In this document: in pieces, positions 1 through 64,000 of the stretch | Layout of the letters: every line of letters starts with the position of its first letter | How positions within the stretch are numbered: position 1 is the stretch's first letter | Source: Sulfuriroseicoccus oceanibius | GTDB taxonomy: Bacteria > Verrucomicrobiota > Verrucomicrobiia > Verrucomicrobiales > SLCJ01 | DNA: 64,000 nt | NCBI RefSeq assembly: GCF_010681825.2 | Contig: NZ_CP066776.1 | Location: 248,001-312,000 of the forward strand | Reading direction: 5' to 3' | Translations under genes and position numbers: made by a program | Notes under the pieces: generated by a model | Told to the model about the DNA's origin: nothing | The model's database searches: none | The model's input: only the letters and a program-made list of their open reading frames with translations

Positions 1-167
1 CGCAGCACATCGACTTCCTCCTCCAAAAAGCTCACCGCCTCGCTTGGCCCATCGGTTGCCTCGGCGGCACGCAGCACGCGCGATTTCCAATGCGTGCCCC
101 ACACCACAGAACCCACCGCAATCCCCACGGCGGACAACAAACACAACACTGCAGCAGGACGCGTCAT
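1..167 (-). CDS. Membrane-anchored or secreted protein, N-terminal fragment
   Basis: This is the first 55 codons of a minus-strand gene that runs off the left edge of the window. It starts at an ATG at 167. Residues 4-23 (AAVLCLLSAVGIAVGSVVWG) are hydrophobic and act as a signal peptide or single membrane anchor. They are followed by a polar, acidic stretch (SEAVSFLEEEVDVLR) at the break. The start lies 24 nt downstream of the stop of the gene at 192-740, so the two are probably co-transcribed. The family is not recognisable from this piece, and I give no function. Confidence 0.6.
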   Translation of the reverse strand, partial: MTRPAAVLCLLSAVGIAVGSVVWGTHWKSRVLRAAEATDGPSEAVSFLEEEVDVL

Positions 168-191
168 GGCAAAGCGTAAATCACTCTGTGG

Positions 192-740
192 TTATTCCGC
201 CTCGACTCGCTGCTTGATCCGTCCATTCGGAGTCAGCAATGGCGCCATCGGAGCACGTGGCTCACGTTTGTTCTGATGGTCGACCATCGATCGCTCCACA
301 GGAGGCAACGGGTTGCCGTTAGAGTCGTACTTGTAGATCAACTGGTGGATCATCACACCGCGGCGGTTGTAGGTGCGTTGCTCTTTGGCCCGACCAAATT
401 CGTCATAGCCGTAACGAGTGCGCGCCACGATCCGGTTGTCCGCGTTCATCAGCACCATCTCGCGTGCGCGGCCATTTGCATCGAGTTTGAAAATCTGCTT
501 CGTCACCAGGTTGCCCAGCGCATCAAACCGACGGGACTCGGTCACCCGTTCGTTCTTGTCGTCGATCCATTCGGTGCGGCCGCCGTCATCGTGCAGCACC
601 ACTTTGGCCAGCACCCCCGCCTCGCGTCCGCCCTGTGCCAGCGCCTGTGGCACCATCCCCAGCACTGCGGAAAGCCCGAGTACCAGGGTCAAATCACGCA
701 TCATCTTCCTTGCCCGCATCGTTTTCATCGCCGAAACCAT
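192..740 (-). CDS. Small secreted protein with YD/RHS-like repeats
   Basis: A 182-residue protein. The start chosen is the ATG at 740, with a GAG about 8 nt upstream; ATGs at 728 and 719 are alternatives. After a basic n-region (MRARKMMR) comes a hydrophobic signal peptide ending near QALAQG. The rest carries at least three imperfect repeats of the form Y/F-D-x-x-G-N/R: FDALGNLV, YDEFGRAKE and YDSNGNPLP, like the strands of YD/RHS repeats but far too short to form an RHS shell. It is probably periplasmic or surface exposed. It is divergent from folP (64 nt gap) and just upstream of the truncated gene at the left edge. Real gene likely; function unknown. Confidence 0.65.
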   Translation of the reverse strand: MVSAMKTMRARKMMRDLTLVLGLSAVLGMVPQALAQGGREAGVLAKVVLHDDGGRTEWIDDKNERVTESRRFDALGNLVTKQIFKLDANGRAREMVLMNADNRIVARTRYGYDEFGRAKEQRTYNRRGVMIHQLIYKYDSNGNPLPPVERSMVDHQNKREPRAPMAPLLTPNGRIKQRVEAE

Positions 741-804
741 AAGGACTCTCACAAGCCAACGCAAGGGTACATCCCCACCTCCTGCGTCATCCTCTTTCCC
801 CGCC

Positions 805-1656
805 ATGAACTGGTCTCTTCCGTCCGCCACACTCGACCTTTCGCCCCACGCTCCCGGGCTGATCATGGGCATCCTCAATGTCACGCCGGACTCGTTTTCC
901 GACGGCGGAGCCCATGTCGGGATCGACGCCGCATTGGCCCACGCCCGCGAAATGCTCACCGCAGGGGCCGGCATCATCGACGTAGGAGGCGAGTCCACCC
1001 GCCCCGGTGCCGCGGAAGTCGAGACCAACGAGGAAATCGCCCGCACCGCCCCCGTCGTCGCCGCCCTCCGTGCGGAACTACCCAGCTCCACGCTGCTCTC
1101 GATCGACACCCGCAAAGCCGCCGTCGCCGAAGCCGCACTCGCCGCCGGCGCCGACATCGTCAACGACGTCAGCGGACTCACCCACGATCCCCGCATGCTC
1201 GAAGTCTGCGCCCAAAGCAACGCCGGCATCGTCATCATGCACATGCAAGGGTCACCGGAATCCATGCAGGACGCCCCACGCTACGACGACGTCGTCGCTG
1301 AGGTGCGCGCGTTTTTCCAGCAACAACTCAAAACCTGCGAGGCTGCCGGGATCACCGCCGACCGCATCGTCTTCGACCCGGGCATCGGCTTCGGCAAAGC
1401 CCACGAGCACAACCTTCGCCTGCTCGCCCACCTCGATACCCTCGCACCGGCCAACCGCCCGATCCTCCTCGGAGTCTCACGCAAAAGTGTCATCGCCCGC
1501 ATCCTCGGCGACACCGATTTGTCCAAGCGACTGTGGCCCACCGTCGCGCTCACCTCGCACGCCCGCCGCCAAAACGTCCTCATCCACCGCGTCCACGACG
1601 TGCAGGAAAACCACCACGCCCTGCGCATGACCGAAGCCATCCTCAGCGCACGGTAA
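805..1656 (+). CDS. folP: Dihydropteroate synthase
   Basis: A 283-residue cytoplasmic TIM-barrel enzyme that condenses 6-hydroxymethyl-dihydropterin diphosphate with p-aminobenzoate in folate synthesis. All hallmark segments are visible: MGILNVTPDSFSDGG near residue 19, the DVGGESTRPGA loop near 65, SIDTRK, NDVSG, HMQGSPESMQ, DPGIGFGKAHEHN and a C-terminal GVSRKSVIARILG. The length is normal for the family. The start was chosen at ATG 805 because the conserved core begins 18 residues later; an in-frame reading continues further upstream but only as the shadow of the divergent gene. Single gene; no other folate-synthesis gene is adjacent. Confidence 0.95.
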   Translation: MNWSLPSATLDLSPHAPGLIMGILNVTPDSFSDGGAHVGIDAALAHAREMLTAGAGIIDVGGESTRPGAAEVETNEEIARTAPVVAALRAELPSSTLLSIDTRKAAVAEAALAAGADIVNDVSGLTHDPRMLEVCAQSNAGIVIMHMQGSPESMQDAPRYDDVVAEVRAFFQQQLKTCEAAGITADRIVFDPGIGFGKAHEHNLRLLAHLDTLAPANRPILLGVSRKSVIARILGDTDLSKRLWPTVALTSHARRQNVLIHRVHDVQENHHALRMTEAILSAR

Positions 1657-1687
1657 ATACCGACACCCGCCGACCCCCAACTGGAAC

Positions 1688-1705
1688 GCCAAGCTCCAGC
1701 TTGGC
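1688..1705. repeat. Short perfect palindrome in the folP-MEKHLA gap
   Basis: GCCAAGCTCCAGCTTGGC is a perfect inverted repeat with an 8-bp stem and a 2-nt centre. It sits between folP and the next gene, with no T-run on either side, so it does not look like an intrinsic terminator. It may belong to the same class of short intergenic hairpins seen elsewhere in the window. Confidence 0.5.
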
Positions 1706-1746
1706 AAGCCAACCGCATCCGGCGAAGCCGCACATCTTCCTCCTCC

Positions 1747-2220
1747 ATGACCGCCACCCCGTCCTCCGCCAACCAGTTTCACACCAACCACATCCAAAAC
1801 CTCGTACGTTCGTTCAAGGAACTCACCGGTCGCGATCTGATCGACCCTTCACTCTCGCCCGAAGAAGCCGCCCGTTGGTTGTTTGAAGAAGCTCCGTTCA
1901 TGGTCGCCTCTCACGACGGCGGCGGCGACCCCGTCCTCACCTACGGCAACCGCACGGCGCTCGAGCTCTTCGAGATGACCTGGGACGAGTTTACCTCCAC
2001 GCCCTCCCGCTTTACCGCCGAGCCCCCCAACCGCGACGAACGCGCAGAACTTCTCCGCCAAGTCACCGAGAATGGGTTCATCGACAACTACTCCGGCATC
2101 CGCATCTCCAAGACCGGCCGCCGATTCCGCATCCAGCGTGCTACCGTCTGGAACGTAACCGACACCAACGGCAACCCCGCCGGCCAGGCCGCCACATTCT
2201 CCAACTGGGAGTGGCTGTAG
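1747..2220 (+). CDS. MEKHLA-domain protein (PAS-like)
   Basis: A 157-residue soluble protein that matches the MEKHLA domain over nearly its whole length. Recognisable segments are PFMVASHDGGGDPVLTYGN, ALELFEMTWDEF, FTAEPPNRDERAELL, IDNYSGIRISKTGRRF and a C-terminal AATFSNWEWL. The domain is PAS-like and occurs in plant HD-ZIP III proteins and as stand-alone bacterial proteins, where the ligand is not established. The start ATG at 1747 follows 90 nt after folP and could be read on the same transcript. No catalytic residues can be assigned. Confident on family, not on role. Confidence 0.85.
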   Translation: MTATPSSANQFHTNHIQNLVRSFKELTGRDLIDPSLSPEEAARWLFEEAPFMVASHDGGGDPVLTYGNRTALELFEMTWDEFTSTPSRFTAEPPNRDERAELLRQVTENGFIDNYSGIRISKTGRRFRIQRATVWNVTDTNGNPAGQAATFSNWEWL

Positions 2221-2295
2221 AACCACGAAAATCTGAGCCCGGGGTGGTTCGGTTTTCTTCCGCAGATTGGCAGGATGGGAAGGAGTTGGGCGTGT

Positions 2296-2956
2296 GGTGG
2301 ACCGCTCGGAAGAACGGAAGACGCCCACCGACCACAAGAGTGTGGTCGCCCCATCGCATCCCGTCCGTCCACCATTCCCCGATGGACCAACGACACTCCT
2401 GTCGTTGCCGCGCGACGCCGCAAAGCCAGCCAGCCCCGCGCAGCATCGACCTCAGTGAATCCGATAGGGATTTGGAAAGGGATAAGGATCCGAAAACATC
2501 CACGCGCAGCGCTGGAGGGTCGGCATTCCTGCCGACGATGGGGGAGTCTCACGCAGAGCCCCAAAGATCCCAAAGGGCGGCTAGCTCCGGCGACGGAGAA
2601 TGAGCGAGCGGTCACCGCCAGTCGCGTTTTCCTTCCGCAGAATCGGAGCCTGCGGAGACCGCCGTCAGGCATTTCAGAATGGGAAGGATTTGGGAGTGGG
2701 GTTATGGTGGACCGCTCGGAAGGACGGAAGACGCCCACCGACCACAAGAGTGTGGTCGCCCCATCGCACCCCGTCCGTCCACCATTCCCCGATGGACCAA
2801 CGACACTTTGTCGTTGCCGCGCGACACCGCAAAGCCAGCCTGCCCGCCCCGCCCCATCGCCCCGACCACAAGAGTCGTGGTCGCTCCATCGCATCCCGTC
2901 CGCCCACCATTCCCCGATGGACCAACGACACTCATGTCGTTGCCGCGCGACGCCGC
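2296..2956. repeat. Intergenic repeat, three copies of a 94-137 bp unit
   Basis: Near-identical direct copies lie at about 2296-2431 and 2706-2840 (full length, about 135 bp) and 2863-2956 (shortened at the 5' side). Each contains ACCACAAGAGTGTGGTCGC (variant ACAAGAGTCGTGGTCGC in copy 3), CACCATTCCCCGATGGACC and CGACACTCCTGTCGTTG (CTCATGTCG in copy 3). These segments are small hairpins themselves. Between copies 1 and 2 lies another mosaic piece with the GTCGGC-ATTCCT-GCCGAC hairpin (2519-2536) and a CGCAGA..AGGATGG-like phrase. No coding potential is supported in 2221-3111. Confidence 0.85.
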
Positions 2957-2997
2957 AGCTCTCAATCCTCCACGCTGCCATTGATCGCCGCATCTCC

Positions 2998-3082
2998 CGT
3001 CGCGAAGCGACGCCTTACCGGCTAGCCTGCGGTTTCAACCGCAGGTCCCCACACCACCAAAACCACCTCGTCCCAACGGGAC
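2998..3082. repeat. Triple-hairpin intergenic element, copy 1
   Basis: Three consecutive perfect hairpins: CGTCGC-GAA-GCGACG (2998-3012), CCTGCGG-TTTCAA-CCGCAGG (3026-3045) and GTCCC-AAC-GGGAC (3070-3082). The first two are joined by the linker CTTACCGGCTAG. The same order of hairpins and the same linker recur near 30.9 kb, 31.25 kb and 45.6 kb with different stem sequences that stay paired. The element lies downstream of both flanking convergent genes. Confidence 0.8.
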
Positions 3083-3111
3083 GGTTTATCCGAATACCGA
3101 ATAACCAATCC

Positions 3112-3765
3112 CTACTTCCCCCTCCCCATCAACGTCCCGATTGCCACCCCGATGAGCACCAACACGATCACACCAATCAAGATCCAAGTGAAGCCGCTGC
3201 TCCCTTCGGACTCGGTCACCTTGGCGGCTTCCGTCGGGTTGCTTTGTTTCAGCGCCAAATACTCCATCTGCTCCGGTGGCAGTTCTCCCAACGTTTCCAC
3301 ATTCCACATTTCCTTGCGCCCGGCGTACTTCGCCCGCGTCGCTGCCACCGCATCGACTGAAATTTCCCGCGCCGGATCCGTGCCCCACTTCTTCACCACG
3401 TACGTCAGCGCCTCGGCAACTTGCTCGTCGCTCATGGTCGCCGCGTTGGCAGGCATCACGTTGCGGTAGGGTTCACCGTTCACGATCATCGGACCGTTGA
3501 TCCCATGCAGCTGCATCTTGATCAGCGTCTCGTCCGACAACTGCAACCATTGCGACCCAGCCAACGGTGGGAACAACTTGGGGACACCCTGCCCCTCGGG
3601 CATGTGACACGAACTACAGAACTGTTTGTAAGCTGGGGACTCGGCAACAGACATGTGCTCATCCTCGCCAACCAAACGCCCATCGGCAACCCCAATCGAA
3701 CGCATCGCCGCCGATTCCAAAGGTGCCCCAACTGCCGCGACACCAATCACTACCGATCCCACCAC
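3112..3765 (-). CDS. Membrane-tethered c-type cytochrome
   Basis: A mono-heme class I cytochrome c. The heme site is CSSCH, followed by MPEGQGVPKLFPPLAG. A downstream VMPANAATMSDEQVAEALTYV segment supplies the distal Met and the closing helix. The C-terminal GFTWILIGVIVLVLIGVAIG is a membrane anchor, so the heme domain should face the periplasm. The start is uncertain. GTG 3765 (217 aa) overlaps the Nudix gene by 16 nt, has AGGTG upstream and gives a hydrophobic N-terminus (VVGSVVIGVAAVG) that could serve for export. ATG 3705 and ATG 3654 are alternatives; 3654 has the best SD-like sequence (GAGGATGAG) but would lack a signal. Role in electron transfer inferred; partner oxidase not in the window. 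Confidence 0.85.
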   Translation of the reverse strand: MVGSVVIGVAAVGAPLESAAMRSIGVADGRLVGEDEHMSVAESPAYKQFCSSCHMPEGQGVPKLFPPLAGSQWLQLSDETLIKMQLHGINGPMIVNGEPYRNVMPANAATMSDEQVAEALTYVVKKWGTDPAREISVDAVAATRAKYAGRKEMWNVETLGELPPEQMEYLALKQSNPTEAAKVTESEGSSGFTWILIGVIVLVLIGVAIGTLMGRGK

Positions 3766-4196
3766 TCGCGCACCTGCGCCAGGATCCGGCGGTCCCCCGG
3801 CGCCCAATCGATCGCATCAAGTGCCGCGTCATCAGCCAGCGCCACCCAATCGATCGCCAGATGCTCGAGTGCAACCGGCTCCGGCGCACCAGCGGCCAGC
3901 TCACAAACCATCGGGTGCAAACGGATCAACCACCTCCCGTCCTCGGATTTGTGGTCCACCGGCAGAAACTTCGCGCTCCCCGCCTCATCCACCACCACAT
4001 CGGTGCCCAGTTCCTCATCTAACTCACGCACCATCGCCTGCGCCAAAGTCTCGCCCGCATCCACTTTTCCTCCCGGAAACTCCCATCGCCCGCCGAGCGA
4101 TTTGTCCAGCGGACGCTGCGCCACAAGCAAGCGCTGGCGCGCATCCACTAACACCGCACACACCACATCCATTACCGAGATTCCCGAGTCGCTCAT
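3750..4196 (-). CDS. Nudix hydrolase, MutT-like
   Basis: A 148-residue cytoplasmic protein with a complete Nudix box near residues 40-62: GGKVDAGETLAQAM then VRELDEELG, fitting Gx5Ex7REUxEExGU. The preceding AQRPLDKSLGGRWEFPGG is typical of MutT-type (d)NTP pyrophosphatases such as 8-oxo-dGTPase. The substrate cannot be fixed from the sequence. The ATG at 4196 is used; Met9 is an alternative just before the first strand (VVCAVLV). Its 3' end overlaps the cytochrome c gene start, suggesting translational coupling, although the two functions are not obviously linked. Confidence 0.9.
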   Translation of the reverse strand: MSDSGISVMDVVCAVLVDARQRLLVAQRPLDKSLGGRWEFPGGKVDAGETLAQAMVRELDEELGTDVVVDEAGSAKFLPVDHKSEDGRWLIRLHPMVCELAAGAPEPVALEHLAIDWVALADDAALDAIDWAPGDRRILAQVREWWDR

Positions 4197-4310
4197 CGCA
4201 TCCCGTATAGCATTGATGCCCCGCGGTGTCGCAGCATTTCCACCTCCGGTGAAAATGATCTCGCCCGACTCCTCGAGCTATGGCACGTTCTCGACTCAGC
4301 CGATTTCTCC

Positions 4311-5051
4311 ATGCCAGTGACCGAGACTCCCCCATCCCCAGCCACCAGCTTCAAACCACGCTATGGTCGTGTGTTAGCCGTGGTACGTGATGGCAAAATC
4401 ACGCCACTGGCGGATCAAGGTGCCACTCCAAGCGCGGACGCGCCCGCTCAGTCAACACGCACGCCCGGGCCGCCTGTTGCCTCGCCGAAGGCAACCACGC
4501 CGGATGACGTCACGCAGGAAAGCAAGCCCGCCCCATCCACCGAAGCAGCCCCGGCAACACGGCGCAAGGTCACCCACCGCACCGTCCCGCTCGACGAAGC
4601 CACTGCGAGCCGCCCTGCGTTCAAGCGCACCGCCGACCGCGCCCCCAGCGAGCGCGAGGAAGCCGCGACCAAGAATGCGAAGGGCCCTCAGTTCCTTCAC
4701 CCAGGCAAACTCCGATTCGGCGCGGCCCTCTACGTGATCGGCAAAGTGTCGATCTACTCCACCATTCTCCTCACTTGCTATTTCGCAGCGACCGGGCTCA
4801 AGCACCCCGTCCTGATGGTCGCTCTGCCGGCCATCGCGCTCGTTTTCGTGATCTGGGGATGGATCGCTGCAGCCAGCCTCCGCTGCCGCGTCTGCACCAT
4901 GCCCTTCATGCGCAAACAGAAGTGCAAGATGAGCCCGAAGGCTCCCAAATTCCCGCTGGCATCCCACCAGTTCACATTCGCGGTGCACACGCTTTGCCAC
5001 AACAACCCACGCTGCCCATACTGCGGCACCGTGAACCGCTTGCGGAAGTAA
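4311..5051 (+). CDS. Two-TM protein with C-terminal zinc ribbon
   Basis: A 246-residue protein of no recognised family. Residues 1-130 are low-complexity, Pro/Ala/Thr-rich and presumably disordered and cytoplasmic. TM helices lie at about 138-160 and 166-188. The C-terminal tail carries paired CxxC motifs (CRVC at 192-195, CPYC at 235-238) with many Lys/Arg and two His between them, consistent with a zinc ribbon on the cytoplasmic face. The gap to the divergent Nudix gene (114 nt) must hold both promoters. A role in regulation or protein targeting is possible, but nothing in the sequence fixes it. Confidence 0.75.
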   Translation: MPVTETPPSPATSFKPRYGRVLAVVRDGKITPLADQGATPSADAPAQSTRTPGPPVASPKATTPDDVTQESKPAPSTEAAPATRRKVTHRTVPLDEATASRPAFKRTADRAPSEREEAATKNAKGPQFLHPGKLRFGAALYVIGKVSIYSTILLTCYFAATGLKHPVLMVALPAIALVFVIWGWIAAASLRCRVCTMPFMRKQKCKMSPKAPKFPLASHQFTFAVHTLCHNNPRCPYCGTVNRLRK

Positions 5052-5212
5052 CAGAGCAACAGCCACCACACAGCCCTCCCCACAAGACTCGACATTCCCT
5101 CTAAGAATGTCGCAGGTTCAGGAGTTTTCCAAACAACCCAAGCGCACAGATGCGCTGAGCCCCACCTTGCCGGGCGGCTCGCCCGCATCTTCTGCAGCAT
5201 CGGAAAATTTCT

Positions 5213-6277
5213 ATGAACGTACTACGCATCGCAACGCTGGCCACCACCTGTTGGATCGGCGGGCTCACGACACTCGCCACCCTGCCGCAAGCCGTGGCAG
5301 AAGAAGCCGCCGCCCCGATTCAAATCCTCGACGAGGGCCTGCCTCCACACTGGCTGCAGGGCGATCCAGTCGCGGCGATGGAGCAGGACCATCTCTATAT
5401 TTTCGAATTCTGGGCCACCTGGTGCGGCCCGTGCATCGCCCAGATGCCACACCTCGAGGAGCTCTATCAGGCGACCAAAGACGACCAATCCGTCAGCCTG
5501 ATCGGGATCAATGTCTTCGACAACACAGAGGTCGACAAGCTGAAGAACTTCATCAAAAAGCAGGGCGTCACCTACCCTGTCGCCGCGGATGGATCGCGCA
5601 AAGGCAACGTCGCCAAAAAGTGGCTCGGCCCACTGGGCGTGACCGGAATCCCACACGCAATCGCCGTGCGTAACCACGAGATCCTCTGGCGCGGCCACCC
5701 GTCCAAGCTCAACCTCGACCTGATCACGGAGCTCAAAGATCCAAGCCGCGACGCGGCAGCTCTCGAGGCGGCCCGATTGAAAAAACAGGCCGACGACAAA
5801 GCCGCCGAACGAGCACACTTCGAGAAGCTGGGCCAGATCCAAGGTGCTTCGCCAGATCAGGTTCAATCCCTCGCCGACTCCATGGTCGCTGGCGACCACC
5901 GCGGACCGGACGACATCCGTGGATTCCGCTCGGCCGCGTTCAACACACTCTTCCACGCGGGACAACATGTAGCCGCCCAACAAGAGCTCGCCAAATTGGC
6001 CGATGAAGCACCAGACGACGCGATCTCGATGATCCGCATCGGCACCATCATCGTCACCACCGATGAACTGGAAAACAAAGACCTGGAACTCGCTGTCCGC
6101 TGCCTCGAACGCAATATCGAACTCAACCCGGACAACGCCAGCGTCGCCTACCAGCGCATCACCGACGCCAAACTTCAAATGGGTGACCGCGACGGCGCCA
6201 TCGAAGCAGCCAAGCTCGCCGTCGAACACAGCCGCCAAGGCAAGGCGCTCAACGCCCACCTCGACGCGCTCAAGTAG
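5213..6277 (+). CDS. TlpA-like thioredoxin-fold protein with C-terminal helical repeats
   Basis: A 354-residue secreted protein. It has a signal peptide at residues 1-29 (cleavage after AVA), then a TlpA/ResA-type thioredoxin domain with FEFWATWCGPCIAQMP (active site WCGPC at 70-74). The cis-Pro loop is GVTGIPHAIAV and the last strand is ILWRGHP. From about residue 185 the chain becomes alpha-helical and TPR-like (NPDNASVAYQRITDAKLQMG). The enzyme should exchange disulfides in the periplasm. It is followed after 24 nt by a paralogue that shares the LP(x)2WLQG motif before the fold and KxWLxPLG inside it. The pair looks like one operon. Confidence 0.9.
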   Translation: MNVLRIATLATTCWIGGLTTLATLPQAVAEEAAAPIQILDEGLPPHWLQGDPVAAMEQDHLYIFEFWATWCGPCIAQMPHLEELYQATKDDQSVSLIGINVFDNTEVDKLKNFIKKQGVTYPVAADGSRKGNVAKKWLGPLGVTGIPHAIAVRNHEILWRGHPSKLNLDLITELKDPSRDAAALEAARLKKQADDKAAERAHFEKLGQIQGASPDQVQSLADSMVAGDHRGPDDIRGFRSAAFNTLFHAGQHVAAQQELAKLADEAPDDAISMIRIGTIIVTTDELENKDLELAVRCLERNIELNPDNASVAYQRITDAKLQMGDRDGAIEAAKLAVEHSRQGKALNAHLDALK

Positions 6278-6301
6278 TCCTCACCGTAACCCATTTCCTC
6301 A

Positions 6302-7462
6302 ATGAAATACCTTCTCACCGCCACCGCGATCACTTCACTGGTCGCCACCCCGCTGCTCGCAGGCAAGATGAACCCGGTCCCCCAACCGACCGACAACACC
6401 AAGCAAGAGCAAGCCACCCAGAAACCGGAAAAATGGCTCCCCGGCCACACTCTCGATTTCGCCGAACTCCCCACCGAATGGCTCCAGGGCAACGCCCCGA
6501 CCGAATTCGAAAAGGACACGGTCTATTTGATCGACCTCTGGAAAACCCCGGGCAAAGGACCCCGCTCGTACAACTTCTTCCGCAAGAAGCCCGGCTATTT
6601 CGGTTACGAACTTCTCGAGCGGATGGAACGGCTCGGCAACCGTCCCGACAACATTCAGCTGCTCACCATCGCGGTGAACGAAACGTCATCGCCGGAGCGC
6701 GTGAAAAAGTTCCTCACCCTGCCCGTCTTCCAATGTGACCACCCGGTAGCCAACGACGGCCCCTCCGGCACGATCTACTCCAATTGGCTCGCGCCACTCG
6801 GCTTCCGCAGCTTCCCCCACACACTCATCGTGAAAAACGGCGTGCTGCTGTGGTCCGGCGATGGCACCACCATTCCGGAAAGCCTGGTGACACAGGCCAG
6901 CCGCCCCGAATTCGACCTCGACGCCTATCAAGCGGCCCGCAAGGACGACGCCGAGCTCTTCAAGACCATGCGCAAAACCACCGACGCCATCTGGAAAGCC
7001 TCGGAAGGCGGTGCATCATTGGAGGAGCTCAACGCCATGATCAGTAAGGAGGAAGAACGACTTGGCCACGATCCTTTCATGTTCATGCAATTGCAGGAAC
7101 TGCGCTTCGGCCTGTGCCTGGAGCACAAAGATCCCGCAGGCGCGCTCGCCGCCATGAACGATGCCGCGCACAAGTTCCCCGATAGCAGCTTCATCCAGGG
7201 CCGCGTCTTCAAATACCTCATCACCAAAGAGGAGCTGAAGCCCGACTCCTACCCGACCATCATTCACTGCATGGAGCGCCAGGCGCTTCTCAGGGATTCG
7301 GAGTACGCCTCCCACTGCTGGGTCGTCATCGGCGACATCTACCGCGAAATGGGCAAGATGGATGAAGCCACCGCCGCCTACGAAAAGGGCGTCGCTCTTT
7401 CCTCCGTCCAGCGCCGACTCGAGACCCTTCAGGCTGGCAAGCCCCTGCCAATCGCGGACTAA
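6302..7462 (+). CDS. Degenerate thioredoxin-fold paralogue lacking CxxC
   Basis: A 386-residue secreted protein with a signal peptide (residues 1-20, ending LLA-G). It aligns with its upstream neighbour: LPTEWLQG, VYLIDLWKT, SNWLAPLGFRSFPHTLIV, LLWSGDG. The redox motif WCGPC is replaced by TPGKGP (about residues 82-87), so both catalytic cysteines are gone. The cis-Pro region is intact, so the fold and probably client binding persist. The C-terminal half is TPR-like (CWVVIGDIYREMGKMDEAT). It probably works as a non-catalytic partner or chaperone of the first protein. Followed by a strong terminator at 7482-7520. Confidence 0.88.
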   Translation: MKYLLTATAITSLVATPLLAGKMNPVPQPTDNTKQEQATQKPEKWLPGHTLDFAELPTEWLQGNAPTEFEKDTVYLIDLWKTPGKGPRSYNFFRKKPGYFGYELLERMERLGNRPDNIQLLTIAVNETSSPERVKKFLTLPVFQCDHPVANDGPSGTIYSNWLAPLGFRSFPHTLIVKNGVLLWSGDGTTIPESLVTQASRPEFDLDAYQAARKDDAELFKTMRKTTDAIWKASEGGASLEELNAMISKEEERLGHDPFMFMQLQELRFGLCLEHKDPAGALAAMNDAAHKFPDSSFIQGRVFKYLITKEELKPDSYPTIIHCMERQALLRDSEYASHCWVVIGDIYREMGKMDEATAAYEKGVALSSVQRRLETLQAGKPLPIAD

Positions 7463-7481
7463 TACCAATGGATCGGATTTC

Positions 7482-7520
7482 ACACGGTCACCGGAGCCCC
7501 AGCACCGGTGGCCGTGTTTT
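7482..7520 (+). terminator. Intrinsic terminator after the thioredoxin-fold pair
   Basis: ACACGGTCACCGG pairs with CCGGTGGCCGTGT across a 10-nt loop (13-bp stem with one G-U pair), followed by TTTT. It lies 20 nt after the stop of the second gene and closes that operon. Confidence 0.85.
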
Positions 7521-7599
7521 GCGTTCATCCGCAACCACTTCCACAGGTTAAGGCGTAATCATCAGTGATCCCCCGCTAGGTTGAAACCTCAGCGCCCTG

Positions 7600-8013
7600 A
7601 TGCAGCCACTTGCCGTCCATTTCCTGCTCAAGGCCGCCGACATGCAGCGTGCGGTCTCGTTCTACCAGAACATTCTGGGGTTCTATCCTCTGGTGAGTAA
7701 CGAGCAGTGGTCGGAGCTCGGCTACCGCGACGTCACCATTTGGATCAAAATGGGCAACGGAGACGTCCCCTCCCGGTCCGGACTGACAATTCAATACGAC
7801 GACTTGGACCACGTCTACGAGCTGTGCTTGGTCGCCGGCGCCGAAGGGCTCGAAGCCCCGTCGCTGATCGAAAAGCACGCGATGAAGACCGCTCGCATCC
7901 GCGACCCGGAAGGCAACGAAATCACTCTCATCGAGCGCCTCCCCAAAGAGGACGATGGGACGAATCTTCCCGCCACCAAGACAAAAAAAATCCACCGGAA
8001 ATCCGGTGGATAA
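7600..8013 (+). CDS. VOC (glyoxalase/bleomycin-resistance) superfamily protein
   Basis: A 137-residue single-domain protein with the beta-alpha-beta-beta-beta pattern of the vicinal oxygen chelate fold. Visible are FLLKAADMQRAVSFYQNILGF, then WSELGYRDVTIWIKMG, YDDLDHVYELCLVAGAEG and the closing TARIRDPEGNEITLIE. The expected metal/edge acid is in the last strand (E of TLIE). The substrate is unknown. The last dozen codons (TKTKKIHRKSGG) are encoded by the A-tract and hairpin that on the other strand terminate the tRNA-Glu transcript. The stop codon abuts the tRNA CCA end, so that tail is probably an evolutionary by-product. Confidence 0.85.
   Translation: MQPLAVHFLLKAADMQRAVSFYQNILGFYPLVSNEQWSELGYRDVTIWIKMGNGDVPSRSGLTIQYDDLDHVYELCLVAGAEGLEAPSLIEKHAMKTARIRDPEGNEITLIERLPKEDDGTNLPATKTKKIHRKSGG
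7983..8010 (-). terminator. Intrinsic terminator of tRNA-Glu copy 1
   Basis: On the minus strand, TCCACCGG-ATTT-CCGGTGGA forms a perfect 8-bp stem followed by eight Ts. It starts 3 nt after the encoded CCA. It is read through, on the plus strand, by the end of the VOC gene. Confidence 0.92.
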
Positions 8014-8089
8014 TGGCGACCCGTACGGGACTCGAACCCGTGTTGCCGCCGTGAAAGGGCGGAGTCCTGGACCGCTAGACGAACGGGTC
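8014..8089 (-). tRNA. tRNA-Glu(UUC), copy 1
   Basis: The cloverleaf reads on the minus strand from GACCCGT (8089) to ACGGGTC plus discriminator G (8017), with CCA encoded (8014-8016). The anticodon stem is CCGCC/GGCGG with loop CTTTCAC, anticodon TTC. The T arm is ACGGG-TTCGAGT-CCCGT. The D arm is TCTAGCGGTCCAGGA. The gene is identical to copy 2 across the mature part. Confidence 0.97.
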
Positions 8090-8117
8090 GTTGATGTTCG
8101 TTGCGAAACGGTGCGGC

Positions 8118-8145
8118 ACTATATCCGCTTCCGAATCACGCGCAA
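8118..8145 (-). promoter_or_regulatory. Sigma70-type promoter of tRNA-Glu copy 1
   Basis: On the minus strand, -35 TTGCGC (8145-8140), a 16-nt spacer and -10 TATAGT (8123-8118) lie about 29 nt before the tRNA 5' end. The same hexamers and spacing are kept upstream of copy 2 while the spacer sequence has drifted, which supports function. Confidence 0.7.
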
Positions 8146-8275
8146 CACGTTTTTCTCAGCAATCGATCAATCGCGAATTCCCACCCGCTCACCTCGATCA
8201 GAAAACCGATACCACGCTCTGTTAAAAGCACTCAACCTAACACCGGAAGACACCCAGCTCTGATCAAACCCGGGC

Positions 8276-8303
8276 AAAAAAAATCCACCGGAAATCCGGT
8301 GGA
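8276..8303 (-). terminator. Intrinsic terminator of tRNA-Glu copy 2
   Basis: Same hairpin as copy 1 (TCCACCGG-ATTT-CCGGTGGA) followed by eight Ts on the minus strand, directly after the encoded CCA. Confidence 0.92.
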
Positions 8304-8306
8304 TAA

Positions 8307-8382
8307 TGGCGACCCGTACGGGACTCGAACCCGTGTTGCCGCCGTGAAAGGGCGGAGTCCTGGACCGCTAGACGAACGGGTC
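8307..8382 (-). tRNA. tRNA-Glu(UUC), copy 2
   Basis: Same sequence, anticodon (TTC) and encoded CCA (8307-8309) as copy 1; the offset between the two is exactly 293 bp. The duplicated unit includes the promoter, leader (CGTTTCGCAACGAACAT) and terminator, so each copy is a complete transcription unit. Confidence 0.97.
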
Positions 8383-8410
8383 GTTAATGTTCGTTGCGAA
8401 ACGGTCCGGC

Positions 8411-8438
8411 ACTATATTCGCTTCCGATTCGAGCGCAA
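8411..8438 (-). promoter_or_regulatory. Sigma70-type promoter of tRNA-Glu copy 2
   Basis: On the minus strand, -35 TTGCGC (8438-8433), a 16-nt spacer and -10 TATAGT (8416-8411). Both hexamers are identical to those of copy 1 although flanking bases differ. Confidence 0.7.
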
Positions 8439-8549
8439 GACCTTTTTGTATGAATTTCGAATAATACCAATCGAGCGGACAGATCGGCCAGCGACCCACT
8501 CCTCAATCGATGGATCTATGCGAACCACTCAGCTGATAAGACACAGCGC

Positions 8550-10166
8550 TCACGACCGGCGCAACCGCGTAGGATGACACTCGTTCTCGTCGCGCTCGGG
8601 ATAATCGAGCGTGTAGTGCAAGCCACGGCTTTCTTTGCGCTGTTGGGCCGAATCCACAATCAACGCCGCAGTCGTCACCAGGTTGCGCAGCTCGAGCAGG
8701 TCAGTCGTCACGGTGTGCCCCCAGTAGTACTCCTGCACCTCGGCAGCCAAATTCCGCAACCGCGTGGCCGCACGCTTGAGACGCTTGCCGGTACGCACAA
8801 TGCTCACGTAATCCCCCATGCAGCGGCGGATTTCATCCCAGTTGTGGTAAATCACCACCAACTCATCGAGCTCGACCGCGTCACCACTCTCCCATTCCGG
8901 GATCTCCACCTCAGTCCGCGCCACACCTTCGGCACGCGATTTCACAATATCATCGATCGCACGGTGCGAGACCACCACCCCCTCGAGCAATGAATTGCTC
9001 GCCAAACGGTTGGCACCGTGCAGCCCGGTATTGGCCACTTCGCCCACGGCGTACAAGCCCGGCAGCGACGAACGACCATTGATATCGGTTTCCACCCCAC
9101 CACAGCTGTAGTGCGCGGCAGGCACCACCGGCACCGGTTGCTTGGACATATCAATCCCAATGCTCTGGCAGGTCTCGAAGATCAAAGGAAAGCGCTCGGC
9201 CCAGAACTCGCGGCTCTTGGCCGTGCAATCCAAATACACACACGGCCCACCGGTGCGCTTGATCTCGCTGTCGATCGCACGCGCCACGATGTCACGCGGC
9301 GCCAGCGACCCGCGCTCGTCATACTTGTGCATGAACTCTTTACCGTCCTGCCCCACGAGCACCGCACCTTCACCGCGCACCGCCTCCGAAATCAAAAACG
9401 ACTTCACCTCGTGGTGGTAAAGACAGGTCGGGTGGAACTGCATGAACTCCATGTTGGCAATCGTTGCCCCCGCACGCCACGCCATCGCCACCCCGTCACC
9501 GGTCGCTGTGTCCGGGTTCGTCGTATAAAGATAGACCTTGCCGCAGCCGCCGGTGCAAAGGATCACATTCTGGCAGCGCATCGTCTTCACCTCACCGCTG
9601 TCCTCGTCCAGCACGTAGAGCCCGACCACCTCATCGCGGGTGACAAAGCCCAGCTTGCCTGTGGTGATCAAATCGATCGCAAAATGATTCGGCAACACAT
9701 CGATGCGCTCGTCCGCGTTCACCGCAGCGAGCAACTTCTCGATCATCTCCTTGCCGGTCGAATCCCGGTGGTGCAACACACGGCGCTTGGTGTGCCCTCC
9801 TTCCCGCCCGAGGTCGTAACTCGAGTGACTCTCCTCAGCTTCCGCCGCTCCACTGAACTCGCCCGACTTATCAAACTCCACTCCCCACTCGATCAGCTCG
9901 TTGATCCGTGCCGGCCCTTCTTCCACCATCGTCCGCACCACCGCCTCGTCACACAAGCCAGCCCCCGCATTCAAGGTGTCGGCCACGTGCTCGTCGAACG
10001 AATCATCATCCCCCATTACGCAAGCAATCCCGCCCTGCGCCCAGGCTGTATTCGACAGCTCGGGCATCCGCTTGGTCAGCACCAGCACGCGGCCATGGTC
10101 CGCCGCCTTCAGCGCAGCACTCAATCCGGCAATCCCCGATCCGACGATCACAAAGTCGTAGTCCAT
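8550..10166 (-). CDS. nadB: L-aspartate oxidase
   Basis: A 538-residue FAD enzyme that oxidises L-aspartate to iminoaspartate in NAD synthesis. The N-terminal Rossmann motif is VIVGSGIAGLSAAL (6-19), followed by TKRMPELSNTAWAQGGIACV. Characteristic blocks are SSYDLGREGGHTKRRVLHH, MEFMQFHPTCLYH, LISEAVRGEGAVLV, RDIVARAID, PVVPAAHYSCGGVETD and GLHGANRLASNSLLEGVV. The last 120 residues form the helical C-terminal domain. It resembles SdhA, but the NadB-specific blocks and lack of a covalent-FAD His context separate them. No nadA or nadC is adjacent. Confidence 0.96.
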   Translation of the reverse strand: MDYDFVIVGSGIAGLSAALKAADHGRVLVLTKRMPELSNTAWAQGGIACVMGDDDSFDEHVADTLNAGAGLCDEAVVRTMVEEGPARINELIEWGVEFDKSGEFSGAAEAEESHSSYDLGREGGHTKRRVLHHRDSTGKEMIEKLLAAVNADERIDVLPNHFAIDLITTGKLGFVTRDEVVGLYVLDEDSGEVKTMRCQNVILCTGGCGKVYLYTTNPDTATGDGVAMAWRAGATIANMEFMQFHPTCLYHHEVKSFLISEAVRGEGAVLVGQDGKEFMHKYDERGSLAPRDIVARAIDSEIKRTGGPCVYLDCTAKSREFWAERFPLIFETCQSIGIDMSKQPVPVVPAAHYSCGGVETDINGRSSLPGLYAVGEVANTGLHGANRLASNSLLEGVVVSHRAIDDIVKSRAEGVARTEVEIPEWESGDAVELDELVVIYHNWDEIRRCMGDYVSIVRTGKRLKRAATRLRNLAAEVQEYYWGHTVTTDLLELRNLVTTAALIVDSAQQRKESRGLHYTLDYPERDENECHPTRLRRS

Positions 10167-10305
10167 AAGTTTATTGGGTCAATTGCGTGACCCTACACAC
10201 GCTTCCCCCCTTCGTCAGCTGATAATCCGCACAGCCCCACTCCCCAGAGACACCGACACAAATGCAAGAAAGATTGCACACACTCACGAAGTAGACTCCC
10301 GCTCT

Positions 10306-12420
10306 ATGCATCGGTTCTTCCTCCTCATCACCCTGATCCTCGGCACGCTCGCCCCATCATTCGCCAAGCCCACCACCAAAGTCGCCTGCGTCGGAGACTC
10401 GATCACCTTTGGAGCCACCATCGTCGATCGCGAGCGGCTCAGCTATCCGGCACAACTCGCCGCACGCCTTGGCAATGCCTACGAAGTACGCAACTTCGGC
10501 GTCAGCGCCAGAACCATACTCAGCAAAGGCGACCGCCCCTACATTGCCACCCAGCAATACCAAGCGGCCCTCCAGTGGAAACCGGACGCGGTAATCCTCA
10601 TGCTCGGCACCAACGACAGCAAACCACACAACTGGAAACACCGTGACGAGTTCCTCCACGACGCCACCTCTCTGATTGAAAGCTTCCAGCAGCTCCCCAG
10701 CTCACCGCGCGTCCTGGTTTGTGTTCCTCCGCCGGTCTTTAAAGAGGGAGTCATCCGCAACGCTCCGATCCGTGATCACATCCGCCCGGCCCTCCATCAA
10801 GCAGCAATCACCACCGGTGCCGAGATCATTGATTTCACGCCATTTCTCATCGAGCACGCCCGCCACTTCCCCGATGCCGTTCACCCCACAGCGCTCGGCG
10901 CGGAAGTTCTAGCACAGCGCCTCTCCATGATCCTCCGCACCCCGCGGGTACCGGTGCTTGGCTTCGAAGGACTCGGAGAGCGGCTCAAACAAGGGCACTT
11001 CCACGGCCACCCCATGGTTGAATTCGAAGCCGATGGCGTCCCCGCCCGAATCGTGCGCCCACGCCGTCCGGCCGCCGGTTATCCGTGGATCTGGCGTGCC
11101 CGCTTCTGGAACCATGAGCCGCAGTTCGACCGCGCCATGCTCGAGCTCGGGTGGCACATCGCCTACATCGACGTCAGCCACCTGTACGGATCGCAAAAGG
11201 CCATCGATCGATGGAACAAATTCCACAATTTGCTCACCAGCCAAGGGCTCTCCAACAAACCCATCATCGAAGCCATGAGCCGCGGCGGGTTGATCGCCCA
11301 CAACTGGGCCGCCGCCAACCCGACAAAGGTCGCCGGCATCTACGCCGACAACCCGGTGATGGACATCAAGAGCTGGCCCCTCGGCATGCCGGGCGCCGGA
11401 TCGCCCAAGGACATTCCCCGCCTGATCGATGCCTATAACTTCACGTCAAAAGAGGACGCTCTCGCCTGGAACCAGAACCCCGTCGATCAGATCCACACCT
11501 TGGCATCCGCCCGCGTCCCAGCATTCTACGTCGTAGGATCACAAGACAAGGTCGTCCCGACCGCAGCCAACGCGGAGCGCGCCATCAGCGCCTACCTGCA
11601 GGCTGGGGCGCCCGTTGAAGTCATCCGCAAACCACAAGCCGGCCACCATCCACACTCGTTGGTAGACCCCACGCCACTCGTACATTGGGCTCTGCGCTGT
11701 GCCGGCACCCCGATGAACCCGGCAGCCGCCCCAACCCCTGGCGCTGAGTTCCGCGGACGATCCGCCGGCTGGGGCAGTGGCACCTGGTGGGATCAGTTCG
11801 AGCGCATCAACCAACTCAGCTCCCAACATCAGGATCTCGAACTCGTCTTCCTCGGCGACTCCATCACACAGTCGTGGACCGGCTCACACCACCGCCTCGC
11901 CACCGCCGACGGAAATCGCGCCATCGACCGCACCTTCGGCAAACACTGGAAAACCGCATCGTTCGGCATCTCCGGCGACCGCACCGAGCACCTGCTCTAC
12001 AGGGTTCAGCACGGCAACTTCGACCACATCAGCCCCAAAGTCATCGTCCTCACCATCGGTGTAAATAACCTCAACATAGGAAAACACACACCCGCTCAAG
12101 TCGCCGACGGCATCAAAGCCACCGTCAACGCACTCCGGACCAAGTGCCCAAGATCCCACATCCTCGTCCTCGGTCCGCTCCCATCAGGCCGTGCCCCAGA
12201 CGCCCCTCGACGCACCGACATCCGGACAATCCATCACATGATCGCACCACTCGGCGCGCATCCCCAAGTCACCTACAAGAACATCAGCAACACCTTCATC
12301 CTCGCCGACGGCACACTGAACCCAGAACTCTTCACCAGTGACTTCATCCACCTCAAGCCCGCCGGCTACGACGCCTGGGCCAAAGCCATCAAAGACGACA
12401 TCCAGCGCCTGATGCGGTAA
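10306..12420 (+). CDS. Secreted three-domain hydrolase: SGNH - alpha/beta hydrolase - SGNH
   Basis: A 704-residue protein with a signal peptide (1-20, ...LAPSFA). Domain 1 (about 22-210) is an SGNH esterase: GDSIT (30-34), GTND near 101 and DAVHP near 189. Domain 2 (about 215-475) looks like an alpha/beta hydrolase: nucleophile elbow EAMSRGG near 323, SQDKVVPTAANAERA, and a His in AGHHPHS near 445. Domain 3 (about 505-704) is a second SGNH esterase: FLGDSITQSW near 516, TIGVNNLNIG and DFIHLKPAGYDAW. It is probably a periplasmic or secreted deacetylase/esterase for acylated polysaccharides; the substrate is inferred only. The ATG at 10306 is chosen because it begins the signal peptide. It is divergent from nadB. 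Confidence 0.88.
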   Translation: MHRFFLLITLILGTLAPSFAKPTTKVACVGDSITFGATIVDRERLSYPAQLAARLGNAYEVRNFGVSARTILSKGDRPYIATQQYQAALQWKPDAVILMLGTNDSKPHNWKHRDEFLHDATSLIESFQQLPSSPRVLVCVPPPVFKEGVIRNAPIRDHIRPALHQAAITTGAEIIDFTPFLIEHARHFPDAVHPTALGAEVLAQRLSMILRTPRVPVLGFEGLGERLKQGHFHGHPMVEFEADGVPARIVRPRRPAAGYPWIWRARFWNHEPQFDRAMLELGWHIAYIDVSHLYGSQKAIDRWNKFHNLLTSQGLSNKPIIEAMSRGGLIAHNWAAANPTKVAGIYADNPVMDIKSWPLGMPGAGSPKDIPRLIDAYNFTSKEDALAWNQNPVDQIHTLASARVPAFYVVGSQDKVVPTAANAERAISAYLQAGAPVEVIRKPQAGHHPHSLVDPTPLVHWALRCAGTPMNPAAAPTPGAEFRGRSAGWGSGTWWDQFERINQLSSQHQDLELVFLGDSITQSWTGSHHRLATADGNRAIDRTFGKHWKTASFGISGDRTEHLLYRVQHGNFDHISPKVIVLTIGVNNLNIGKHTPAQVADGIKATVNALRTKCPRSHILVLGPLPSGRAPDAPRRTDIRTIHHMIAPLGAHPQVTYKNISNTFILADGTLNPELFTSDFIHLKPAGYDAWAKAIKDDIQRLMR

Positions 12421-12719
12421 ACCCAGCAACAAGACAGCCCCTCCGCACTCCATCTCCTGAAAGTAGATCGCAAACCAGCCCAGCTCGCAGCTCCGGCCCC
12501 AACAAAGCCCACCATCCCGTTTTCGTGGCTTTTTGTGCCTCTTCGTGGCCATCAAAACCGGCTCCGCCCCCAATCGAAGGCAGCGATCCTCGCCGCACTC
12601 CCAAACACATACTCCTTTGGGATCTTTGGGCCTTTGCGTGAGTCCCTCTCATCGCTCTCGATTACGATCAGGAAATCGATATCGATGAGGATCCACGGCA
12701 GACGCCGCGCACACCCACT
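12421..12719. other. Gene-free gap between convergent genes
   Basis: Contains degenerate phrases seen in other gaps (TCGCAAACCAGCCCAG, also near 52.7 kb; TTTGGGATCTTTGGGCC and TTTGCGTGAG, also at 23.35 and 25.06 kb). No open frame with coding character and no clear terminator hairpin were seen. Confidence 0.6.
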
Positions 12720-13955
12720 TTACCCCTCCAGCACCCGCCTCCCGACATGCGTGCCGCTGGCGAAACATCCCTGCAGCAAATACCCGCCGGTTGGCGCTTC
12801 CCAGTCGACCATCTCACCCGCCACGTAAACGCCCGGCAGCTTGCGTAACATCAGCGACTCATCCAACTCGCTCCACGCCACCCCGCCCGCCGAGGAAATC
12901 GCGTCCTCCAACGGCCGCGGCCGCCCGACCGGAATCCGGCACGCCTTCACCTCCCGAGCCAACTGCTCGACCGATCGCCATGGCCCGCGGTCCGGCAAAT
13001 GCTTGAGCAACGCACAGGTCGCCGCATCAAGCTTCCAGCGCCGACGCGCCTCCCGCACGTAGTTCTTTTTCACCGCGCCCATCTTCTCCACCAGATCTTC
13101 GACACTGAGGTCCGGTTTGAAATCAATGGTCAGCACTCGCTCGGCATCACCCATTCCCCGCAGTGCCGGGCCGAGCCGATAGATCGGACCGCCCTCCAAT
13201 CCATATCGCGTCAGCACGACTTCACCCCGTCGCTCCATCTCGCCGGCACGGAATACCGCGTTCTTAATAGGCAGCCCCTCGGCTTCCTCCACCACCGACT
13301 GAGGCCAATCCATCTCCCAGCCACAGTTCGCGGGTTCCAAATCGTTCACCTCAATCCCCAACTCACGCAAAACCGCGACCCAGCCGCCGGTCGATCCCGT
13401 CCTCGGCCACGATCCGCCACCCAGTGCCAACACCACACGGTCCGCAACCACTTCCAAGCCTTGCCCTTGATGCTCGAACCGCAAACGCCCAGCCCCATCC
13501 ATCCCCAGCCAGCGGTGACGCGTCGCAAACTCCACCCCCATCTCCCGCAACCGATCCAACCACCGACGCAACAACGGCGCCGCTTTGATCATCCCATTGA
13601 CCGGCACCGGAAACACCTTGCCGCTGCTCGCCACGAACGTCTCCACGCCTAGTCCCGCCGCCCACTGCCGCAGTGCTTCGTTGTCGAATCCACGCACCAG
13701 CGCATTCCAGCGCTCCCTCGGCAATCCGGGACCACTGTATTTTTCCAGAAAGCCATCCATCGGCTCACCATTGGTCAGATTGAGCCCACTCTTTCCCGCC
13801 ACCAGAAACTTCCGCCCCACCGACGGCATCGCATCATAGACCGTCACCCTCGCACCACCCGCCGCCGCCACCTCCGCAGCACGCAACCCGGCAGGCCCGC
13901 CACCAATCACGGCCACCGATAACGTAGACTGAACTGAGGGAAAATCCTGCGCCAT
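12720..13955 (-). CDS. NAD(P)/FAD-dependent flavoprotein (HI0933/TIGR03862 family)
   Basis: A 411-residue flavoprotein. The dinucleotide-binding motif VAVIGGGPAGLRAAE (14-28) is followed by the family signature MPSVGRKFLVAGKSGLNLTN, then ALGGGSWPRTGSTG. The C-terminal FAD-binding block is PGVYVAGEMVDWEAPTGGYL with LQGCFASG. These proteins (YhiN-like) are found widely, but the reaction is not established. Cytoplasmic. The gene is convergent with the triple-domain hydrolase and divergent from sdhC. Confidence 0.88.
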   Translation of the reverse strand: MAQDFPSVQSTLSVAVIGGGPAGLRAAEVAAAGGARVTVYDAMPSVGRKFLVAGKSGLNLTNGEPMDGFLEKYSGPGLPRERWNALVRGFDNEALRQWAAGLGVETFVASSGKVFPVPVNGMIKAAPLLRRWLDRLREMGVEFATRHRWLGMDGAGRLRFEHQGQGLEVVADRVVLALGGGSWPRTGSTGGWVAVLRELGIEVNDLEPANCGWEMDWPQSVVEEAEGLPIKNAVFRAGEMERRGEVVLTRYGLEGGPIYRLGPALRGMGDAERVLTIDFKPDLSVEDLVEKMGAVKKNYVREARRRWKLDAATCALLKHLPDRGPWRSVEQLAREVKACRIPVGRPRPLEDAISSAGGVAWSELDESLMLRKLPGVYVAGEMVDWEAPTGGYLLQGCFASGTHVGRRVLEG

Positions 13956-14326
13956 AACCCGCGCAGCCTAACCCACCCACCCCACCTCAGCAACACCCCG
14001 ACACCATGCGGATTTGCCTAACAGAAACCGAAATTCAGACAAGAGCTTATTGAGACTACGTCGCAGCAAACCCCTCGTCTGACTATCGTTCGACGCCCCG
14101 CATAAAACCAATAGCCACTGAAAAAACCGACCAAACATCGGGAATCGAACCGGCTCTTGTTGAGAATCGAAAAAGTCAGGTTTACCTCCGATTGTAGTCT
14201 TGCATCGCGTAAGGCGACACCCTAGGTATGTGGGTCCGTTCGGTCGCCCCGTCGCGTGGATCGTGACGGGCAACGAAACCGGCCCACTATTAGAACCCAA
14301 TCCTTCACCCAAAAAGACCAGCCTCG
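13956..14326. promoter_or_regulatory. Upstream region of the sdh operon
   Basis: A 371-nt gap between divergent genes. The best sigma70-like match on the plus strand is TTGCAT (14200-14205), a 17-nt spacer and TAGGTA (14223-14228), which would give a leader of about 90 nt before sdhC. No operator can be assigned. No ribosome-binding sequence of SD type precedes sdhC. Confidence 0.3.
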
Positions 14327-15040
14327 ATGAGCGCCTCTCTTTCTCCACTCGCCCAAGCCCAGCGCTTCTACGCATCATCCATCGGTAAGAAAATCGTTGT
14401 CGCCATCAGCGGCATCGTGTTCTTGCTCTTCCTTCCCGCTCACGCCATCGGCAACCTTTTGGTGTTCTCGGGTCAGGAAGCTCTGAATGAATACGCGCAC
14501 TTCCTGCAAACCGCCGGTCACGGTGCCATGATCTGGGTCTTCCGCCTCGGCCTTCTGACCGCCTTCATCGTGCACATCGTGTCAACGATCCACCTGACGC
14601 GCCAGAACCGCGCGGCCCGCAGTGATCGTTACGCGGTCAAGACGCCAATGCGCAGCACCGCTGCCAGCCGCACCATGATGGTTTCCGGTCTTACCATTCT
14701 GGCCTTCGTCGTCTACCACATCCTGCACTACACCGTGCGCAGCTTCCACGGCTTCGCCGACCTGCCGCTCGACCCACACGGCAACTTCGACGTCTACACC
14801 ATGGTGATCCTCGGCTTCCAAAACGTGGCCTCCACCATCTTCTACATCGTCGGCATCAGCCTGCTTTGCTTCCACCTTTCGCACGGTGTGGCTTCGGTCT
14901 TCCAGACCCTCGGCCTGCGCAGCGACCGCTCAAAGAACCTCTTCCAGATCGTTGGCAAAGCCTACGCCGTCATCATCTGGCTCGCCTTCGCCGTGGTGCC
15001 ACTCTCGATCCTGTTCGGATTCGTCACCCTCGACAAGTAA
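14327..15040 (+). CDS. sdhC: Succinate dehydrogenase cytochrome b subunit
   Basis: A 237-residue integral membrane protein with five predicted TM helices, the Bacillus-type (single-subunit, di-heme b) anchor for succinate dehydrogenase/fumarate reductase. Visible segments are YASSIGKKIVVAISGIVFLL, LPAHAIGNLLVFSG (heme His), AFIVHIVSTIHL, VYHILHYTVR and LSHGVASVFQTLGL, all with the expected heme-ligand histidines. It carries electrons from SdhB to the quinone pool. First gene of sdhC-sdhA-sufU-sdhB. Confidence 0.93.
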   Translation: MSASLSPLAQAQRFYASSIGKKIVVAISGIVFLLFLPAHAIGNLLVFSGQEALNEYAHFLQTAGHGAMIWVFRLGLLTAFIVHIVSTIHLTRQNRAARSDRYAVKTPMRSTAASRTMMVSGLTILAFVVYHILHYTVRSFHGFADLPLDPHGNFDVYTMVILGFQNVASTIFYIVGISLLCFHLSHGVASVFQTLGLRSDRSKNLFQIVGKAYAVIIWLAFAVVPLSILFGFVTLDK

Positions 15041-15088
15041 TCCGCTCCCACTCTCAACTCACGATCTTTAGCCCTCACATTGAATCCA

Positions 15089-17089
<2,001 letters not shown>

Positions 17090-17113
17090 GCCGATCAACC
17101 AGACCTCGTCGCC

Positions 17114-17560
17114 GTGGCCGTTCCCGCAGAAATCTTCGAAGCCGTTATTCTTCAACACCACAAGCACCCCGTGCATGAGGTGGAGGAGATCGGCTCCTGC
17201 GGCTGCGGCCAACAGATCACCAACCCGCTCTGCGGCGACGAAGTCACCATCATCATTCCCAAAGACCAGCCTGCCCACCAGACTCTCGATTCCCTTCAGT
17301 TCATCGGCAACGGATGTGCCATCAGCCGCGCGTCGGCCTCCATCCTCACCAATGAACTTCAGGGCAAGTCACCCGAGCAGGCACTCGCACAAATCGATCA
17401 ATTCCTCACCAGCCTTCAGTCGGCGGACGAGCCCACCAGTGACGAGATCACCGATCTCAACACGCTGCTCTCGGTCAAACGCTTCCCAGCCCGCACCGAA
17501 TGCGCCGCCATCGCCTGGCGCGCCGCCCGTCAATTGCTCACTCCGCTGACCCAAAACTGA
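17114..17560 (+). CDS. sufU: SufU/IscU-like Fe-S cluster scaffold
   Basis: A 148-residue NifU-N/SufU family protein. All three ligand cysteines are in context: [26 protein letters not shown] and [20 protein letters not shown]. SufU-type proteins accept sulfur from SufS and/or assemble clusters. The gene begins at GTG 17114, 24 nt after sdhA, and ends 49 nt before sdhB, so it is embedded in the succinate dehydrogenase operon. Its product may be made alongside the iron-sulfur subunit it helps mature (inference). An extra CGC motif near residue 29 is unusual. No sufB, sufC or sufS is nearby. Confidence 0.88.
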
Positions 17561-17609
17561 CCGAATCGATCGCACCCCCAACCTTCCCAATTCACCGCCC
17601 ATTACTGTC

Positions 17610-18368
<759 letters not shown>

Positions 18369-18394
18369 TCCCTCTCTCAGATCCTGAGACCTCA

Positions 18395-18434
18395 GATCCG
18401 CCCCGCCGCCACCCGCGGCCGGGCGGATTTTTTG
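18395..18434 (+). terminator. Intrinsic terminator of the sdh operon
   Basis: ATCCGCCC pairs with GGGCGGAT across a GC-rich loop, followed by seven Ts (18428-18434), 27 nt after the sdhB stop. Confidence 0.88.
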
Positions 18435-18769
18435 TGCCCACGTCCCACGCTGCTGAAATCAGCCCCACCGTAGAAGCTTTTAGTCATCCGCAGATGACAC
18501 CGATTCCGCAGATTGTTTCCATGGGTTGCACCGCGCACGAGCATCACTCCCCTCTTGGCAATCGCTCCAAAAACAACTCCGGCCCTCCAATTTCTTGCGC
18601 TTCGGGGTTCCCCTCCATGCATTCAGGTTCGTAGTGGATCACTGCATACCAAACAGGAACGGACACCTGTTCAAAATCCAAAGACTTCTTTTTTGATCGG
18701 TCTAAACAGAGTTTCAAAGTAGTATCCCTCTGTTTGACAACGGATCACCAACCCCGAGCTCGCCCCCCC
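18435..18769. other. Intergenic region upstream of the outer-membrane barrel gene
   Basis: A 335-nt gap. It includes one degenerate copy of the phrase ATCCGCAGATGACACCGATT (also at 37.3 kb). It then becomes AT-rich toward 18700 (TTCTTTTTTGATCGGTCTAAA), probably the promoter zone of the following operon. No clear -35/-10 pair with good spacing was found. Confidence 0.4.
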
Positions 18770-20302
18770 ATGTCTAACCAGCACGCCCCCAACCGCACCA
18801 CGAGCCGAAAATGCGGCATCTCGTTATCACTGAGCTCAATCTGTCTGCTCACAGGGGCGGCAACCATTGCCTGGACTCAAGTCGCGCAGGCGATACCGAT
18901 TTCCCCAGTGGTCAAACGGTCGGAGGTGGTGAAGTCCGGCGCCGGTCAGCTCAAGCTGCACCGCACCGACCGCCTCAAGGTCCGCGGCCATTTGCAGGCT
19001 GGAACCAACGCGATCGGTGAGAAGAATTTGTTCTGGGACCTCGCCCGCCGTGCCGCGGGAAACGACACCTTCGACGCCGATAGCGGATGGCTTGAGTCGT
19101 TCGTCGAACCGGGAGTCAGCTTCCGTTATGAGCTCGATTCAGGGTCATCCTGGTTTGGCAAAGTCTCCGCGGTGGCGTCCAATACATCTGGTACCGACGC
19201 ATTCGACGCCGGCGACGAGGGAAGGATCACGCTCGAGGAAGCCTACATTGGTTACAAGGCGCAGTTGGCTGGAGATACCACTCTGCAGGGGTCGATCGGA
19301 CCGCGCCCACTCAAGTTGGGCACAGGGATGCTGATTTTCAATGGGGGCGCCGATGGCTTCGAACGCGGAACCCTCAAGTTCGGTCCTCGTGATGCGTGGG
19401 AAATGAACGCCATGACACGGCTCGACCACGGCCCGTTCCAAGCCATCGCTTTCTACATCGATGCCAACGAACTGGCATCGAGTGACTCCTCCAACCGAAT
19501 GGCCGGACTGGATCTGCGCTGGGATGGAGAACGCAAGACCTACGCCGGGTTGACTTATATCAACGTCGTGGAGTCGGAAGCACCGTACCCACAAGCGGCG
19601 CTGGGTGGATTCGGTCCACCCAATATCATTGCTGGCGGTCGTGAGGGTCTCCAGTCTGTGAACTTTTACGGCCGCAGCCGGCCATTTGAAGGCACATTGG
19701 ACACCTTGGCTATCTGGTTGGACGCCGCCTACCAGTGGAACGACAGCCCGGACATGCAGGCCTGGGGCGGACGGATCGTGGGCGAATACACGTTCAACGA
19801 CGCCCCGTGGAAGCCCAGCCTTGCCTACCATTACCAGGCATTCTCCGGAGACGACCCGAAGACCAGCAAGCTCGAGCGCTTTGACCCGCTGTACTACAAC
19901 GGCTCACCAAGCGGGTGGGCAACAGGATCAAAGTCGGCGATGGTTTTCATCAACTCCAACGTCCAGTCCCATAACCTCACACTGCGCGTCAACCCATCGC
20001 CCAAGGACATCGTGACCCTGCGTTACGCCCATGTGCGCGCTCACGAACTGCTCAGCCCCGTTCAGTTCGGCCAGGCCACCAGGCTTCAGTTCTCCGACGG
20101 CATTTCCACCGTCGCCTCCGGCGTGGTCGACGCTCATTTGTCGGACGATTTCTTCATCGAATACACCCATATCGTAACCCCTAACCTCTTCCTGACAGGT
20201 GGGTTCAGCATTTCCATCCCCGGTGCCGGCATCAAAGAGGCCGCGGGCGGAAGCGCGCCGAACTGGACGGGAGCTTTCTTCAATGCCGTACTCAACTACT
20301 AA
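18770..20302 (+). CDS. Outer-membrane beta-barrel, alginate-export (AlgE/porin) type
   Basis: A 510-residue protein. It has a long basic N-terminus and signal peptide (ending VAQA, near residue 42 from this start), then repeated amphipathic strands ending in the aromatic outer-membrane signature FFNAVLNY. Segments such as SWFGKVSAVASN, ITLEEAYIGYKA, GPRPLKLGTGMLIFNGGADG and ARAHELLSPVQFG are typical of the alginate-export domain family of porins. It should let a specific solute cross the outer membrane. The ATG at 18770 is preferred to an in-frame TTG at 18734. Its last 20 nt overlap the next gene, so the barrel and the serine hydrolase are probably co-expressed. Confidence 0.85.
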   Translation: MSNQHAPNRTTSRKCGISLSLSSICLLTGAATIAWTQVAQAIPISPVVKRSEVVKSGAGQLKLHRTDRLKVRGHLQAGTNAIGEKNLFWDLARRAAGNDTFDADSGWLESFVEPGVSFRYELDSGSSWFGKVSAVASNTSGTDAFDAGDEGRITLEEAYIGYKAQLAGDTTLQGSIGPRPLKLGTGMLIFNGGADGFERGTLKFGPRDAWEMNAMTRLDHGPFQAIAFYIDANELASSDSSNRMAGLDLRWDGERKTYAGLTYINVVESEAPYPQAALGGFGPPNIIAGGREGLQSVNFYGRSRPFEGTLDTLAIWLDAAYQWNDSPDMQAWGGRIVGEYTFNDAPWKPSLAYHYQAFSGDDPKTSKLERFDPLYYNGSPSGWATGSKSAMVFINSNVQSHNLTLRVNPSPKDIVTLRYAHVRAHELLSPVQFGQATRLQFSDGISTVASGVVDAHLSDDFFIEYTHIVTPNLFLTGGFSISIPGAGIKEAAGGSAPNWTGAFFNAVLNY

Positions 20303-21638
20303 ACTCGCTGCTATTTCCGCCGGGCTTTCGGCCCTTGTCGCCATGTCATCCCACGCCGGCCCAGAACAAGCGCCCGCGCTGGACGCAGACGCCTCCGATC
20401 CGGTGAAACTCGGGTGGATGGAGGGATTCCCGCCACCGCAGAACAAACTCATCGGCCAGCCCGATTCGAACTACTTCAGCTTTCCAAAGCTGCGCTGGAC
20501 GGTTTGTCATTTCCGTGAGCTTCTGCCTACCAAACAAGTGAGCCGCGGACTGGGCGCACCGATTCCACTTCCGGTGGCCCCTGAGGACAAAGGAATCGAC
20601 TACGTGACCTTCACGCCCATCGGCAGTGACACGAAGATGACGTGGAAGGACTCGCTGGCCGCCAATTACACCGACGGCATCCTCGTTCTCCACCAAGGCG
20701 AAATCGTCTACGAACGCTACTTCGGCGCACTGCGGGAAGACGGCAAACACGGCGCCATGTCGATGACCAAATCGATGACCGGTTTGCTCGCTGAAATCCT
20801 CGTGGCGGAAGGGACACTGGATGAAAACGCAAAGGTAGTCACCATCGTGCCGGAGTTGGAAGGCAGCGCGTTTGGCGACGCCACGGTGCGCCAGGTCATG
20901 GATATGACCACCGCCCTCCGCTACAGCGAAAACTACGCCGACCCGAACGCCGATATCTGGGTCTACAGCGCCGCCGCCAGCCCACTCCCAAAACCCGCCG
21001 ACTACACCGGTCCGCGCGGATATTACGAGTACCTCCAAACCGTGCAGAAAGAAGGCACGCACGGTGAGGCATTCGGTTACAAAACCATCAACACCGACGC
21101 CCTCGGCTGGATCCTGGCCCGCACCACCAACAAGGACGTCGCCACCCTGCTCTCGGAGCGGCTGTGGCGGAAAATCGGCGCGGAACAAGATGGCTACATG
21201 ACCGTCGATTCGACCGGCACACCATTCGCCGGAGGTGGGCTCAGCGCCGGCTTGCGCGACCTCGGCCGCATCGGTCAGCTCGTGCTCAATGGCGGCGAAC
21301 TCAATGGTGAGGAAATCTTCCCCGTCGAAGCAGTGGAGAACATCCGCAGCGGAGGAGACAAGGCAGCCTTTGCCAAAGCGGGCTACAAGGCACTGGAAGG
21401 CGGAAGTTACCGCGGCATGTGGTGGATCTTCCACAACCCACACGGTGCCTTTGCCGCCCGCGGCGTGCATGGCCAGACCATCTACATCGACCCGACCGCC
21501 GAGATGGTGATCGTGCGCTTTGCCTCGCACCCGAAAGCCAAGAACGCGGCAATCGACCCAACCTCGCTGCCTGCCTTCCAGGCGCTGGCTGAATACCTGA
21601 TGGCAAAAAACGCCACTCCGGAACAGCCGGAGGAGTAA
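20283..21638 (+). CDS. Secreted serine hydrolase, class C beta-lactamase/NylB-like
   Basis: A 451-residue protein. It has a signal peptide (about 1-25, ...SSHA), then a beta-lactamase-fold domain with SMTK (Ser160, Lys163) as the SxxK nucleophile pair. The Tyr loop is TTALRYSENYADPNAD, as in 6-aminohexanoate-dimer hydrolase relatives, and the late strand GVHGQTIYIDP takes the place of the KTG box. It hydrolyses an amide or ester in the periplasm; the true substrate is unknown. The start overlaps the upstream barrel gene by 20 nt (ATG 20283, barrel stop 20300-20302), a strong sign of translational coupling. Confidence 0.9.
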   Translation: MPYSTTKLAAISAGLSALVAMSSHAGPEQAPALDADASDPVKLGWMEGFPPPQNKLIGQPDSNYFSFPKLRWTVCHFRELLPTKQVSRGLGAPIPLPVAPEDKGIDYVTFTPIGSDTKMTWKDSLAANYTDGILVLHQGEIVYERYFGALREDGKHGAMSMTKSMTGLLAEILVAEGTLDENAKVVTIVPELEGSAFGDATVRQVMDMTTALRYSENYADPNADIWVYSAAASPLPKPADYTGPRGYYEYLQTVQKEGTHGEAFGYKTINTDALGWILARTTNKDVATLLSERLWRKIGAEQDGYMTVDSTGTPFAGGGLSAGLRDLGRIGQLVLNGGELNGEEIFPVEAVENIRSGGDKAAFAKAGYKALEGGSYRGMWWIFHNPHGAFAARGVHGQTIYIDPTAEMVIVRFASHPKAKNAAIDPTSLPAFQALAEYLMAKNATPEQPEE

Positions 21639-21670
21639 GGTAGCAACGCAGCCCGAAAACGAATTCGAGA

Positions 21671-21705
21671 GCCCACCGTGCCCATCCGGCGCGGTGGGCT
21701 TTTTT
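21671..21705 (+). terminator. Intrinsic terminator after the barrel-hydrolase operon
   Basis: GCCCACCGTG pairs with CGCGGTGGGC (9 bp) across about 9 nt, followed by six Ts, 33 nt after the serine hydrolase stop. Confidence 0.88.
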
Positions 21706-21793
21706 GGTTGGTAAACCCAACCAGTGCGACAGCTTCGAATTTCAGTTTCGCATTGGCGCAATCACTGGTAGCTTGAGCCAACCACTCATCGCC

Positions 21794-22876
21794 ATGCCAA
21801 AAGGACCCATCCCCGTTCGCACCAGCCTCGTCACCGAAGCCCTGCGTGTGATGAAACAACGCATCGCCGACAACGAGTGGCCAAGCCACTTGCCCGGCGA
21901 ACGCTCTCTCGCCAATACCTTGCACGTCGGACGCGACACCATCCGCATGGTGCTGCAAGAGCTCGAAAACGATGGCTGGATCCTGCCCGCTCAGCCTGGC
22001 TGCCGCCGCATGATCGCCCCGGACGCCGCGCGCAAACAAAGCTCACCAGAAGCCCTGCGGGTCGGTGTGCTTTCACCCCAGCCACTGGAGCAACTGCAAC
22101 AACCGATGCTACTGGAGCTAGACCACATCCGCGGCGCACTGGCTGCCAAAGATGGATCGATGGAATTTTTCTCTCCGCGCTGGCACGGTTTGGCGGATCC
22201 ATCGGCACAACTGGAGACGCTCATTGCCGAGGCCCGCTGCAGTTCGTGGATCTTGCTGCGCTCGACCGAAGCAATCCAACGCTGGTTCCACGATCACAAG
22301 ATTCGCTGCATCGTGCGAGGCTCCATCCACGCCGGCATTCAACTTCCGTTCCTCGATGTCGATTGGGAAGCCACTGCCCGCCATGCTGCCGGCCGATTGT
22401 GGCGACTCGGTCACCGCCGTGTTGCGTTGCTCGTGCCAACCGAGCCCTTGCTGGGCATTGCAGCGGCCAAACGAGGGATCCAGGGCTTTAACGAAGACGG
22501 ATTCGAACCCATCGAGGTGGAAGAAGACGGAACCGCCGCAGGACTTTGCCGTGCCGCAGAGGCCGCATTGATCTCGCCTCGACCGCCATCCGCCTTCATC
22601 GCCACCCGCCCACGCCAAGTGGCGACGCTGCTCACCTGGCTCGGCAGTCACGGCATCCGGGTGCCAGGGAAAATCAGCATCATCTCGCTCGCCGACGAGC
22701 AGTTCCTCGATCACCTCGTCCCAGCGATCGACCGCTATCGCACGTCCCCCTCTTCCGTCGCCCGACGCGTGGTGCGCCGCGTTACCTCGCTTACCCACAC
22801 CGGCAACGTGCAGAAGCACAAAGGATGGATCATCCCGAAACCCATCCCCGGCGGGTCCACCGGCCCCGCCAAGTGA
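21794..22876 (+). CDS. Transcription regulator: GntR winged helix plus LacI-type sensor domain
   Basis: A 360-residue regulator. Residues about 8-75 form a GntR-type winged helix: LVTEALRVMKQRI, LPGERSLANTLHVGRDTIRM, VLQELENDGWI. The remainder is a periplasmic-binding-protein-like sensor as in LacI repressors (GVLSPQP, FLDVDWEATARHAAGRLW, LGHRRVALLVP, KRGIQGFNEDGFE). It probably binds a sugar or similar small molecule. It lies directly after the barrel/serine-hydrolase operon on the same strand but behind a terminator, so a regulatory link is only a guess. The LacI-like hinge helix is absent because the DNA domain is GntR. Confidence 0.88.
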   Translation: MPKGPIPVRTSLVTEALRVMKQRIADNEWPSHLPGERSLANTLHVGRDTIRMVLQELENDGWILPAQPGCRRMIAPDAARKQSSPEALRVGVLSPQPLEQLQQPMLLELDHIRGALAAKDGSMEFFSPRWHGLADPSAQLETLIAEARCSSWILLRSTEAIQRWFHDHKIRCIVRGSIHAGIQLPFLDVDWEATARHAAGRLWRLGHRRVALLVPTEPLLGIAAAKRGIQGFNEDGFEPIEVEEDGTAAGLCRAAEAALISPRPPSAFIATRPRQVATLLTWLGSHGIRVPGKISIISLADEQFLDHLVPAIDRYRTSPSSVARRVVRRVTSLTHTGNVQKHKGWIIPKPIPGGSTGPAK

Positions 22877-22883
22877 GCCGCAC

Positions 22884-23110
22884 AGCTGAGGGTGGTTCGT
22901 TTGGAGGAACCGCAGATGATCAGGATTTCCGCGGATTCCGTTTGAGCGTTACGACGAAGGTCCGCTGGTTCTTCGCCGGACTCAATGGACGGCATCACTC
23001 CGACGGTGGGGACACCGTCCCTCCAGCGCTGCGCATGCATGTGCGGCCCTCCGGACCGCCGGTTTCCCATCCGGCCGCCAAAACAAAGGAGCGCAGCAAC
23101 CTCACTCCCC
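22884..23110. repeat. Composite intergenic repeat, copy 1
   Basis: The first module (22884-23027) runs from AGCTGAGGGTGG through GGAACCGCAGATGATCAGG to the hairpin GACGGTGGGGACACCGTC and CTCCAGC. The second (23028-23110) carries GGACCGCCGGTTTCCCATCC and AAAGGAGCGCAGC. Module 1 is repeated at 23131 and 24841; module 2 is repeated at 23.34 kb, 25.06 kb and around the IS at 37.6-39.0 kb. No coding potential. Confidence 0.85.
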
Positions 23111-23130
23111 TCTTTCCCCCGCGGCTACCG

Positions 23131-23274
23131 AGCTGAGGGTGGTTCCTTTAGAGAAACCGCAGATGATCAGGATTTCCGCGGATTCCGTTTGAGCGTTACG
23201 ACGAAGGTCTGCTGGCTCTTCGCCTGACTCGATGGACGGCATCGCACCGACGGTGGGGACACCGTCGCTCCAGC
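23131..23274. repeat. Composite intergenic repeat, copy 2 (module 1)
   Basis: About 90% identical to 22884-23027 in direct orientation, including the phrase CCGCGGATTCCGTTTGAGCG and the GACGGTGGGGACACCGTC hairpin. It lies upstream of the YeeE/YedE pair. Confidence 0.85.
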
Positions 23275-23329
23275 TGAGATGGGTCGGCGCTCCATCGCCT
23301 GTGGTGGCCGACTCTTATTTACCCGATGA

Positions 23330-23440
23330 GATCGTTTCGATTCTCTTTGGGATCTTCGGGTCTTTGCGTGAGCATCCCTTTCGAACCGCCAGTTTCCCAT
23401 CCGGCCACCAAAACAAGGGAGCGCAGCGACCACTCCCCCC
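23330..23440. repeat. Intergenic repeat module 2, further copy
   Basis: Contains CTTTGCGTGAGCATCCCTTT, CGCCAGTTTCCCATCCGGCC and GGGAGCGCAGCGACC. The same module is found after the YeeE/YedE pair (25057-25153) and is the site into which the IS inserted at 37.6 kb. Confidence 0.8.
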
Positions 23441-23612
23441 CAGGTCGGCCCCAGGCAATTTCACACGAGCGAGGGCCAAGCTCCCACACCCCAATCCCTC
23501 CCATCCTGCAATCTGCGGAAAAAAACGCGACCAGTGACACTCGCCTCCCCATTCCCCGACGCCGGAACTGAAAGCCCTCTGCGTCTTCGCCCCTCTACCC
23601 CCTCCTAACTCA

Positions 23613-23642
23613 TTGATAATCAAAGTAGCTTACTGGTAACAT
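23613..23642 (+). promoter_or_regulatory. Candidate promoter and operator for the YeeE/YedE pair
   Basis: TTGATA (23613-23618), an 18-nt spacer and TAACAT (23637-23642) form a sigma70-like promoter in an unusually AT-rich 50-bp patch. The -35 overlaps a perfect 11-bp palindrome, TTGATAATCAA, a plausible operator for a dimeric regulator. The gene that follows has a near-perfect SD (AAAGGAGG, 23678-23685), which is rare in this window. Confidence 0.4.
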
Positions 23643-23690
23643 TCTTCATTAACCACCACCACGTGGAGTGAACTTACAAAGGAGGATTCA

Positions 23691-24260
23691 ATGAAAGAAT
23701 GGACATGGTTCCAGTCGGGATTGGCCCTGGCCGCGAGCTTCCTACTCGCTGTGATCTTGGTCAAACCGATCGGAGTATCCACACAGTTTGTCATTCTGGA
23801 CGGGGTGATTGCCAACGCGATCAACCCCGAACTCGTTCAGGAAAACCCGGAGGCAAAAAGCGGCTACGAAAGCCCGAACGCCTACCTCAACAAATCCGGC
23901 GGCAAATACGCCAAGAGCATCGCCAAGCCGATCAACTACGGATTTGTCTTCGTGATCGCGATGGTCGGGGGCGGGCTCATTTCGCGGCTCACGCGGAAAG
24001 ACAAGTCGTTAGACCAAATCCCGATCGCACACACCCGTCGCTTCGGATCCAACATCTGGCTGCGGTATGTGCTCACATTCATAGGAGGCGCAATCGTCCT
24101 TTGGGGAGCACGCCTCGCTGGGGGATGCACCAGCGGCCACATGATGAGCGGCATGATGCAGACAGCAGTCAGCGGTTACCTTTTTGCCGCAGCCGCCTTC
24201 GTGGTCGCGATCCCAACCGCCTTGCTGGTTTATAAACGCAAATCATCGGAGGACGTATAA
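23691..24260 (+). CDS. YeeE/YedE family transporter subunit 1
   Basis: A 189-residue membrane protein with four or five TM helices. The family motif ARLAGGCTSGHMMSG with its conserved Cys lies near residue 145; in the YeeE/TsuA family such cysteines line the path for thiosulfate or other sulfur species. A loop of about 50 residues (NPELVQENPEAKSGYESP) separates the first two helices. The start at ATG 23691 is fixed by the strong SD. The stop overlaps the next start (TAATG), so the two half-size proteins are made together and probably form one transporter. Substrate thiosulfate/sulfide-like by family, not proven. Confidence 0.88.
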   Translation: MKEWTWFQSGLALAASFLLAVILVKPIGVSTQFVILDGVIANAINPELVQENPEAKSGYESPNAYLNKSGGKYAKSIAKPINYGFVFVIAMVGGGLISRLTRKDKSLDQIPIAHTRRFGSNIWLRYVLTFIGGAIVLWGARLAGGCTSGHMMSGMMQTAVSGYLFAAAAFVVAIPTALLVYKRKSSEDV

Positions 24261-24829
24261 TGGACATTTTACTCGCACTACTGCTTGGCGGGCTTTTCGG
24301 ATTCGTACTCGAACGAGCGGGCGCCGCCAACCCGGACAAGATCATCGGCATGCTCACTCTGAAGGACCTCCATCTGATGAAGGCCATCTTCAGCGCCATC
24401 GGCATCGCCTCCTTGCTACTCTTTGCTGGCGTCGCCATGGGTCTGGTGGAGATCAGCCACCTCTCGATCAAAGGCATGTACCCCGGCGTGCTCATCGGCG
24501 GGGCATTACTCGGACTCGGCTGGGCTCTTGGTGGGTTCTGCCCGGGGACGGGGGTGGTCGCCGCTGGCCGCGGCCGCAAAGATGCACTGACCTTCATCCT
24601 CGGCGGGCTGGTCGGGGCCTGGATCTTCACGCTTCAATATGAAGGCCTCGCCGAGGCGGGCTGGATGGAGTCATGGTTTGGCGGCAAAGCCACCTTGGTC
24701 GACACCGGAGCTAAGGGTGCCACACCGCTGCTCGAAGGCGAGTGGACACTCGTTCTCGCGATGGCAATTGGCCTGGCGATGCTGGCGATTGGCAAGGTGC
24801 TACCACTCCACCCAAGCGGTGAGGACTGA
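24260..24829 (+). CDS. YeeE/YedE-type transporter subunit 2 (DUF6691-like)
   Basis: A 189-residue membrane protein with about five TM helices. The conserved segment ALGGFCPGTGVVAAGRGRKD (near residues 93-112) matches the second-half partner of split YeeE/YedE transporters. The LTLKDLHLMKAIFSAIGIA stretch also fits that family. Translation starts by 1-nt overlap with the upstream stop. Both genes are bracketed by direct repeats (22884/23131 on the left, 24841 on the right) in a region with different base composition from the neighbours, which suggests acquisition as a unit. Confidence 0.88.
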   Translation: MDILLALLLGGLFGFVLERAGAANPDKIIGMLTLKDLHLMKAIFSAIGIASLLLFAGVAMGLVEISHLSIKGMYPGVLIGGALLGLGWALGGFCPGTGVVAAGRGRKDALTFILGGLVGAWIFTLQYEGLAEAGWMESWFGGKATLVDTGAKGATPLLEGEWTLVLAMAIGLAMLAIGKVLPLHPSGED

Positions 24830-24840
24830 CGTGCGCCGCG

Positions 24841-24983
24841 GAGCTCAGCGTGGCTCGGTTTTAGGAACCGCAGATTACCCCGATTGGCGCGGATTCTTTT
24901 GGTGAGTTACGACGAGGGTCCGTTGGTTCGTTGCCTGACTCAATGGACGGCACCGCACCGACGGTGGGGACACCGTCACTCCA
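24841..24983. repeat. Composite intergenic repeat, copy 3 (module 1)
   Basis: A direct, more diverged copy of 22884-23027: GAACCGCAGATTACCCCGAT, GCGCGGATTCTTTTGGTGAG and GACGGTGGGGACACCGTC are recognisable. It begins 11 nt after the stop of the second YeeE/YedE gene. Confidence 0.8.
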
Positions 24984-25056
24984 GGATGCAATGGTCGGCG
25001 CGTGTATTACGATCGCCGGTGGTGGACGACGTTTCCTTACCCACTGCGGGCGCATG

Positions 25057-25153
25057 AAACCTCTTTGGGCGCTTCGGGCTTTGCGTGAGCATCCCTTTCG
25101 GACCGCCGGATTGCACCCGGCCACCAATCACAAAGGAGCGCAGCGACCTCACT
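25057..25153. repeat. Intergenic repeat module 2, copy right of the YeeE/YedE pair
   Basis: CTTTGCGTGAGCATCCCTTT, CCGGCCACCAATCACAAAGG and AGCGCAGCGACCTCACTCCC match 23028-23110 and 23340-23440. Farther right (25225-25262) lies a further hairpin phrase (ACGGCAGGAATGCC) and the word CAGCGCTGCGCATGCATG. The rest of the gap to 25598 shows no gene; a weak TTGCTA..GATAAG pair near 25506-25534 may serve the helicase gene. Confidence 0.75.
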
Positions 25154-25598
25154 CCCCAAATCGCCCCCGGAGCCCAAAGCTCTCTCCGTCTTAGCGACAG
25201 CGTGGTCTCTGCGTGCCCCATTCCCAACGACGGCAGGAATGCCATCCCACCAGCGCTGCGCATGCATGCCCCGGTGACCTTCGTTTGCGGACCTGCAGCG
25301 TCCGCACAACGACGGCACAAAAGCGCTGCGAAGCCCCCCACTTGACCCCGTATCTCACACAGGCTCAACACCCACGCGGCCCTTCTACCATAAGAGAAGG
25401 AGCTCTAATCGTTTGATAGGCACAGCTCACCCGAATCACTCATAAAACCCTGCAAACCCGCGTATCCGAACAAGCGGGATGGCCGCCACCCGCTCCACTG
25501 AGCGGTTGCTATTTACGGATTCGCGGCGATAAGTTGCTTCCCGCGCGAATCTTGTCCCCGAAGTGTGTGTGCGGCGATGAAGTTGAACCCATCACACT

Positions 25599-27359
25599 AT
25601 GGATATCCCACCGTTCTCAGAACTCGGACTGCCAGACGCCCTCGTCTCAGCAGTCGCAGCCCTCGGCTACGAAAAGCCGTCCCCTATTCAAGCCTTGTCG
25701 ATCCCACACGCCCTCACCGGCCGTGACCTGATCGGCTTGTCGCAGACTGGATCTGGCAAAACCGCCGCATTCACCCTGCCGGTCTTGGCCAAATTGGACG
25801 TCGCCATCAACGCTCCACAAGCGCTGATCCTGTGCCCTACCCGTGAACTTGCCGTGCAGGTGTGCGAAGAAGTGCACCGCCTCGCAGCTCACCTCGATAA
25901 TTTCCGCGCCGTTCCTGTTTACGGGGGTGCCCCGATCGACCGCCAGATCCGCAGCTTGCGCAATGGCCCACAGATGGTCGTCGGCACACCTGGCCGATTG
26001 CTCGACCATTTGCGCCGCAAGACCTTCAAGACCGACCACATTCAAACCGTGGTTCTCGACGAAGCCGACCGCATGCTCGACATGGGCTTCCGCGAGGAAA
26101 TGGAAGACCTGCTCGGCTCGATGCCTGAGGAGCACCAGACGCTCTTCTTCTCGGCCACAATGAACCAAGGCGTGAGCCGCCTGATCCAGCGCTTCGGCAA
26201 CGATCCGGAAACCGTTTCCATCGAGCAGAAGTCGAAGACCGTCGACAGCATCGAGCAAAGCTACTTCGAAGTACGCAACCGCTCGAAAGTCGAGGTCATG
26301 AGCCGCATCCTCGACATGGAGTCACCGCGTCTCGCGATCGCATTCTGCAACACCAAGCGTGTCGTGGACGAAACCACCGAGGCGTTGATCGCCCGTGGCT
26401 ACAATGCCGACCGTCTCCACGGCGACATCACCCAGCAGATGCGCGAGCGCACGCTCAAGCGCTTCCGTGAGGGTACCGTCGAGGTGCTCGTTGCCACCGA
26501 CGTGGCCGCACGTGGTCTCGACGTCGATGACATCGATGTCGTGTTCAACCTGGACCTGCCACAGGATCCGGAAGACTACGTCCACCGCATCGGCCGCACC
26601 GGTCGTGCCGGTCGCTCGGGCAAGGCTTACACCTTCGTGTTCGGCCGTGACATCCACCGCTTGCAGATGGTGGAGCGCTACACCAAGCACATCATCCGCC
26701 GCGAGCGCATCCCATCCGTGGAGCAAGTTGAAGGAAAACGTTCCGACCTCTTGTTTGAAGCGCTCAAGGACCGCCTTGAGAGCGGCAAGTTCGACCAGCA
26801 GCAGGAGTATGTCGACCGCTTGCTCGAACAGGGACACACCCCGACTGATATCGCTGGCGCTCTCTTCACCCTCTTGCGCGAAGCCCAGGGCCGCGAAGGA
26901 GAAACCATTCAGGAAGACCGTCACCCAGACCGCCCGACACCACGCCGCACCGGCGACGACGCCCCACGTCGTGGGGAGCGTCGCGAACGCGGTGACCGTG
27001 GTGACCGCCGGGAGTTCCGCGACCGCGACGACCGCCGAGGTGATCGCCGTGAGCGAGGCGACCGCGGAGATCGTGGTGATCGTGGTGGCCGCGACTTCGG
27101 TCCTCGTCCGGTCGAAGAGGGCATGACCCGCTTGTTTGTATCCGTCGGTAAAGCCGCGGGAGCCAAGCCTGGGGAGATTGCCGGAATGATCTACAACGAG
27201 GCCAACTTGAGCCGCGACGACGTCGGCCGCATTTCGCTCTTCCCACGTCACACCTTGGTGGACGTGCGCGCAGACGTGGCGAGCAATGTCGTGAAGGCGC
27301 TCAAGCACGCCAAGATGAAGGGCCGCCCAGTGCGCGTCGATTTCGACCGCCAGGGCTAA
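25599..27359 (+). CDS. deaD: DEAD-box RNA helicase, DeaD/CsdA type
   Basis: A 586-residue ATP-dependent RNA helicase. It has the Q-motif [24 protein letters not shown], motif I QTGSGKT, Ia [10 protein letters not shown], Ib [52 protein letters not shown] and [17 protein letters not shown]. An Arg/Gly/Asp-rich linker at about residues 440-505 contains many RGD/RRGD repeats. The end is a DbpA-like RNA-binding domain ([20 protein letters not shown]). It probably acts in ribosome assembly and cold adaptation. Strong terminator downstream. Confidence 0.95.
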
Positions 27360-27398
27360 CCTTTGCAGAAAGATAACCGGAGCATCGCGCTCCAGCCG

Positions 27399-27432
27399 CC
27401 GGGGCCGACAGATCAACTGTCGGCCCCGGTTT
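27399..27432 (+). terminator. Intrinsic terminator of the helicase gene
   Basis: CCGGGGCCGACAG and CTGTCGGCCCCGG form a perfect 13-bp stem with a 5-nt loop (ATCAA), followed by TTTGGTTTCC. It lies 39 nt after the helicase stop. Confidence 0.85.
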
Positions 27433-27552
27433 GGTTTCCGCTCGTAGGGACTTGCTCCCTCCGCCGCGCTACATTTGCGCCCGCCAGCACGGAAACCGCC
27501 GAGTCCATCGCCCCCACTTGACCCACCTACCATCGCTCCGCATGCTCGGCTC

Positions 27553-29226
27553 ATGACCGACTTGGAGATTGCCCAGAAAGCGGAGATGGTCCGCATCTCA
27601 AAACTTGCAGAGGAAAAACTCGGCATCCCCGACGAGCACCTCGAACCCTATGGCCACTACAAGGCAAAGCTATCGCTTTCCTATCTCGACTCCCTGAAGG
27701 AGCGCCCCGACGGCAAACTCATCCTCGTCACCGCCATCAGCCCGACCCCGGCAGGTGAAGGGAAAACCACCACCAGCGTCGGTCTGACAGATGCCCTCAA
27801 CCGCATCGGCAAGAAAACCGTCGCCTGCTTGCGCGAGCCCTCACTCGGACCATGCTTCGGCCTCAAAGGGGGAGCCGCCGGCGGTGGCTATGCCCAGGTG
27901 GTTCCCATGGAGGACATCAACCTCCACTTCACCGGTGATTTCCACGCCATCGGGCTCGCCAACAACCTCCTCGCCGCCATGGTGGACAACCACATCCACC
28001 ACGGCAACGCCCTCGGCATCGACCAACGCCGCGTCGTCTGGCGCCGCGTGGTGGACATGAACGACCGCGCGCTGCGTGAAATCACCGTCGCCCTCGGCGG
28101 ACTTGGCAATGGCTTCCCTCGCACCGACGGATTCGACATCGTGGTCGCCAGCGAAGTTATGGCAATCTTCTGTTTGGCCACATCGCGCTCGGAGCTCAAG
28201 CAACGGCTGGGCAATATCATCGTAGGCTACACCCGTAAGCGCGAGCCGATCCGCGCCCGCGACCTCGATGCGAATGGCGCCATGGCCGCGCTGCTCAAGG
28301 ACGCCTTCAAACCAAACATCGTGCAGACTCTGGAAGGCAACATCGCCTTCGTTCACGGTGGACCATTTGCCAACATCGCCCACGGCTGCAACTCGGTGAT
28401 TGCCACCAAGTCCGCCCTCAAGCTCGCCGACTACGTGGTGACCGAAGCTGGCTTCGGAGCGGATCTTGGCGCTGAAAAGTTCGTCAACATCAAGTGCCGC
28501 AAGTCCGGCTTGCGTCCTGATGTGGCCGTCGTCGTCGCTACCATCCGCGCACTCAAGTACCACGGTGGCCAACCACTTTCGGACCTCACCACCGAAAACC
28601 TGGAGGCGCTCGAAGTCGGAAGCCGCAACCTCAAACGCCACGTCCGCAATATCCGCGAACGCTTCGGCCTGCCTGCCGTCGTTGCCATCAACCGCTTCAG
28701 CAGCGACACCGACGCCGAAATCGAGCAACTCAAACGCTGCCTCTCCCACCTCCAGGTCAAAGTCGTCCTGGCAGAGCACTGGGAAAAAGGCGGTGCCGGT
28801 GCCGAAGAACTCGCCCACGAGGTGCTCAATGTCATCGATGACAGCCCGTCCAACCTGCGCTTCATCTACGATGACAACACCTCGCTGTGGGAGAAGATGG
28901 AAACCGTCGCCACGCGCATCTACGGGGCCTCGAAAGTGGTCGCCGACACAAAAGTCCACAAGGAGCTCAAGCGGTTGGAGGATGAAGGGTTCGGCAATTG
29001 CCCGGTCTGCGTGGCGAAAACGCCGTACTCGTTCTCGACCGATCCAAAGCTACTCGGAGCTCCGGAAGACCACGTGGTCAAAGTGCGCGAAGTCCGACTG
29101 GCGGCGGGTGCCGAATTCGTCGTCATGATCTGCGGCGATGTCATGACCATGCCGGGCCTGCCGAAACAGCCGGCGGCCGCACGCATCGACCTCTCATCGG
29201 ACGGACGCATCAGCGGGCTTTTCTAG
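27553..29226 (+). CDS. fhs: Formate-tetrahydrofolate ligase
   Basis: A 557-residue enzyme that makes 10-formyl-THF from formate, ATP and THF. The P-loop region is [20 protein letters not shown], preceded by KLILVTAI. Signature blocks are [50 protein letters not shown] and [20 protein letters not shown]. The ATG at 27553 is chosen because it gives the family's normal N-terminus ([12 protein letters not shown]). Together with pflB/pflA elsewhere in the window it gives the cell a route to recapture formate into one-carbon metabolism. Monocistronic, or with trpB 98 nt downstream. Confidence 0.96.
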
Positions 29227-29324
29227 GCCTGCCACTCCGCCGCTCGCCATCGACCCGAAAGGATCCGCGCCCCCGCAATGTCGCCTGTTGCGGGAGCGCG
29301 ATCTCTCGTTTACGGTCGAGGCCT

Positions 29325-30542
29325 ATGTCCGACTTCACATCATCCCCTGACGCCACCGGCCACTTTGGATCGTACGGCGGCATGTTCGTGCCCGAGACCT
29401 TGATGGCGGCACTGAAGGATTTGATCGCAGAGTACGATGCGGCAAAAGCCGACCCAAGCTTCCACGAGGAGCTCAACGGACTGCTCAAAGACTTCTGCGG
29501 TCGTGAAACTCCGCTCTACTTCGCGGAACGATGGTCGGAACACCTCGGCGGTGCGAAAATCTACCTCAAGCGCGAGGACCTGCTCCACACCGGAGCCCAT
29601 AAGATCAACAACGCCCTCGGCCAGGCCTTGCTCGCCAAACGCCTCGGCAAAAAGCGCATCATCGCGGAAACCGGCGCCGGCCAGCACGGGGTCGCCACCG
29701 CCACGGTCTGCGCCCGCTTCGGCCTCGAGTGCGTGGTCTACATGGGCAAGGTCGACATGGAGCGCCAGGCTCTCAACGTCGCCCGCATGCGCTTGCTCGG
29801 CGCGGAAGTACGCGGTGTGGAAGCCGGACAGGCCACCCTCAAGGAAGCGGTGAACGAAGCCATGCGCGACTGGGTCACCAACGTGCGCACGTCGCACTAC
29901 ATCCTGGGCTCGGCTCTCGGATCGCACCCGTACCCAATGATGGTGCGCGATTTCCACCGCGTGATCGGCCTCGAAGCCCGCGCCCAGGTGCTGGAAAAAG
30001 AAGGCAAACTGCCGGACCTGCTCATCGCCTGTGTCGGCGGTGGCTCGAATGCGATTGGTTTGTTCCACCCATTCCTCGGCGACGAGAGTGTGCGCATGAT
30101 CGGCGTGGAAGCCGGCGGTGATGGCATTCTGCCGGGACGGCATGCTGCTCGTTTCCAAGGTGGCAAGCTCGGCGTTCTTCAAGGCTCGAAGACCTGGCTG
30201 CTCGCCGACGACGACGGCCAGATCGAGCTGACGCACTCGGTTTCCGCCGGCCTCGACTACGCGGCTGTCGGCCCTGAGCACGCCTACCTTAAAGAAATCG
30301 GCCGCGTCGAGTACGACTACGCCACCGACGAGGACGCGATCGAAGCCTTCAAGGAACTCTCACGCATCGAGGGCATCATTCCAGCGCTCGAAAGCTCGCA
30401 CGCCATGGCGCAGGTGCGCAAAGTCGCCCCAACCATGAGCAAGGACCAGATCATCATCGTGAACTGCTCGGGCCGCGGCGACAAAGACGTCCCACAAGCC
30501 TGCAAGATCATCTTCGGCGAAGACGCCGGCGTGATGGGCTAA
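29325..30542 (+). CDS. trpB: Tryptophan synthase beta chain
   Basis: A 405-residue PLP enzyme that joins indole and serine to give tryptophan. PLP Lys93 lies in [13 protein letters not shown]. The catalytic Glu lies in [15 protein letters not shown]. The phosphate loop is [11 protein letters not shown], and [16 protein letters not shown] and [12 protein letters not shown] are present near the C-terminus. Normal TrpB1 length. The ATG at 29325 is used; longer in-frame readings are only antisense/frame shadows of fhs. No trpA follows; the gene ends at a strong terminator, so alpha must be encoded elsewhere. Confidence 0.96.
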
Positions 30543-30561
30543 ATCATCCAATCTCAAACCC

Positions 30562-30600
30562 AACGCGGCCCGGGAGATCCTCCTCGGCCGCGTTTTTTTT
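30562..30600 (+). terminator. Intrinsic terminator of trpB
   Basis: AACGCGGCC pairs with GGCCGCGTT across a GC-rich loop and is followed by eight Ts, about 20 nt after the trpB stop. Confidence 0.9.
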
Positions 30601-30611
30601 GTTCGCTCGTA

Positions 30612-30690
30612 AACCGTCCCTTCGGGACGAGCCCCCATTGCTCTTTACTCCCGGAGGTTAAAACCTCCGGCTAACCGGTAAATCGTCGCT
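30612..30690. repeat. Hairpin cluster of the triple-hairpin family
   Basis: CGTCCC-TTC-GGGACG (30615-30629), CCGGAGG-TTAAAA-CCTCCGG (30651-30670) and, after CTAACCGGTAAAT, CGTCGC-TCC-GCGACG. These are the same three hairpins as at 2998-3082 in different order and with changed but still paired stems. Confidence 0.75.
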
Positions 30691-30703
30691 CCGCGACGGA
30701 ACA

Positions 30704-31000
30704 CCAACTCCGCCGACCTCTCTCTGAAAGCGAGCCTTATAACAGCTTGGGGCTCAGCGAGCCTCCGGCGAGCGCCACCCCAGGTTGCCTCGCCACCCCA
30801 TCCCCGGCCGAGCCTGCAGTTCCGCGATACCTGAGCCACCTCCCGACGGCCGCCCTCCCCACGCCGAAACACCGGAAGTTCGGACCGTTCCGCAACGCCG
30901 CACTCGCTCCATCGCGAAGCGATGGCTTACCGGCTAGCCTGCGGATTCATCCGCAGGTGGGAGTACACCAAACACCTCCGCGCCGTAGGTGCGGCTTACG
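30704..31000. repeat. Tandem intergenic repeat, unit 1 (about 340-bp period)
   Basis: Begins CAACTCCGCCGACCTCTC, then a CGCTGAAAGCG-like hairpin, GGGGCTCAGCGAGCCTCCGG, CAGTTCCGCGATACCTGAGC and ACCTCCCGACGGCCGCCCTC. It ends with CCATCGCGAAGCGATGG (30909-30925), the linker CTTACCGGCTAG and CCTGCGG-ATTCAT-CCGCAGG (30938-30957). The unit is repeated at 31048. Confidence 0.85.
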
Positions 31001-31047
31001 GGTCACGCGGAACAACTCACACAAGCCGCTTCCTCCACGCCAGACGC

Positions 31048-31340
31048 CCAACTCCGCCGACCTCTCGCTGAAAGCGAGCCTCATAACAGCCTGGGGTCAG
31101 CGAGCCTCCGGCGAGCGCCACCCCAGGTTGCCTCGCCCCCCCATCCCCGGCCGAGCCTGCAGTTCCGCGATACCTCAGCCACCTCCCGACGGCCGCCCTC
31201 CCGACGCCGAGACACCCCACGTCAGCACCATTCCCGAACGCATCGCCATCGCGAAGCGATAGCTTCCCGGTTAACCTTCGGATTCATCCGCAGGTGGGAT
31301 TACACCAAACACCCCCGCGCCGAAGGTGCGGTTTACCAGA
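31048..31340. repeat. Tandem intergenic repeat, unit 2
   Basis: A direct copy of 30704-31000 at roughly 90% identity, including CTCGCT-GAA-AGCGAG, CAGCGAGCCTCCGGCGAGCG, ATCGC-GAA-GCGAT (31248-31260) and the second hairpin with one mismatch (31275-31294). No gene is supported in 30543-31359. Confidence 0.85.
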
Positions 31341-31359
31341 ACGAGCCCCCCTTGATGCG

Positions 31360-31617
31360 CTAACCCTTTTTCTTCTTCACCACACGGTAGATCACGAGAA
31401 GCACAATCGCGCCGACCGTGGCGATGAAGATTCCTCCTAGGTCGAACGATTCGACTTGGCCGAGACCAATAAAGCTGCCGAGAAAACCACCGAGCACCGC
31501 ACCCGCGATCCCGATCAGGGTGGTCACAATGAAGCCACCGGGGTCCTTGCCCGGCATGATGAATTTAGCGAGTGCGCCGGCAACGAGGCCGAGGAAGATC
31601 CAAGAGAGAATGCCCAT
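31360..31617 (-). CDS. GlsB/YeaQ/YmgE family membrane protein
   Basis: An 85-residue integral membrane protein with three Gly-rich TM segments: ILSWIFLGLVAGALAKFIMP, GGFIVTTLIGIAGAVLGGFL and GGIFIATVGAIVLLVIYRVV, ending in a KKKKG tail. The first (GLVAGALAKFIMPGKDPGG) is the family signature. Homologues are called transglycosylase-associated or stress-induced proteins, with no proven activity. The start at 31617 is the first Met of the conserved N-terminus; no SD is seen. Confidence 0.9.
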   Translation of the reverse strand: MGILSWIFLGLVAGALAKFIMPGKDPGGFIVTTLIGIAGAVLGGFLGSFIGLGQVESFDLGGIFIATVGAIVLLVIYRVVKKKKG

Positions 31618-31842
31618 GATAGTAGCGGTTTGGGGTTGGTTGTAATACTTACGACAATTGTGGCTACCCGTGCTCTGAAACACGGGCGGGGGACCGCCGA
31701 TCCTCGTCACTGATTGAGACGAACCAGCCACCCGCATCCGCGATGTGGCTGGGTAATGGATACGCCCCACGCCGCTGGAAAAGATGCCGGAGGAGCGGAC
31801 TAGCACTTGCACGCTACTACCAAATCACCCACCCTGCCGGCC

Positions 31843-33309
31843 ATGAAACCAACCGTTGTTTGGACCATCATCACGGTCGTCGTGATCGCACTCTGTCTGG
31901 TTGCCTTTGAGGTGCGCGACCACTTCCTGCCCGCCGAAGAAGAACTCGGAGATTTCACTCCACCCAAGGAGACACTCTATTTTGACGATGGCTGGTCGGC
32001 AGGGCTGATTCAGGTCGGCGAGGAAATGATTGAGGAAAAGCGCCACGTACCCTCGGGCGGCGGGCTGTTTGGCATGAGCGGCAGCAGCTTTTCAGGCAGC
32101 AGGAGCACCTTCGGAATCCAACAAACCTACGAAGGCCGCAATGGTGTGCTGACTCGACTCACCTTCGAGGGCGAGCGCGGCTCACTGTTGTTGGAAGTGA
32201 TCCTCAGAGACGCCGCTGACCTTTACCCCAACCCACTCAAGGTACTGTCTGATGGCGGGGAGATCTACTCCACCAGCATCAACAGCAACTCCCGCATCGA
32301 CGACTTCAGTGGCATCGATGCGATGCTGTCTCCCACAACTGGCGCGGTACTGCCGGACATCCTGTTCCAAGTCGCCGATAGCCAAGGCAATTGGATCAAT
32401 GGTCTCGGTCCATTTGCGTTCCATGAAGAAGATCCGGATCGACGTGGAGCTGTCGTTTTCCCCGCGTGGCCGCATTCGGTGGATGAGTTGCGCTTCCGAG
32501 CAATCCGCCCGGGTAGCGAACCGCTGGAGTTCACATTTGCCAGTCCAGCCCCCAAGTCGCCGCCTGCCGTTTGGGCGAGCCAACCGCTACCCGCTACGAT
32601 CACCCGCCCTGAGTTCAGCTTCACACTCGAAGGCGTCACCACGAACAATCGCGGCAATCATCCGACCATACGCTCAAAGACCAACATCACCAGCCACCTG
32701 ACCAAGAACGGCCAACCCGTGGCCAATGCGTACGACGTGAGATTCACAGGTCTGGAGGGACCCCATGGCGCGACATCTGCCAATTACCTTCCTGACCCTG
32801 AGGAAAAGCAGCTCAAGCTCCAATTCTCAGCCGTTCCGTCCCAGCACTTTCCCGTCCCGGAGCGCGACGCGCTGATGGTGGCTGAATTGGAGGTAGACGC
32901 GAATGGCAAACTAAAGCCGGCCACCGTCGTCCGCGGAGCCGGCGTTGGCCTGATCCAGGTCACAGTCCAATGGAGTCCGTATTACGGCAACGACCGCCAT
33001 GTGATGGAGCTCAAGTGGGATGGGGTTTGGGCAAATGAAAGCCAAGAAGCGGCAGCGGACCGAGCAACCGGCGGCTGGAACACAGCCCAGCTCTATTGCT
33101 TCTTCGACTCTCAACCTGACGCGATCCAAAGAGGCGATCGAAGGGGAAGCGGATCTTCGGGCTCCGGAGGCCGCACCGATTTCGACAACACCTTCCAATT
33201 CGAATTCGACACACCGCCCGCTCCAGGCACGGTGATTCGATTCGGCCTCGCCCAACCACCCGCCAGCCACGCCTTCGATGTCATCATCGACCGCAGCGAC
33301 GTGAAGTAA
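31843..33309 (+). CDS. Single-pass membrane protein with large extracytoplasmic domain, unknown
   Basis: A 488-residue protein. One TM anchor lies at residues 5-24 (VVWTIITVVVIALCLVAFEV), followed by an all-beta-looking soluble part. A Gly/Ser-rich loop (SGGGLFGMSGSSFSGS) near residue 70 and an RGDRRGSGSSGSGGR linker near 450 stand out. No enzymatic motif was recognised. The segment DELRFRAIRPGSEPLEFTF hints at a beta-sandwich. The ATG at 31843 is preferred to an upstream TTG because it begins the TM anchor. Real gene likely; function unknown. Confidence 0.75.
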   Translation: MKPTVVWTIITVVVIALCLVAFEVRDHFLPAEEELGDFTPPKETLYFDDGWSAGLIQVGEEMIEEKRHVPSGGGLFGMSGSSFSGSRSTFGIQQTYEGRNGVLTRLTFEGERGSLLLEVILRDAADLYPNPLKVLSDGGEIYSTSINSNSRIDDFSGIDAMLSPTTGAVLPDILFQVADSQGNWINGLGPFAFHEEDPDRRGAVVFPAWPHSVDELRFRAIRPGSEPLEFTFASPAPKSPPAVWASQPLPATITRPEFSFTLEGVTTNNRGNHPTIRSKTNITSHLTKNGQPVANAYDVRFTGLEGPHGATSANYLPDPEEKQLKLQFSAVPSQHFPVPERDALMVAELEVDANGKLKPATVVRGAGVGLIQVTVQWSPYYGNDRHVMELKWDGVWANESQEAAADRATGGWNTAQLYCFFDSQPDAIQRGDRRGSGSSGSGGRTDFDNTFQFEFDTPPAPGTVIRFGLAQPPASHAFDVIIDRSDVK

Positions 33310-33338
33310 GCCTGCTGCAAAATCCTTCACTCGTAAAA

Positions 33339-34292
33339 CTAACCGCGCACCGCGCTCCCCTGCACCACTCCACGTTCGCGTAACACCTTCTCCAAAAACG
33401 CCTGCACCTCCGGCTTGCGTAGTCCCCAATCGGGACCAATCAATAGCTCACGATCAGCCACACCAAACAGACGCTGGATCACCAAGTCACTGCGCAACCT
33501 CGGCAGGAAGTCACACAAGAAGTCGGCGTACCCCTCCAAGTCGAACAAAGGAAACGGCTCTTTCTGATACTTCGCCCCGAGGATGGAACCCTTCACCACA
33601 TGGAGGTGGTGGAACTTCACAAAATCGACCGCCTCGAAGCGGTTGATCTCGTCCGCATAAGCCAACATTTGGTCGCGTGTTTCCCAAGGGAAGCCAAAGA
33701 TCATGTGCACGCATACCTGAAGCGGCGAACCCACCAATCCGTTCAGCACGTCGACTAGCACCTGGTGGCTGCAGCCGCGGTTGATACGGTCGAGCGTGTC
33801 CTCGTGCATCGACTCCATACCGAGTTCAAGGTCGACGACATAGCGGTCGGTGTAGCTCTCCAGCAGCGCGATTTTCGCGGCGTCGAGACAGTCCGGACGC
33901 GTCCCGACGGCGAGCCCCACGGTTTGCTCTGGGTTCACTGCGAGAGCCTCGTCGTACAAGGAGCGCAACCGCTCCACCGGCGCGTAGGTATTGGTATTCG
34001 GCTGGAAGTAGACAATGAACCTCTCCGCCCCGAAGCGCCGCCGTGCGTTCTCCATACTGGCCTCGAGCTGCTCGCGGATGGTCGGCAATTTGCGCGCCAA
34101 CGCAGGAGTGAAAGACTCGACATTGCAATAAGCACAGCCACCGTAACCCTTGCTGCCATCGCGGTTCGGACACGTGAAACCAGCATCGGCGATCACCTTG
34201 TAGACCCGTTTTCCAGCAAACTTCTCACGCAGCCACGGACCATACGCACGGTAGCTCGGAAGCGTTGGCGAAGAACAAGGCACAGCAGTCAT
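33339..34292 (-). CDS. Radical SAM protein, YhcC/TIGR01212 family
   Basis: A 317-residue cytoplasmic radical SAM protein. The cluster motif is in FTCPNRDGSKGYGGCAYCN, the distinctive spacing of the TIGR01212 family. IVYFQPNTNTYAPVERL, VGTRPDC, DLELGMESMHEDTLDRINRG and HMIFGFPWETRDQML follow in family order. The reaction is not firmly established (tRNA modification has been suggested for relatives). The start at ATG 34292 sits 14 residues before the conserved YGPWLREKF block; longer in-frame readings lack support. Convergent with the gene at 31843. Confidence 0.9.
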   Translation of the reverse strand: MTAVPCSSPTLPSYRAYGPWLREKFAGKRVYKVIADAGFTCPNRDGSKGYGGCAYCNVESFTPALARKLPTIREQLEASMENARRRFGAERFIVYFQPNTNTYAPVERLRSLYDEALAVNPEQTVGLAVGTRPDCLDAAKIALLESYTDRYVVDLELGMESMHEDTLDRINRGCSHQVLVDVLNGLVGSPLQVCVHMIFGFPWETRDQMLAYADEINRFEAVDFVKFHHLHVVKGSILGAKYQKEPFPLFDLEGYADFLCDFLPRLRSDLVIQRLFGVADRELLIGPDWGLRKPEVQAFLEKVLRERGVVQGSAVRG

Positions 34293-34462
34293 GGCGCACC
34301 GGTCGCCCTTTGCCGCCACCGCTGCAATCGGATCCATCCCACTGCGCCGGATTCCCAGTCTGCGGCCTCCGATCCCGCCCCACAGCCGACGAAAAACCCC
34401 TCCGCACACGCCAACTACCAATGCGCACACGGAGGGACCTATGAACAACCTGTCGCAGGTCG

Positions 34463-36001
34463 TTAAAGCAACTTCGCTCCCACTTCCGCCAGGTCGGAGC
34501 GCTCGCCTTTGCTCAAGGCGATATGCGCGGCAAATGGCTGACCGCGCATCCGCTTGCGCGTATACACCAAGCCATTGCTGCGCGAGTCGACGTACGGGTT
34601 GTCGATCTGGCCGGGGTCACCCACCATGATCAGCTTAGACCCTTGCGACATGCGCGTGACGATCGTTTTCGCCTCGAGCGGAGTGATCTGCTGTGCCTCG
34701 TCGAGGATGAAGAAGCGGTTCGGAATCGAGCGTCCGCGGATGTAGCAAAGCGCTTCGATTTCGACGATCCCCTGCTGCACCAGGTTCTCGTACGGTTTCT
34801 GGCCAGGGTTGCCGAGTGGCTCGTCACGCCCCTGCTTGCGCCTCGGGCCGCCCTTGTTCTCCTTCCGCATCACGACCTCGAGCGCGTCGTAGATCGGCTG
34901 CAACCACGGGCGCATCTTCTCGTCTAGAGTCCCGGGCAAAAAGCCCACGGTATCGCCCATCGCCACCACCGGACGGCTGATGGTCAAGCCGTCGAACTCG
35001 CGGTCATAGACCTGTGCCAGCCCAGCGGCCACAGCCATCAGGGTTTTGCCCGTTCCCGCCTGACCGTAGCAGGTCACCAGTGAGATTTCCGGGTTCAACA
35101 ACGCATCCAACAAGCAGCGCTGGCCAAGATTGAGGGGCTTGATCGCCTGTGCCTTCGGGATCTTCAGCGCATCGGGAATCTGCAGCTTGTGGAATTGACC
35201 GTCCGCCCCAAACCGTGCCGGTAACGTGTGCTTCTCCGCCGCCTTGAGCAAGACGTACTGGTTCACCGCCAGGTTCCGCGTTCTCGATTCGTCCAATTCC
35301 AGTGTCCCTGAGCTCGCGAGGCACTGCAGCTCGGTCGCAGCGGCATCCACCACTGCCATTTCATAGTTGGTCACCTCGCGCGGCTCCACTTTGTCATTCA
35401 TGTAGTCCGCACAATGAATCCCAAGCGCACGCGCCTTGAGCTGCATGTTGAGATCCTTGGTGATCAGACTGACCGGCGATTGATTGCTCTCCCCGACCAT
35501 CAATGCGCAGCCGAGGATCCGGTGGTCCGCCTTGGATTGATCCGGAAACACACGCAAAAACTCCTTCATCCGGTCGGGCACGTCACTGCTCGCTCCCGGA
35601 TCAAAAACCACCAACCTCACCGAGCCACCGCCATTGGTCGGCACGCCGGTCGTAACCTCGCTCCCCTCGCGGGAGAACATTTCATTCAACGCACGGTGCA
35701 CCTGACGCGCGTTCGCCCCACGGTCACTCTGCTCGTTCTTAAACCGGTCCAACTCCGACAACACATCCACCGGAATGCAGATGTGGTTGTCCGCAAACCG
35801 CTGCAGGCAGCCAGGATCGTGCAAAAGCACATTGGTATCGAGCACGAAGTTTTTCCCCAATGCGGATGGCGCCCTTAGCCCCCGGGTCGTTGCTTTCGAC
35901 TTCCGCGCTCGCTTGCTCCCTGCATTCGCTTTTGTCGTGGCACCTAATGCGGCCTCTTCGGTGAAGAGAGCCGACTGCACATCCGGCTTTTGATTGATCA
36001 T
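34463..36001 (-). CDS. PhoH family protein with N-terminal PIN domain
   Basis: A 512-residue protein. Residues about 1-45 form a basic, Ala/Lys/Arg-rich tail. The PIN nuclease domain follows with FVLDTNVLLHDP (Asp55), CIPVDVLSELDRFK and an acidic SLITKDLNM. The C-terminal half is a PhoH ATPase: Walker A CYGQAGTGKTLMAVAAGL, VAMGDTVGFLPGTLDEKMRP, Walker B RFFILDEAQQITP and SKLIMVGDPGQID. PIN-PhoH (PhoH2/YlaK-like) proteins unwind and cleave RNA. GAGAGAACTCCCA precedes the ATG at 36001. Confidence 0.92.
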   Translation of the reverse strand: MINQKPDVQSALFTEEAALGATTKANAGSKRARKSKATTRGLRAPSALGKNFVLDTNVLLHDPGCLQRFADNHICIPVDVLSELDRFKNEQSDRGANARQVHRALNEMFSREGSEVTTGVPTNGGGSVRLVVFDPGASSDVPDRMKEFLRVFPDQSKADHRILGCALMVGESNQSPVSLITKDLNMQLKARALGIHCADYMNDKVEPREVTNYEMAVVDAAATELQCLASSGTLELDESRTRNLAVNQYVLLKAAEKHTLPARFGADGQFHKLQIPDALKIPKAQAIKPLNLGQRCLLDALLNPEISLVTCYGQAGTGKTLMAVAAGLAQVYDREFDGLTISRPVVAMGDTVGFLPGTLDEKMRPWLQPIYDALEVVMRKENKGGPRRKQGRDEPLGNPGQKPYENLVQQGIVEIEALCYIRGRSIPNRFFILDEAQQITPLEAKTIVTRMSQGSKLIMVGDPGQIDNPYVDSRSNGLVYTRKRMRGQPFAAHIALSKGERSDLAEVGAKLL

Positions 36002-36395
36002 TGGGAGTTCTCTCTTTTTTTGGGGGTTCTGTGAGGATCTCTGATGTTGCAGATCACGGCCGCATCCAGGCAGTCGTGAGTTCCGGCGATGCAGATTCCC
36101 GCATCAACGCCATCCGCTTTCGAGGTCCGGTAGAGGTGGCGCACCGGTCCAACCAGGCACAAAAAAACGGGACGCCGACTGAGCGGTGTCCCGAGGACTG
36201 AGCTGGAGCTTGAGCGCCGCGCTCGCTATCGCCAACCACCTGAGGCTGGCGATCGCTGTGCCGTGCATTCGAGCTAGTCTGACTAACCCTCCGGCGTTGA
36301 GCGCTGTTGGTTTGTTTATTCAACAGGACTTAAAGATCACCAGATCGTGATAATCTTGCCAAGCCTAAAAGTTCCAGAGTGCGAATGAGTTGGGC
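36002..36395. other. Gap between GT61 and phoH genes, with an orphan terminator
   Basis: A 394-nt stretch without a convincing gene. Its main feature is the minus-strand terminator at 36161-36193, about 200 nt downstream of the GT61 stop. The 200 nt in between contain several inverted repeats (GGCGATCGC-type and CCAGATCGTGATAATCTTGCC), leaving room for a 3'UTR or a small RNA. Confidence 0.4.
36161..36193 (-). terminator. Strong intrinsic terminator, minus strand
   Basis: On the minus strand CGGGACACCG-CTCAGT-CGGCGTCCCG forms a 10-bp stem with a single mismatch, followed by seven Ts (36167-36161). It may end the GT61 transcript or a small RNA upstream of it. Confidence 0.85.
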
Positions 36396-37235
36396 TCAAC
36401 ACCCCAGCGCATCACGGACAGCAGCAACCACGGCGCCCGCGTCCACCGCCCCGTGGGATCCGTGCTGCCGCACTTGCTCGTAAGTCAATCCCAAGCACCC
36501 GCTCAAGCGCGAGAAGAACCCTTTATCCTCAAGCTGCGGAGCCATGTCATCCGGGTGAATCTCCACCACCGCCGCCGAGGGCCGACACCACAATAGATTC
36601 GCCAGTGCCGCTCCATGCTGCGCGACCACGACATCGGCCAAAGAAAACAACGCGAACTGCCACGCCAACGAATGCTCTTCCAATGACACCCGCAGCACAT
36701 TCGAAGACTCAGCAGCCAGCGCTGACTCCAGCTCCGCTCCATTCGGGATGGACCGCCTCGATGCACCAGCCCCACGGATCTCACAGTGCTCGGATTGATA
36801 GAAAGCATGTGGAGCCTCGCGGTCGATGAGGACAATCACGGGCCGATCGGGGGCCAAGCCGGATACGAACTCAGCTCGCAGCGCCTCAATCCGACCTCGC
36901 AACAACGACTCCACCGTCCGCCTGGCTCGAAGAAAGACATCACGATCGTACGCCACCGGCGTGTCATAGCCTTCCACACCCATAGACGCCATCCCCTCAC
37001 CGATGCGTTGATGCACGTCGCGATCGACCACCACCATTCGGTCACGCACCACCTCACGCAGCAGCCGATCCATCACCGCGCAACTGCGCACGAAAAACGT
37101 GGTCTCGTCCCGCTCGTCGCGGACCTCCAGTAACGGCACCAAAAAGCCGAGCAGGAAATGATAGTAGTGCTCCACCGATCCGCCGCGGTTGCCGAGCGTG
37201 AGATGGACGTTTCGATCGTTCATAAGGAGCCGCAT
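36396..37235 (-). CDS. Glycosyltransferase family 61 (DUF563)-like protein
   Basis: A 279-residue protein. The C-terminal block ADVVVAQHGAALANLLWCRP followed by AAVVEIHPDD is the hallmark of GT61 enzymes. NVHLTLGNRGGSVEHYYHFL at the N-terminus and PVIVLIDREAP in the middle agree. It transfers a sugar (xylose or GlcNAc in known members) to a glycan acceptor; donor and acceptor here are unknown. No TM helix. Two start codons are possible (37235 and 37223, four codons apart). Monocistronic, flanked by repeats on the upstream side. Confidence 0.88.
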   Translation of the reverse strand: MRLLMNDRNVHLTLGNRGGSVEHYYHFLLGFLVPLLEVRDERDETTFFVRSCAVMDRLLREVVRDRMVVVDRDVHQRIGEGMASMGVEGYDTPVAYDRDVFLRARRTVESLLRGRIEALRAEFVSGLAPDRPVIVLIDREAPHAFYQSEHCEIRGAGASRRSIPNGAELESALAAESSNVLRVSLEEHSLAWQFALFSLADVVVAQHGAALANLLWCRPSAAVVEIHPDDMAPQLEDKGFFSRLSGCLGLTYEQVRQHGSHGAVDAGAVVAAVRDALGC

Positions 37236-37499
37236 CTCAGCACGTCCGGACTAGCGATGCAACTGCTCGCACCCAACGAACACTCTCGCGGTCAGCGGCG
37301 CATCGTTTTTTGGGAACCGCAGATGACGCCGATTGCTCAGATTTTCTTGCCAGTTACAGCGGGCAATGATTGTCGTCCGGGTAGCCAACAAGCTGCCCAC
37401 GACCTTCCCATCCCATCCATCCTGCAATTCGCGGAAGAAAACGCGACCTGTGGTGGTCGTTGCCCCCTTCACCACCGCCGGAGCTCAAAGCCCTCCGCG

Positions 37500-37629
37500 T
37501 CTCTGCGTGAGCCCTTCCCATCAACGGCAGGAATGCCGTCCCTCCAGCGCTGCGCATGCCCACGCGTCGCTTCCCGTGCGGCCCCTCGGACCGCAGGTTT
37601 CCCATCCGGCCACCAAAAACAAAGGAGCG
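37500..37629. repeat. Mosaic intergenic repeat, left side of the IS
   Basis: Contains, inverted relative to other gaps, ACGGCAGGAATGCCGT (37523-37538), CCCTCCAGCGCTGCGCATGC and TTTCCCATCCGGCCACC. It ends in the module-2 word AAAGGAGCG, where the IS inserted. The upstream part (37310-37500) holds the phrase ACCGCAGATGACGCCGATT and CATCCTGCAATTCGCGGAAG, also found in other gaps. Confidence 0.75.
37622..37629. repeat. Left 8-bp target-site duplication of the IS
   Basis: AAGGAGCG, repeated at 38968-38975. Removing the element and one copy restores the intergenic word ACAAAGGAGCGCAGCGACC, as found intact at 25.13 kb and (as AAGGGAGCG) at 23.42 kb. Confidence 0.93.
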
Positions 37630-38967
37630 GGTTATGTACGTCAAGTTCTGCAAAAAGGGCTTTGAAGGATGATGATCAGGCTGCGGACGTTTGATTTGAA
37701 GTAAGGCTGAGCTTTTGGGCTTCTTTGAGGTGATCCATGTTCAGGTAGCGGTGTTGATCGATCCACTGCTCATGGACTTGATGCGTGACAGCCCGGATTA
37801 AACGTTGGGCTGCAGCCTTGTTGGGGAAGGTTCGGATAATGTGCGTACGACGCTTAATCTCCTCATTGAGTCGCTCGAGCATATTCGTACTTTTGAGATG
37901 CTTGTGATGCTCTCTGGGAAGTCGATAAAAGGTAAGCGTTTCTTCGATCTCACTTTCGACCCAGTCACAGAGCTTGTGGTATTTGCCTCCCCACTTCGCC
38001 AACCATGCCCGCAGATCCTGACGCGCTTCATTGATGTCTCGACGGTCATAGATCCAGCGCAGCTCAGTGCAGCAGTCGTCGTCATGCTTGCGAGGTAGAT
38101 GATCAAGAGCGTTGCGAAGGAAGTGGACGTAGCAGCGTTGCCATAGCGCCTCGGGAAGCACTTCGCTGATAGCTCGTCGCAGGCCGGCATGGTTATCAGT
38201 CACGCAGAACTCAACACCCGTCAGTCCGCGTTGCTTGAGTTGAAGTAGGAAGTTCTTCCAGCTGCTTCCGCTTTCCCTTTGATCGAGCTCGGTCGCAAGG
38301 ACCTCCCGTCGCCCATCCCAACTGATGCCAATGGCGATCAACACAGCCTGGCTGCGCACCACGCCGTTCTCCCGAACCTTTTCGTACCGGGCATCCAGGA
38401 TGAGATAGGGATAGGCATGGCTGAGCTTGCGTCGGGCGAAGTTCTCAAGCTCTTCATCCAACGTTTTGTTCAGCCTGCTTACCACACTGGCGCTAACTCG
38501 GTGACCACAGAGCTCCTCGGTGATCTGCGCGACTTTACGTGTCGAGACGCCCTGCACGTACATTTCGATCAGGGTGCTTACCAAAGCCTTCTCGCTGCGT
38601 TGATAGCGATCGAAGATCTCGGTGCTGAAGAGTCCGTCGCGATCTTGAGGAACGCGCAGCTCGATCCTTCCTACCCGTGTCAGGAGACTGCGTTGATAAC
38701 TGCCGCTGCGATAACCTCGGCGTCTGTCGCTGCGTTCTGATTTTACCGCCTGGAGTGTCTCGTTCATTTCTTCTTCGAGCATCTCCTGCATCAATTTCTG
38801 AACCAAGGGCCTCAGAAAATCTTCCTGCTCGGCAAGAATACTTTTCAACTGCGGCGTTGTGGTCTTATCTGGTCGTGGGGTCATGGTGTGACGATTAGGG
38901 GTTCTTGTTTTGTTAAAAACCTAATCAATCATCATGACCCTTTTTGCAGAAGCTTTGGCACACTACC
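37630..38967 (-). mobile_element. Complete IS256-family insertion sequence (1338 bp)
   Basis: Terminal inverted repeats of 30 bp match at 22 positions. The left end begins GGTTATGTACGTCAAG and the right end, read inward, GGTAGTGTGCCAAAGC; both share TTCTGCAAAAAGGG. The ends are flanked by perfect 8-bp direct repeats (AAGGAGCG), the size IS256 elements produce. One intact transposase gene fills the element. It lies in a non-coding repeat, so it breaks no gene, and the perfect target duplication suggests a recent insertion. Confidence 0.95.
37676..38884 (-). CDS. IS256-family transposase
   Basis: A 402-residue mutator-type DDE transposase, full length with no frameshift. Catalytic residues fall in LILDARYEKVRENG (first Asp), FCVTDNHAGLRRAI (second Asp) and NMLERLNEEIKRRT (Glu). 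SGSSWKNFLLQLKQRGL and WQRCYVHFLRNALDHLP are the family-typical blocks. The N-terminal third (LLTRVGRIELRVPQDRDG) binds DNA. The start ATG at 38884 is 84 nt inside the right end. Apparently functional. Confidence 0.97.
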   Translation of the reverse strand: MTPRPDKTTTPQLKSILAEQEDFLRPLVQKLMQEMLEEEMNETLQAVKSERSDRRRGYRSGSYQRSLLTRVGRIELRVPQDRDGLFSTEIFDRYQRSEKALVSTLIEMYVQGVSTRKVAQITEELCGHRVSASVVSRLNKTLDEELENFARRKLSHAYPYLILDARYEKVRENGVVRSQAVLIAIGISWDGRREVLATELDQRESGSSWKNFLLQLKQRGLTGVEFCVTDNHAGLRRAISEVLPEALWQRCYVHFLRNALDHLPRKHDDDCCTELRWIYDRRDINEARQDLRAWLAKWGGKYHKLCDWVESEIEETLTFYRLPREHHKHLKSTNMLERLNEEIKRRTHIIRTFPNKAAAQRLIRAVTHQVHEQWIDQHRYLNMDHLKEAQKLSLTSNQTSAA

Positions 38968-38975
38968 AAGGAGCG
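38968..38975. repeat. Right 8-bp target-site duplication of the IS
   Basis: AAGGAGCG, identical to 37622-37629, immediately outside the right inverted repeat. Confidence 0.93.
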
Positions 38976-39451
38976 CAGCGACCACTCTCCTCATTTCAGC
39001 CCCACGTTATCTCCCACGAGCGAGCAACGAACTCTAAACAACTCAATCCTCCCAATCCTATCATCTGCGGAAAAAACGCGACCTGTGATGCTCGACGCTC
39101 CCCTTCCCCACCGCCGGAGCTGGACGCCCTCCGCGTCTTCGCGTCTCTGCGTGAGCATTTCCCAACGACGACAGGAATGCCGTCCCTCCAGCGCTGCACT
39201 CGTGACGGTGTCCCCAGTCCTACGGCAGGAGTGCCGTAGCTCCATCGGGGATTGTTATTCGTGCGGTTCTCGTTGTTCTCTACAACCAACGAATAAGTCG
39301 TCAGACCTCAATCCCATCCATCCTGCAATCTGCGGAAAAAACGCGACCTGTGGTGCTCGTTGCCTCCTTCACCGCCGCCGGAGCTCAAAGCCCTCTGCGT
39401 CTCCGCGTCTCCGCGTGAGTATCTCCCACCGCCTACAGCCGACCACTCCGA
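38976..39451. repeat. Mosaic intergenic repeats, right side of the IS
   Basis: Continues the interrupted repeat (CAGCGACCACTC). The phrases ATCTGCGGAAAAAACGCGAC (39062, and CAATCTGCGGAAAAAACG near 39327) and CGTCTCTGCGTGAGCA follow. The hairpin CTACGGC-AGGAGT-GCCGTAG lies at 39220-39239. Two partly duplicated stretches (39040-39160 and 39305-39425) share order and wording. No gene. Confidence 0.75.
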
Positions 39452-39484
39452 CAAAAAAAGCCGCTCCCATCACAGGAGCGGCTT
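39452..39484 (-). terminator. Intrinsic terminator of fabV
   Basis: On the minus strand AGCCGCTCC and GGAGCGGCT form a 9-bp stem with a 7-nt loop, followed by seven or more Ts, 28 nt after the fabV stop. Confidence 0.92.
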
Positions 39485-39512
39485 CTAATTTATGAATTTC
39501 AACCGTCAGCGC

Positions 39513-40697
39513 TTAGGCCGATGGAAGCTCGCGCACCGGATCGGTGTCGGCTTCGTAGTCGACGCCCTCAAGGCCGAATCCGAACAAACGGAGGAACTCG
39601 GTCTGATAACCGTCGAAATCCGAGATCTCGGTCAGGTTCTCGGTGGTCACCGACTCCCACACGTCGTTGATGTGCGCCTGGATGTCGTCGGACATTTCCC
39701 AGTCGTCGATGCGGATGCGGCCCTTTTCGTCGAGGGTCGGTCCGTTTTCAGCTGTGAAGTGATCGGCGAACAAACGCTGGATCTGCTCGATGCAGCCCTC
39801 GTGCGTACCCTTCTCCTTCATCACCTTGTAGAGGAGCGAGATGTAAAGCGGCACCACAGGGATGGCCGAGCTCGCCTGGGTGACGAGTGCTTTGTTCACT
39901 GAAACCACCGAAGTACCGGCACCGAAGCGCTCGTTCATGTTCTTGGCGGTCTCTTCGAGATGGAGTTTGGCGCGACCGATGGTGCCTTCCGTGTACACCG
40001 CCCAAGTCAGCTCAGGCCCAATGTACGAGTAGGCCACGGTCTTGAAGCCATCGGCAAGCACGCCGGCTTCTTCCATGGCGTCGATCCAAAGCTGCCAATC
40101 TTCGCCGCCCATGACCTTCACGGTCTGGTCGATCTCATCCTGGCTGGCTGGCTCGATGGTGACCTCTTCGATCTGAGCGAGGTCGGTGTTGAGGTTCTTG
40201 TTGGTGTAAGTCTGGCCGATTGGCTTGAGCACCGAGCGGTAAGCTTCGCCTGTGTCCGGATCGTTGCGGCGAGGAGAAGCCAACGAGTAGATCACCATGT
40301 CGACCTGGCCGAGGTCTTCTTTGATGGTGTCGATCACCTTCTTCTTCATCTCGTGAGAGAAGGCGTCGCCGTTGAAGCTCTTCGAGTAGAGACCTGCCTC
40401 GTGGGCTGCTTTTTCAAAGGCCACCGCGTTGTACCAACCGGCGGTTCCAGTCTTGCGCTCGGTGCCTTCCTTTTCGAAGAACACACCAACCGTCGATGCA
40501 CCGGAGCCGAATGCCGGCACGATGCGCGAAGCAAGTCCGTAGCCAGTCGACGACCCGATCACCAAGACTCGCTTCGGTCCATCCTCCAAGGCGGGCTGGG
40601 ACTTCACGTAATCGATTTGTTCCTGCACGTTGGCGGCACATCCGTCCGGGTGCGCGGTGGTGCAGATGAATCCACGGGTCTTTGGCTTGATGATCAT
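39513..40697 (-). CDS. fabV: Enoyl-ACP (trans-2-enoyl-CoA) reductase FabV
   Basis: A 394-residue NADH-dependent reductase of the final step of fatty acid elongation. The N-terminus MIIKPKTRGFICTTAHPDGC is diagnostic. The nucleotide loop is VLVIGSSTGYGLASRI. The active site has the FabV Y-x8-K spacing in VYTEGTIGRAKLHLE. FGAGTSVVSVNKALVTQASS and VPLYISLLYKVMKEKG follow. FabV replaces or backs up FabI; this isozyme is known in other bacteria for insensitivity to triclosan. Monocistronic with a terminator. Confidence 0.96.
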   Translation of the reverse strand: MIIKPKTRGFICTTAHPDGCAANVQEQIDYVKSQPALEDGPKRVLVIGSSTGYGLASRIVPAFGSGASTVGVFFEKEGTERKTGTAGWYNAVAFEKAAHEAGLYSKSFNGDAFSHEMKKKVIDTIKEDLGQVDMVIYSLASPRRNDPDTGEAYRSVLKPIGQTYTNKNLNTDLAQIEEVTIEPASQDEIDQTVKVMGGEDWQLWIDAMEEAGVLADGFKTVAYSYIGPELTWAVYTEGTIGRAKLHLEETAKNMNERFGAGTSVVSVNKALVTQASSAIPVVPLYISLLYKVMKEKGTHEGCIEQIQRLFADHFTAENGPTLDEKGRIRIDDWEMSDDIQAHINDVWESVTTENLTEISDFDGYQTEFLRLFGFGLEGVDYEADTDPVRELPSA

Positions 40698-40799
40698 GTC
40701 AGTGCGTCGTGTGGTTGAAAATACGAATGGCTAATGTGAGCGGGGATCCGGTACTTGGCAACCCTGCCTTTGATGCGATTGCATCCGCCACCCGGCAAG

Positions 40800-40837
40800 A
40801 GAAATCCCGCCTCGGCGGTGAATTGCCGGGGCGGGAT
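40800..40837 (-). terminator. Probable terminator of the glycine-zipper gene
   Basis: On the minus strand ATCCCGCC pairs with GGCGGGAT across a GC-rich internal hairpin, followed by TTTCTCTT. It is weaker than the others because the T-run is interrupted. Confidence 0.5.
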
Positions 40838-40888
40838 CAATGCGATTTATTAGCCTACGTGGCAAGCTCTTATGCGCGCTATGCAGGA

Positions 40889-41308
40889 TTAACGTGCGTA
40901 CATGTCCGCGAGTTGGCGGGCGCTTGGGATGCCGTGGTACTGCTCACCACGAGGTCCGGCCCATACATTGCCCTGCACACGACGCAGCGTGATGTTTTCA
41001 TAACTACCGTTGCTGTTGCGAATGGTGACCACCTGGGTGTTGGCGCGCGATGCCTCGGCCTGGGCGGCGTTGGCGCGGTCGCGGGTGGCGCCCATTTGGT
41101 TACCGACGAGGCCGCCGAGGCCCGCACCGATGAGCGCGCCCGTGGCGGAGTGACCGGAGCCCATGTTGTTGCCGATCACCGCACCAAGAGCGGCACCGGT
41201 ACCAGCTCCCACGGCAGTTCCCGTGCCCTGAGCGGTTTCACAACTGACAAACGAAAGCGACATCACGCTGGATGCCGCGACTACTGCGAGCGACTTGAGA
41301 TACTTCAT
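40889..41308 (-). CDS. Glycine-zipper outer-membrane lipoprotein
   Basis: A 139-residue protein with a lipoprotein-type signal (MKYLKSLAVVAASSVMSLSF then VSC; Cys23 as lipidation site, an imperfect lipobox). A glycine zipper at about residues 28-75 follows (VGAGTGAALGAVIGNNMG, ALIGAGLGGLVGNQMG), as in the 17-kDa surface antigen/OmpA-linked families. The C-terminal domain (NGSYENITLRRVQGNVWAGP) is soluble. It probably stabilises the outer envelope. Expressed alone. Confidence 0.82.
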   Translation of the reverse strand: MKYLKSLAVVAASSVMSLSFVSCETAQGTGTAVGAGTGAALGAVIGNNMGSGHSATGALIGAGLGGLVGNQMGATRDRANAAQAEASRANTQVVTIRNSNGSYENITLRRVQGNVWAGPRGEQYHGIPSARQLADMYAR

Positions 41309-41517
41309 ACAAGAGGTGGGTTTAAAAGTTTATCCGGGCTGCTACCGAAGCGAAACCAAGGACTGATTATGATGACGGTAATTTCGCGAATCAACAAGCG
41401 CCAATAATCAAAGAGCGCGTCACAAAATTTACGTACTCTGACGCTCAGCGGATCCGATAGATCCCCCCGAATATCGCGAACCGAGCACAGCGAATGCGGG
41501 CGGTCACTGCGGAATAC

Positions 41518-42155
41518 TCACGCAGAGACGCAAAGACGCAGAGGGCCTCCAGCTCCGGCGGAGGGGTAGATTGCATCGGTCATCTCCGATCGCGCTTTTT
41601 TCCGCAGATCACAGGATGGGGAGGATTGAGAGCCAAATCGTTGGTCGCAGAGAATCACATCAACCGCACGACCTCCATTCCCCGCTGGAGCTACGGCACT
41701 CCTGCCGTAGATGATCGACGCCGTCACTCCCTCGGGTAAGGCACCGCCGGTCAAACGTCGTACTCAGAGAAACCTGCCCTCTCAGAATCAGGCACGCGCA
41801 GCGCTGGTGGGTCAGCATTCCTGCCGACAATGGGAGAGGCTCACGCGAAGACGCAAAGAGCCTCCAGCTCCGGCGGTGGGGTAGGTTGCACCGGTCATCT
41901 CAGATCGCGTTTTCTTTCCGCAGATTACAGGATGGGGAGGATTGAGAGCCAAATCGTTGGTCGCAGAGAATCACATCAACCGCACGACCTCCATTCCCCG
42001 CTGGAGCTACGGCACTCCTGCCGTAGATGATCGACGCCGTCACTCCTTCGGGTAAGGCACCGCCGGTCAAACGTCGTACTCAGAGAAACCTGCCCTCTCA
42101 GAATCAGGCACGCGCAGCGCTGGTGGGTCGGCATTCCTGCCGACAATGGGAGAGG
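41518..42155. repeat. Tandem direct repeat, two units of about 320 bp
   Basis: Units at 41518-41839 and 41840-42155, with a partial third start at 42156, are about 95% identical. Each contains CTCACGCAGAGACGCAAAG, CCTCCAGCTCCGGCGG, CCGCAGAT..ACAGGATGGGGAGG, TGGAGCTACGGCACTCCTGC (hairpin 41691-41710 and 42007-42026), GGGTAAGGCACCGCCGG and CGCAGCGCTGGTGGGTC with the hairpin at 41811-41828 and 42127-42144. It is the longest clean duplication in the window and carries no gene. Confidence 0.92.
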
Positions 42156-42275
42156 CTCACGCAGAGACGCAAAGAGCCTCCAGCTCCGGCGGAGGGAAAG
42201 GGGATCTCAGTCATCGAGGGGCGCAACTCCATCCGCAGAATCGACGTCATCTGCGGATCACAAAAGCGCGTCCCC

Positions 42276-43361
42276 TTAGCCCTGCTGGCCGCGCTGGCGC
42301 ATCGCGTGGTCGCACAGCACAAGCGCGGTCATGGCCTCGACGAGAGGCACTGCGCGTGGCAGCACGCATGGATCGTGGCGACCTTTGCCCTTGAGCTCGG
42401 TTTCCTGGCCTTCGTTGTCGACCGTCTCCTGACTGGTCATGATGGTCGCCGTTGGCTTGAACGCGACACGGAACTCAATCGGCATGCCATTGGTGATCCC
42501 GCCCTGCACCCCACCGGAGCGGTTGCTGGTGGTGACGACCTTGCCGTCCTCATCGAGACGGAATGGGTCGTTGTGCTCGCGGCCGGTGAGCAACGTCCCG
42601 GCGAAGCCGGAGCCGATCTCAAACCCTTTGGTCGCAGGCAAGGAAAGCATCCCCTTCGCCAGGTCCGCTTCGATGCGGTCGAAAACCGGCTCACCCCATC
42701 CGGCTGGCACGCCGCGCACGACGCACTCGATGGTGCCACCGAGCGAGTTGCCGTCGGCACGTGCCGCTTTCACAGCATCGATCATGGCATCCACCATCTC
42801 CGGATCACCGGTACGCACGATGTTGGACTCGATCTGCTCAAACGTAACCGTAGCCGGATCGACGTTCGCGTTAAGGTCGCGGATGGACGCCACCCACGGC
42901 AAAATTTCAATCTCCGGCGCAATCGTGGCCAGCACCTTCTTCGCCACCGCGGCGGCTGCCACGCGGCCGATCGTTTCACGTGCCGACGCACGGCCACCTC
43001 CATTCGGGTTCCGGCGTCCGTACTTGGCATCGTAGGTGTAGTCCGCGTGCGACGGACGGTACTTCTTGGCCATCTCGTCGTAGGCCGACGGACGGTGATC
43101 TTTGTTGCGCACGATCACGGCAATCGGAGTGCCGGTGGTCAGCCCATCGTAGACGCCCGACAAAATCTCCGCCTCATCCGCCTCGTTGCGTGGTGTGGTG
43201 ATCTCACTTTGCCCTGGGCGGCGGCGGTCCAAATCCACCTGAATGTCCGCTTCGCTCAGCGCAATGCCGGAAGGACAACCGTCAATCACCACGCCAACCC
43301 CACCACCGTGGGACTCACCAAATGTGGAGATGCGAAAGAGTGTGCCGAACTGAGAAGACAT
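42276..43361 (-). CDS. aroC: Chorismate synthase
   Basis: A 361-residue enzyme that converts EPSP to chorismate with reduced FMN, the last common step to aromatic amino acids. Signature blocks are [58 protein letters not shown] and [36 protein letters not shown] and [20 protein letters not shown] lie near the end. All known catalytic His and Arg contexts are present. The ATG at 43361 gives the standard MSSQFGTLF start. The metallophosphoesterase gene lies upstream on the same strand (148 nt). Confidence 0.96.
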
Positions 43362-43509
43362 AATCGTAGTGCTGCGTTGGGTTCTCCCTTCCCTGCCAAC
43401 CGGTCGCCGCAGGGTCATCGGGAGCCGCATCATTCCCCTGATGCCCCACCGGGTCAAGGGCTCACTCGGCTCGGCACGCCGCAACATACGCTCGGCCGTG
43501 GCCGTCGCG

Positions 43510-44370
43510 TCACGCCCCGAGACTCTCCCACGACGCATGCCACACACGCCCCGCCGTCACCCAGCGCCCATCCTTGCCGCGCACGATCTTGCGCACCGTG
43601 ATCCCTTCAACATCCAAATCGCAAGCCACGCGCCCCGCCAACGGCTGAAAGGCACCCGTATTGATCAACGTCCGGCCGCCGCGTCGCCCCGACCACACAC
43701 CCGCCCGATGAATGTGCCCGAAAACCATTACCCGCACATCCGGCGCGTACTCGTCGAGGAAACGGTCCACATAGCCCAACGCAGCCATCCGCGTGGAAAT
43801 CAACCGCCACGCGGCGCTCGGTGGCCAAAACGCACGCAACAACACGCGGATCAATCCATTCACACGCGAAGTCACCTTGCGTACGGGAGGATGAAAACAG
43901 CCAGCCCAGTCCCGCGCCAACGCCAGTCGCTGGTCGAGTGTCTTCACCTCGCCATGCTCGCACGCTACTCGCTCCAGCGCAGGCCGTGCCCGCTCGAGCC
44001 CACCACTCCACGGCGAACCATATGGAAAACACACATCCCCGTGTGTCACCAACACCTTGCGCCCAGCTGCCCACAAACAGCCAACAGGCTCGGCATCGGG
44101 ATCGTGGTTGCCTCGCGTGCGCACCACGGCCACGCCGCACGCCCCCGTCATCTGGATCAGAGCATCGTACTGTTTCAGCGATTCCGAGGCCAACTGAGAA
44201 GAGCAATCCTCGGTTGTGTCCCCATTCAGTACCAAGGTGGTGACGCCCTCCATCAGCGGGCGGAATTCGTCCACCGACCGGCAGATCGACCCGGGGTGCC
44301 CGAGATGCAGGTCGGACAGAATCCGCACCACGCCATCTTCGGGCAAATCAAGATCGGGGGAGACGGGCAT
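43510..44370 (-). CDS. Metallophosphoesterase, calcineurin-like
   Basis: A 286-residue binuclear-metal hydrolase. The metal motifs appear in order: ILSDLHLGH (near residue 18), [26 protein letters not shown] and [11 protein letters not shown], then LINTGAF. A basic insertion ([18 protein letters not shown]) between them may touch membranes or nucleic acid. The substrate is unknown (UDP-diacylglucosamine-type and nucleotide substrates are both known in the superfamily). The ATG at 44370 is used; a TTG 30 codons upstream is the only longer option. Confidence 0.88.
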
Positions 44371-44540
44371 CGGATCAACAAAGGGTCGGCTCACCCTGCC
44401 CAGCACCGGACTATAGTCAACTCGCCCGGCGAGCAGCTCCGACCTGCGATGCGAACGCAAATTTGCAAATCCTGCCCACTAGGATTGATCCCGCTGCCAT
44501 TTTCTGGAATCAGTTCCCACCTGCACCGCGATCCCCGCCC

Positions 44541-45230
44541 ATGCGTAAGTTTTCAATCTCCCATCTTCTCACCGCAGGAGCCCTCGTCCTGACGGCCTGT
44601 TCGCTCACCAGTTGCAAGGTGATGCAGAGCGCCGATGTAAAACAAAAGAACGAGGCTCTCGAACGCTATTCCCTGATCTACGATCTGGAAGAACAAGGCA
44701 TCAACGAGGCCGACCTCCCCCCCGAGGACCGCGACCTGACCGATGAAGAACGCGCCGCCGCACACAAAATCCGGCAAATGCGGGAACAGGAACGCCGCGC
44801 CGCACAAGAGACGGCAAAGCCCCGCTACCTGACCCGCGCCATCTACGTCAAAAAGCCGGAGCCCTCGGAAGTCGCCGTATCGACGGACAAGCAGGAGCCC
44901 GCAGCGGCCCAGCCCATCGAGAACGCCACAGCTCAACCGGTCACCAAGCCAGCGGCCAAACCAAAGCGCACACAGACCGCCGGGGCCAAACCAAAGCAGG
45001 AAAAACCAAAAGTCGCAGTCGCCCAGCCAAAGCCTGCAGCCGATGAAGCACCTGCCGACGAGCCAGATCCACAGCCTCAAGAAGTGGTCCAGAGCGAACG
45101 CGTCGTCCTTCCTGCGGGTGAAGACGCAGAAGTCCTCGTCGATATCCCTGGACTCATCCCAGTCGACAACGAGAAGAAGCCCTTCGCCAAGGACCCCGTC
45201 GACGAAGTCGGCCTCTACCCTGAGTATTGA
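44541..45230 (+). CDS. Pro/Ala/Lys-rich lipoprotein, unknown
   Basis: A 229-residue protein. The N-terminus MRKFSISHLLTAGALVLTAC followed by SLTSC carries two possible lipobox cysteines (20 and 25). Residues 35-100 are highly charged and helical (EEQGINEADLPPEDRDLTDE, AHKIRQMREQERRAAQ). Residues 110-190 are a PAKPK-type low-complexity linker like the periplasm-spanning tails of TonB-like proteins. The last 40 residues (AGEDAEVLVDIPGLIPVD) may bind a partner. It is probably anchored in a membrane facing the periplasm. No family recognised. Confidence 0.72.
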   Translation: MRKFSISHLLTAGALVLTACSLTSCKVMQSADVKQKNEALERYSLIYDLEEQGINEADLPPEDRDLTDEERAAAHKIRQMREQERRAAQETAKPRYLTRAIYVKKPEPSEVAVSTDKQEPAAAQPIENATAQPVTKPAAKPKRTQTAGAKPKQEKPKVAVAQPKPAADEAPADEPDPQPQEVVQSERVVLPAGEDAEVLVDIPGLIPVDNEKKPFAKDPVDEVGLYPEY

Positions 45231-45438
45231 TTACGACATCCTTTTGCCCCGGATCGCGGCGCTGCAGGATAAACACCCTCCAATCGCCGCCCCTTCAGGC
45301 AGCCATCGAATGCCCTCAGCCAGGAATGGCGCCAACTTAGGGTGCGTCGCAGTGTCTTGATCGGCCATCGTGAGGGAGCTGCGCCTTGGCGGCATCGTAC
45401 GCTCGGCCAAGGAAGGGCGGGCGGAGTTACCTGGGGGG

Positions 45439-45626
45439 GCGCTCGCCTGAGGCTCGCTGACCCCAGACTGGTATGAGACGCGCTTTCAGCGCGGCGTTGG
45501 GGGCTAGGTTAGTGCCATTCCCCTCAGTCACCTCCAAGAGGCCGTCGCGAAGCGACGCATTACAGCGTTAGCCGGAGGTTTCAACCTCCGGAACCAGATC
45601 AAAGAAAAACGCGTCCCGAAGGGACG
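45439..45626. repeat. Triple-hairpin family and tandem-unit family, inverted copy
   Basis: 45439-45500 is an inverted copy of the start of the 30704 unit (GCGCT-TTC-AGCGC at 45480-45492). It is followed by CGTCGC-GAA-GCGACG (45543-45557), a TTACAGCGTTAG linker, CCGGAGG-TTTCAA-CCTCCGG (45572-45591) and CGTCCC-GAA-GGGACG (45612-45626). The order and spacing of the three hairpins repeat those at 2998-3082. No gene is seen in 45231-45665. Confidence 0.8.
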
Positions 45627-45667
45627 GCTTACCCCGCTGCAAAGTTCAGCCGCCAATCAAACCCATC

Positions 45668-45702
45668 AAAAAAGGCGACACCCCGGAGGATGCCGCCTTT
45701 TT
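45668..45702. terminator. Bidirectional-looking terminator after rfbA
   Basis: AAAAAAGGCG and CGCCTTTTTC pair across about 16 nt. Read on the minus strand, it ends rfbA (stop at 45723) with a T-run; the A-run on the other side would serve plus-strand transcripts. Confidence 0.75.
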
Positions 45703-45722
45703 CGTAAGATCTCACCGAGTCC

Positions 45723-46610
45723 TTAGTGCCCGACCTGTTCGTCGCGCACCATTTCGAGGTACTCTTTGTTGTACGGGTTGCGCGTTTCGCCGATGAGCTC
45801 TTCGAGCTGAGCCAGGTCGATGAAGCCCATGTTGAAGGCAACTTCCTCCAGACACGCCACCTTATAACTCTGCTGACGCTCGATGGTCGCAATGTAGTGG
45901 CCGGCTTCGAGCAGGCTGCCCGGGGTTCCGGTGTCGAGCCACGCGATGCCGCGGCCCAGCAATTCCACCTTCAGTTCGCCATCGCTAAGGTAAGCGTTGT
46001 TCAAATCGGTAATCTCCAGCTCACCGCGAGCAGATGGCTCGAGCGCCTTGGTACGGGCCACGACCGACCCGTCGTAAACGTAGAGACCAGGCACCGCGTA
46101 CGAGCTCTTCGGTTCGGCAGGTTTTTCCTCGATCGAGAGCACCTTGCCGTCTTTGTCGAACTCCACCACACCGAATCGCTCAGGATCGCGCACGTGGTAA
46201 CCAAAGACACAGGCACCGCCGTCTTGGTTCACGCCTTCGATCGCACGGCGGAAGAAGTCGAGCTTACCGTAGAAAATGTTGTCGCCCAAAATGAGCGTCG
46301 CTCCGGATCCAGCCAAGAACTCCTCGGCAATCAGGAATGCCTGGGCAATCCCCTCCGGCTTCGCCTGCTCGGCATACTCAATGCGGATGCCCAACTGCGA
46401 TCCATCCCCAAGAATTTCCTCGATCTGAGGCAAATCCTTCGGAGTCGAAATAATCAAGATCTCGCGGATCCCGCCCAACATCAACGTCGCCAATGGATAG
46501 TAGATCATCGGCTTGTCGTAAATCGGCAAGAGCTGCTTGCACGCGACGCGGGTCAATGGGTCGAGCCGTGTGCCAGCTCCCCCTGCGAGAATGATGCCTT
46601 TTTGCTGCAT
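45723..46610 (-). CDS. rfbA: Glucose-1-phosphate thymidylyltransferase
   Basis: A 295-residue nucleotidyltransferase that makes dTDP-glucose from dTTP and glucose-1-phosphate. Blocks are KGIILAGGAGTRLDPLTRV, KQLLPIYDKPMIYYPLATLM, YAEQAKPEGIAQAFLIAEEF, TLILGDNIFYG, VEFDKDGKVLSIEEKPAEPK and AWLDTGTPGSLLEA. The normal short RmlA form. The ATG at 46610 gives the usual MxxKGIILAGG start. The divergent neighbour (46803) is RmlC-like, so the two promoters in the 192-nt gap likely serve a deoxysugar function. rfbB and rfbD are not in the window. Confidence 0.95.
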   Translation of the reverse strand: MQQKGIILAGGAGTRLDPLTRVACKQLLPIYDKPMIYYPLATLMLGGIREILIISTPKDLPQIEEILGDGSQLGIRIEYAEQAKPEGIAQAFLIAEEFLAGSGATLILGDNIFYGKLDFFRRAIEGVNQDGGACVFGYHVRDPERFGVVEFDKDGKVLSIEEKPAEPKSSYAVPGLYVYDGSVVARTKALEPSARGELEITDLNNAYLSDGELKVELLGRGIAWLDTGTPGSLLEAGHYIATIERQQSYKVACLEEVAFNMGFIDLAQLEELIGETRNPYNKEYLEMVRDEQVGH

Positions 46611-46802
46611 GGCGGCACGATCACTCAAACAGCGATCAATGCCAAGACAGAATGAGGGGGAATCACAGCGCCACTCAATGGCTGGGTTTACCAACCAGAT
46701 ACCGGACACGACGCCGCGCAACGAGAACCAATCCAGCCGACTCCGCCTCCCCGTCGTCCTTACGGTTTACATCACCCCATCGCTGGGCTATCCGTTTCCA
46801 CG

Positions 46803-47540
46803 ATGAGCACCGACCTCTGGAAAGGCCTCCGAGCCGAAGCACGCCAACAACTCGAAACCCGCGATTACTCAAAAGCTCCTGTCGAAGAACGGGTCAGCAC
46901 CTCCGGCGTGAATGCCTCGGAATTGATCGCAGCAGACGGCGGCGGCAGCGACAAGCCAGACTGGTGGATCCCTGGTGTCGAAGTCTTCTCCCGCCGTGTG
47001 TTCCAGCAAAAACAACGCGGTCACTTCGCCGAGTTCGCCCGCGAAACCGACGGCAAACTCGCCGAGATCGGCATGTGGCCGAAGCAGTGGGCCACCGCAT
47101 TGATGAACGCGGAGTCCGCCAAGGGCTTCCACATCCATCCGCCATTCATCGCCGACGACCAGGATCCGGAGGCCTGGTTCCAGAAGCTTTTCGTCGAAGA
47201 GCCTGAAAACTACAGCCTGCGCCCGTACGCCAATGAGCAGTGGGATGCCATGTTCTTCCCACAAGGCATTTGCGAAATGTTCCTCGTCGACGAACGCGCC
47301 GGCATGCCACGCCGCAAAATGCGCTTTGTCATCGAAGGCGACGACAAACCAGGCGACAACAACGCCGGTGTCGTGATCCCTGCCGGAGTCGCCCACTCGC
47401 TGCAAAGCCTCAGCACCAAGGACCTGATCATGGTCTACGGCACGTCCACCACATTCCTGCCGGAGAACGAAGGACGCATCGAATCCGGCATCGAAGGCAC
47501 CACCATGCCACCTGACTGGGAGCGTTACTTCCTTGGGTAA
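46803..47540 (+). CDS. RmlC-like cupin (dTDP-sugar epimerase relative)
   Basis: A 245-residue protein with a cupin core. GFHIHPPFIADDQDPEAWFQ supplies the His-x-His pair, and IPAGVAHSLQSLSTKDLIMV and FLPENEGRIESG match the last strands of dTDP-4-dehydrorhamnose 3,5-epimerases (IPxGxAHxxxxLS, PExEGxI). The first 70 residues are extra compared with RmlC, and the catalytic His-Asp context is changed (ESAKGFHIHPP), so it may not be a true epimerase. The divergent rfbA supports a role in dTDP-sugar chemistry. Moderately sure of the fold, unsure of the reaction. Confidence 0.65.
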   Translation: MSTDLWKGLRAEARQQLETRDYSKAPVEERVSTSGVNASELIAADGGGSDKPDWWIPGVEVFSRRVFQQKQRGHFAEFARETDGKLAEIGMWPKQWATALMNAESAKGFHIHPPFIADDQDPEAWFQKLFVEEPENYSLRPYANEQWDAMFFPQGICEMFLVDERAGMPRRKMRFVIEGDDKPGDNNAGVVIPAGVAHSLQSLSTKDLIMVYGTSTTFLPENEGRIESGIEGTTMPPDWERYFLG

Positions 47541-47561
47541 GCAATTGCCCGCCCTATTCCC

Positions 47562-47590
47562 CACCCCGCGAATCCACGCGGGGTGCTTGA
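47562..47590 (+). terminator. Probable terminator after the RmlC-like gene
   Basis: CACCCCGCG and CGCGGGGTG form a perfect 9-bp stem with a 6-nt loop, followed by CTTGATTTTCC. It overlaps an in-frame GTG that would extend the next gene, which argues for that gene starting at the later ATG (47616). Confidence 0.6.
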
Positions 47591-47615
47591 TTTTCCCATC
47601 CCGATCCAGATTCCC

Positions 47616-49520
47616 ATGGCCAAATCGCCACAACCCAACGCCCCAATGCGCAAACTCACGCGCAAAGAGGTCTCGAAACTCAGCACCAAGGAGTTCCTCA
47701 AGGAAGCCGGAGCACCTGTGAAGCGGCTCTATGAGTACGTAAAACCGTACAAACTCCGCTTCTTCATCGGAATCTTCTTCGGCGTGCTCTTCGGCCTCTA
47801 CAACGCGGCCATGATCTTCGGGATGAAGTTCGTCTTCGAGACCGTCCTCCCCGGCGACCCCGACAAACCGCGCCAGTTGGAGGCTCCCGAGATCCCGATC
47901 ATCAACAAAAAGATCCCCCTCCCCGAGGTCAACCTCAACGATGATCAGGCATTCTGGGTGGTCATCGGCGTTTGCGGGTTCATTCCCGTGCTCATCGCCA
48001 TCCGCGGCCTGCTCAATTACGTCAACCAGTACTGCATGCTATGGGTCGGCCAAAAAGTGCTCTACGATCTGCGCTCGACCTGCTTCAACCGCCTGATGAG
48101 CCAGTCGCTGCAGTTCTACTCGAAGCAGAAGACCGGTGAACTGATTCAAACCGTCTTCAACCAAACCCGCATGGCGGCATCGACCGGCAGTGACTTGGCT
48201 GCCAACCTGGTCAAGCACCCGATTTCCATCTTGTCCATGGTGATTGCCCTCTTCTTTCTCGATTGGATCTTCGCCGTCTGTGCGCTGTTTGTCTTCCCGC
48301 TGTGCATGGTTCCCGTGGTCCAGATCAGCAAGAAGGTCCGCAAAGCCGGTGGCCGCGAAGAAGAGGAGGCCGGTGCCATCATGGTCACCATGCAGGAAGC
48401 GTTCGCCGGGATCCGCGTGGTGAAATCCCACGCCCGCGAAGACTACGAAAGCAATCGCTTCAACAGCGCGAGTAAGTTGCTGATGCAGCTCATCATGCGC
48501 TGGCGCAAGGCCATCATCATCGTCGCGCCGATGGTGGAAACCGTGGCGTCCTTCGGTATCGGCGCCGGTCTGGCCTACGCCTGGGCCACTGACATGCCGG
48601 CCTCGAAGTTCCTCGTCTTGTACGCGGCGCTGATCGGGATCTACCCGCACGTGAAGGCGCTCTCACAGTTGCAGATCATGGTGCAAAAGACCCTCGTCGC
48701 CACGACCAAGGTCTTCAGCATCATCGACAAACCACTCGATATCGACGACAAGGAAAACGCCATCGAACTCAAGAACTGCAAGGGCGAGATCGAGTTCAAA
48801 GACGTCGCGTTCAACTACGTCAAAGACACCCCGGCGGTGCAGGGCATCAACTTCAAGGTCGAACAAGGCAAGAGCTACGCGCTGGTCGGCGAGTCCGGCT
48901 CCGGCAAGTCCACTTTGTTCAGCCTCCTGCTGCGCTTCTACGATCCGAAGCAAGGCGCCATCCTCATCGACGGCGTGGACATCCGCGATTACTCCCAGCA
49001 GTCGCTGCGCGATAACATCGGCATCGTGAACCAGGATACTTTCCTCTTCCACGACACCATCTACAACAACATCCGCTACGGCAATCTGGACGCCACCAAG
49101 GAAGACATCTACCGCGCCGCGGAGCAGGCCCACGCTCACGAGTTCATCCTCGCCCAGGACAAGGGCTACGACACCGTCATCGGCGACAAAGGCGGAAACC
49201 TCTCCGGCGGCCAGCAACAGCGACTCACCATCGCCCGCGCATTCGTCCGCAGCGCACCGATCCTCCTCCTCGACGAAGCCACCTCGGCGCTCGACTCCAA
49301 GAGTGAAGCGCACATTCACGATGCGATCGACAAGTTGTCCCAGGACCGCACGGTCATCGCCATCGCCCACCGCTTGTCGACCATCCTCAACGCCGACCAG
49401 ATCGTGATGATGAAGGACTCCAAGATCCTCGACATCGCGCCGCACGCGGTGTTGGTCGAACGTTGCCCTGAGTACAAGCGCCTCTACGACCTGCAGTTCC
49501 AGTCGCAGGAAGAGATCTAG
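47616..49520 (+). CDS. ABC exporter, MsbA-like (fused TM and ATPase domains)
   Basis: A 634-residue half-transporter that works as a homodimer in the inner membrane. TM helices fill about residues 40-330, with a periplasmic loop of about 50 residues after TM1 (PGDPDKPRQLEAPEIPIINK). The NBD has Walker A GESGSGKST, Q-loop GIVNQDTFLF, signature NLSGGQQQRL, Walker B ILLLDEATSALD and the H-loop AHRLST. Closest in layout to MsbA/lipid-A and multidrug flippases. The cargo is unproven. The conserved N-terminus MxKLTRKEVSKLSTKEFLKE lies before TM1. Confidence 0.92.
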   Translation: MAKSPQPNAPMRKLTRKEVSKLSTKEFLKEAGAPVKRLYEYVKPYKLRFFIGIFFGVLFGLYNAAMIFGMKFVFETVLPGDPDKPRQLEAPEIPIINKKIPLPEVNLNDDQAFWVVIGVCGFIPVLIAIRGLLNYVNQYCMLWVGQKVLYDLRSTCFNRLMSQSLQFYSKQKTGELIQTVFNQTRMAASTGSDLAANLVKHPISILSMVIALFFLDWIFAVCALFVFPLCMVPVVQISKKVRKAGGREEEEAGAIMVTMQEAFAGIRVVKSHAREDYESNRFNSASKLLMQLIMRWRKAIIIVAPMVETVASFGIGAGLAYAWATDMPASKFLVLYAALIGIYPHVKALSQLQIMVQKTLVATTKVFSIIDKPLDIDDKENAIELKNCKGEIEFKDVAFNYVKDTPAVQGINFKVEQGKSYALVGESGSGKSTLFSLLLRFYDPKQGAILIDGVDIRDYSQQSLRDNIGIVNQDTFLFHDTIYNNIRYGNLDATKEDIYRAAEQAHAHEFILAQDKGYDTVIGDKGGNLSGGQQQRLTIARAFVRSAPILLLDEATSALDSKSEAHIHDAIDKLSQDRTVIAIAHRLSTILNADQIVMMKDSKILDIAPHAVLVERCPEYKRLYDLQFQSQEEI

Positions 49521-49761
49521 CGGCTTCGCCGGAGCAGCTGTTTTTCTTCCACCGATTGCACCGATTAGCAAGATTTGCCTTCGGCAGGAGTGGAGCAACG
49601 CTGACTCTGAGCTTTGACCCAAGTCGGCATCGCACAGACGGGAGCCACGGCATCATGTGTGACTCCCGTCTGCGGGATCATCCCTCCAGCGCTTCGCTCT
49701 CTCATTCGCTGGTGGGTCGACATTCCTGTCGACATCCAACCTGCGGAGCGCAGCGACCACT
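49521..49761. repeat. Mosaic intergenic repeat with a GTCGAC-type hairpin
   Basis: Contains CCTCCAGCGCTTCGC, the perfect hairpin GTCGAC-ATTCCT-GTCGAC (49716-49733) and the word GGAGCGCAGCGACCAC. The stem differs from the GTCGGC/GCCGAC copies at 2.5 and 42.1 kb by a paired change. It lies between convergent genes. Confidence 0.75.
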
Positions 49762-51243
49762 CTACCCCAGGAACCGCGTGCGCAGGTGACCCAGGAACGC
49801 ATCGGGAGACAATTCCTTGCCGGTCGCCTTTTGGATGATCTCATCCGGCGTCAGAATACTGCCGTGACGATGCACCCTCTCGCGCATCCACGCGAGCAAC
49901 GGCAAGGTATCCCCCGCATGATAGCCTGATGCCACCGATTCATCCTGCATCGCCGCTTCCATCAGCTGGGCCGATGCCAGGTTCCCCAGCGTGTAGGTCG
50001 GGAAATATCCGATCCCACCCATCGCCCAATGGATATCCTGCAGGCAGCCCTTGGAGTCGTCGGGAACCTCCAGACCGAAGCTCTGCTTGAACGCGGAATT
50101 CCACGCGGCCGGCACATCTTTGACCTCCAGTTCACCGCTCACCAACGCCTGCTCGATCTCAAACCGCAGCGCGATGTGCAGGTCGTAAGTCGCCTCATCG
50201 GCATCCACCCGGATGAAACTGAAGTTCGCACGGTTCACCGCCGCCACCATTTCCTCCGGCGTCCAGCCTGCCAACTGAGGGAACAACTCCCCAGCCCGCT
50301 GGGTCCAACGCTGCCAGAACGCGAGGCCGCGGCCCACGTGGTTCTCCCACATCCGCGACTGCGACTCGTGGATCCCCAACGACACCGACTCATACGCCGG
50401 ATGCGGGTAGTGCTCGGCCGGCAACCCTTGGTCGTACAACCCATGACCCGCCTCGTGCAACACACCGAAGCACGATGCCGAAAAGTCATGGTCATAATAC
50501 CGCGTGGTCAAACGCGTGTCGCCCGGTGCGTTGCCACTGCAGAATGGATGCGTCGTCGTGTCGATCCGCCCGGCCTCGAAGTCGAAGCCGATCGACTCCG
50601 CCACCTCCCGGTTGAACTGTTGTTGCGCCTCCACCGGGAACGATCCGGTGAATTCACGTGACGGGTTCGCTTTCGTCCGCTCGACCGCCTCCGCTGCAAT
50701 CTCCGCCAACTCTGCACGGAACGAGCCAAACAAGGAACGCAACTTCGCCGTCGTCATCCCCCGCTCGTACAAATTAATCAACGCATCGTACGGATGGTCG
50801 TCATAACCCAAATAGTCCGACTGACGCCGAGCAAGCTCGACCTGCTTCTCCAGCAATGGGGCGAACAACGCAAAGTCCGACGCCTTGCGCGCCCCTGCCC
50901 ACGCCATCTTCGCCTCGCTCGATACCTTGGACTTCTCCTCGACAAACGACTGCGGCAACTTGGTTCTGCGATCATACCCCTCGCGCCACAGCCGCAGGTT
51001 GGCCGCAGCCACCTCGTCGTTGGCACCCTCCGCCTCGGCACCAGCCAGCCACTCGCCGACCTCGGGCGCGGACAGCCGACGATGCGACTCACCCGCCAAT
51101 GCAGCCAGCGCCGACGCACGGGCCGCCAACCCTTTGGGTGGCAGGTTCACTTCCTGGTCCCACCCCATCACCGCCATCGCCTGCCCCAACGGAGCCACCT
51201 CACGGTCCAACGCACACAATCGATCGTAGCAAGAATCTGACAT
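49762..51243 (-). CDS. Carboxypeptidase Taq (M32 metallopeptidase)
   Basis: A 493-residue zinc carboxypeptidase, cytoplasmic. The metal motif is in FGVLHEAGHGLYDQGLP (HExxH near residue 265), with the third ligand in IHESQSRMWENHVG. DTTTHPFCSGNAPGDTRLTT, FSFIRVDADEATYDLHIALR and DIHWAMGGIGYFPTYTLGN are M32-specific. The N-terminal helical region begins with MAVMGWDQEVNLPPKG. It removes C-terminal residues from peptides. Confidence 0.95.
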   Translation of the reverse strand: MSDSCYDRLCALDREVAPLGQAMAVMGWDQEVNLPPKGLAARASALAALAGESHRRLSAPEVGEWLAGAEAEGANDEVAAANLRLWREGYDRRTKLPQSFVEEKSKVSSEAKMAWAGARKASDFALFAPLLEKQVELARRQSDYLGYDDHPYDALINLYERGMTTAKLRSLFGSFRAELAEIAAEAVERTKANPSREFTGSFPVEAQQQFNREVAESIGFDFEAGRIDTTTHPFCSGNAPGDTRLTTRYYDHDFSASCFGVLHEAGHGLYDQGLPAEHYPHPAYESVSLGIHESQSRMWENHVGRGLAFWQRWTQRAGELFPQLAGWTPEEMVAAVNRANFSFIRVDADEATYDLHIALRFEIEQALVSGELEVKDVPAAWNSAFKQSFGLEVPDDSKGCLQDIHWAMGGIGYFPTYTLGNLASAQLMEAAMQDESVASGYHAGDTLPLLAWMRERVHRHGSILTPDEIIQKATGKELSPDAFLGHLRTRFLG

Positions 51244-51329
51244 GCGCCCACGCTCTGTCGTTCACCCGCCGCGGTCAAGATTGGAGATGCGCAATGCGCG
51301 GTACGAGGCCTAGAACAGAATACCGGAGC

Positions 51330-52403
51330 CTACTCCCCGGCACCCTCCCCATTCTGCTCCCGATAAAACCGATCCGGCGCGATCTCGACCGTCTTCAGCT
51401 TCCTCGTCAGCAAATCAATCTCGTAGTGCAGCGCGTAATGCGGCGTCGACCAGCGATTGAAGTTCAGCACCCCAGGCGCAGAGAACAACAAATGCGAGTT
51501 GTAACGATGCGGCATCGGCACATTCAAAACCTCGTACATCGCCCCGCCCTTCAGATCAGAAAACAAGATCCTCTCGCCCTTATTCGGCTCATCGTAAATG
51601 TACGCCACGTAGTCGTCCCCATCCTTTGCCTCACTCTTGATCCACTCCGCCTTCAGCTCCAATTCCACCTCCGCCACCGAGATCTCACGATCAAACTGTC
51701 CACCAGCCCCAAGCAGATGGCCACCCGCATGCTTTGGGCTCCACCTCTCACCCAAATAATGCAACGCCCCTTCTCGATCGATGCCAAACAGCGCAAGCTC
51801 AGCCGCACGGGGAGCAACTAGTTCTATCACATACAGCTTCTCTGACTGCAGTTCATCAAACCGAGAATCACCGCAAACCCCAATAATGCGGGGGATACCA
51901 TCAGACGACGCGAACACCTTCCGCGAAGTCCATTCCCCTGTGGCATCTCTGGTGATCAAGTAAGCATCTCCCCCAGCGAAACTACGATGACCAAGCCCAC
52001 CAACGGCTAAGAACGTATCTTTATCGAACCGGGCAAGGTCCTGAACATGTGTATCGACCAACCGAATCCAGCGCTCCTCGTTCGCTGCCACAAAGAACAA
52101 GCCTCCTCCAAATTCACCTGCATCAAACGCCCCGAAATAGCCCCCTTCATGTCTCCAGACCTTTGAAGGCCTCTCAAAGAGCCTATTGAAACTCGTTGGG
52201 CTCTCAACCTTCGGCCAAACCCCCTCCTCGATTGGAGCATGCCCGGCCTCTCGAGGGCACGTAACTTTAAAAAACGAGGATGTCTCAAAAGTCTCGACTT
52301 CCGGCACATCTTCTAAAACTGCCGCAAAAGGATCATCATCCGCACTCGCCGAGGAGACTCCCACCATCACCACAAACATCAAAAAAGCTGAAAACACACG
52401 CAT
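51330..52403 (-). CDS. Secreted protein of unknown function
   Basis: A 357-residue protein with a cleavable signal peptide (1-21, ending SSASA). The mature part is rich in Gly, aromatic and acidic residues, with several short segments of the type GGYFGAFDAGEFGGGLFFVA, HVQDLARFDKDTFLAVGGLG and YVAYIYDEPNKGERILFSDL. These suggest a beta-propeller-like fold without a recognised motif. VTCPREAG contains one Cys; a second occurs in IIGVCGDSRFDE. Monocistronic, 86 nt downstream of nothing on its strand. Function not assigned. Confidence 0.72.
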   Translation of the reverse strand: MRVFSAFLMFVVMVGVSSASADDDPFAAVLEDVPEVETFETSSFFKVTCPREAGHAPIEEGVWPKVESPTSFNRLFERPSKVWRHEGGYFGAFDAGEFGGGLFFVAANEERWIRLVDTHVQDLARFDKDTFLAVGGLGHRSFAGGDAYLITRDATGEWTSRKVFASSDGIPRIIGVCGDSRFDELQSEKLYVIELVAPRAAELALFGIDREGALHYLGERWSPKHAGGHLLGAGGQFDREISVAEVELELKAEWIKSEAKDGDDYVAYIYDEPNKGERILFSDLKGGAMYEVLNVPMPHRYNSHLLFSAPGVLNFNRWSTPHYALHYEIDLLTRKLKTVEIAPDRFYREQNGEGAGE

Positions 52404-52883
52404 CTGCCCACGCTACAAACCTCAACTAACACGTAAAGACAACTCCTTCATTCGGCTGCTTTTTGACCTCCACGCCATAGCGAAAGACGCGGCCAATGCG
52501 AAATCCAGTCCCAGCCCCGCTCGCGCCGGCAGCACGTCGCCGTCATCCGATTCATTGGCGATGACGATACCGAGAGGGAAGACAACGCGTGCACATGTGA
52601 TGGGCTGGATCGCTGCGCTCCGATTGTGATTTGGATAACGATAAGGATAAAGACCTCTGCAGCGGAAGATCCTCATATCCCCCACACGCCCCGAATGGCC
52701 CCATTCCCTGCAAGGGAATCGCAAACCAGCCCAGGATGAAGGGAGCCTCCGGCGACCTCACCCTGGGAAAAGGCGACCGCACCCCAACCCGGCCGAGCCA
52801 GCGACTCCGCCGATGCGCAGCATCCTCCCGACGGCCACTCCCGATACAACCGGACACCCTCAACGCCCCAACGCTCTTGCCGA
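52404..52883. other. Gene-free region with degenerate repeats
   Basis: A 480-nt region without convincing coding sequence. It holds scattered repeat phrases: GATAACGATAAGGATAAAGA, GGAATCGCAAACCAGCCCAG (also near 12.47 kb), GGCCGAGCCAGCG and CCTCCCGACGGCC (also in the 30.7-31.2 kb units). Confidence 0.5.
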
Positions 52884-52919
52884 AAAACAAAAGCGGCAGC
52901 CCGTCACAGGCTGCCGCTT
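52884..52919 (-). terminator. Intrinsic terminator of the cyclophilin gene
   Basis: On the minus strand AAGCGGCAGCC and GGCTGCCGCTT form an 11-bp stem with a 7-nt loop, followed by TTTGTTTTTC. Confidence 0.88.
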
Positions 52920-52964
52920 GGGGAAAATCAGGAACGGGGTGCCGCTCCATGAAACCACATCGCT

Positions 52965-53561
52965 CTAGCGTTTGTTCGCATCAAGCACCGCGTTCCACTT
53001 GGAGAGGTTTGCCTCTTGCTCGGCAAAGAGCTGATCGGTCGAATCAAGGATCTTGATGCTGACAATCTTATCCCCTTTGGCGATCGCATTCACCACCTTC
53101 TGACCTTTGGTTACTTCACCGAACACGGAATGCTTGCCATTGAGCCATGGGGTCGGCTTGTGGGTGATGAAGAACTGCGAACCATTGGTCCCAGGACCGG
53201 CATTCGCCATCGAGAAAATGCCCGGCTTGCTGTGCTTGAGCGTAGCATCGAACTCATCGCCGAAACGGTAGCCCGGACCACCACGGCCGGTCCCGGTTGG
53301 GTCACCACCCTGGATCATGAAGTCTTTGATCACGCGGTGGAACATCAAGCCGTCGTAATAACCGCGCTTGGCCAGGTTGAGGAAGTTGGCAGCGGTCTTC
53401 GGCACCTTGGAGGCGAAGATGGTCGCTTCGATCTTGCCCTTGCTGGTCTTGAGCTCGATACGGATATCGTCAGCAGCGCGGGCGGAAGACGTCGCGGCGG
53501 CAAAGGAAACGGTCACAGCAGCGACCACGGCAGGGAGGGATTTCAAGAATTGCTTGATCAT
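52965..53561 (-). CDS. Peptidyl-prolyl cis-trans isomerase, cyclophilin type
   Basis: A 198-residue exported protein. Signal peptide 1-30 (ending SSARA). The cyclophilin core has [58 protein letters not shown] followed by [15 protein letters not shown], and [13 protein letters not shown]. Catalytic Arg, Phe and Gln contexts are conserved. It accelerates proline isomerisation of folding proteins in the periplasm. A 35-residue tail ([20 protein letters not shown]) follows the domain. Divergent from the cobalamin riboswitch. Confidence 0.94.
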
Positions 53562-53649
53562 GGCTCGGTTTTTACGCCCAGAGCGCCAGCCGAGGCAATC
53601 CGGATCCACAATAATTTTAGAAGATGGTCGGTTGTTGCGCCCCCTATCC

Positions 53650-53815
53650 GCGCGTACCTTCCCGTCCCGCAGGGGCGAATGCATGGAATCCGGTGAGAAC
53701 CCGGAACAGTTGCGCTGCGGTATCTGGCTACAAGCTCCCACAAATCCAATCCGGCTCACCCCGGGTGAAGGAGGGAGTGAGGTCTGAAGCCAGGAGTCCG
53801 AATACTTGTCTCGCC
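53650..53815 (+). promoter_or_regulatory. Cobalamin riboswitch
   Basis: The conserved core is clear: GGAATCCGGTGAGAACCCGG (53685-53704) with paired CCGG arms, then GTTGCGCTGCGGTA (53709-53722), the counterpart of GACGCGCAGCGGTAA in E. coli btuB. The B12 box GAAGCCAGGAGTCC lies at 53786-53799. A GC-rich P2-like arm (CCCGTCCCGCAGGGGCG) precedes the core. The outer P1 ends are not certain, so the limits are approximate. It faces the PEP-CTERM gene at 53900. Between them GCCCTC-CGCAATTT-GAGGGC (53870-53889) could hide the GAGGG ribosome site and act as the switch output. Confidence 0.93.
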
Positions 53816-53899
53816 CCACTCTCCATCGACACCCAGCGCCGCGGGCACGGGCGCCGTGTCATATCCCATGCCCTCCGCAATTTGAGGGCTAAGAGAAAA

Positions 53900-54595
53900 A
53901 TGAAGATCCAATCCTGGAAGCACAGTTGGGCTGCCGCGGTATCGACCGTCGCAGCATGTAGTCTCATAGCATCCGCCGATGCCGCATTCGTCATGTCAGA
54001 CGTCGAGGTCTGGGTCGATCACAGCTCGGCCGCAGGCGCCGGGTCGCTCTCCGAAGCGGTGCTGGTCATCGACTGGTCCACCGGCAACTCGGACGACGCA
54101 CCACTCGCTTGGGGAATGCGCTGGGATTCCTCGGTTTCCCTCAGTGGCACCGATTTCCTCAACACCGTCCTCAACGGCGACCCACGCCTCACCGGACACT
54201 TCGACACCCACCCGGACTTCGGAGCGTTCCTCACTGGCTTCACCTACGCCGGTGATAGTGACGGCAACGGCCCACGCACCGCCCTGTCGGACAACGACAA
54301 CTTCATCTACTGGGCCTACTCCGAGTACAACCCATCCTCCGGGCAGCCAGAGCCATGGGCCGAAGGTAGCGACCCTACCACCAGCCTCAATGTCAGCGCC
54401 ACAGGAGCCGACTGGCGCACGCTCGAAGACGGCAGCTACGATGTCTGGAAATACTCAGGCACCGACTTCGATTTCAACTACACCGATCCGACCCCACTAA
54501 GGGATCCCATCGCAACCCGCGTACCCGAGCCAACCGTATCCCTTCTGGCCTCACTCGGCATCGTCGGCCTCGGATTGCGCCGCAGAAGGTCGTAA
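53900..54595 (+). CDS. PEP-CTERM surface protein under cobalamin riboswitch
   Basis: A 231-residue exported protein. Signal peptide 1-28 (ending SADA), then a soluble domain rich in Trp/Tyr/Asp (VWVDHSSAAGAGSLSEAVLV, LAWGMRWDSSVSLSG, HPDFGAFLTGFTYAGDSDGN, NDNFIYWAYSEYNPSSG). It ends with a PEP-CTERM sorting tail: VPEP, a TM stretch (VSLLASLGIVGLGL) and RRRRS. The tail would be processed by an exosortase. The domain is not a family I can name. Because a B12 riboswitch precedes it, a role in binding or capturing cobalamin on the cell surface is the simplest inference. Only 15 nt separate it from the next gene. Confidence 0.85.
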   Translation: MKIQSWKHSWAAAVSTVAACSLIASADAAFVMSDVEVWVDHSSAAGAGSLSEAVLVIDWSTGNSDDAPLAWGMRWDSSVSLSGTDFLNTVLNGDPRLTGHFDTHPDFGAFLTGFTYAGDSDGNGPRTALSDNDNFIYWAYSEYNPSSGQPEPWAEGSDPTTSLNVSATGADWRTLEDGSYDVWKYSGTDFDFNYTDPTPLRDPIATRVPEPTVSLLASLGIVGLGLRRRRS

Positions 54596-54610
54596 CCAGC
54601 TACCCCAGCC

Positions 54611-55390
54611 ATGAAATCTCAACGACAACACTCGATCAGCGGTGGCTTCACCATTGTCGAGATGATGGTCAGTTTGGTGATTGTCGGCGTTCTGGTTTTG
54701 ATCACTCTGACCGCGTTGCACCGGGCCAAAGAACAGGCAATCCGCACGTCCTCGGCCAACAATCTGCGGATCCTGGGCGTCGCCGTTGCCGACTACCTCG
54801 GCGAGCACAACAGCCGCTTCTTCCCCTACCGCTCCAATTCCCAAAAGGGCGGGGTGCAGTGGTGGTTCGGCCGCGAGCCGAAAGGCAGCGGCGGTGAGGG
54901 CTCACGCGACATCCATACCGACGAGGGTCCGCTGGGCAAATACATCAAAGCCGCCGGCGGCGTAGACCTCTGCCCGGGCATGGGCAAATACATGGACCTC
55001 CGCAAGGCCAAGTTCAAAGGTGCCTCGTTCGGCTACGGCTACAACGTCCACATCGGCGGCGGATGGTCCGGCCGAGGACCGCGTCTCAACCTCGCCAAGA
55101 CCAAGTTTGGTTCGGGCGAGATTGCGGTCTTCGCCACGTGCGCCCAGGTCAACACGTTCCAAGGCGCGGCCACTCCGGAAAACCCGATGGTGGAGGAGTT
55201 CTACGGCTTCGACAAGAGCGACAAAACCATCCACTTCCGCTTCAACCGGAAAGCCCTCGTGCTCTTCGCCAATGGCAGCGTCCAAATGGTCGATCCGGAA
55301 GAAGGAACGATGGACGACACCCTTGAAAGCGCCGATGTCGGTCGCTTCTCACCGGTGGGAAGCACCAAATGGCTCGGCATCGTGCGCTAA
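54611..55390 (+). CDS. Type II pseudopilin-like protein
   Basis: A 259-residue protein with a prepilin N-terminus: the cleavage/methylation motif GGFTIVEMMVSLVIVGVLVL (G then F at residues 12-13, Glu at +5). The long mature domain contains YGYNVHIGGGWSGRGPRLNL and FRFNRKALVLFANGSVQMVD. That layout fits the long verrucomicrobial/planctomycetal pseudopilins. It probably inserts into a type II secretion or related fibre. Read together with the PEP-CTERM gene (15-nt gap), so also under the cobalamin riboswitch. No prepilin peptidase or secretion ATPase nearby. Confidence 0.85.
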   Translation: MKSQRQHSISGGFTIVEMMVSLVIVGVLVLITLTALHRAKEQAIRTSSANNLRILGVAVADYLGEHNSRFFPYRSNSQKGGVQWWFGREPKGSGGEGSRDIHTDEGPLGKYIKAAGGVDLCPGMGKYMDLRKAKFKGASFGYGYNVHIGGGWSGRGPRLNLAKTKFGSGEIAVFATCAQVNTFQGAATPENPMVEEFYGFDKSDKTIHFRFNRKALVLFANGSVQMVDPEEGTMDDTLESADVGRFSPVGSTKWLGIVR

Positions 55391-55447
55391 TCCCAATGGA
55401 ACAAATCAGCGGGGAGGAGCCTCGGTTTCTCCCCGCACTCATCAAGC

Positions 55448-56017
55448 TCAGTGGATGTAGAAGCTGTCCGAGGGGTGCCTGCGCCGCCACCCTTTGAAGG
55501 ACTCGTAGGAGAACATCCCGAAACTCGTCTCGACCGCCCGAACCAGCGCACCCTTCCGACCGAGTAGCTGATCCGCATACTCAATGATCAAGCGGTTTGG
55601 ATGCGAGCGCTTGCGCACCTCTCGCACCTTGGCTATCGCCTGCGCTTCCGCGCCAGGTCCCAGATGCTGCGCCAGAGCCGCCGTCGCCACCGCCGAAGAC
55701 CGCGAGATCCCAGCCAAACAGTGAATCCCCACGGTGTCGCCCGGGCGAAACCCCGCCGTAAATTCCAAAATGCGCTCGATTTGATCAAGCGTCGGCGGAC
55801 GATCCTCCGAGCCCGCCTGGGTCTCCGACGCAATGTCGTCAAACACAGCGAACAAAATCCGCGCCATCGGAAACAAATGCCGCACTGCCGGTTCGTAAGT
55901 CGCCCGCTGCGCGCCCGGGTGCCAAATCGACACCACATGAGTGACTGGATGTTTGGCGAGCTCCGGCAACTCGGAGGCTCCACAAATGGCGAGCTTGAAT
56001 GGGGTCCCTTTCGGCAT
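55448..56017 (-). CDS. Cys-dependent protein phosphatase (DSP/PTP-like), paralogue 1
   Basis: A 189-residue protein with the phosphatase P-loop IHCLAGISRSSAVA (HCx5R). The general acid could be in the preceding FDDIASETQ region. It shares with the gene at 56229 an N-terminal block FKLAICGASELPELAKHPVT followed by HVVSIWHPGA. The loop is canonical, so it is probably active on phosphoproteins or phospholipids. The ATG at 56017 gives the same N-terminus as the paralogue. Its stop is close to the pseudopilin stop (convergent). Confidence 0.85.
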   Translation of the reverse strand: MPKGTPFKLAICGASELPELAKHPVTHVVSIWHPGAQRATYEPAVRHLFPMARILFAVFDDIASETQAGSEDRPPTLDQIERILEFTAGFRPGDTVGIHCLAGISRSSAVATAALAQHLGPGAEAQAIAKVREVRKRSHPNRLIIEYADQLLGRKGALVRAVETSFGMFSYESFKGWRRRHPSDSFYIH

Positions 56018-56228
56018 GGCGGCAATAGTTGGGGCTTTGCGCTGGTCGGTCTCTGAATCCGGATTTCCGGGCCGTGCTTCGGGGGAAAACGATACGCCCA
56101 CGAACCCATTTGAAGATGCGAAAGCCCATCCAAAAAACGCACAAACAAAAAACGCAACCCGTTATAAGGCAACACCTTACAAACCGCCAACACTACACAC
56201 CTGCGCGTAACCCGTTCCTCTTGAACCC

Positions 56229-56783
56229 TCAAGGCATATAGAACCCACGCGATGGCGGACGCTTCTCCCAGCCATCCTCAGCCGCGCTAGAAACAGCTCC
56301 GAGACTGTCCTCCACCGCCCGTATCAACGCACCTTCCCGATCCAAGACCTGATCCGCAAAACCAATCAGGCTCAAATTGGGCTGCGACCGCTTGCGTAAA
56401 CGCCGCACTCTGGAAATCGACCGTACTTCACACCCTGGTCCCAAATGCTGAGCCATCGCTGCCATCGCCACCGCCGGAGCTCGGGAAACTCCGCTCAAAC
56501 ACTGAACAGCCACCCTGTCTTGTGGTCCGAAACCAGCAGAAAAACCCAGCAACCGGTCGACCTCCGCCATTGCCTCTTCTCCCCCCTCCGCAAACGCCTC
56601 ATCCTTCAGTTCGGCAAACAAGATCCGAGCCGTGGGAAACATCTCTCTCACCGCCGGCTCGTAGGCCTCCCGCTCCGCCGCCGGATGCCAAATTGAAATC
56701 AACTGCGTCACGGGATGCCGCGCCAATTCCGGCAACTCCCCCACCCCGCATACAGCGAGCCTAAAAGGTTTTCCTGTAATCAT
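56229..56783 (-). CDS. Cys-phosphatase-like paralogue 2 with altered P-loop
   Basis: A 184-residue paralogue of the gene at 55448 (FRLAVCGVGELPELARHPVT, then QLISIWHPAA). The P-loop reads AVQCLSGVSRAPAVA: Cys and Arg of Cx5R are kept, but the His normally just before Cys is Gln. This His tunes the Cys pKa, so activity may be lower or the protein may bind without cleaving. The two copies are head-to-tail with a 211-nt gap, implying a local duplication followed by divergence. Confidence 0.8.
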   Translation of the reverse strand: MITGKPFRLAVCGVGELPELARHPVTQLISIWHPAAEREAYEPAVREMFPTARILFAELKDEAFAEGGEEAMAEVDRLLGFSAGFGPQDRVAVQCLSGVSRAPAVAMAAMAQHLGPGCEVRSISRVRRLRKRSQPNLSLIGFADQVLDREGALIRAVEDSLGAVSSAAEDGWEKRPPSRGFYMP

Positions 56784-57312
56784 TGTTCCCTAAGCGAAAA
56801 GTATTCTCATCGTCTGAGATTGATCTCATCGCTCCGTGCTGACTCCGGGGGAGCATCGGATACGCAGCCCCACCAGTAAAAGATGCGAAAACTCCACAGC
56901 AGCAAGCACTTCGCCCCCGACCAACCAGCCCGCTGCTGGTGACAATTCTTTTGCTCTGAAAAGCCCCGCCGCCCGTCGAAAGACACACCACCGCAGCCAT
57001 CCTGAGGCAACACCACCGAACCACTTGACTTTAGCCATCACACAGCCCTTCCCAGCAGCCCCTTGTGACACAAGCAGATGCGAGGAAACCCGCCCCCTGG
57101 TCTGTAGACAAAACCGCTGCCTGTGCACTCGAAATCAGAAACAAAGAACTCAATTTCTCCGATTCGACCAAGTTCGCACTTTCTACTAAGAAGCACGCGC
57201 ATTGACTTTAGGCTGATTTACCAGCTCTCAAAGGTAGACCATTATGGCACGTGCCGGCGCCCCTGCCTCGTGGCAATGGGCCCGTCAAACGAACGACAAC
57301 CAACCCAATATC
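56784..57312. promoter_or_regulatory. Upstream region of the pfl operon
   Basis: A 529-nt gap between divergent genes. A possible promoter is TTTACC (57217-57222), a 17-nt spacer and CATTAT (57240-57245), giving a 67-nt leader to pflB. No FNR-type TTGAT-N4-ATCAA box was found. No ORF with coding character is seen in 56784-57240. Confidence 0.25.
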
Positions 57313-59598
57313 ATGTCCACGATTGCACCTACTGCAGAACCGACAAAATCGGACGATTCCATTACCAGCTCGTCGCCATGGCGCGGCTTCTCCGCTGGCG
57401 ACTGGCAGGACTCCATCGACGTCCGCGACTTCATCCAGAAGAACTTCACGCCATACACTGGCGACGACTCTTTCCTCACCGGCCCAACCGAGCGCACCAA
57501 CAAGCTCTGGGACGATTTGAAAGTCCTGCTCGCCAAGGAACGCGCTGCAGGTGGTGTCCTCGACGCCGATGACAAAGTCGTCAGCACCGTCGACTCGCAC
57601 GGCCCGGGCTACATCACCAAAGACCTCGAGCAGATCGTCGGTGTGCAAACCGACGCTCCACTCAAGCGCGGTCTCCTTCCATTCGGTGGCGTCCGTATCG
57701 CAGCCGCCGCACTTCAGGCTCACGGCCGCGACCTCGACCCTGAGACCGCCGAAGCCTTCGCCAAACTGCGCAAGACCCACAACGACGGCGTCTTCGATGG
57801 CTACACCGCAGACATCCGCAAAGCCCGTTCGGCAGGTATCGTGACCGGTCTTCCAGATGGCTACGGCCGTGGCCGTATCATCGGCGACTACCGCCGCGTG
57901 GCTCTCTATGGTGTCGACCGCCTGATCGAAGACAAGAAGGCACAGCTCGCCGCATCCGACGGCGAAGCGTTCTCCGACGAGTGGGTCCGCTGCCGCGAAG
58001 AGATCAACGACCAGATCCGCGCGCTCGCTGCTCTCAAAAACATGGCAGCCGCTTACGGCTTCGACATCTCCGGCCCAGCTACCAATGGTAAGGAAGCAGT
58101 CCAGTGGACGTACTTCGCCTACCTCGGTGCGGTCAAGGACCAGAACGGTGCCGCCATGTCGTTCGGCCGTGCTTCGACCTTCTTCGACATCTACTTCGAG
58201 CGTGACTTCGCAGAAGGCACCTGCACCGAAGAAGAAGCTCAGGAGATCATCGACCACTTGGTGATGAAGATGCGTATCGTGCGCTTCATCCGTACCACCG
58301 ACTACGACGCACTCTTCTCCGGCGACCCTACCTGGGTGACCGAGAGCATCGGTGGTGTCGGCGAAGACGGTCGCCCATTGGTCACCAAGACCAGCTTCCG
58401 TGTTCTTCAGACCCTCTACAACCTTGGACCAGCACCTGAGCCAAACCTCACCGTGCTGTGGTCGCAGGACCTGCCAAAAGGCTTCAAAGACTACTGCTCG
58501 CGCGTCTCGATCGAGACCAGCTCGATCCAGTACGAGAACGACGACCTGATGCGCGGCTACTGGGGCGACGACTACGGTATCGCCTGCTGTGTGTCGGCAA
58601 TGCGGATCGGCAAGCAGATGCAGTTCTTCGGTGCCCGCGCCAACCTGGCCAAGGCAATGCTCTACGCCATCAACGGCGGTAAGGATGAGAAGTCCGGCAA
58701 GCAGGTCGCTCCTGTCAGCGAGCCAATCACCGGTGACTACCTCACCTACGACGAGCTCATGCCTCGCTTCGACGCCACCATGGACTGGCTCGCAGAAGTC
58801 TACGTCAAGGCGCTGAACATCATCCACTACATGCACGACAAGTACTCGCCGGAGAACATCATGATGGCTCTCCACGACCGCGAGATCCTGCGCACCATGG
58901 CTTGCGGTATCGCCGGACTCTCGGTATCGGCGGACTCGATTTCGGCAGTGCTCAACGCAAAAGTGAAGATCATCCGCAACGAAGAAGGCCTCGCGGTCGA
59001 CTACGAGGTGATCGGCGATTACCCAGCCTTCGGCAACAACGACGACGCCGTCGATAAGATCGCTACCGGTCTGGTTGAGAAGTTCATGGACAAACTGCGC
59101 AAGCAGCCAACCTACCGCAACGCCGTCCCAACCCAGTCGGTGCTCACCATCACCTCGAACGTGGTCTACGGTCAGAAGACCGGCAGCACCCCGGACGGAC
59201 GGAAAGCAGGCGAGCCATTCGCTCCAGGCGCCAACCCAATGCACGGCCGCGACAAGAAAGGCGCCGTCGCATCGATGGCATCGGTTGCGAAACTTCCATA
59301 CAAGGACAGCCAGGACGGTATCTCCTACACCTTCTCGATCGTGCCAAAAGCACTCGGAAGAACACCGGAAGACCGCATCGCCAACATGTCCAACCTCCTC
59401 GACGGATACTTCGCCGAGAAAGGCCACCACATTAACATCAACGTCTTCGAAAAAGAGACATTGATGGATGCAATGGAGCACCCTGAGAAGTACCCTCAGC
59501 TCACCATCCGTGTCTCCGGATACGCTGTGAACTTCATCAAGCTCACCCGCGAACAGCAGCTCGACGTCATCGAGCGTACGTTCCACGAGAAGATCTAA
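57313..59598 (+). CDS. pflB: Pyruvate formate-lyase
   Basis: A 761-residue glycyl-radical enzyme that splits pyruvate into acetyl-CoA and formate without oxygen. The catalytic Cys pair is in [20 protein letters not shown]. The radical Gly is in [20 protein letters not shown] near the C-terminus. [20 protein letters not shown] and [20 protein letters not shown] are typical PflB blocks. The ATG at 57313 gives E. coli-like length; an upstream ATG at 57244 would add 23 unneeded residues. First gene of pflB-pflA-OFA; no SD. Confidence 0.96.
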
Positions 59599-59626
59599 CG
59601 ATCCGCATCCTTAACCTAATCCGATA

Positions 59627-60433
59627 ATGAGCACGCCCGTGACCTGCCCCCACAACCCATCGCAGCCCCATTCGATCGAGCCGAACAACCAGCAACCCGA
59701 GGACGTGGTTGGCTACGTTCACGCGATCGAGACCTGCGGCACCGTGGACGGTCCGGGCGTGCGCTTTATCACCTTCGTTTCAGGCTGCCCGCTGCGCTGC
59801 CAGTACTGCCACAACCCTGACACCCAGGGCCCGGCGGCACGCGCCGCAGGCGAGCCGATGAGCGCCGGCGAGATCGTCAAAGACCTGATGCGCTACAAGA
59901 ACTTCCTGCGCGGCGGTGGCCTCACCGTCAGCGGTGGCGAACCACTGCTGCAGCCGGAGTTCGTGCGCGCAATCTTCACTCTCGCCAAGGAGAACGGCAT
60001 CCACACCGCACTCGATACCTCCGGGTTCCTCGGCCGCAACGCGGATGACGACCTCCTCTCCAAGACCGACCTGGTCCTGCTCGACATCAAGAGCTGGCTC
60101 CCGGCCACCTACAAGAATGTCACCGGCGTCGAACTCGAGCCAACGCTCGCATTCGCCCGCCGCCTCGACAAACTCGGTATCCCGGTGTGGATCCGCTTCG
60201 TCCAGGTCCCAGGCCTCACCGACGCCCCGGAAAACGTCGAGGGCATCGCGCGCTTCGTCGCCTCGCTCGGCAATGTCGACCGCGTTGAAATCCTCCCATT
60301 CCACAAAATGGGCGAAAACAAATACGAACGCGCAGGCAAAGCCTACAACCTAAACGACACCCCAACCCCAACGCCGGAAGAAATGGACGCAACGCGCCAG
60401 ATCTTCGCCAACTACGGCGTCACGGCACTCTAA
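59627..60433 (+). CDS. pflA: Pyruvate formate-lyase activating enzyme
   Basis: A 268-residue radical SAM enzyme that installs the glycyl radical on PflB. The cluster motif is [17 protein letters not shown] (Cx3Cx2C), preceded by [20 protein letters not shown], the family N-terminal block. [35 protein letters not shown] and [14 protein letters not shown] follow. Residues 1-28 (with several Cys/His) are an unusual extra N-terminus; ATG choice is moderately certain. 28 nt after pflB. Confidence 0.95.
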
Positions 60434-60587
60434 ACCACGCGGCGATCCCCACTCGCCGCAGCGCGGTGAGCGGACGCACAGAATCCCTCTCACCGCACAG
60501 ACACGACGCACCACCCATACCCGGTGGCTCGCCTCTCTTTGCGGAATCCCCAAGAGCCCCCAGCCAATTCCAACTACCCACTGGCTC

Positions 60588-62111
60588 ATGTCATCCGCAC
60601 AAAAAACGAAAAACCGCTGGCTCATCGCGGCCTCCGCCGTCGGCCTTCACATTTCCATCGGCTCGATCTACGCCTACAGCGCGTGGAAAATGCCGCTCGA
60701 GAACGCATTCGGCTGGTCGTCGTCCGACACCTCCACCGCATTCTCCATCGCCATCTTCTTCCTCGGTATCTCCGCCGCCTTCCTCGGCCGCTTCATTGAG
60801 AAGAAAGGCGCATCCAAAGGCGGACTCCTCGCCGCCAGCTTCTTCTCGGTTGGTCTGCTCGGGTCGGCTCTCGCCTGCTACCTGCAGAACCTTTACCTCT
60901 TCTTCCTCTTCTTCGGAATGGTCAGCGGTATCGGCCTCGGACTCGGCTATATCTCGCCGGTCTCCACACTGGTGAAATGGTTCCCTGACCGGCGCGGCCT
61001 CGCCACCGGTCTCGCCATCATGGGCTTCGGCTTCGGTGGATTGGTCTGTGCCAAGTTGATCAGCACCTTCGTTCCGGCCCAAGACGAAATCGTCCTGCCA
61101 GCCGACCAGAAAACCTACGACTATCTGGAGCTCCAAAAGACCGCTCCAGAGGAAGCCGCCAAGATCGTCTCCACCGTTCCTGCTCTCGAGACCTACAAGG
61201 AACAAAGCAAACTGGCCGACGAGCTGCACCGTGAGCACAAAACCGACACGCCGGAATACGCTGCCGCCAAAGAGATCAAGGACGGCTTCAAGTCGACTCT
61301 GGTCTACGACAAAGGCGACATCACCAAAGCCTTCCTCTTCCTCGGCGGAATCTACCTCCTCGTGATGGTTCCTAGTGCGCTCTACATCGCACCGCCACCA
61401 GCCGGCTACGCCGATAAGTTCGCCAAGGGCAGCGATCCTAAGAAAGCCAAGTCCGCCGCAGTGGCGGGTGAAATGACCGCCAAGCAGGCGGTGCGCACCC
61501 CAGGCTTCTACGGCCTGTGGCTGATGCTCTTCATCAACGTGAGCTGCGGCATTGCTGTGATCGCCACCGCCAAGAAGATGGGCTATGAAATGGTGCGTCT
61601 GCCGGAAGTCCAAGCAGGCCTTCTCGTCATGGGAATCTCGCTCTTCAACGGTCTCGGCCGCATCATGTGGGCATCGGCATCCGACTTCATCGGCCGCTCG
61701 AACACCTACGTCGCCTTCTTCGCGATCCAAATCATCGCCTTCCCGGCTCTCGCCTACCTCACCGGTAGCCCGATTGCCTTCATGGCCGTGACCTTCATCA
61801 TCCTCACCTGCTACGGTGGGGGCTTCGCCGCGATCCCTGCCTACATCTCGGATCTCTTCGGCCTCAAGGAAATGCCAACCATCCACGGCTTCATCCTCAC
61901 CGCCTGGTCCGCAGCCGGCATCGTCGGCCCGTCGATCAACGAGTACGTCTACAAGACCACGGGCAGTTACAGCGGCAGCCTTTGGGTCTTCGGTGGCGCC
62001 TTCGTCGTCGCCCTGATCATCTCGGTTCTGATGAAGAAAGAGATCAAGCGCATCCAAAACGGCTACGCAGCCGCAGAAACCGCCAACCCAACGCCAGCCA
62101 AAGCAGCGTAA
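60588..62111 (+). CDS. MFS transporter, OFA (oxalate/formate antiporter) family
   Basis: A 507-residue 12-TM carrier. The first helix is preceded by [20 protein letters not shown], the family signature with its [11 protein letters not shown] core. [20 protein letters not shown] and [18 protein letters not shown] form the loop 2-3/TM4-5 region. A soluble insertion of about 110 residues sits between TM6 and TM7 ([18 protein letters not shown]..). Position after pflB-pflA suggests it exports formate or exchanges an organic acid. Ends in a strong terminator. Confidence 0.92.
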
Positions 62112-62137
62112 CCGGTCCGGTCACCGAATCATTCCCG

Positions 62138-62177
62138 CTCCGCCGATGCCCACCAGGGTGTCGGCGGAGCTTTTTTG
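62138..62177 (+). terminator. Intrinsic terminator of the pfl operon
   Basis: GCTCCGCCGA pairs with TCGGCGGAGC (10 bp) across about 14 nt and is followed by six Ts. Confidence 0.92.
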
Positions 62178-62249
62178 TGCTCCACGAGCGCCACAACTCC
62201 GATAGGTCCTATCAGTCCTATAGGACTTATGGAACCTACCTCACCGACG

Positions 62250-62283
62250 ACAAGACCTTAGCCTTTCTGGAGGATCACTCGTA
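62250..62283 (+). pseudogene. Displaced 3' end of a DUF1810 gene
   Basis: About 30 nt (GACGACAAGACCTTAGCC then TTTCTGGAGGATCACT) encode DDKTLAFLEDHS and a stop. They match, with two mismatches, the last codons of the intact DUF1810 gene at 63098-63526. Nothing else of that gene is present here. It is the remnant of a duplication or rearrangement that now overlaps the end of the toxin gene. Confidence 0.8.
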
Positions 62284-62538
62284 ATGCGTCCACAGCCGCA
62301 AGACCTTCACCGTCTTCTCATCTTCATACACCGCATATACCAAGCGGTGCTGGATATTCATCCGGCGTGAATACGCTCCGCCCAAGTCCCCCACTAGCGC
62401 CTCATACGGCGGAGGATCGGCAAAGGGATCTTCACCAATCAACCGCAGCAACTGCTTCGCCCTCTCCGCAAGCGGCGATCCTTTCAGCTTCTTGGCATCC
62501 TTCTTCGCCTGCCGCGTGTAGACCAGTTCGTATGCCAT
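62275..62538 (-). CDS. Txe/YoeB-family toxin
   Basis: An 87-residue RelE-fold mRNA interferase. MAYELVYTRQAKKDAKKLKG, KQLLRLIGEDPFADPPPYE, GGAYSRRMNIQHRLVYAVYE and the end RLWTHYE match YoeB, including the catalytic Arg in SRRMNIQHR and the C-terminal His-Tyr. It cleaves mRNA at the ribosome when free of antitoxin. It lies 41 nt after the antitoxin gene; the last 9 nt overlap the DUF1810 remnant on the other strand. Confidence 0.93.
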   Translation of the reverse strand: MAYELVYTRQAKKDAKKLKGSPLAERAKQLLRLIGEDPFADPPPYEALVGDLGGAYSRRMNIQHRLVYAVYEDEKTVKVLRLWTHYE

Positions 62539-62579
62539 ACCTGAGAATGAGGTCACCGCATTTAACTAACAAACAAAAA

Positions 62580-62855
62580 CTACAGATCAATCTCCTTCGA
62601 GCATTCGTCGATCGGCTCCGCCATTCCCTCGATAATCGACTCCCTCATCCCAGGCACGCCGAGCAGGTACAGAGTCTCTTGAATCGCACGCCAATCCCCC
62701 TCAGACACCAACACTGCATTACCACGTTTGCCGGTAATCTGAACCGGCTCGTGGCTCTCCAAGGTCGCATCAATCAGCCGATAAAGCTCCGAACGCGCAT
62801 TCGTGGCGGTAATTGTCTTCACATTGGAAACGTACGTGATTCCGCACGTCTTCAC
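62580..62855 (-). CDS. Phd/YefM-family antitoxin
   Basis: A 91-residue protein. VKTITATNARSELYRLIDAT is the YefM/Phd DNA-binding N-terminus; PVQITGKRGNAVLVSEGDWR and AIQETLYLLGVPGMRESIIE form the rest of the fold. The acidic C-terminus (EPIDECSKEIDL) wraps the toxin. No ATG fits; GTG 62855 gives an 11-residue extra N-terminus, and GTG 62822 starts exactly at the conserved motif and may be the real start. It is upstream of the toxin, as usual, and should repress the pair. Confidence 0.9.
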   Translation of the reverse strand: MKTCGITYVSNVKTITATNARSELYRLIDATLESHEPVQITGKRGNAVLVSEGDWRAIQETLYLLGVPGMRESIIEGMAEPIDECSKEIDL

Positions 62856-63097
62856 AAGTCCTCAAAATTTATTCGACTCGTCCCTGCCAATGGACAGGTG
62901 AGCCCCACGCCGGGCAACTACCGACCAGACAGTTAACCGGAGTGCCACGTATTAGTCTTGCCGGTCTGACGTCCCCCATTCCAATCTGTCGTCTGACCAG
63001 GGATCTCCAGCGCTAACAAGCGCAAAAGACAGCTCTGGACATCGCCTAGGAAATACCCCCACTCCAATCATCGCCTCCTAAATAAACGCCACATCCG

Positions 63098-63526
63098 ATG
63101 CATTCCCACCCCCTCCTCCAACGCTTCATCGATGCTCAAGAATCCGACTATGCCACCGCGCTGGCAGAGCTTCGAAACGGCCAAAAGCAAAGCCACTGGA
63201 TCTGGTACATCTTTCCTCAGGTCGCCGGTCTGGGCTTCAGCTCGATGGCACAACACTTCGCAATTCAAAGCCACGCGGAAGCCACTGAATTTCTCAACCA
63301 CCCGACCCTCGGAGCCAGGCTGATCGAATGCACCGACGCTCTACTAGAACATCGGGGAACGCCCATCGAAACCATCATGGGCTACCCCGACGACCTCAAG
63401 CTCCGCTCATCGATGACACTCTTCGCTGCCATCTCGGACAACGACAGCCCATTCCACCAAGTGCTCAATGCGTTTTACCAAGGCAAGCCCGACGACAAGA
63501 CCTTAGCTTTTCTGGAAGATCACTGA
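63098..63526 (+). CDS. DUF1810 family protein
   Basis: A 142-residue cytoplasmic protein that matches DUF1810 along its full length: LQRFIDAQESDYATALAELR, GQKQSHWIWYIFPQVAGLGF, SSMAQHFAIQSHAEATEFLN, and SMTLFAAISDNDSPFHQVLN. The function of the family is not known. Its 3' end (DDKTLAFLEDH) is also found, detached, at 62250-62283. Monocistronic, downstream of the antitoxin promoter region. Confidence 0.92.
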   Translation: MHSHPLLQRFIDAQESDYATALAELRNGQKQSHWIWYIFPQVAGLGFSSMAQHFAIQSHAEATEFLNHPTLGARLIECTDALLEHRGTPIETIMGYPDDLKLRSSMTLFAAISDNDSPFHQVLNAFYQGKPDDKTLAFLEDH

Positions 63527-63602
63527 CGCGGACGCCCCCGCGCCTCACCCGGCGCACTCCACGCCGCGTCTTCTGAAAACTGCCAACTGAACACTAGCAA
63601 AC

Positions 63603-64000
63603 TCACAACAACCCTCGCCGCTCCATGCTCTCCTCCATCGCCTTTTCCACCAGGCGGGCGGCGAGTTGTTCGGTGGCGTCGTCTAGTTTGCGGTTGGCTT
63701 GCTTGAGGCCGTTGGCGTCTTTGGTTTGCATCGCGGCTTCCACTGCGGCCACCGCGGCATCGATCTCAGCTTTCTCTTCCGCATCGATCTCATCTCCGAG
63801 CACTTCCATCGCAGCGGACACCGCAGGCAAGAGCTCGTCACTCTTCATCTTCGCCTCGGTCCAAATGCGGGCTTCCATGTCCTCGAACGCGTGGTCCACG
63901 CTGTCGGCGACCATTTGTTCGACCCGCTCATCCGCGACGTCGACCGCCGAGTTGGCAATTTCGAGCACGGTGTCTTCGTTGGTCTGAAGGTTGCGCGCCA
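63603..64000 (-). CDS. Hsp70-family chaperone, C-terminal fragment (HscA/DnaK-like)
   Basis: The last 131 residues of a minus-strand gene that continues beyond the right edge. The helical lid is visible: DERVEQMVADSVDHAFEDME, ARIWTEAKMKSDELLPAVSA, DEIDAEEKAEIDAAVAAVEA and KQANRKLDDATEQLAARLVE. The pattern (DSxDHAxED, EAKxxSDEL) fits DnaK and HscA; without the nucleotide-binding domain the two cannot be told apart. The tail ends MERRGLL, without the EEVD-like or long disordered tail of DnaK, which favours an HscA-like protein. Confidence 0.82.
   Translation of the reverse strand, partial: ARNLQTNEDTVLEIANSAVDVADERVEQMVADSVDHAFEDMEARIWTEAKMKSDELLPAVSAAMEVLGDEIDAEEKAEIDAAVAAVEAAMQTKDANGLKQANRKLDDATEQLAARLVEKAMEESMERRGLL

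Follow-up and report, generated by a model that had tools for sequence, protein, structure and literature searches.

A three-hairpin sequence that recurs between genes of Sulfuriroseicoccus oceanibius is very probably a composite REP-like DNA element, serving as the terminal module of a small transposable system that a subclass 1.2 Y1 (HUH) transposase operates. The gene-less copies are best read as solo ends of this single-stranded DNA (IS200-like/REP-like) mobile system, whose movement we infer. What is new is a REP-like three-hairpin partner, specific, testable and found in several phyla, for an HUH transposase subclass recorded without one. The element also accounts for a common, unannotated kind of repeat between genes in genomes of Verrucomicrobiota and Planctomycetota.

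The window analyzed is a 64-kb stretch of DNA (bases 248001-312000 of the single 3,496,488-base contig). It contains five copies of the element, listed here with positions counted from the first base of the window and the hairpins abbreviated H1, H2 and H3.

2998-3090, + strand: triple-hairpin copy 1; single-strand fold z -4.5
2998-3012: H1 of copy 1, CGTCGC-GAA-GCGACG
3013-3025: tail and linker of copy 1, CCTTACCGGCTAG
3026-3045: H2 of copy 1, CCTGCGGTTTCAACCGCAGG
3046-3068: free spacer of copy 1
3069-3083: H3 of copy 1, CGTCCC-AAC-GGGACG
from 3084: tail after H3 of copy 1, GTTTATC
30608-30698, - strand: triple-hairpin copy 2, GTTAG variant; H2 CCGGAGG/CCTCCGG; 93.9 bits
30910-31000, + strand: triple-hairpin copy 3; H1 ATCGC; H3 CGCGCC/GGTGCG with a G-T pair; 93.6 bits
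31247-31337, + strand: triple-hairpin copy 4, slightly worn; linker TTCCCGGTTAA; H2 mismatch; 82.5 bits
45543-45633, + strand: triple-hairpin copy 5; H2 CCGGAGG/CCTCCGG; one extra linker base; 88.4 bits

The hairpins described in the original prediction are all present, but they belong to five copies rather than four; the reverse copy at 30.6 kb, which it had fused with the copy at 30.9 kb, is separate. Copies 3 and 4 lie within a tandem duplication of ~340 bp. Folded as single-stranded DNA, three of the window copies give z scores of -2.8 to -4.5. The five copies score 82-94 bits against our covariance model, values that are not independent because all five are in its training alignment (A1). 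The linker between H1 and H2, earlier called near-constant, matches TTACCGGCTAG exactly in two copies and varies in the other three (TTACCGGTTAG, TTCCCGGTTAA, TTACAGCGTTAG).

Other features share the window. A second intergenic repeat (hairpins CGCTGAAAGCG, then CCTGGGG...CCCCAGG) adjoins triple-hairpin copies at 30750-30898, 31093-31241 and 45323-45503 (inverted), and may represent a further family of this kind. Further hairpin-core repeat families (e.g. GGGTCGGCATTCCTGCCGAC), not of the triple-hairpin type, occur in both orientations at 2.29-2.97, 22.9-25.3, 37.3-39.4 and 41.5-42.2 kb. A cobalamin riboswitch lies at 53685-53805, and two near-identical tRNA genes are found at 8017-8089 and 8310-8382 (- strand).

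Each unit is ~90 bases long (91-93 in the window copies) and comprises three hairpins. H1 has the form CRTCGC, a 3-base loop and GCGAYG, and is followed by 2-3 bases and then TTACCGG[CT]TAG. H2 consists of CC, a variable stem, a loop and GG, and precedes a spacer of ~19-23 bases. H3 pairs CGTCCC with GGGACG, or CGCGCC with GGTGCG, around a 3-4-base loop and is followed by GGTTTACC. The TTAC tail of H1 recurs as the tail of H3. Among the 34 copies of the GCTAG group, the spacers are 32% identical, compared with 84% for H1 plus linker, 85% for H2 and 82% for H3. The hairpin modules are thus kept while the spacer is free to drift, which argues that the element is not merely passive filler. One earlier suggestion, a passive mobile repeat, is therefore half right: mobility fits best, as the unit flanks Y1 genes in many phyla, but passivity does not. 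Two subfamilies have conserved spacers as well, and both form mirror pairs.

The covariance model (R1) was built from the 30 copies of alignment A1, all from this genome. A genome-wide scan with such a model had been proposed in the original prediction; it gave 103 matches at E<1e-4 in 62 loci of the 3.5-Mb genome (~100 copies at ~61 loci), many copies rather than few. A further scan, over 1.17 Mb of sequence, recovered zero additional copies in the regions between the known ones. As predicted, the unit occurs in both orientations, with + and - copies in the window and across the genome. In an alignment of 99 distinct copies fitted to the structure, 96.7% of pair cells are paired, compared with 85.0 ± 0.5% in shuffles. 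Changes on both sides of a pair occupy 229 cells (shuffles, 81 ± 6). The score for covariation reaches 0.301, compared with 0.101 ± 0.006 in shuffles; for each of these three measures the count was 0 of 500 shuffles. Sliding the structure as a control drops the paired fraction to 35-46%. Both sides vary in 11 of the 20 pairs, and a MAFFT alignment of 30 copies that did not use the structure agrees with the structure-fitted one (98.3% paired). The expectation that paired changes maintain the structure is thus borne out by strong two-sided covariation over the 99 copies. Most varying pairs swap one Watson-Crick pair for another with hardly any one-sided or G-U intermediates, and one stem of a subfamily carries a standing G-T pair. 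From this pattern we infer DNA hairpins copied as subfamilies, not RNA drifting via G-U.

Gene contexts were assigned with a purpose-written ORF caller and scored at 61 loci. Convergent gaps hold 41 of these loci (67%) but 29% of intergenic bases (p about 6e-10), which upholds the earlier observation that copies fall mostly between convergent genes, and divergent gaps, with two of the 61 loci, are nearly avoided. Such placement, together with the retention of hairpins and linker despite spacer drift, is what would be expected if the hairpins in convergent gaps protected or defined the 3′ ends of mRNAs, with the link to a transposase one of origin only. This explanation is improbable, given that avoidance of promoter regions suffices to account for the location, that orientation is independent of transcription (three of nine co-directional solos read with the genes), and that varying pairs switch on both sides with so few G-U intermediates. 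An Rfam scan returned no family match at gathering threshold for these places, and a T-run is absent after every hairpin, which on sequence grounds rules out an intrinsic terminator. The same observations weigh against the structured RNA end offered as one possibility in the original prediction.

The preferred reading, a transposase-linked DNA element, draws on the genes that the copies flank. Pfam Y1_Tnp identifies seven places in the genome, three of them strong. The Y1 gene at 3196043-3196387 (- strand; Pfam Y1_Tnp E 1e-27) sits between copies at 3195853 (+) and 3196442 (-), with the H3 sides toward the gene, and its frame encodes 154 aa; the solved structures nearest to its product are IS200/IS605-type transposases, including the ISHp608 transposase. 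A second Y1 gene, at 3492522, is paired with a triple hairpin of its own, GCGCCGGAGGCGC-..CCAAC..AG-CCCAYGGC..GCCRTGGG-..-GCCCTGCAAGGGC-GGCA.AAC, with 30 H2 sites in the genome. The third, at 3231613, likewise has its own (CCTAGGGAC..GTCCCTAGG), with ~5 sites, nearly all at the gene. The REPtron trait of one repeat family per flanked tnpA gene is therefore present, with three families for three genes. The three tnpA genes of this type are divergent and single-copy, not several near-identical copies as in IS200/IS605; movement of the whole unit is therefore doubtful, and the hairpin parts alone may move, as in REPtrons. Next to the tnpA-flanking copy, at ~3.1953-3.1959 Mb of the genome, 7-base units (CCCACGT, then ACGCCAC) form an array of ~550 bp.

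Close mirror pairs of copies, 15 in the +- and four in the -+ arrangement, have their H3 sides facing, 14-26 bp apart, and look like the full unit minus its gene. The solos are not worn mirror pairs, an idea we ruled out because a partner remnant is present in only three of 35. Their spacers differ, and many copies are therefore old. The planctomycete Pan216 has eight +- pairs with identical spacing. Mirror-paired subfamilies also make up tandem ~400-bp arrays at 582031-582916 and 3178418-3179883 of the S. oceanibius genome.

To survey other genomes, we used the strict version of a hairpin detector that considers structure only. Two looser versions were set aside, one for its 116 chance matches in 640 kb and the other for finding 40 loci against 17 in a reversed control. 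At the level of the order, the strict detector found 25 units at 12 of 31 Y1 loci (100 kb). It returned 0 units from either control, 374 kb taken elsewhere in those genomes and 640 kb of random own sequence. An alignment of 12 proteins was then used to scan public genomes, yielding 80 named loci (257 kb) from Verrucomicrobiota, Planctomycetota, Acidobacteriota, Bacteroidota and others, with groups assigned from record titles. At these loci the strict detector identified 60 units, which lie at 34 of the 80 (Verrucomicrobiota 15/25, Planctomycetota 12/25, Acidobacteriota 2/12, Bacteroidota 1/9, others 4/9), compared with 0 of 80 in reversed sequence. R1, although trained on this genome only, gave 135 matches in the 257 kb of named loci and 0 in the 374-kb control. 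Within 170 nt of the gene and at 25 bits or more, 31 of 38 upstream matches are + and 37 of 41 downstream matches are -. Inward-facing R1 copies lie beside 39 of the 80 genes, and on both flanks of 27. At about half of the 80 loci, neither the strict detector nor R1 found a unit.

The tails of H1 and H3 agree within units, with a mean longest common stretch of 3.68 compared with 2.71 ± 0.16 after permutation (0 of 2000). The four bases before H2 in the 60 units are GTAG in 22, ATAG in 16, TTAG in 13 and CTAG in two, so that [N]TAG occurs in 53 of 60; class 2 RAYT REPtrons have GT[AG]G immediately 5′ of a hairpin. The tags of the outer hairpins, H1 and H3, are different ones and lie on the strand opposite the H2 tag, and the tails differ by family. 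This natural diversity, with an H1/H3 tail proper to each family, is a ready set for studying cut-site choice, a question that is open for REP enzymes.

We also examined the orientation of copies relative to replication. GC skew flips at ~0.49 Mb (origin) and ~2.22 Mb (terminus); dnaA lies at the contig start (739-945), though the GC-skew origin is ~0.49 Mb off. Among solos of the R1 family, 27 of 35 are on the C-rich strand, and gene direction does not explain this lean because it holds in convergent gaps (19 of 23). Solos of the second family away from tnpA lean likewise (13 of 15, some sites being assigned an orientation by their loop sequence or by comparison with near-identical composites), bringing the two families together to 40 of 50 (p 2e-5). 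A count of the exact TTACCGGCTAGCC motif (24 of 26) was dropped as evidence of orientation, since its C/T site follows strand composition (GCTAG 35/38, GTTAG 28/60) and inflates the figure. The replication-strand lean in this genome is real. With the solos on the C-rich strand, the complementary strand is the lagging-strand template, on which IS200/IS605 enzymes act (PMC6006769). What the lean means is unsettled, as planctomycete loci point the opposite way: in the complete Pan216 genome, five of five clear solo loci are on the G-rich strand.

This lean in two families, and the near-fixed spacing of mirror pairs, could also reflect a protein-binding site for chromosome organization that spreads by gene conversion and not by a transposase; such a role has been proposed for BIMEs with gyrase or IHF. 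We regard such a site as very unlikely, because each family tracks its own tnpA and R1 detects units beside genes of this type across unrelated phyla, and because the family is absent from a same-genus genome. Absence from sister species had been named in the original prediction as a point against the element itself; the one same-genus genome examined does hold zero copies of this family, and thus none for comparison, but relatives have different families of the same architecture.

We return to the end module of a transposable system and outline how it might work. In this reading the full unit is a triple hairpin, tnpA and an inverted triple hairpin, with the H3 sides toward the gene, and the genome contains one such unit of the window family plus ~100 gene-less copies (solos and mirror pairs). 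On the model of IS200/IS605 and TnpA-REP enzymes, the hairpins would fold when the DNA is single-stranded. The enzyme may then recognize a hairpin together with its tag, either the common H1/H3 tail or the [N]TAG before H2, cut at or near the tags and join the piece elsewhere, and gene-less ends and mirror pairs could spread by this route. A host function is not needed to explain the pattern, and the hairpins kept in old copies leave room for one. A broader proposal, which we advance tentatively and think somewhat more apt to fail than to hold, is that subclass 1.2 enzymes run a widespread single-stranded DNA dispersal system. Its fixed hairpin trio would be mirrored around the gene, the outer two hairpins sharing one variable tag and the central one bearing [N]TAG on the opposite strand, and solos would enter in an orientation set by the fork.

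The motifs DH-H, WQ and YI--Q--HH are invariant in the 12 aligned proteins, and by motif (DHVH, WQ, YIxxQxxHH, ~150 aa) the enzymes fall into subclass 1.2 of TnpA-Y1. Quentin et al. 2018 (Table 1) describe this subclass as ~148 aa with Y---Q--HH, DH[IV]H and WQ, mark it 'no' for REP, and place its members mainly in Cyanobacteria and Bacteroidetes (PMC6006769). Length and the motifs DH[IV]H, WQ and YI--Q--HH match the enzymes here; the difference is the repeat partner that many Verrucomicrobiota and Planctomycetota members have (34 of 80 loci by the detector, 39 of 80 by R1). A literature search limited to open-licence papers found no account of a repeat partner for subclass 1.2. A class 2 RAYT with an ordinary REP/BIME family of the GTAG type would account for the [N]TAG before H2, with GTAG the commonest form, and for the REP-like location and mirror pairing, but it is the least likely explanation and already contradicted by the enzyme motifs, which are Y---Q--HH and not the Y---NP of class 2 RAYTs (PMC6006769), by a score of 25 bits for the NCBIfam REP transposase model, whose cut-off is 80, and by a three-hairpin unit whose outer hairpins bear their tags on the opposite strand. 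The initial impression that the element matches no standard REP/BIME family is correct.

The module resembles several known systems in part. IS200/IS605 elements (subclass 1.1; IS608, ISDra2) share an HUH motif with a single Y and Q and have hairpins near both ends, and theirs are the nearest solved enzymes; however, the ends here are inverted three-hairpin modules rather than single hairpins in the same direction, and each family has one divergent tnpA, with ~100 gene-less copies for the window family. Class 3 TnpA-Y1 of Planctomycetes and Acidobacteria has high-copy REP-like structures that are atypical and CnGA-footed (PMC6006769), recalling tails such as CTGA, CCGA and CGGA in several families here, but its motif (Y----Q, NHVH, W[TA]) is absent from these enzymes. 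The GTAG and CGTC REP super-families (PMC3733652), the former known in the verrucomicrobium Opitutus terrae, are tagged stem-loops found mostly in convergent and unidirectional gaps. They form single stem-loops and dimers whereas the unit here has three hairpins, and the CGTC tag is unpaired and lacks a transposase whereas CGTC here lies within a stem. REPtrons, in which REPs or REPINs accompany a class 2 RAYT (PMC6006769, PMC8266576, PMC3116915), likewise have many intergenic hairpin repeats, a tetranucleotide tag, mirror pairs, one family per tnpA, flanking repeats and a preference for convergent gaps. The system described here differs from them in its class 1-like enzymes (Y---Q--HH), in a unit that is a fixed trio of hairpins, and in outer tags that vary between families.
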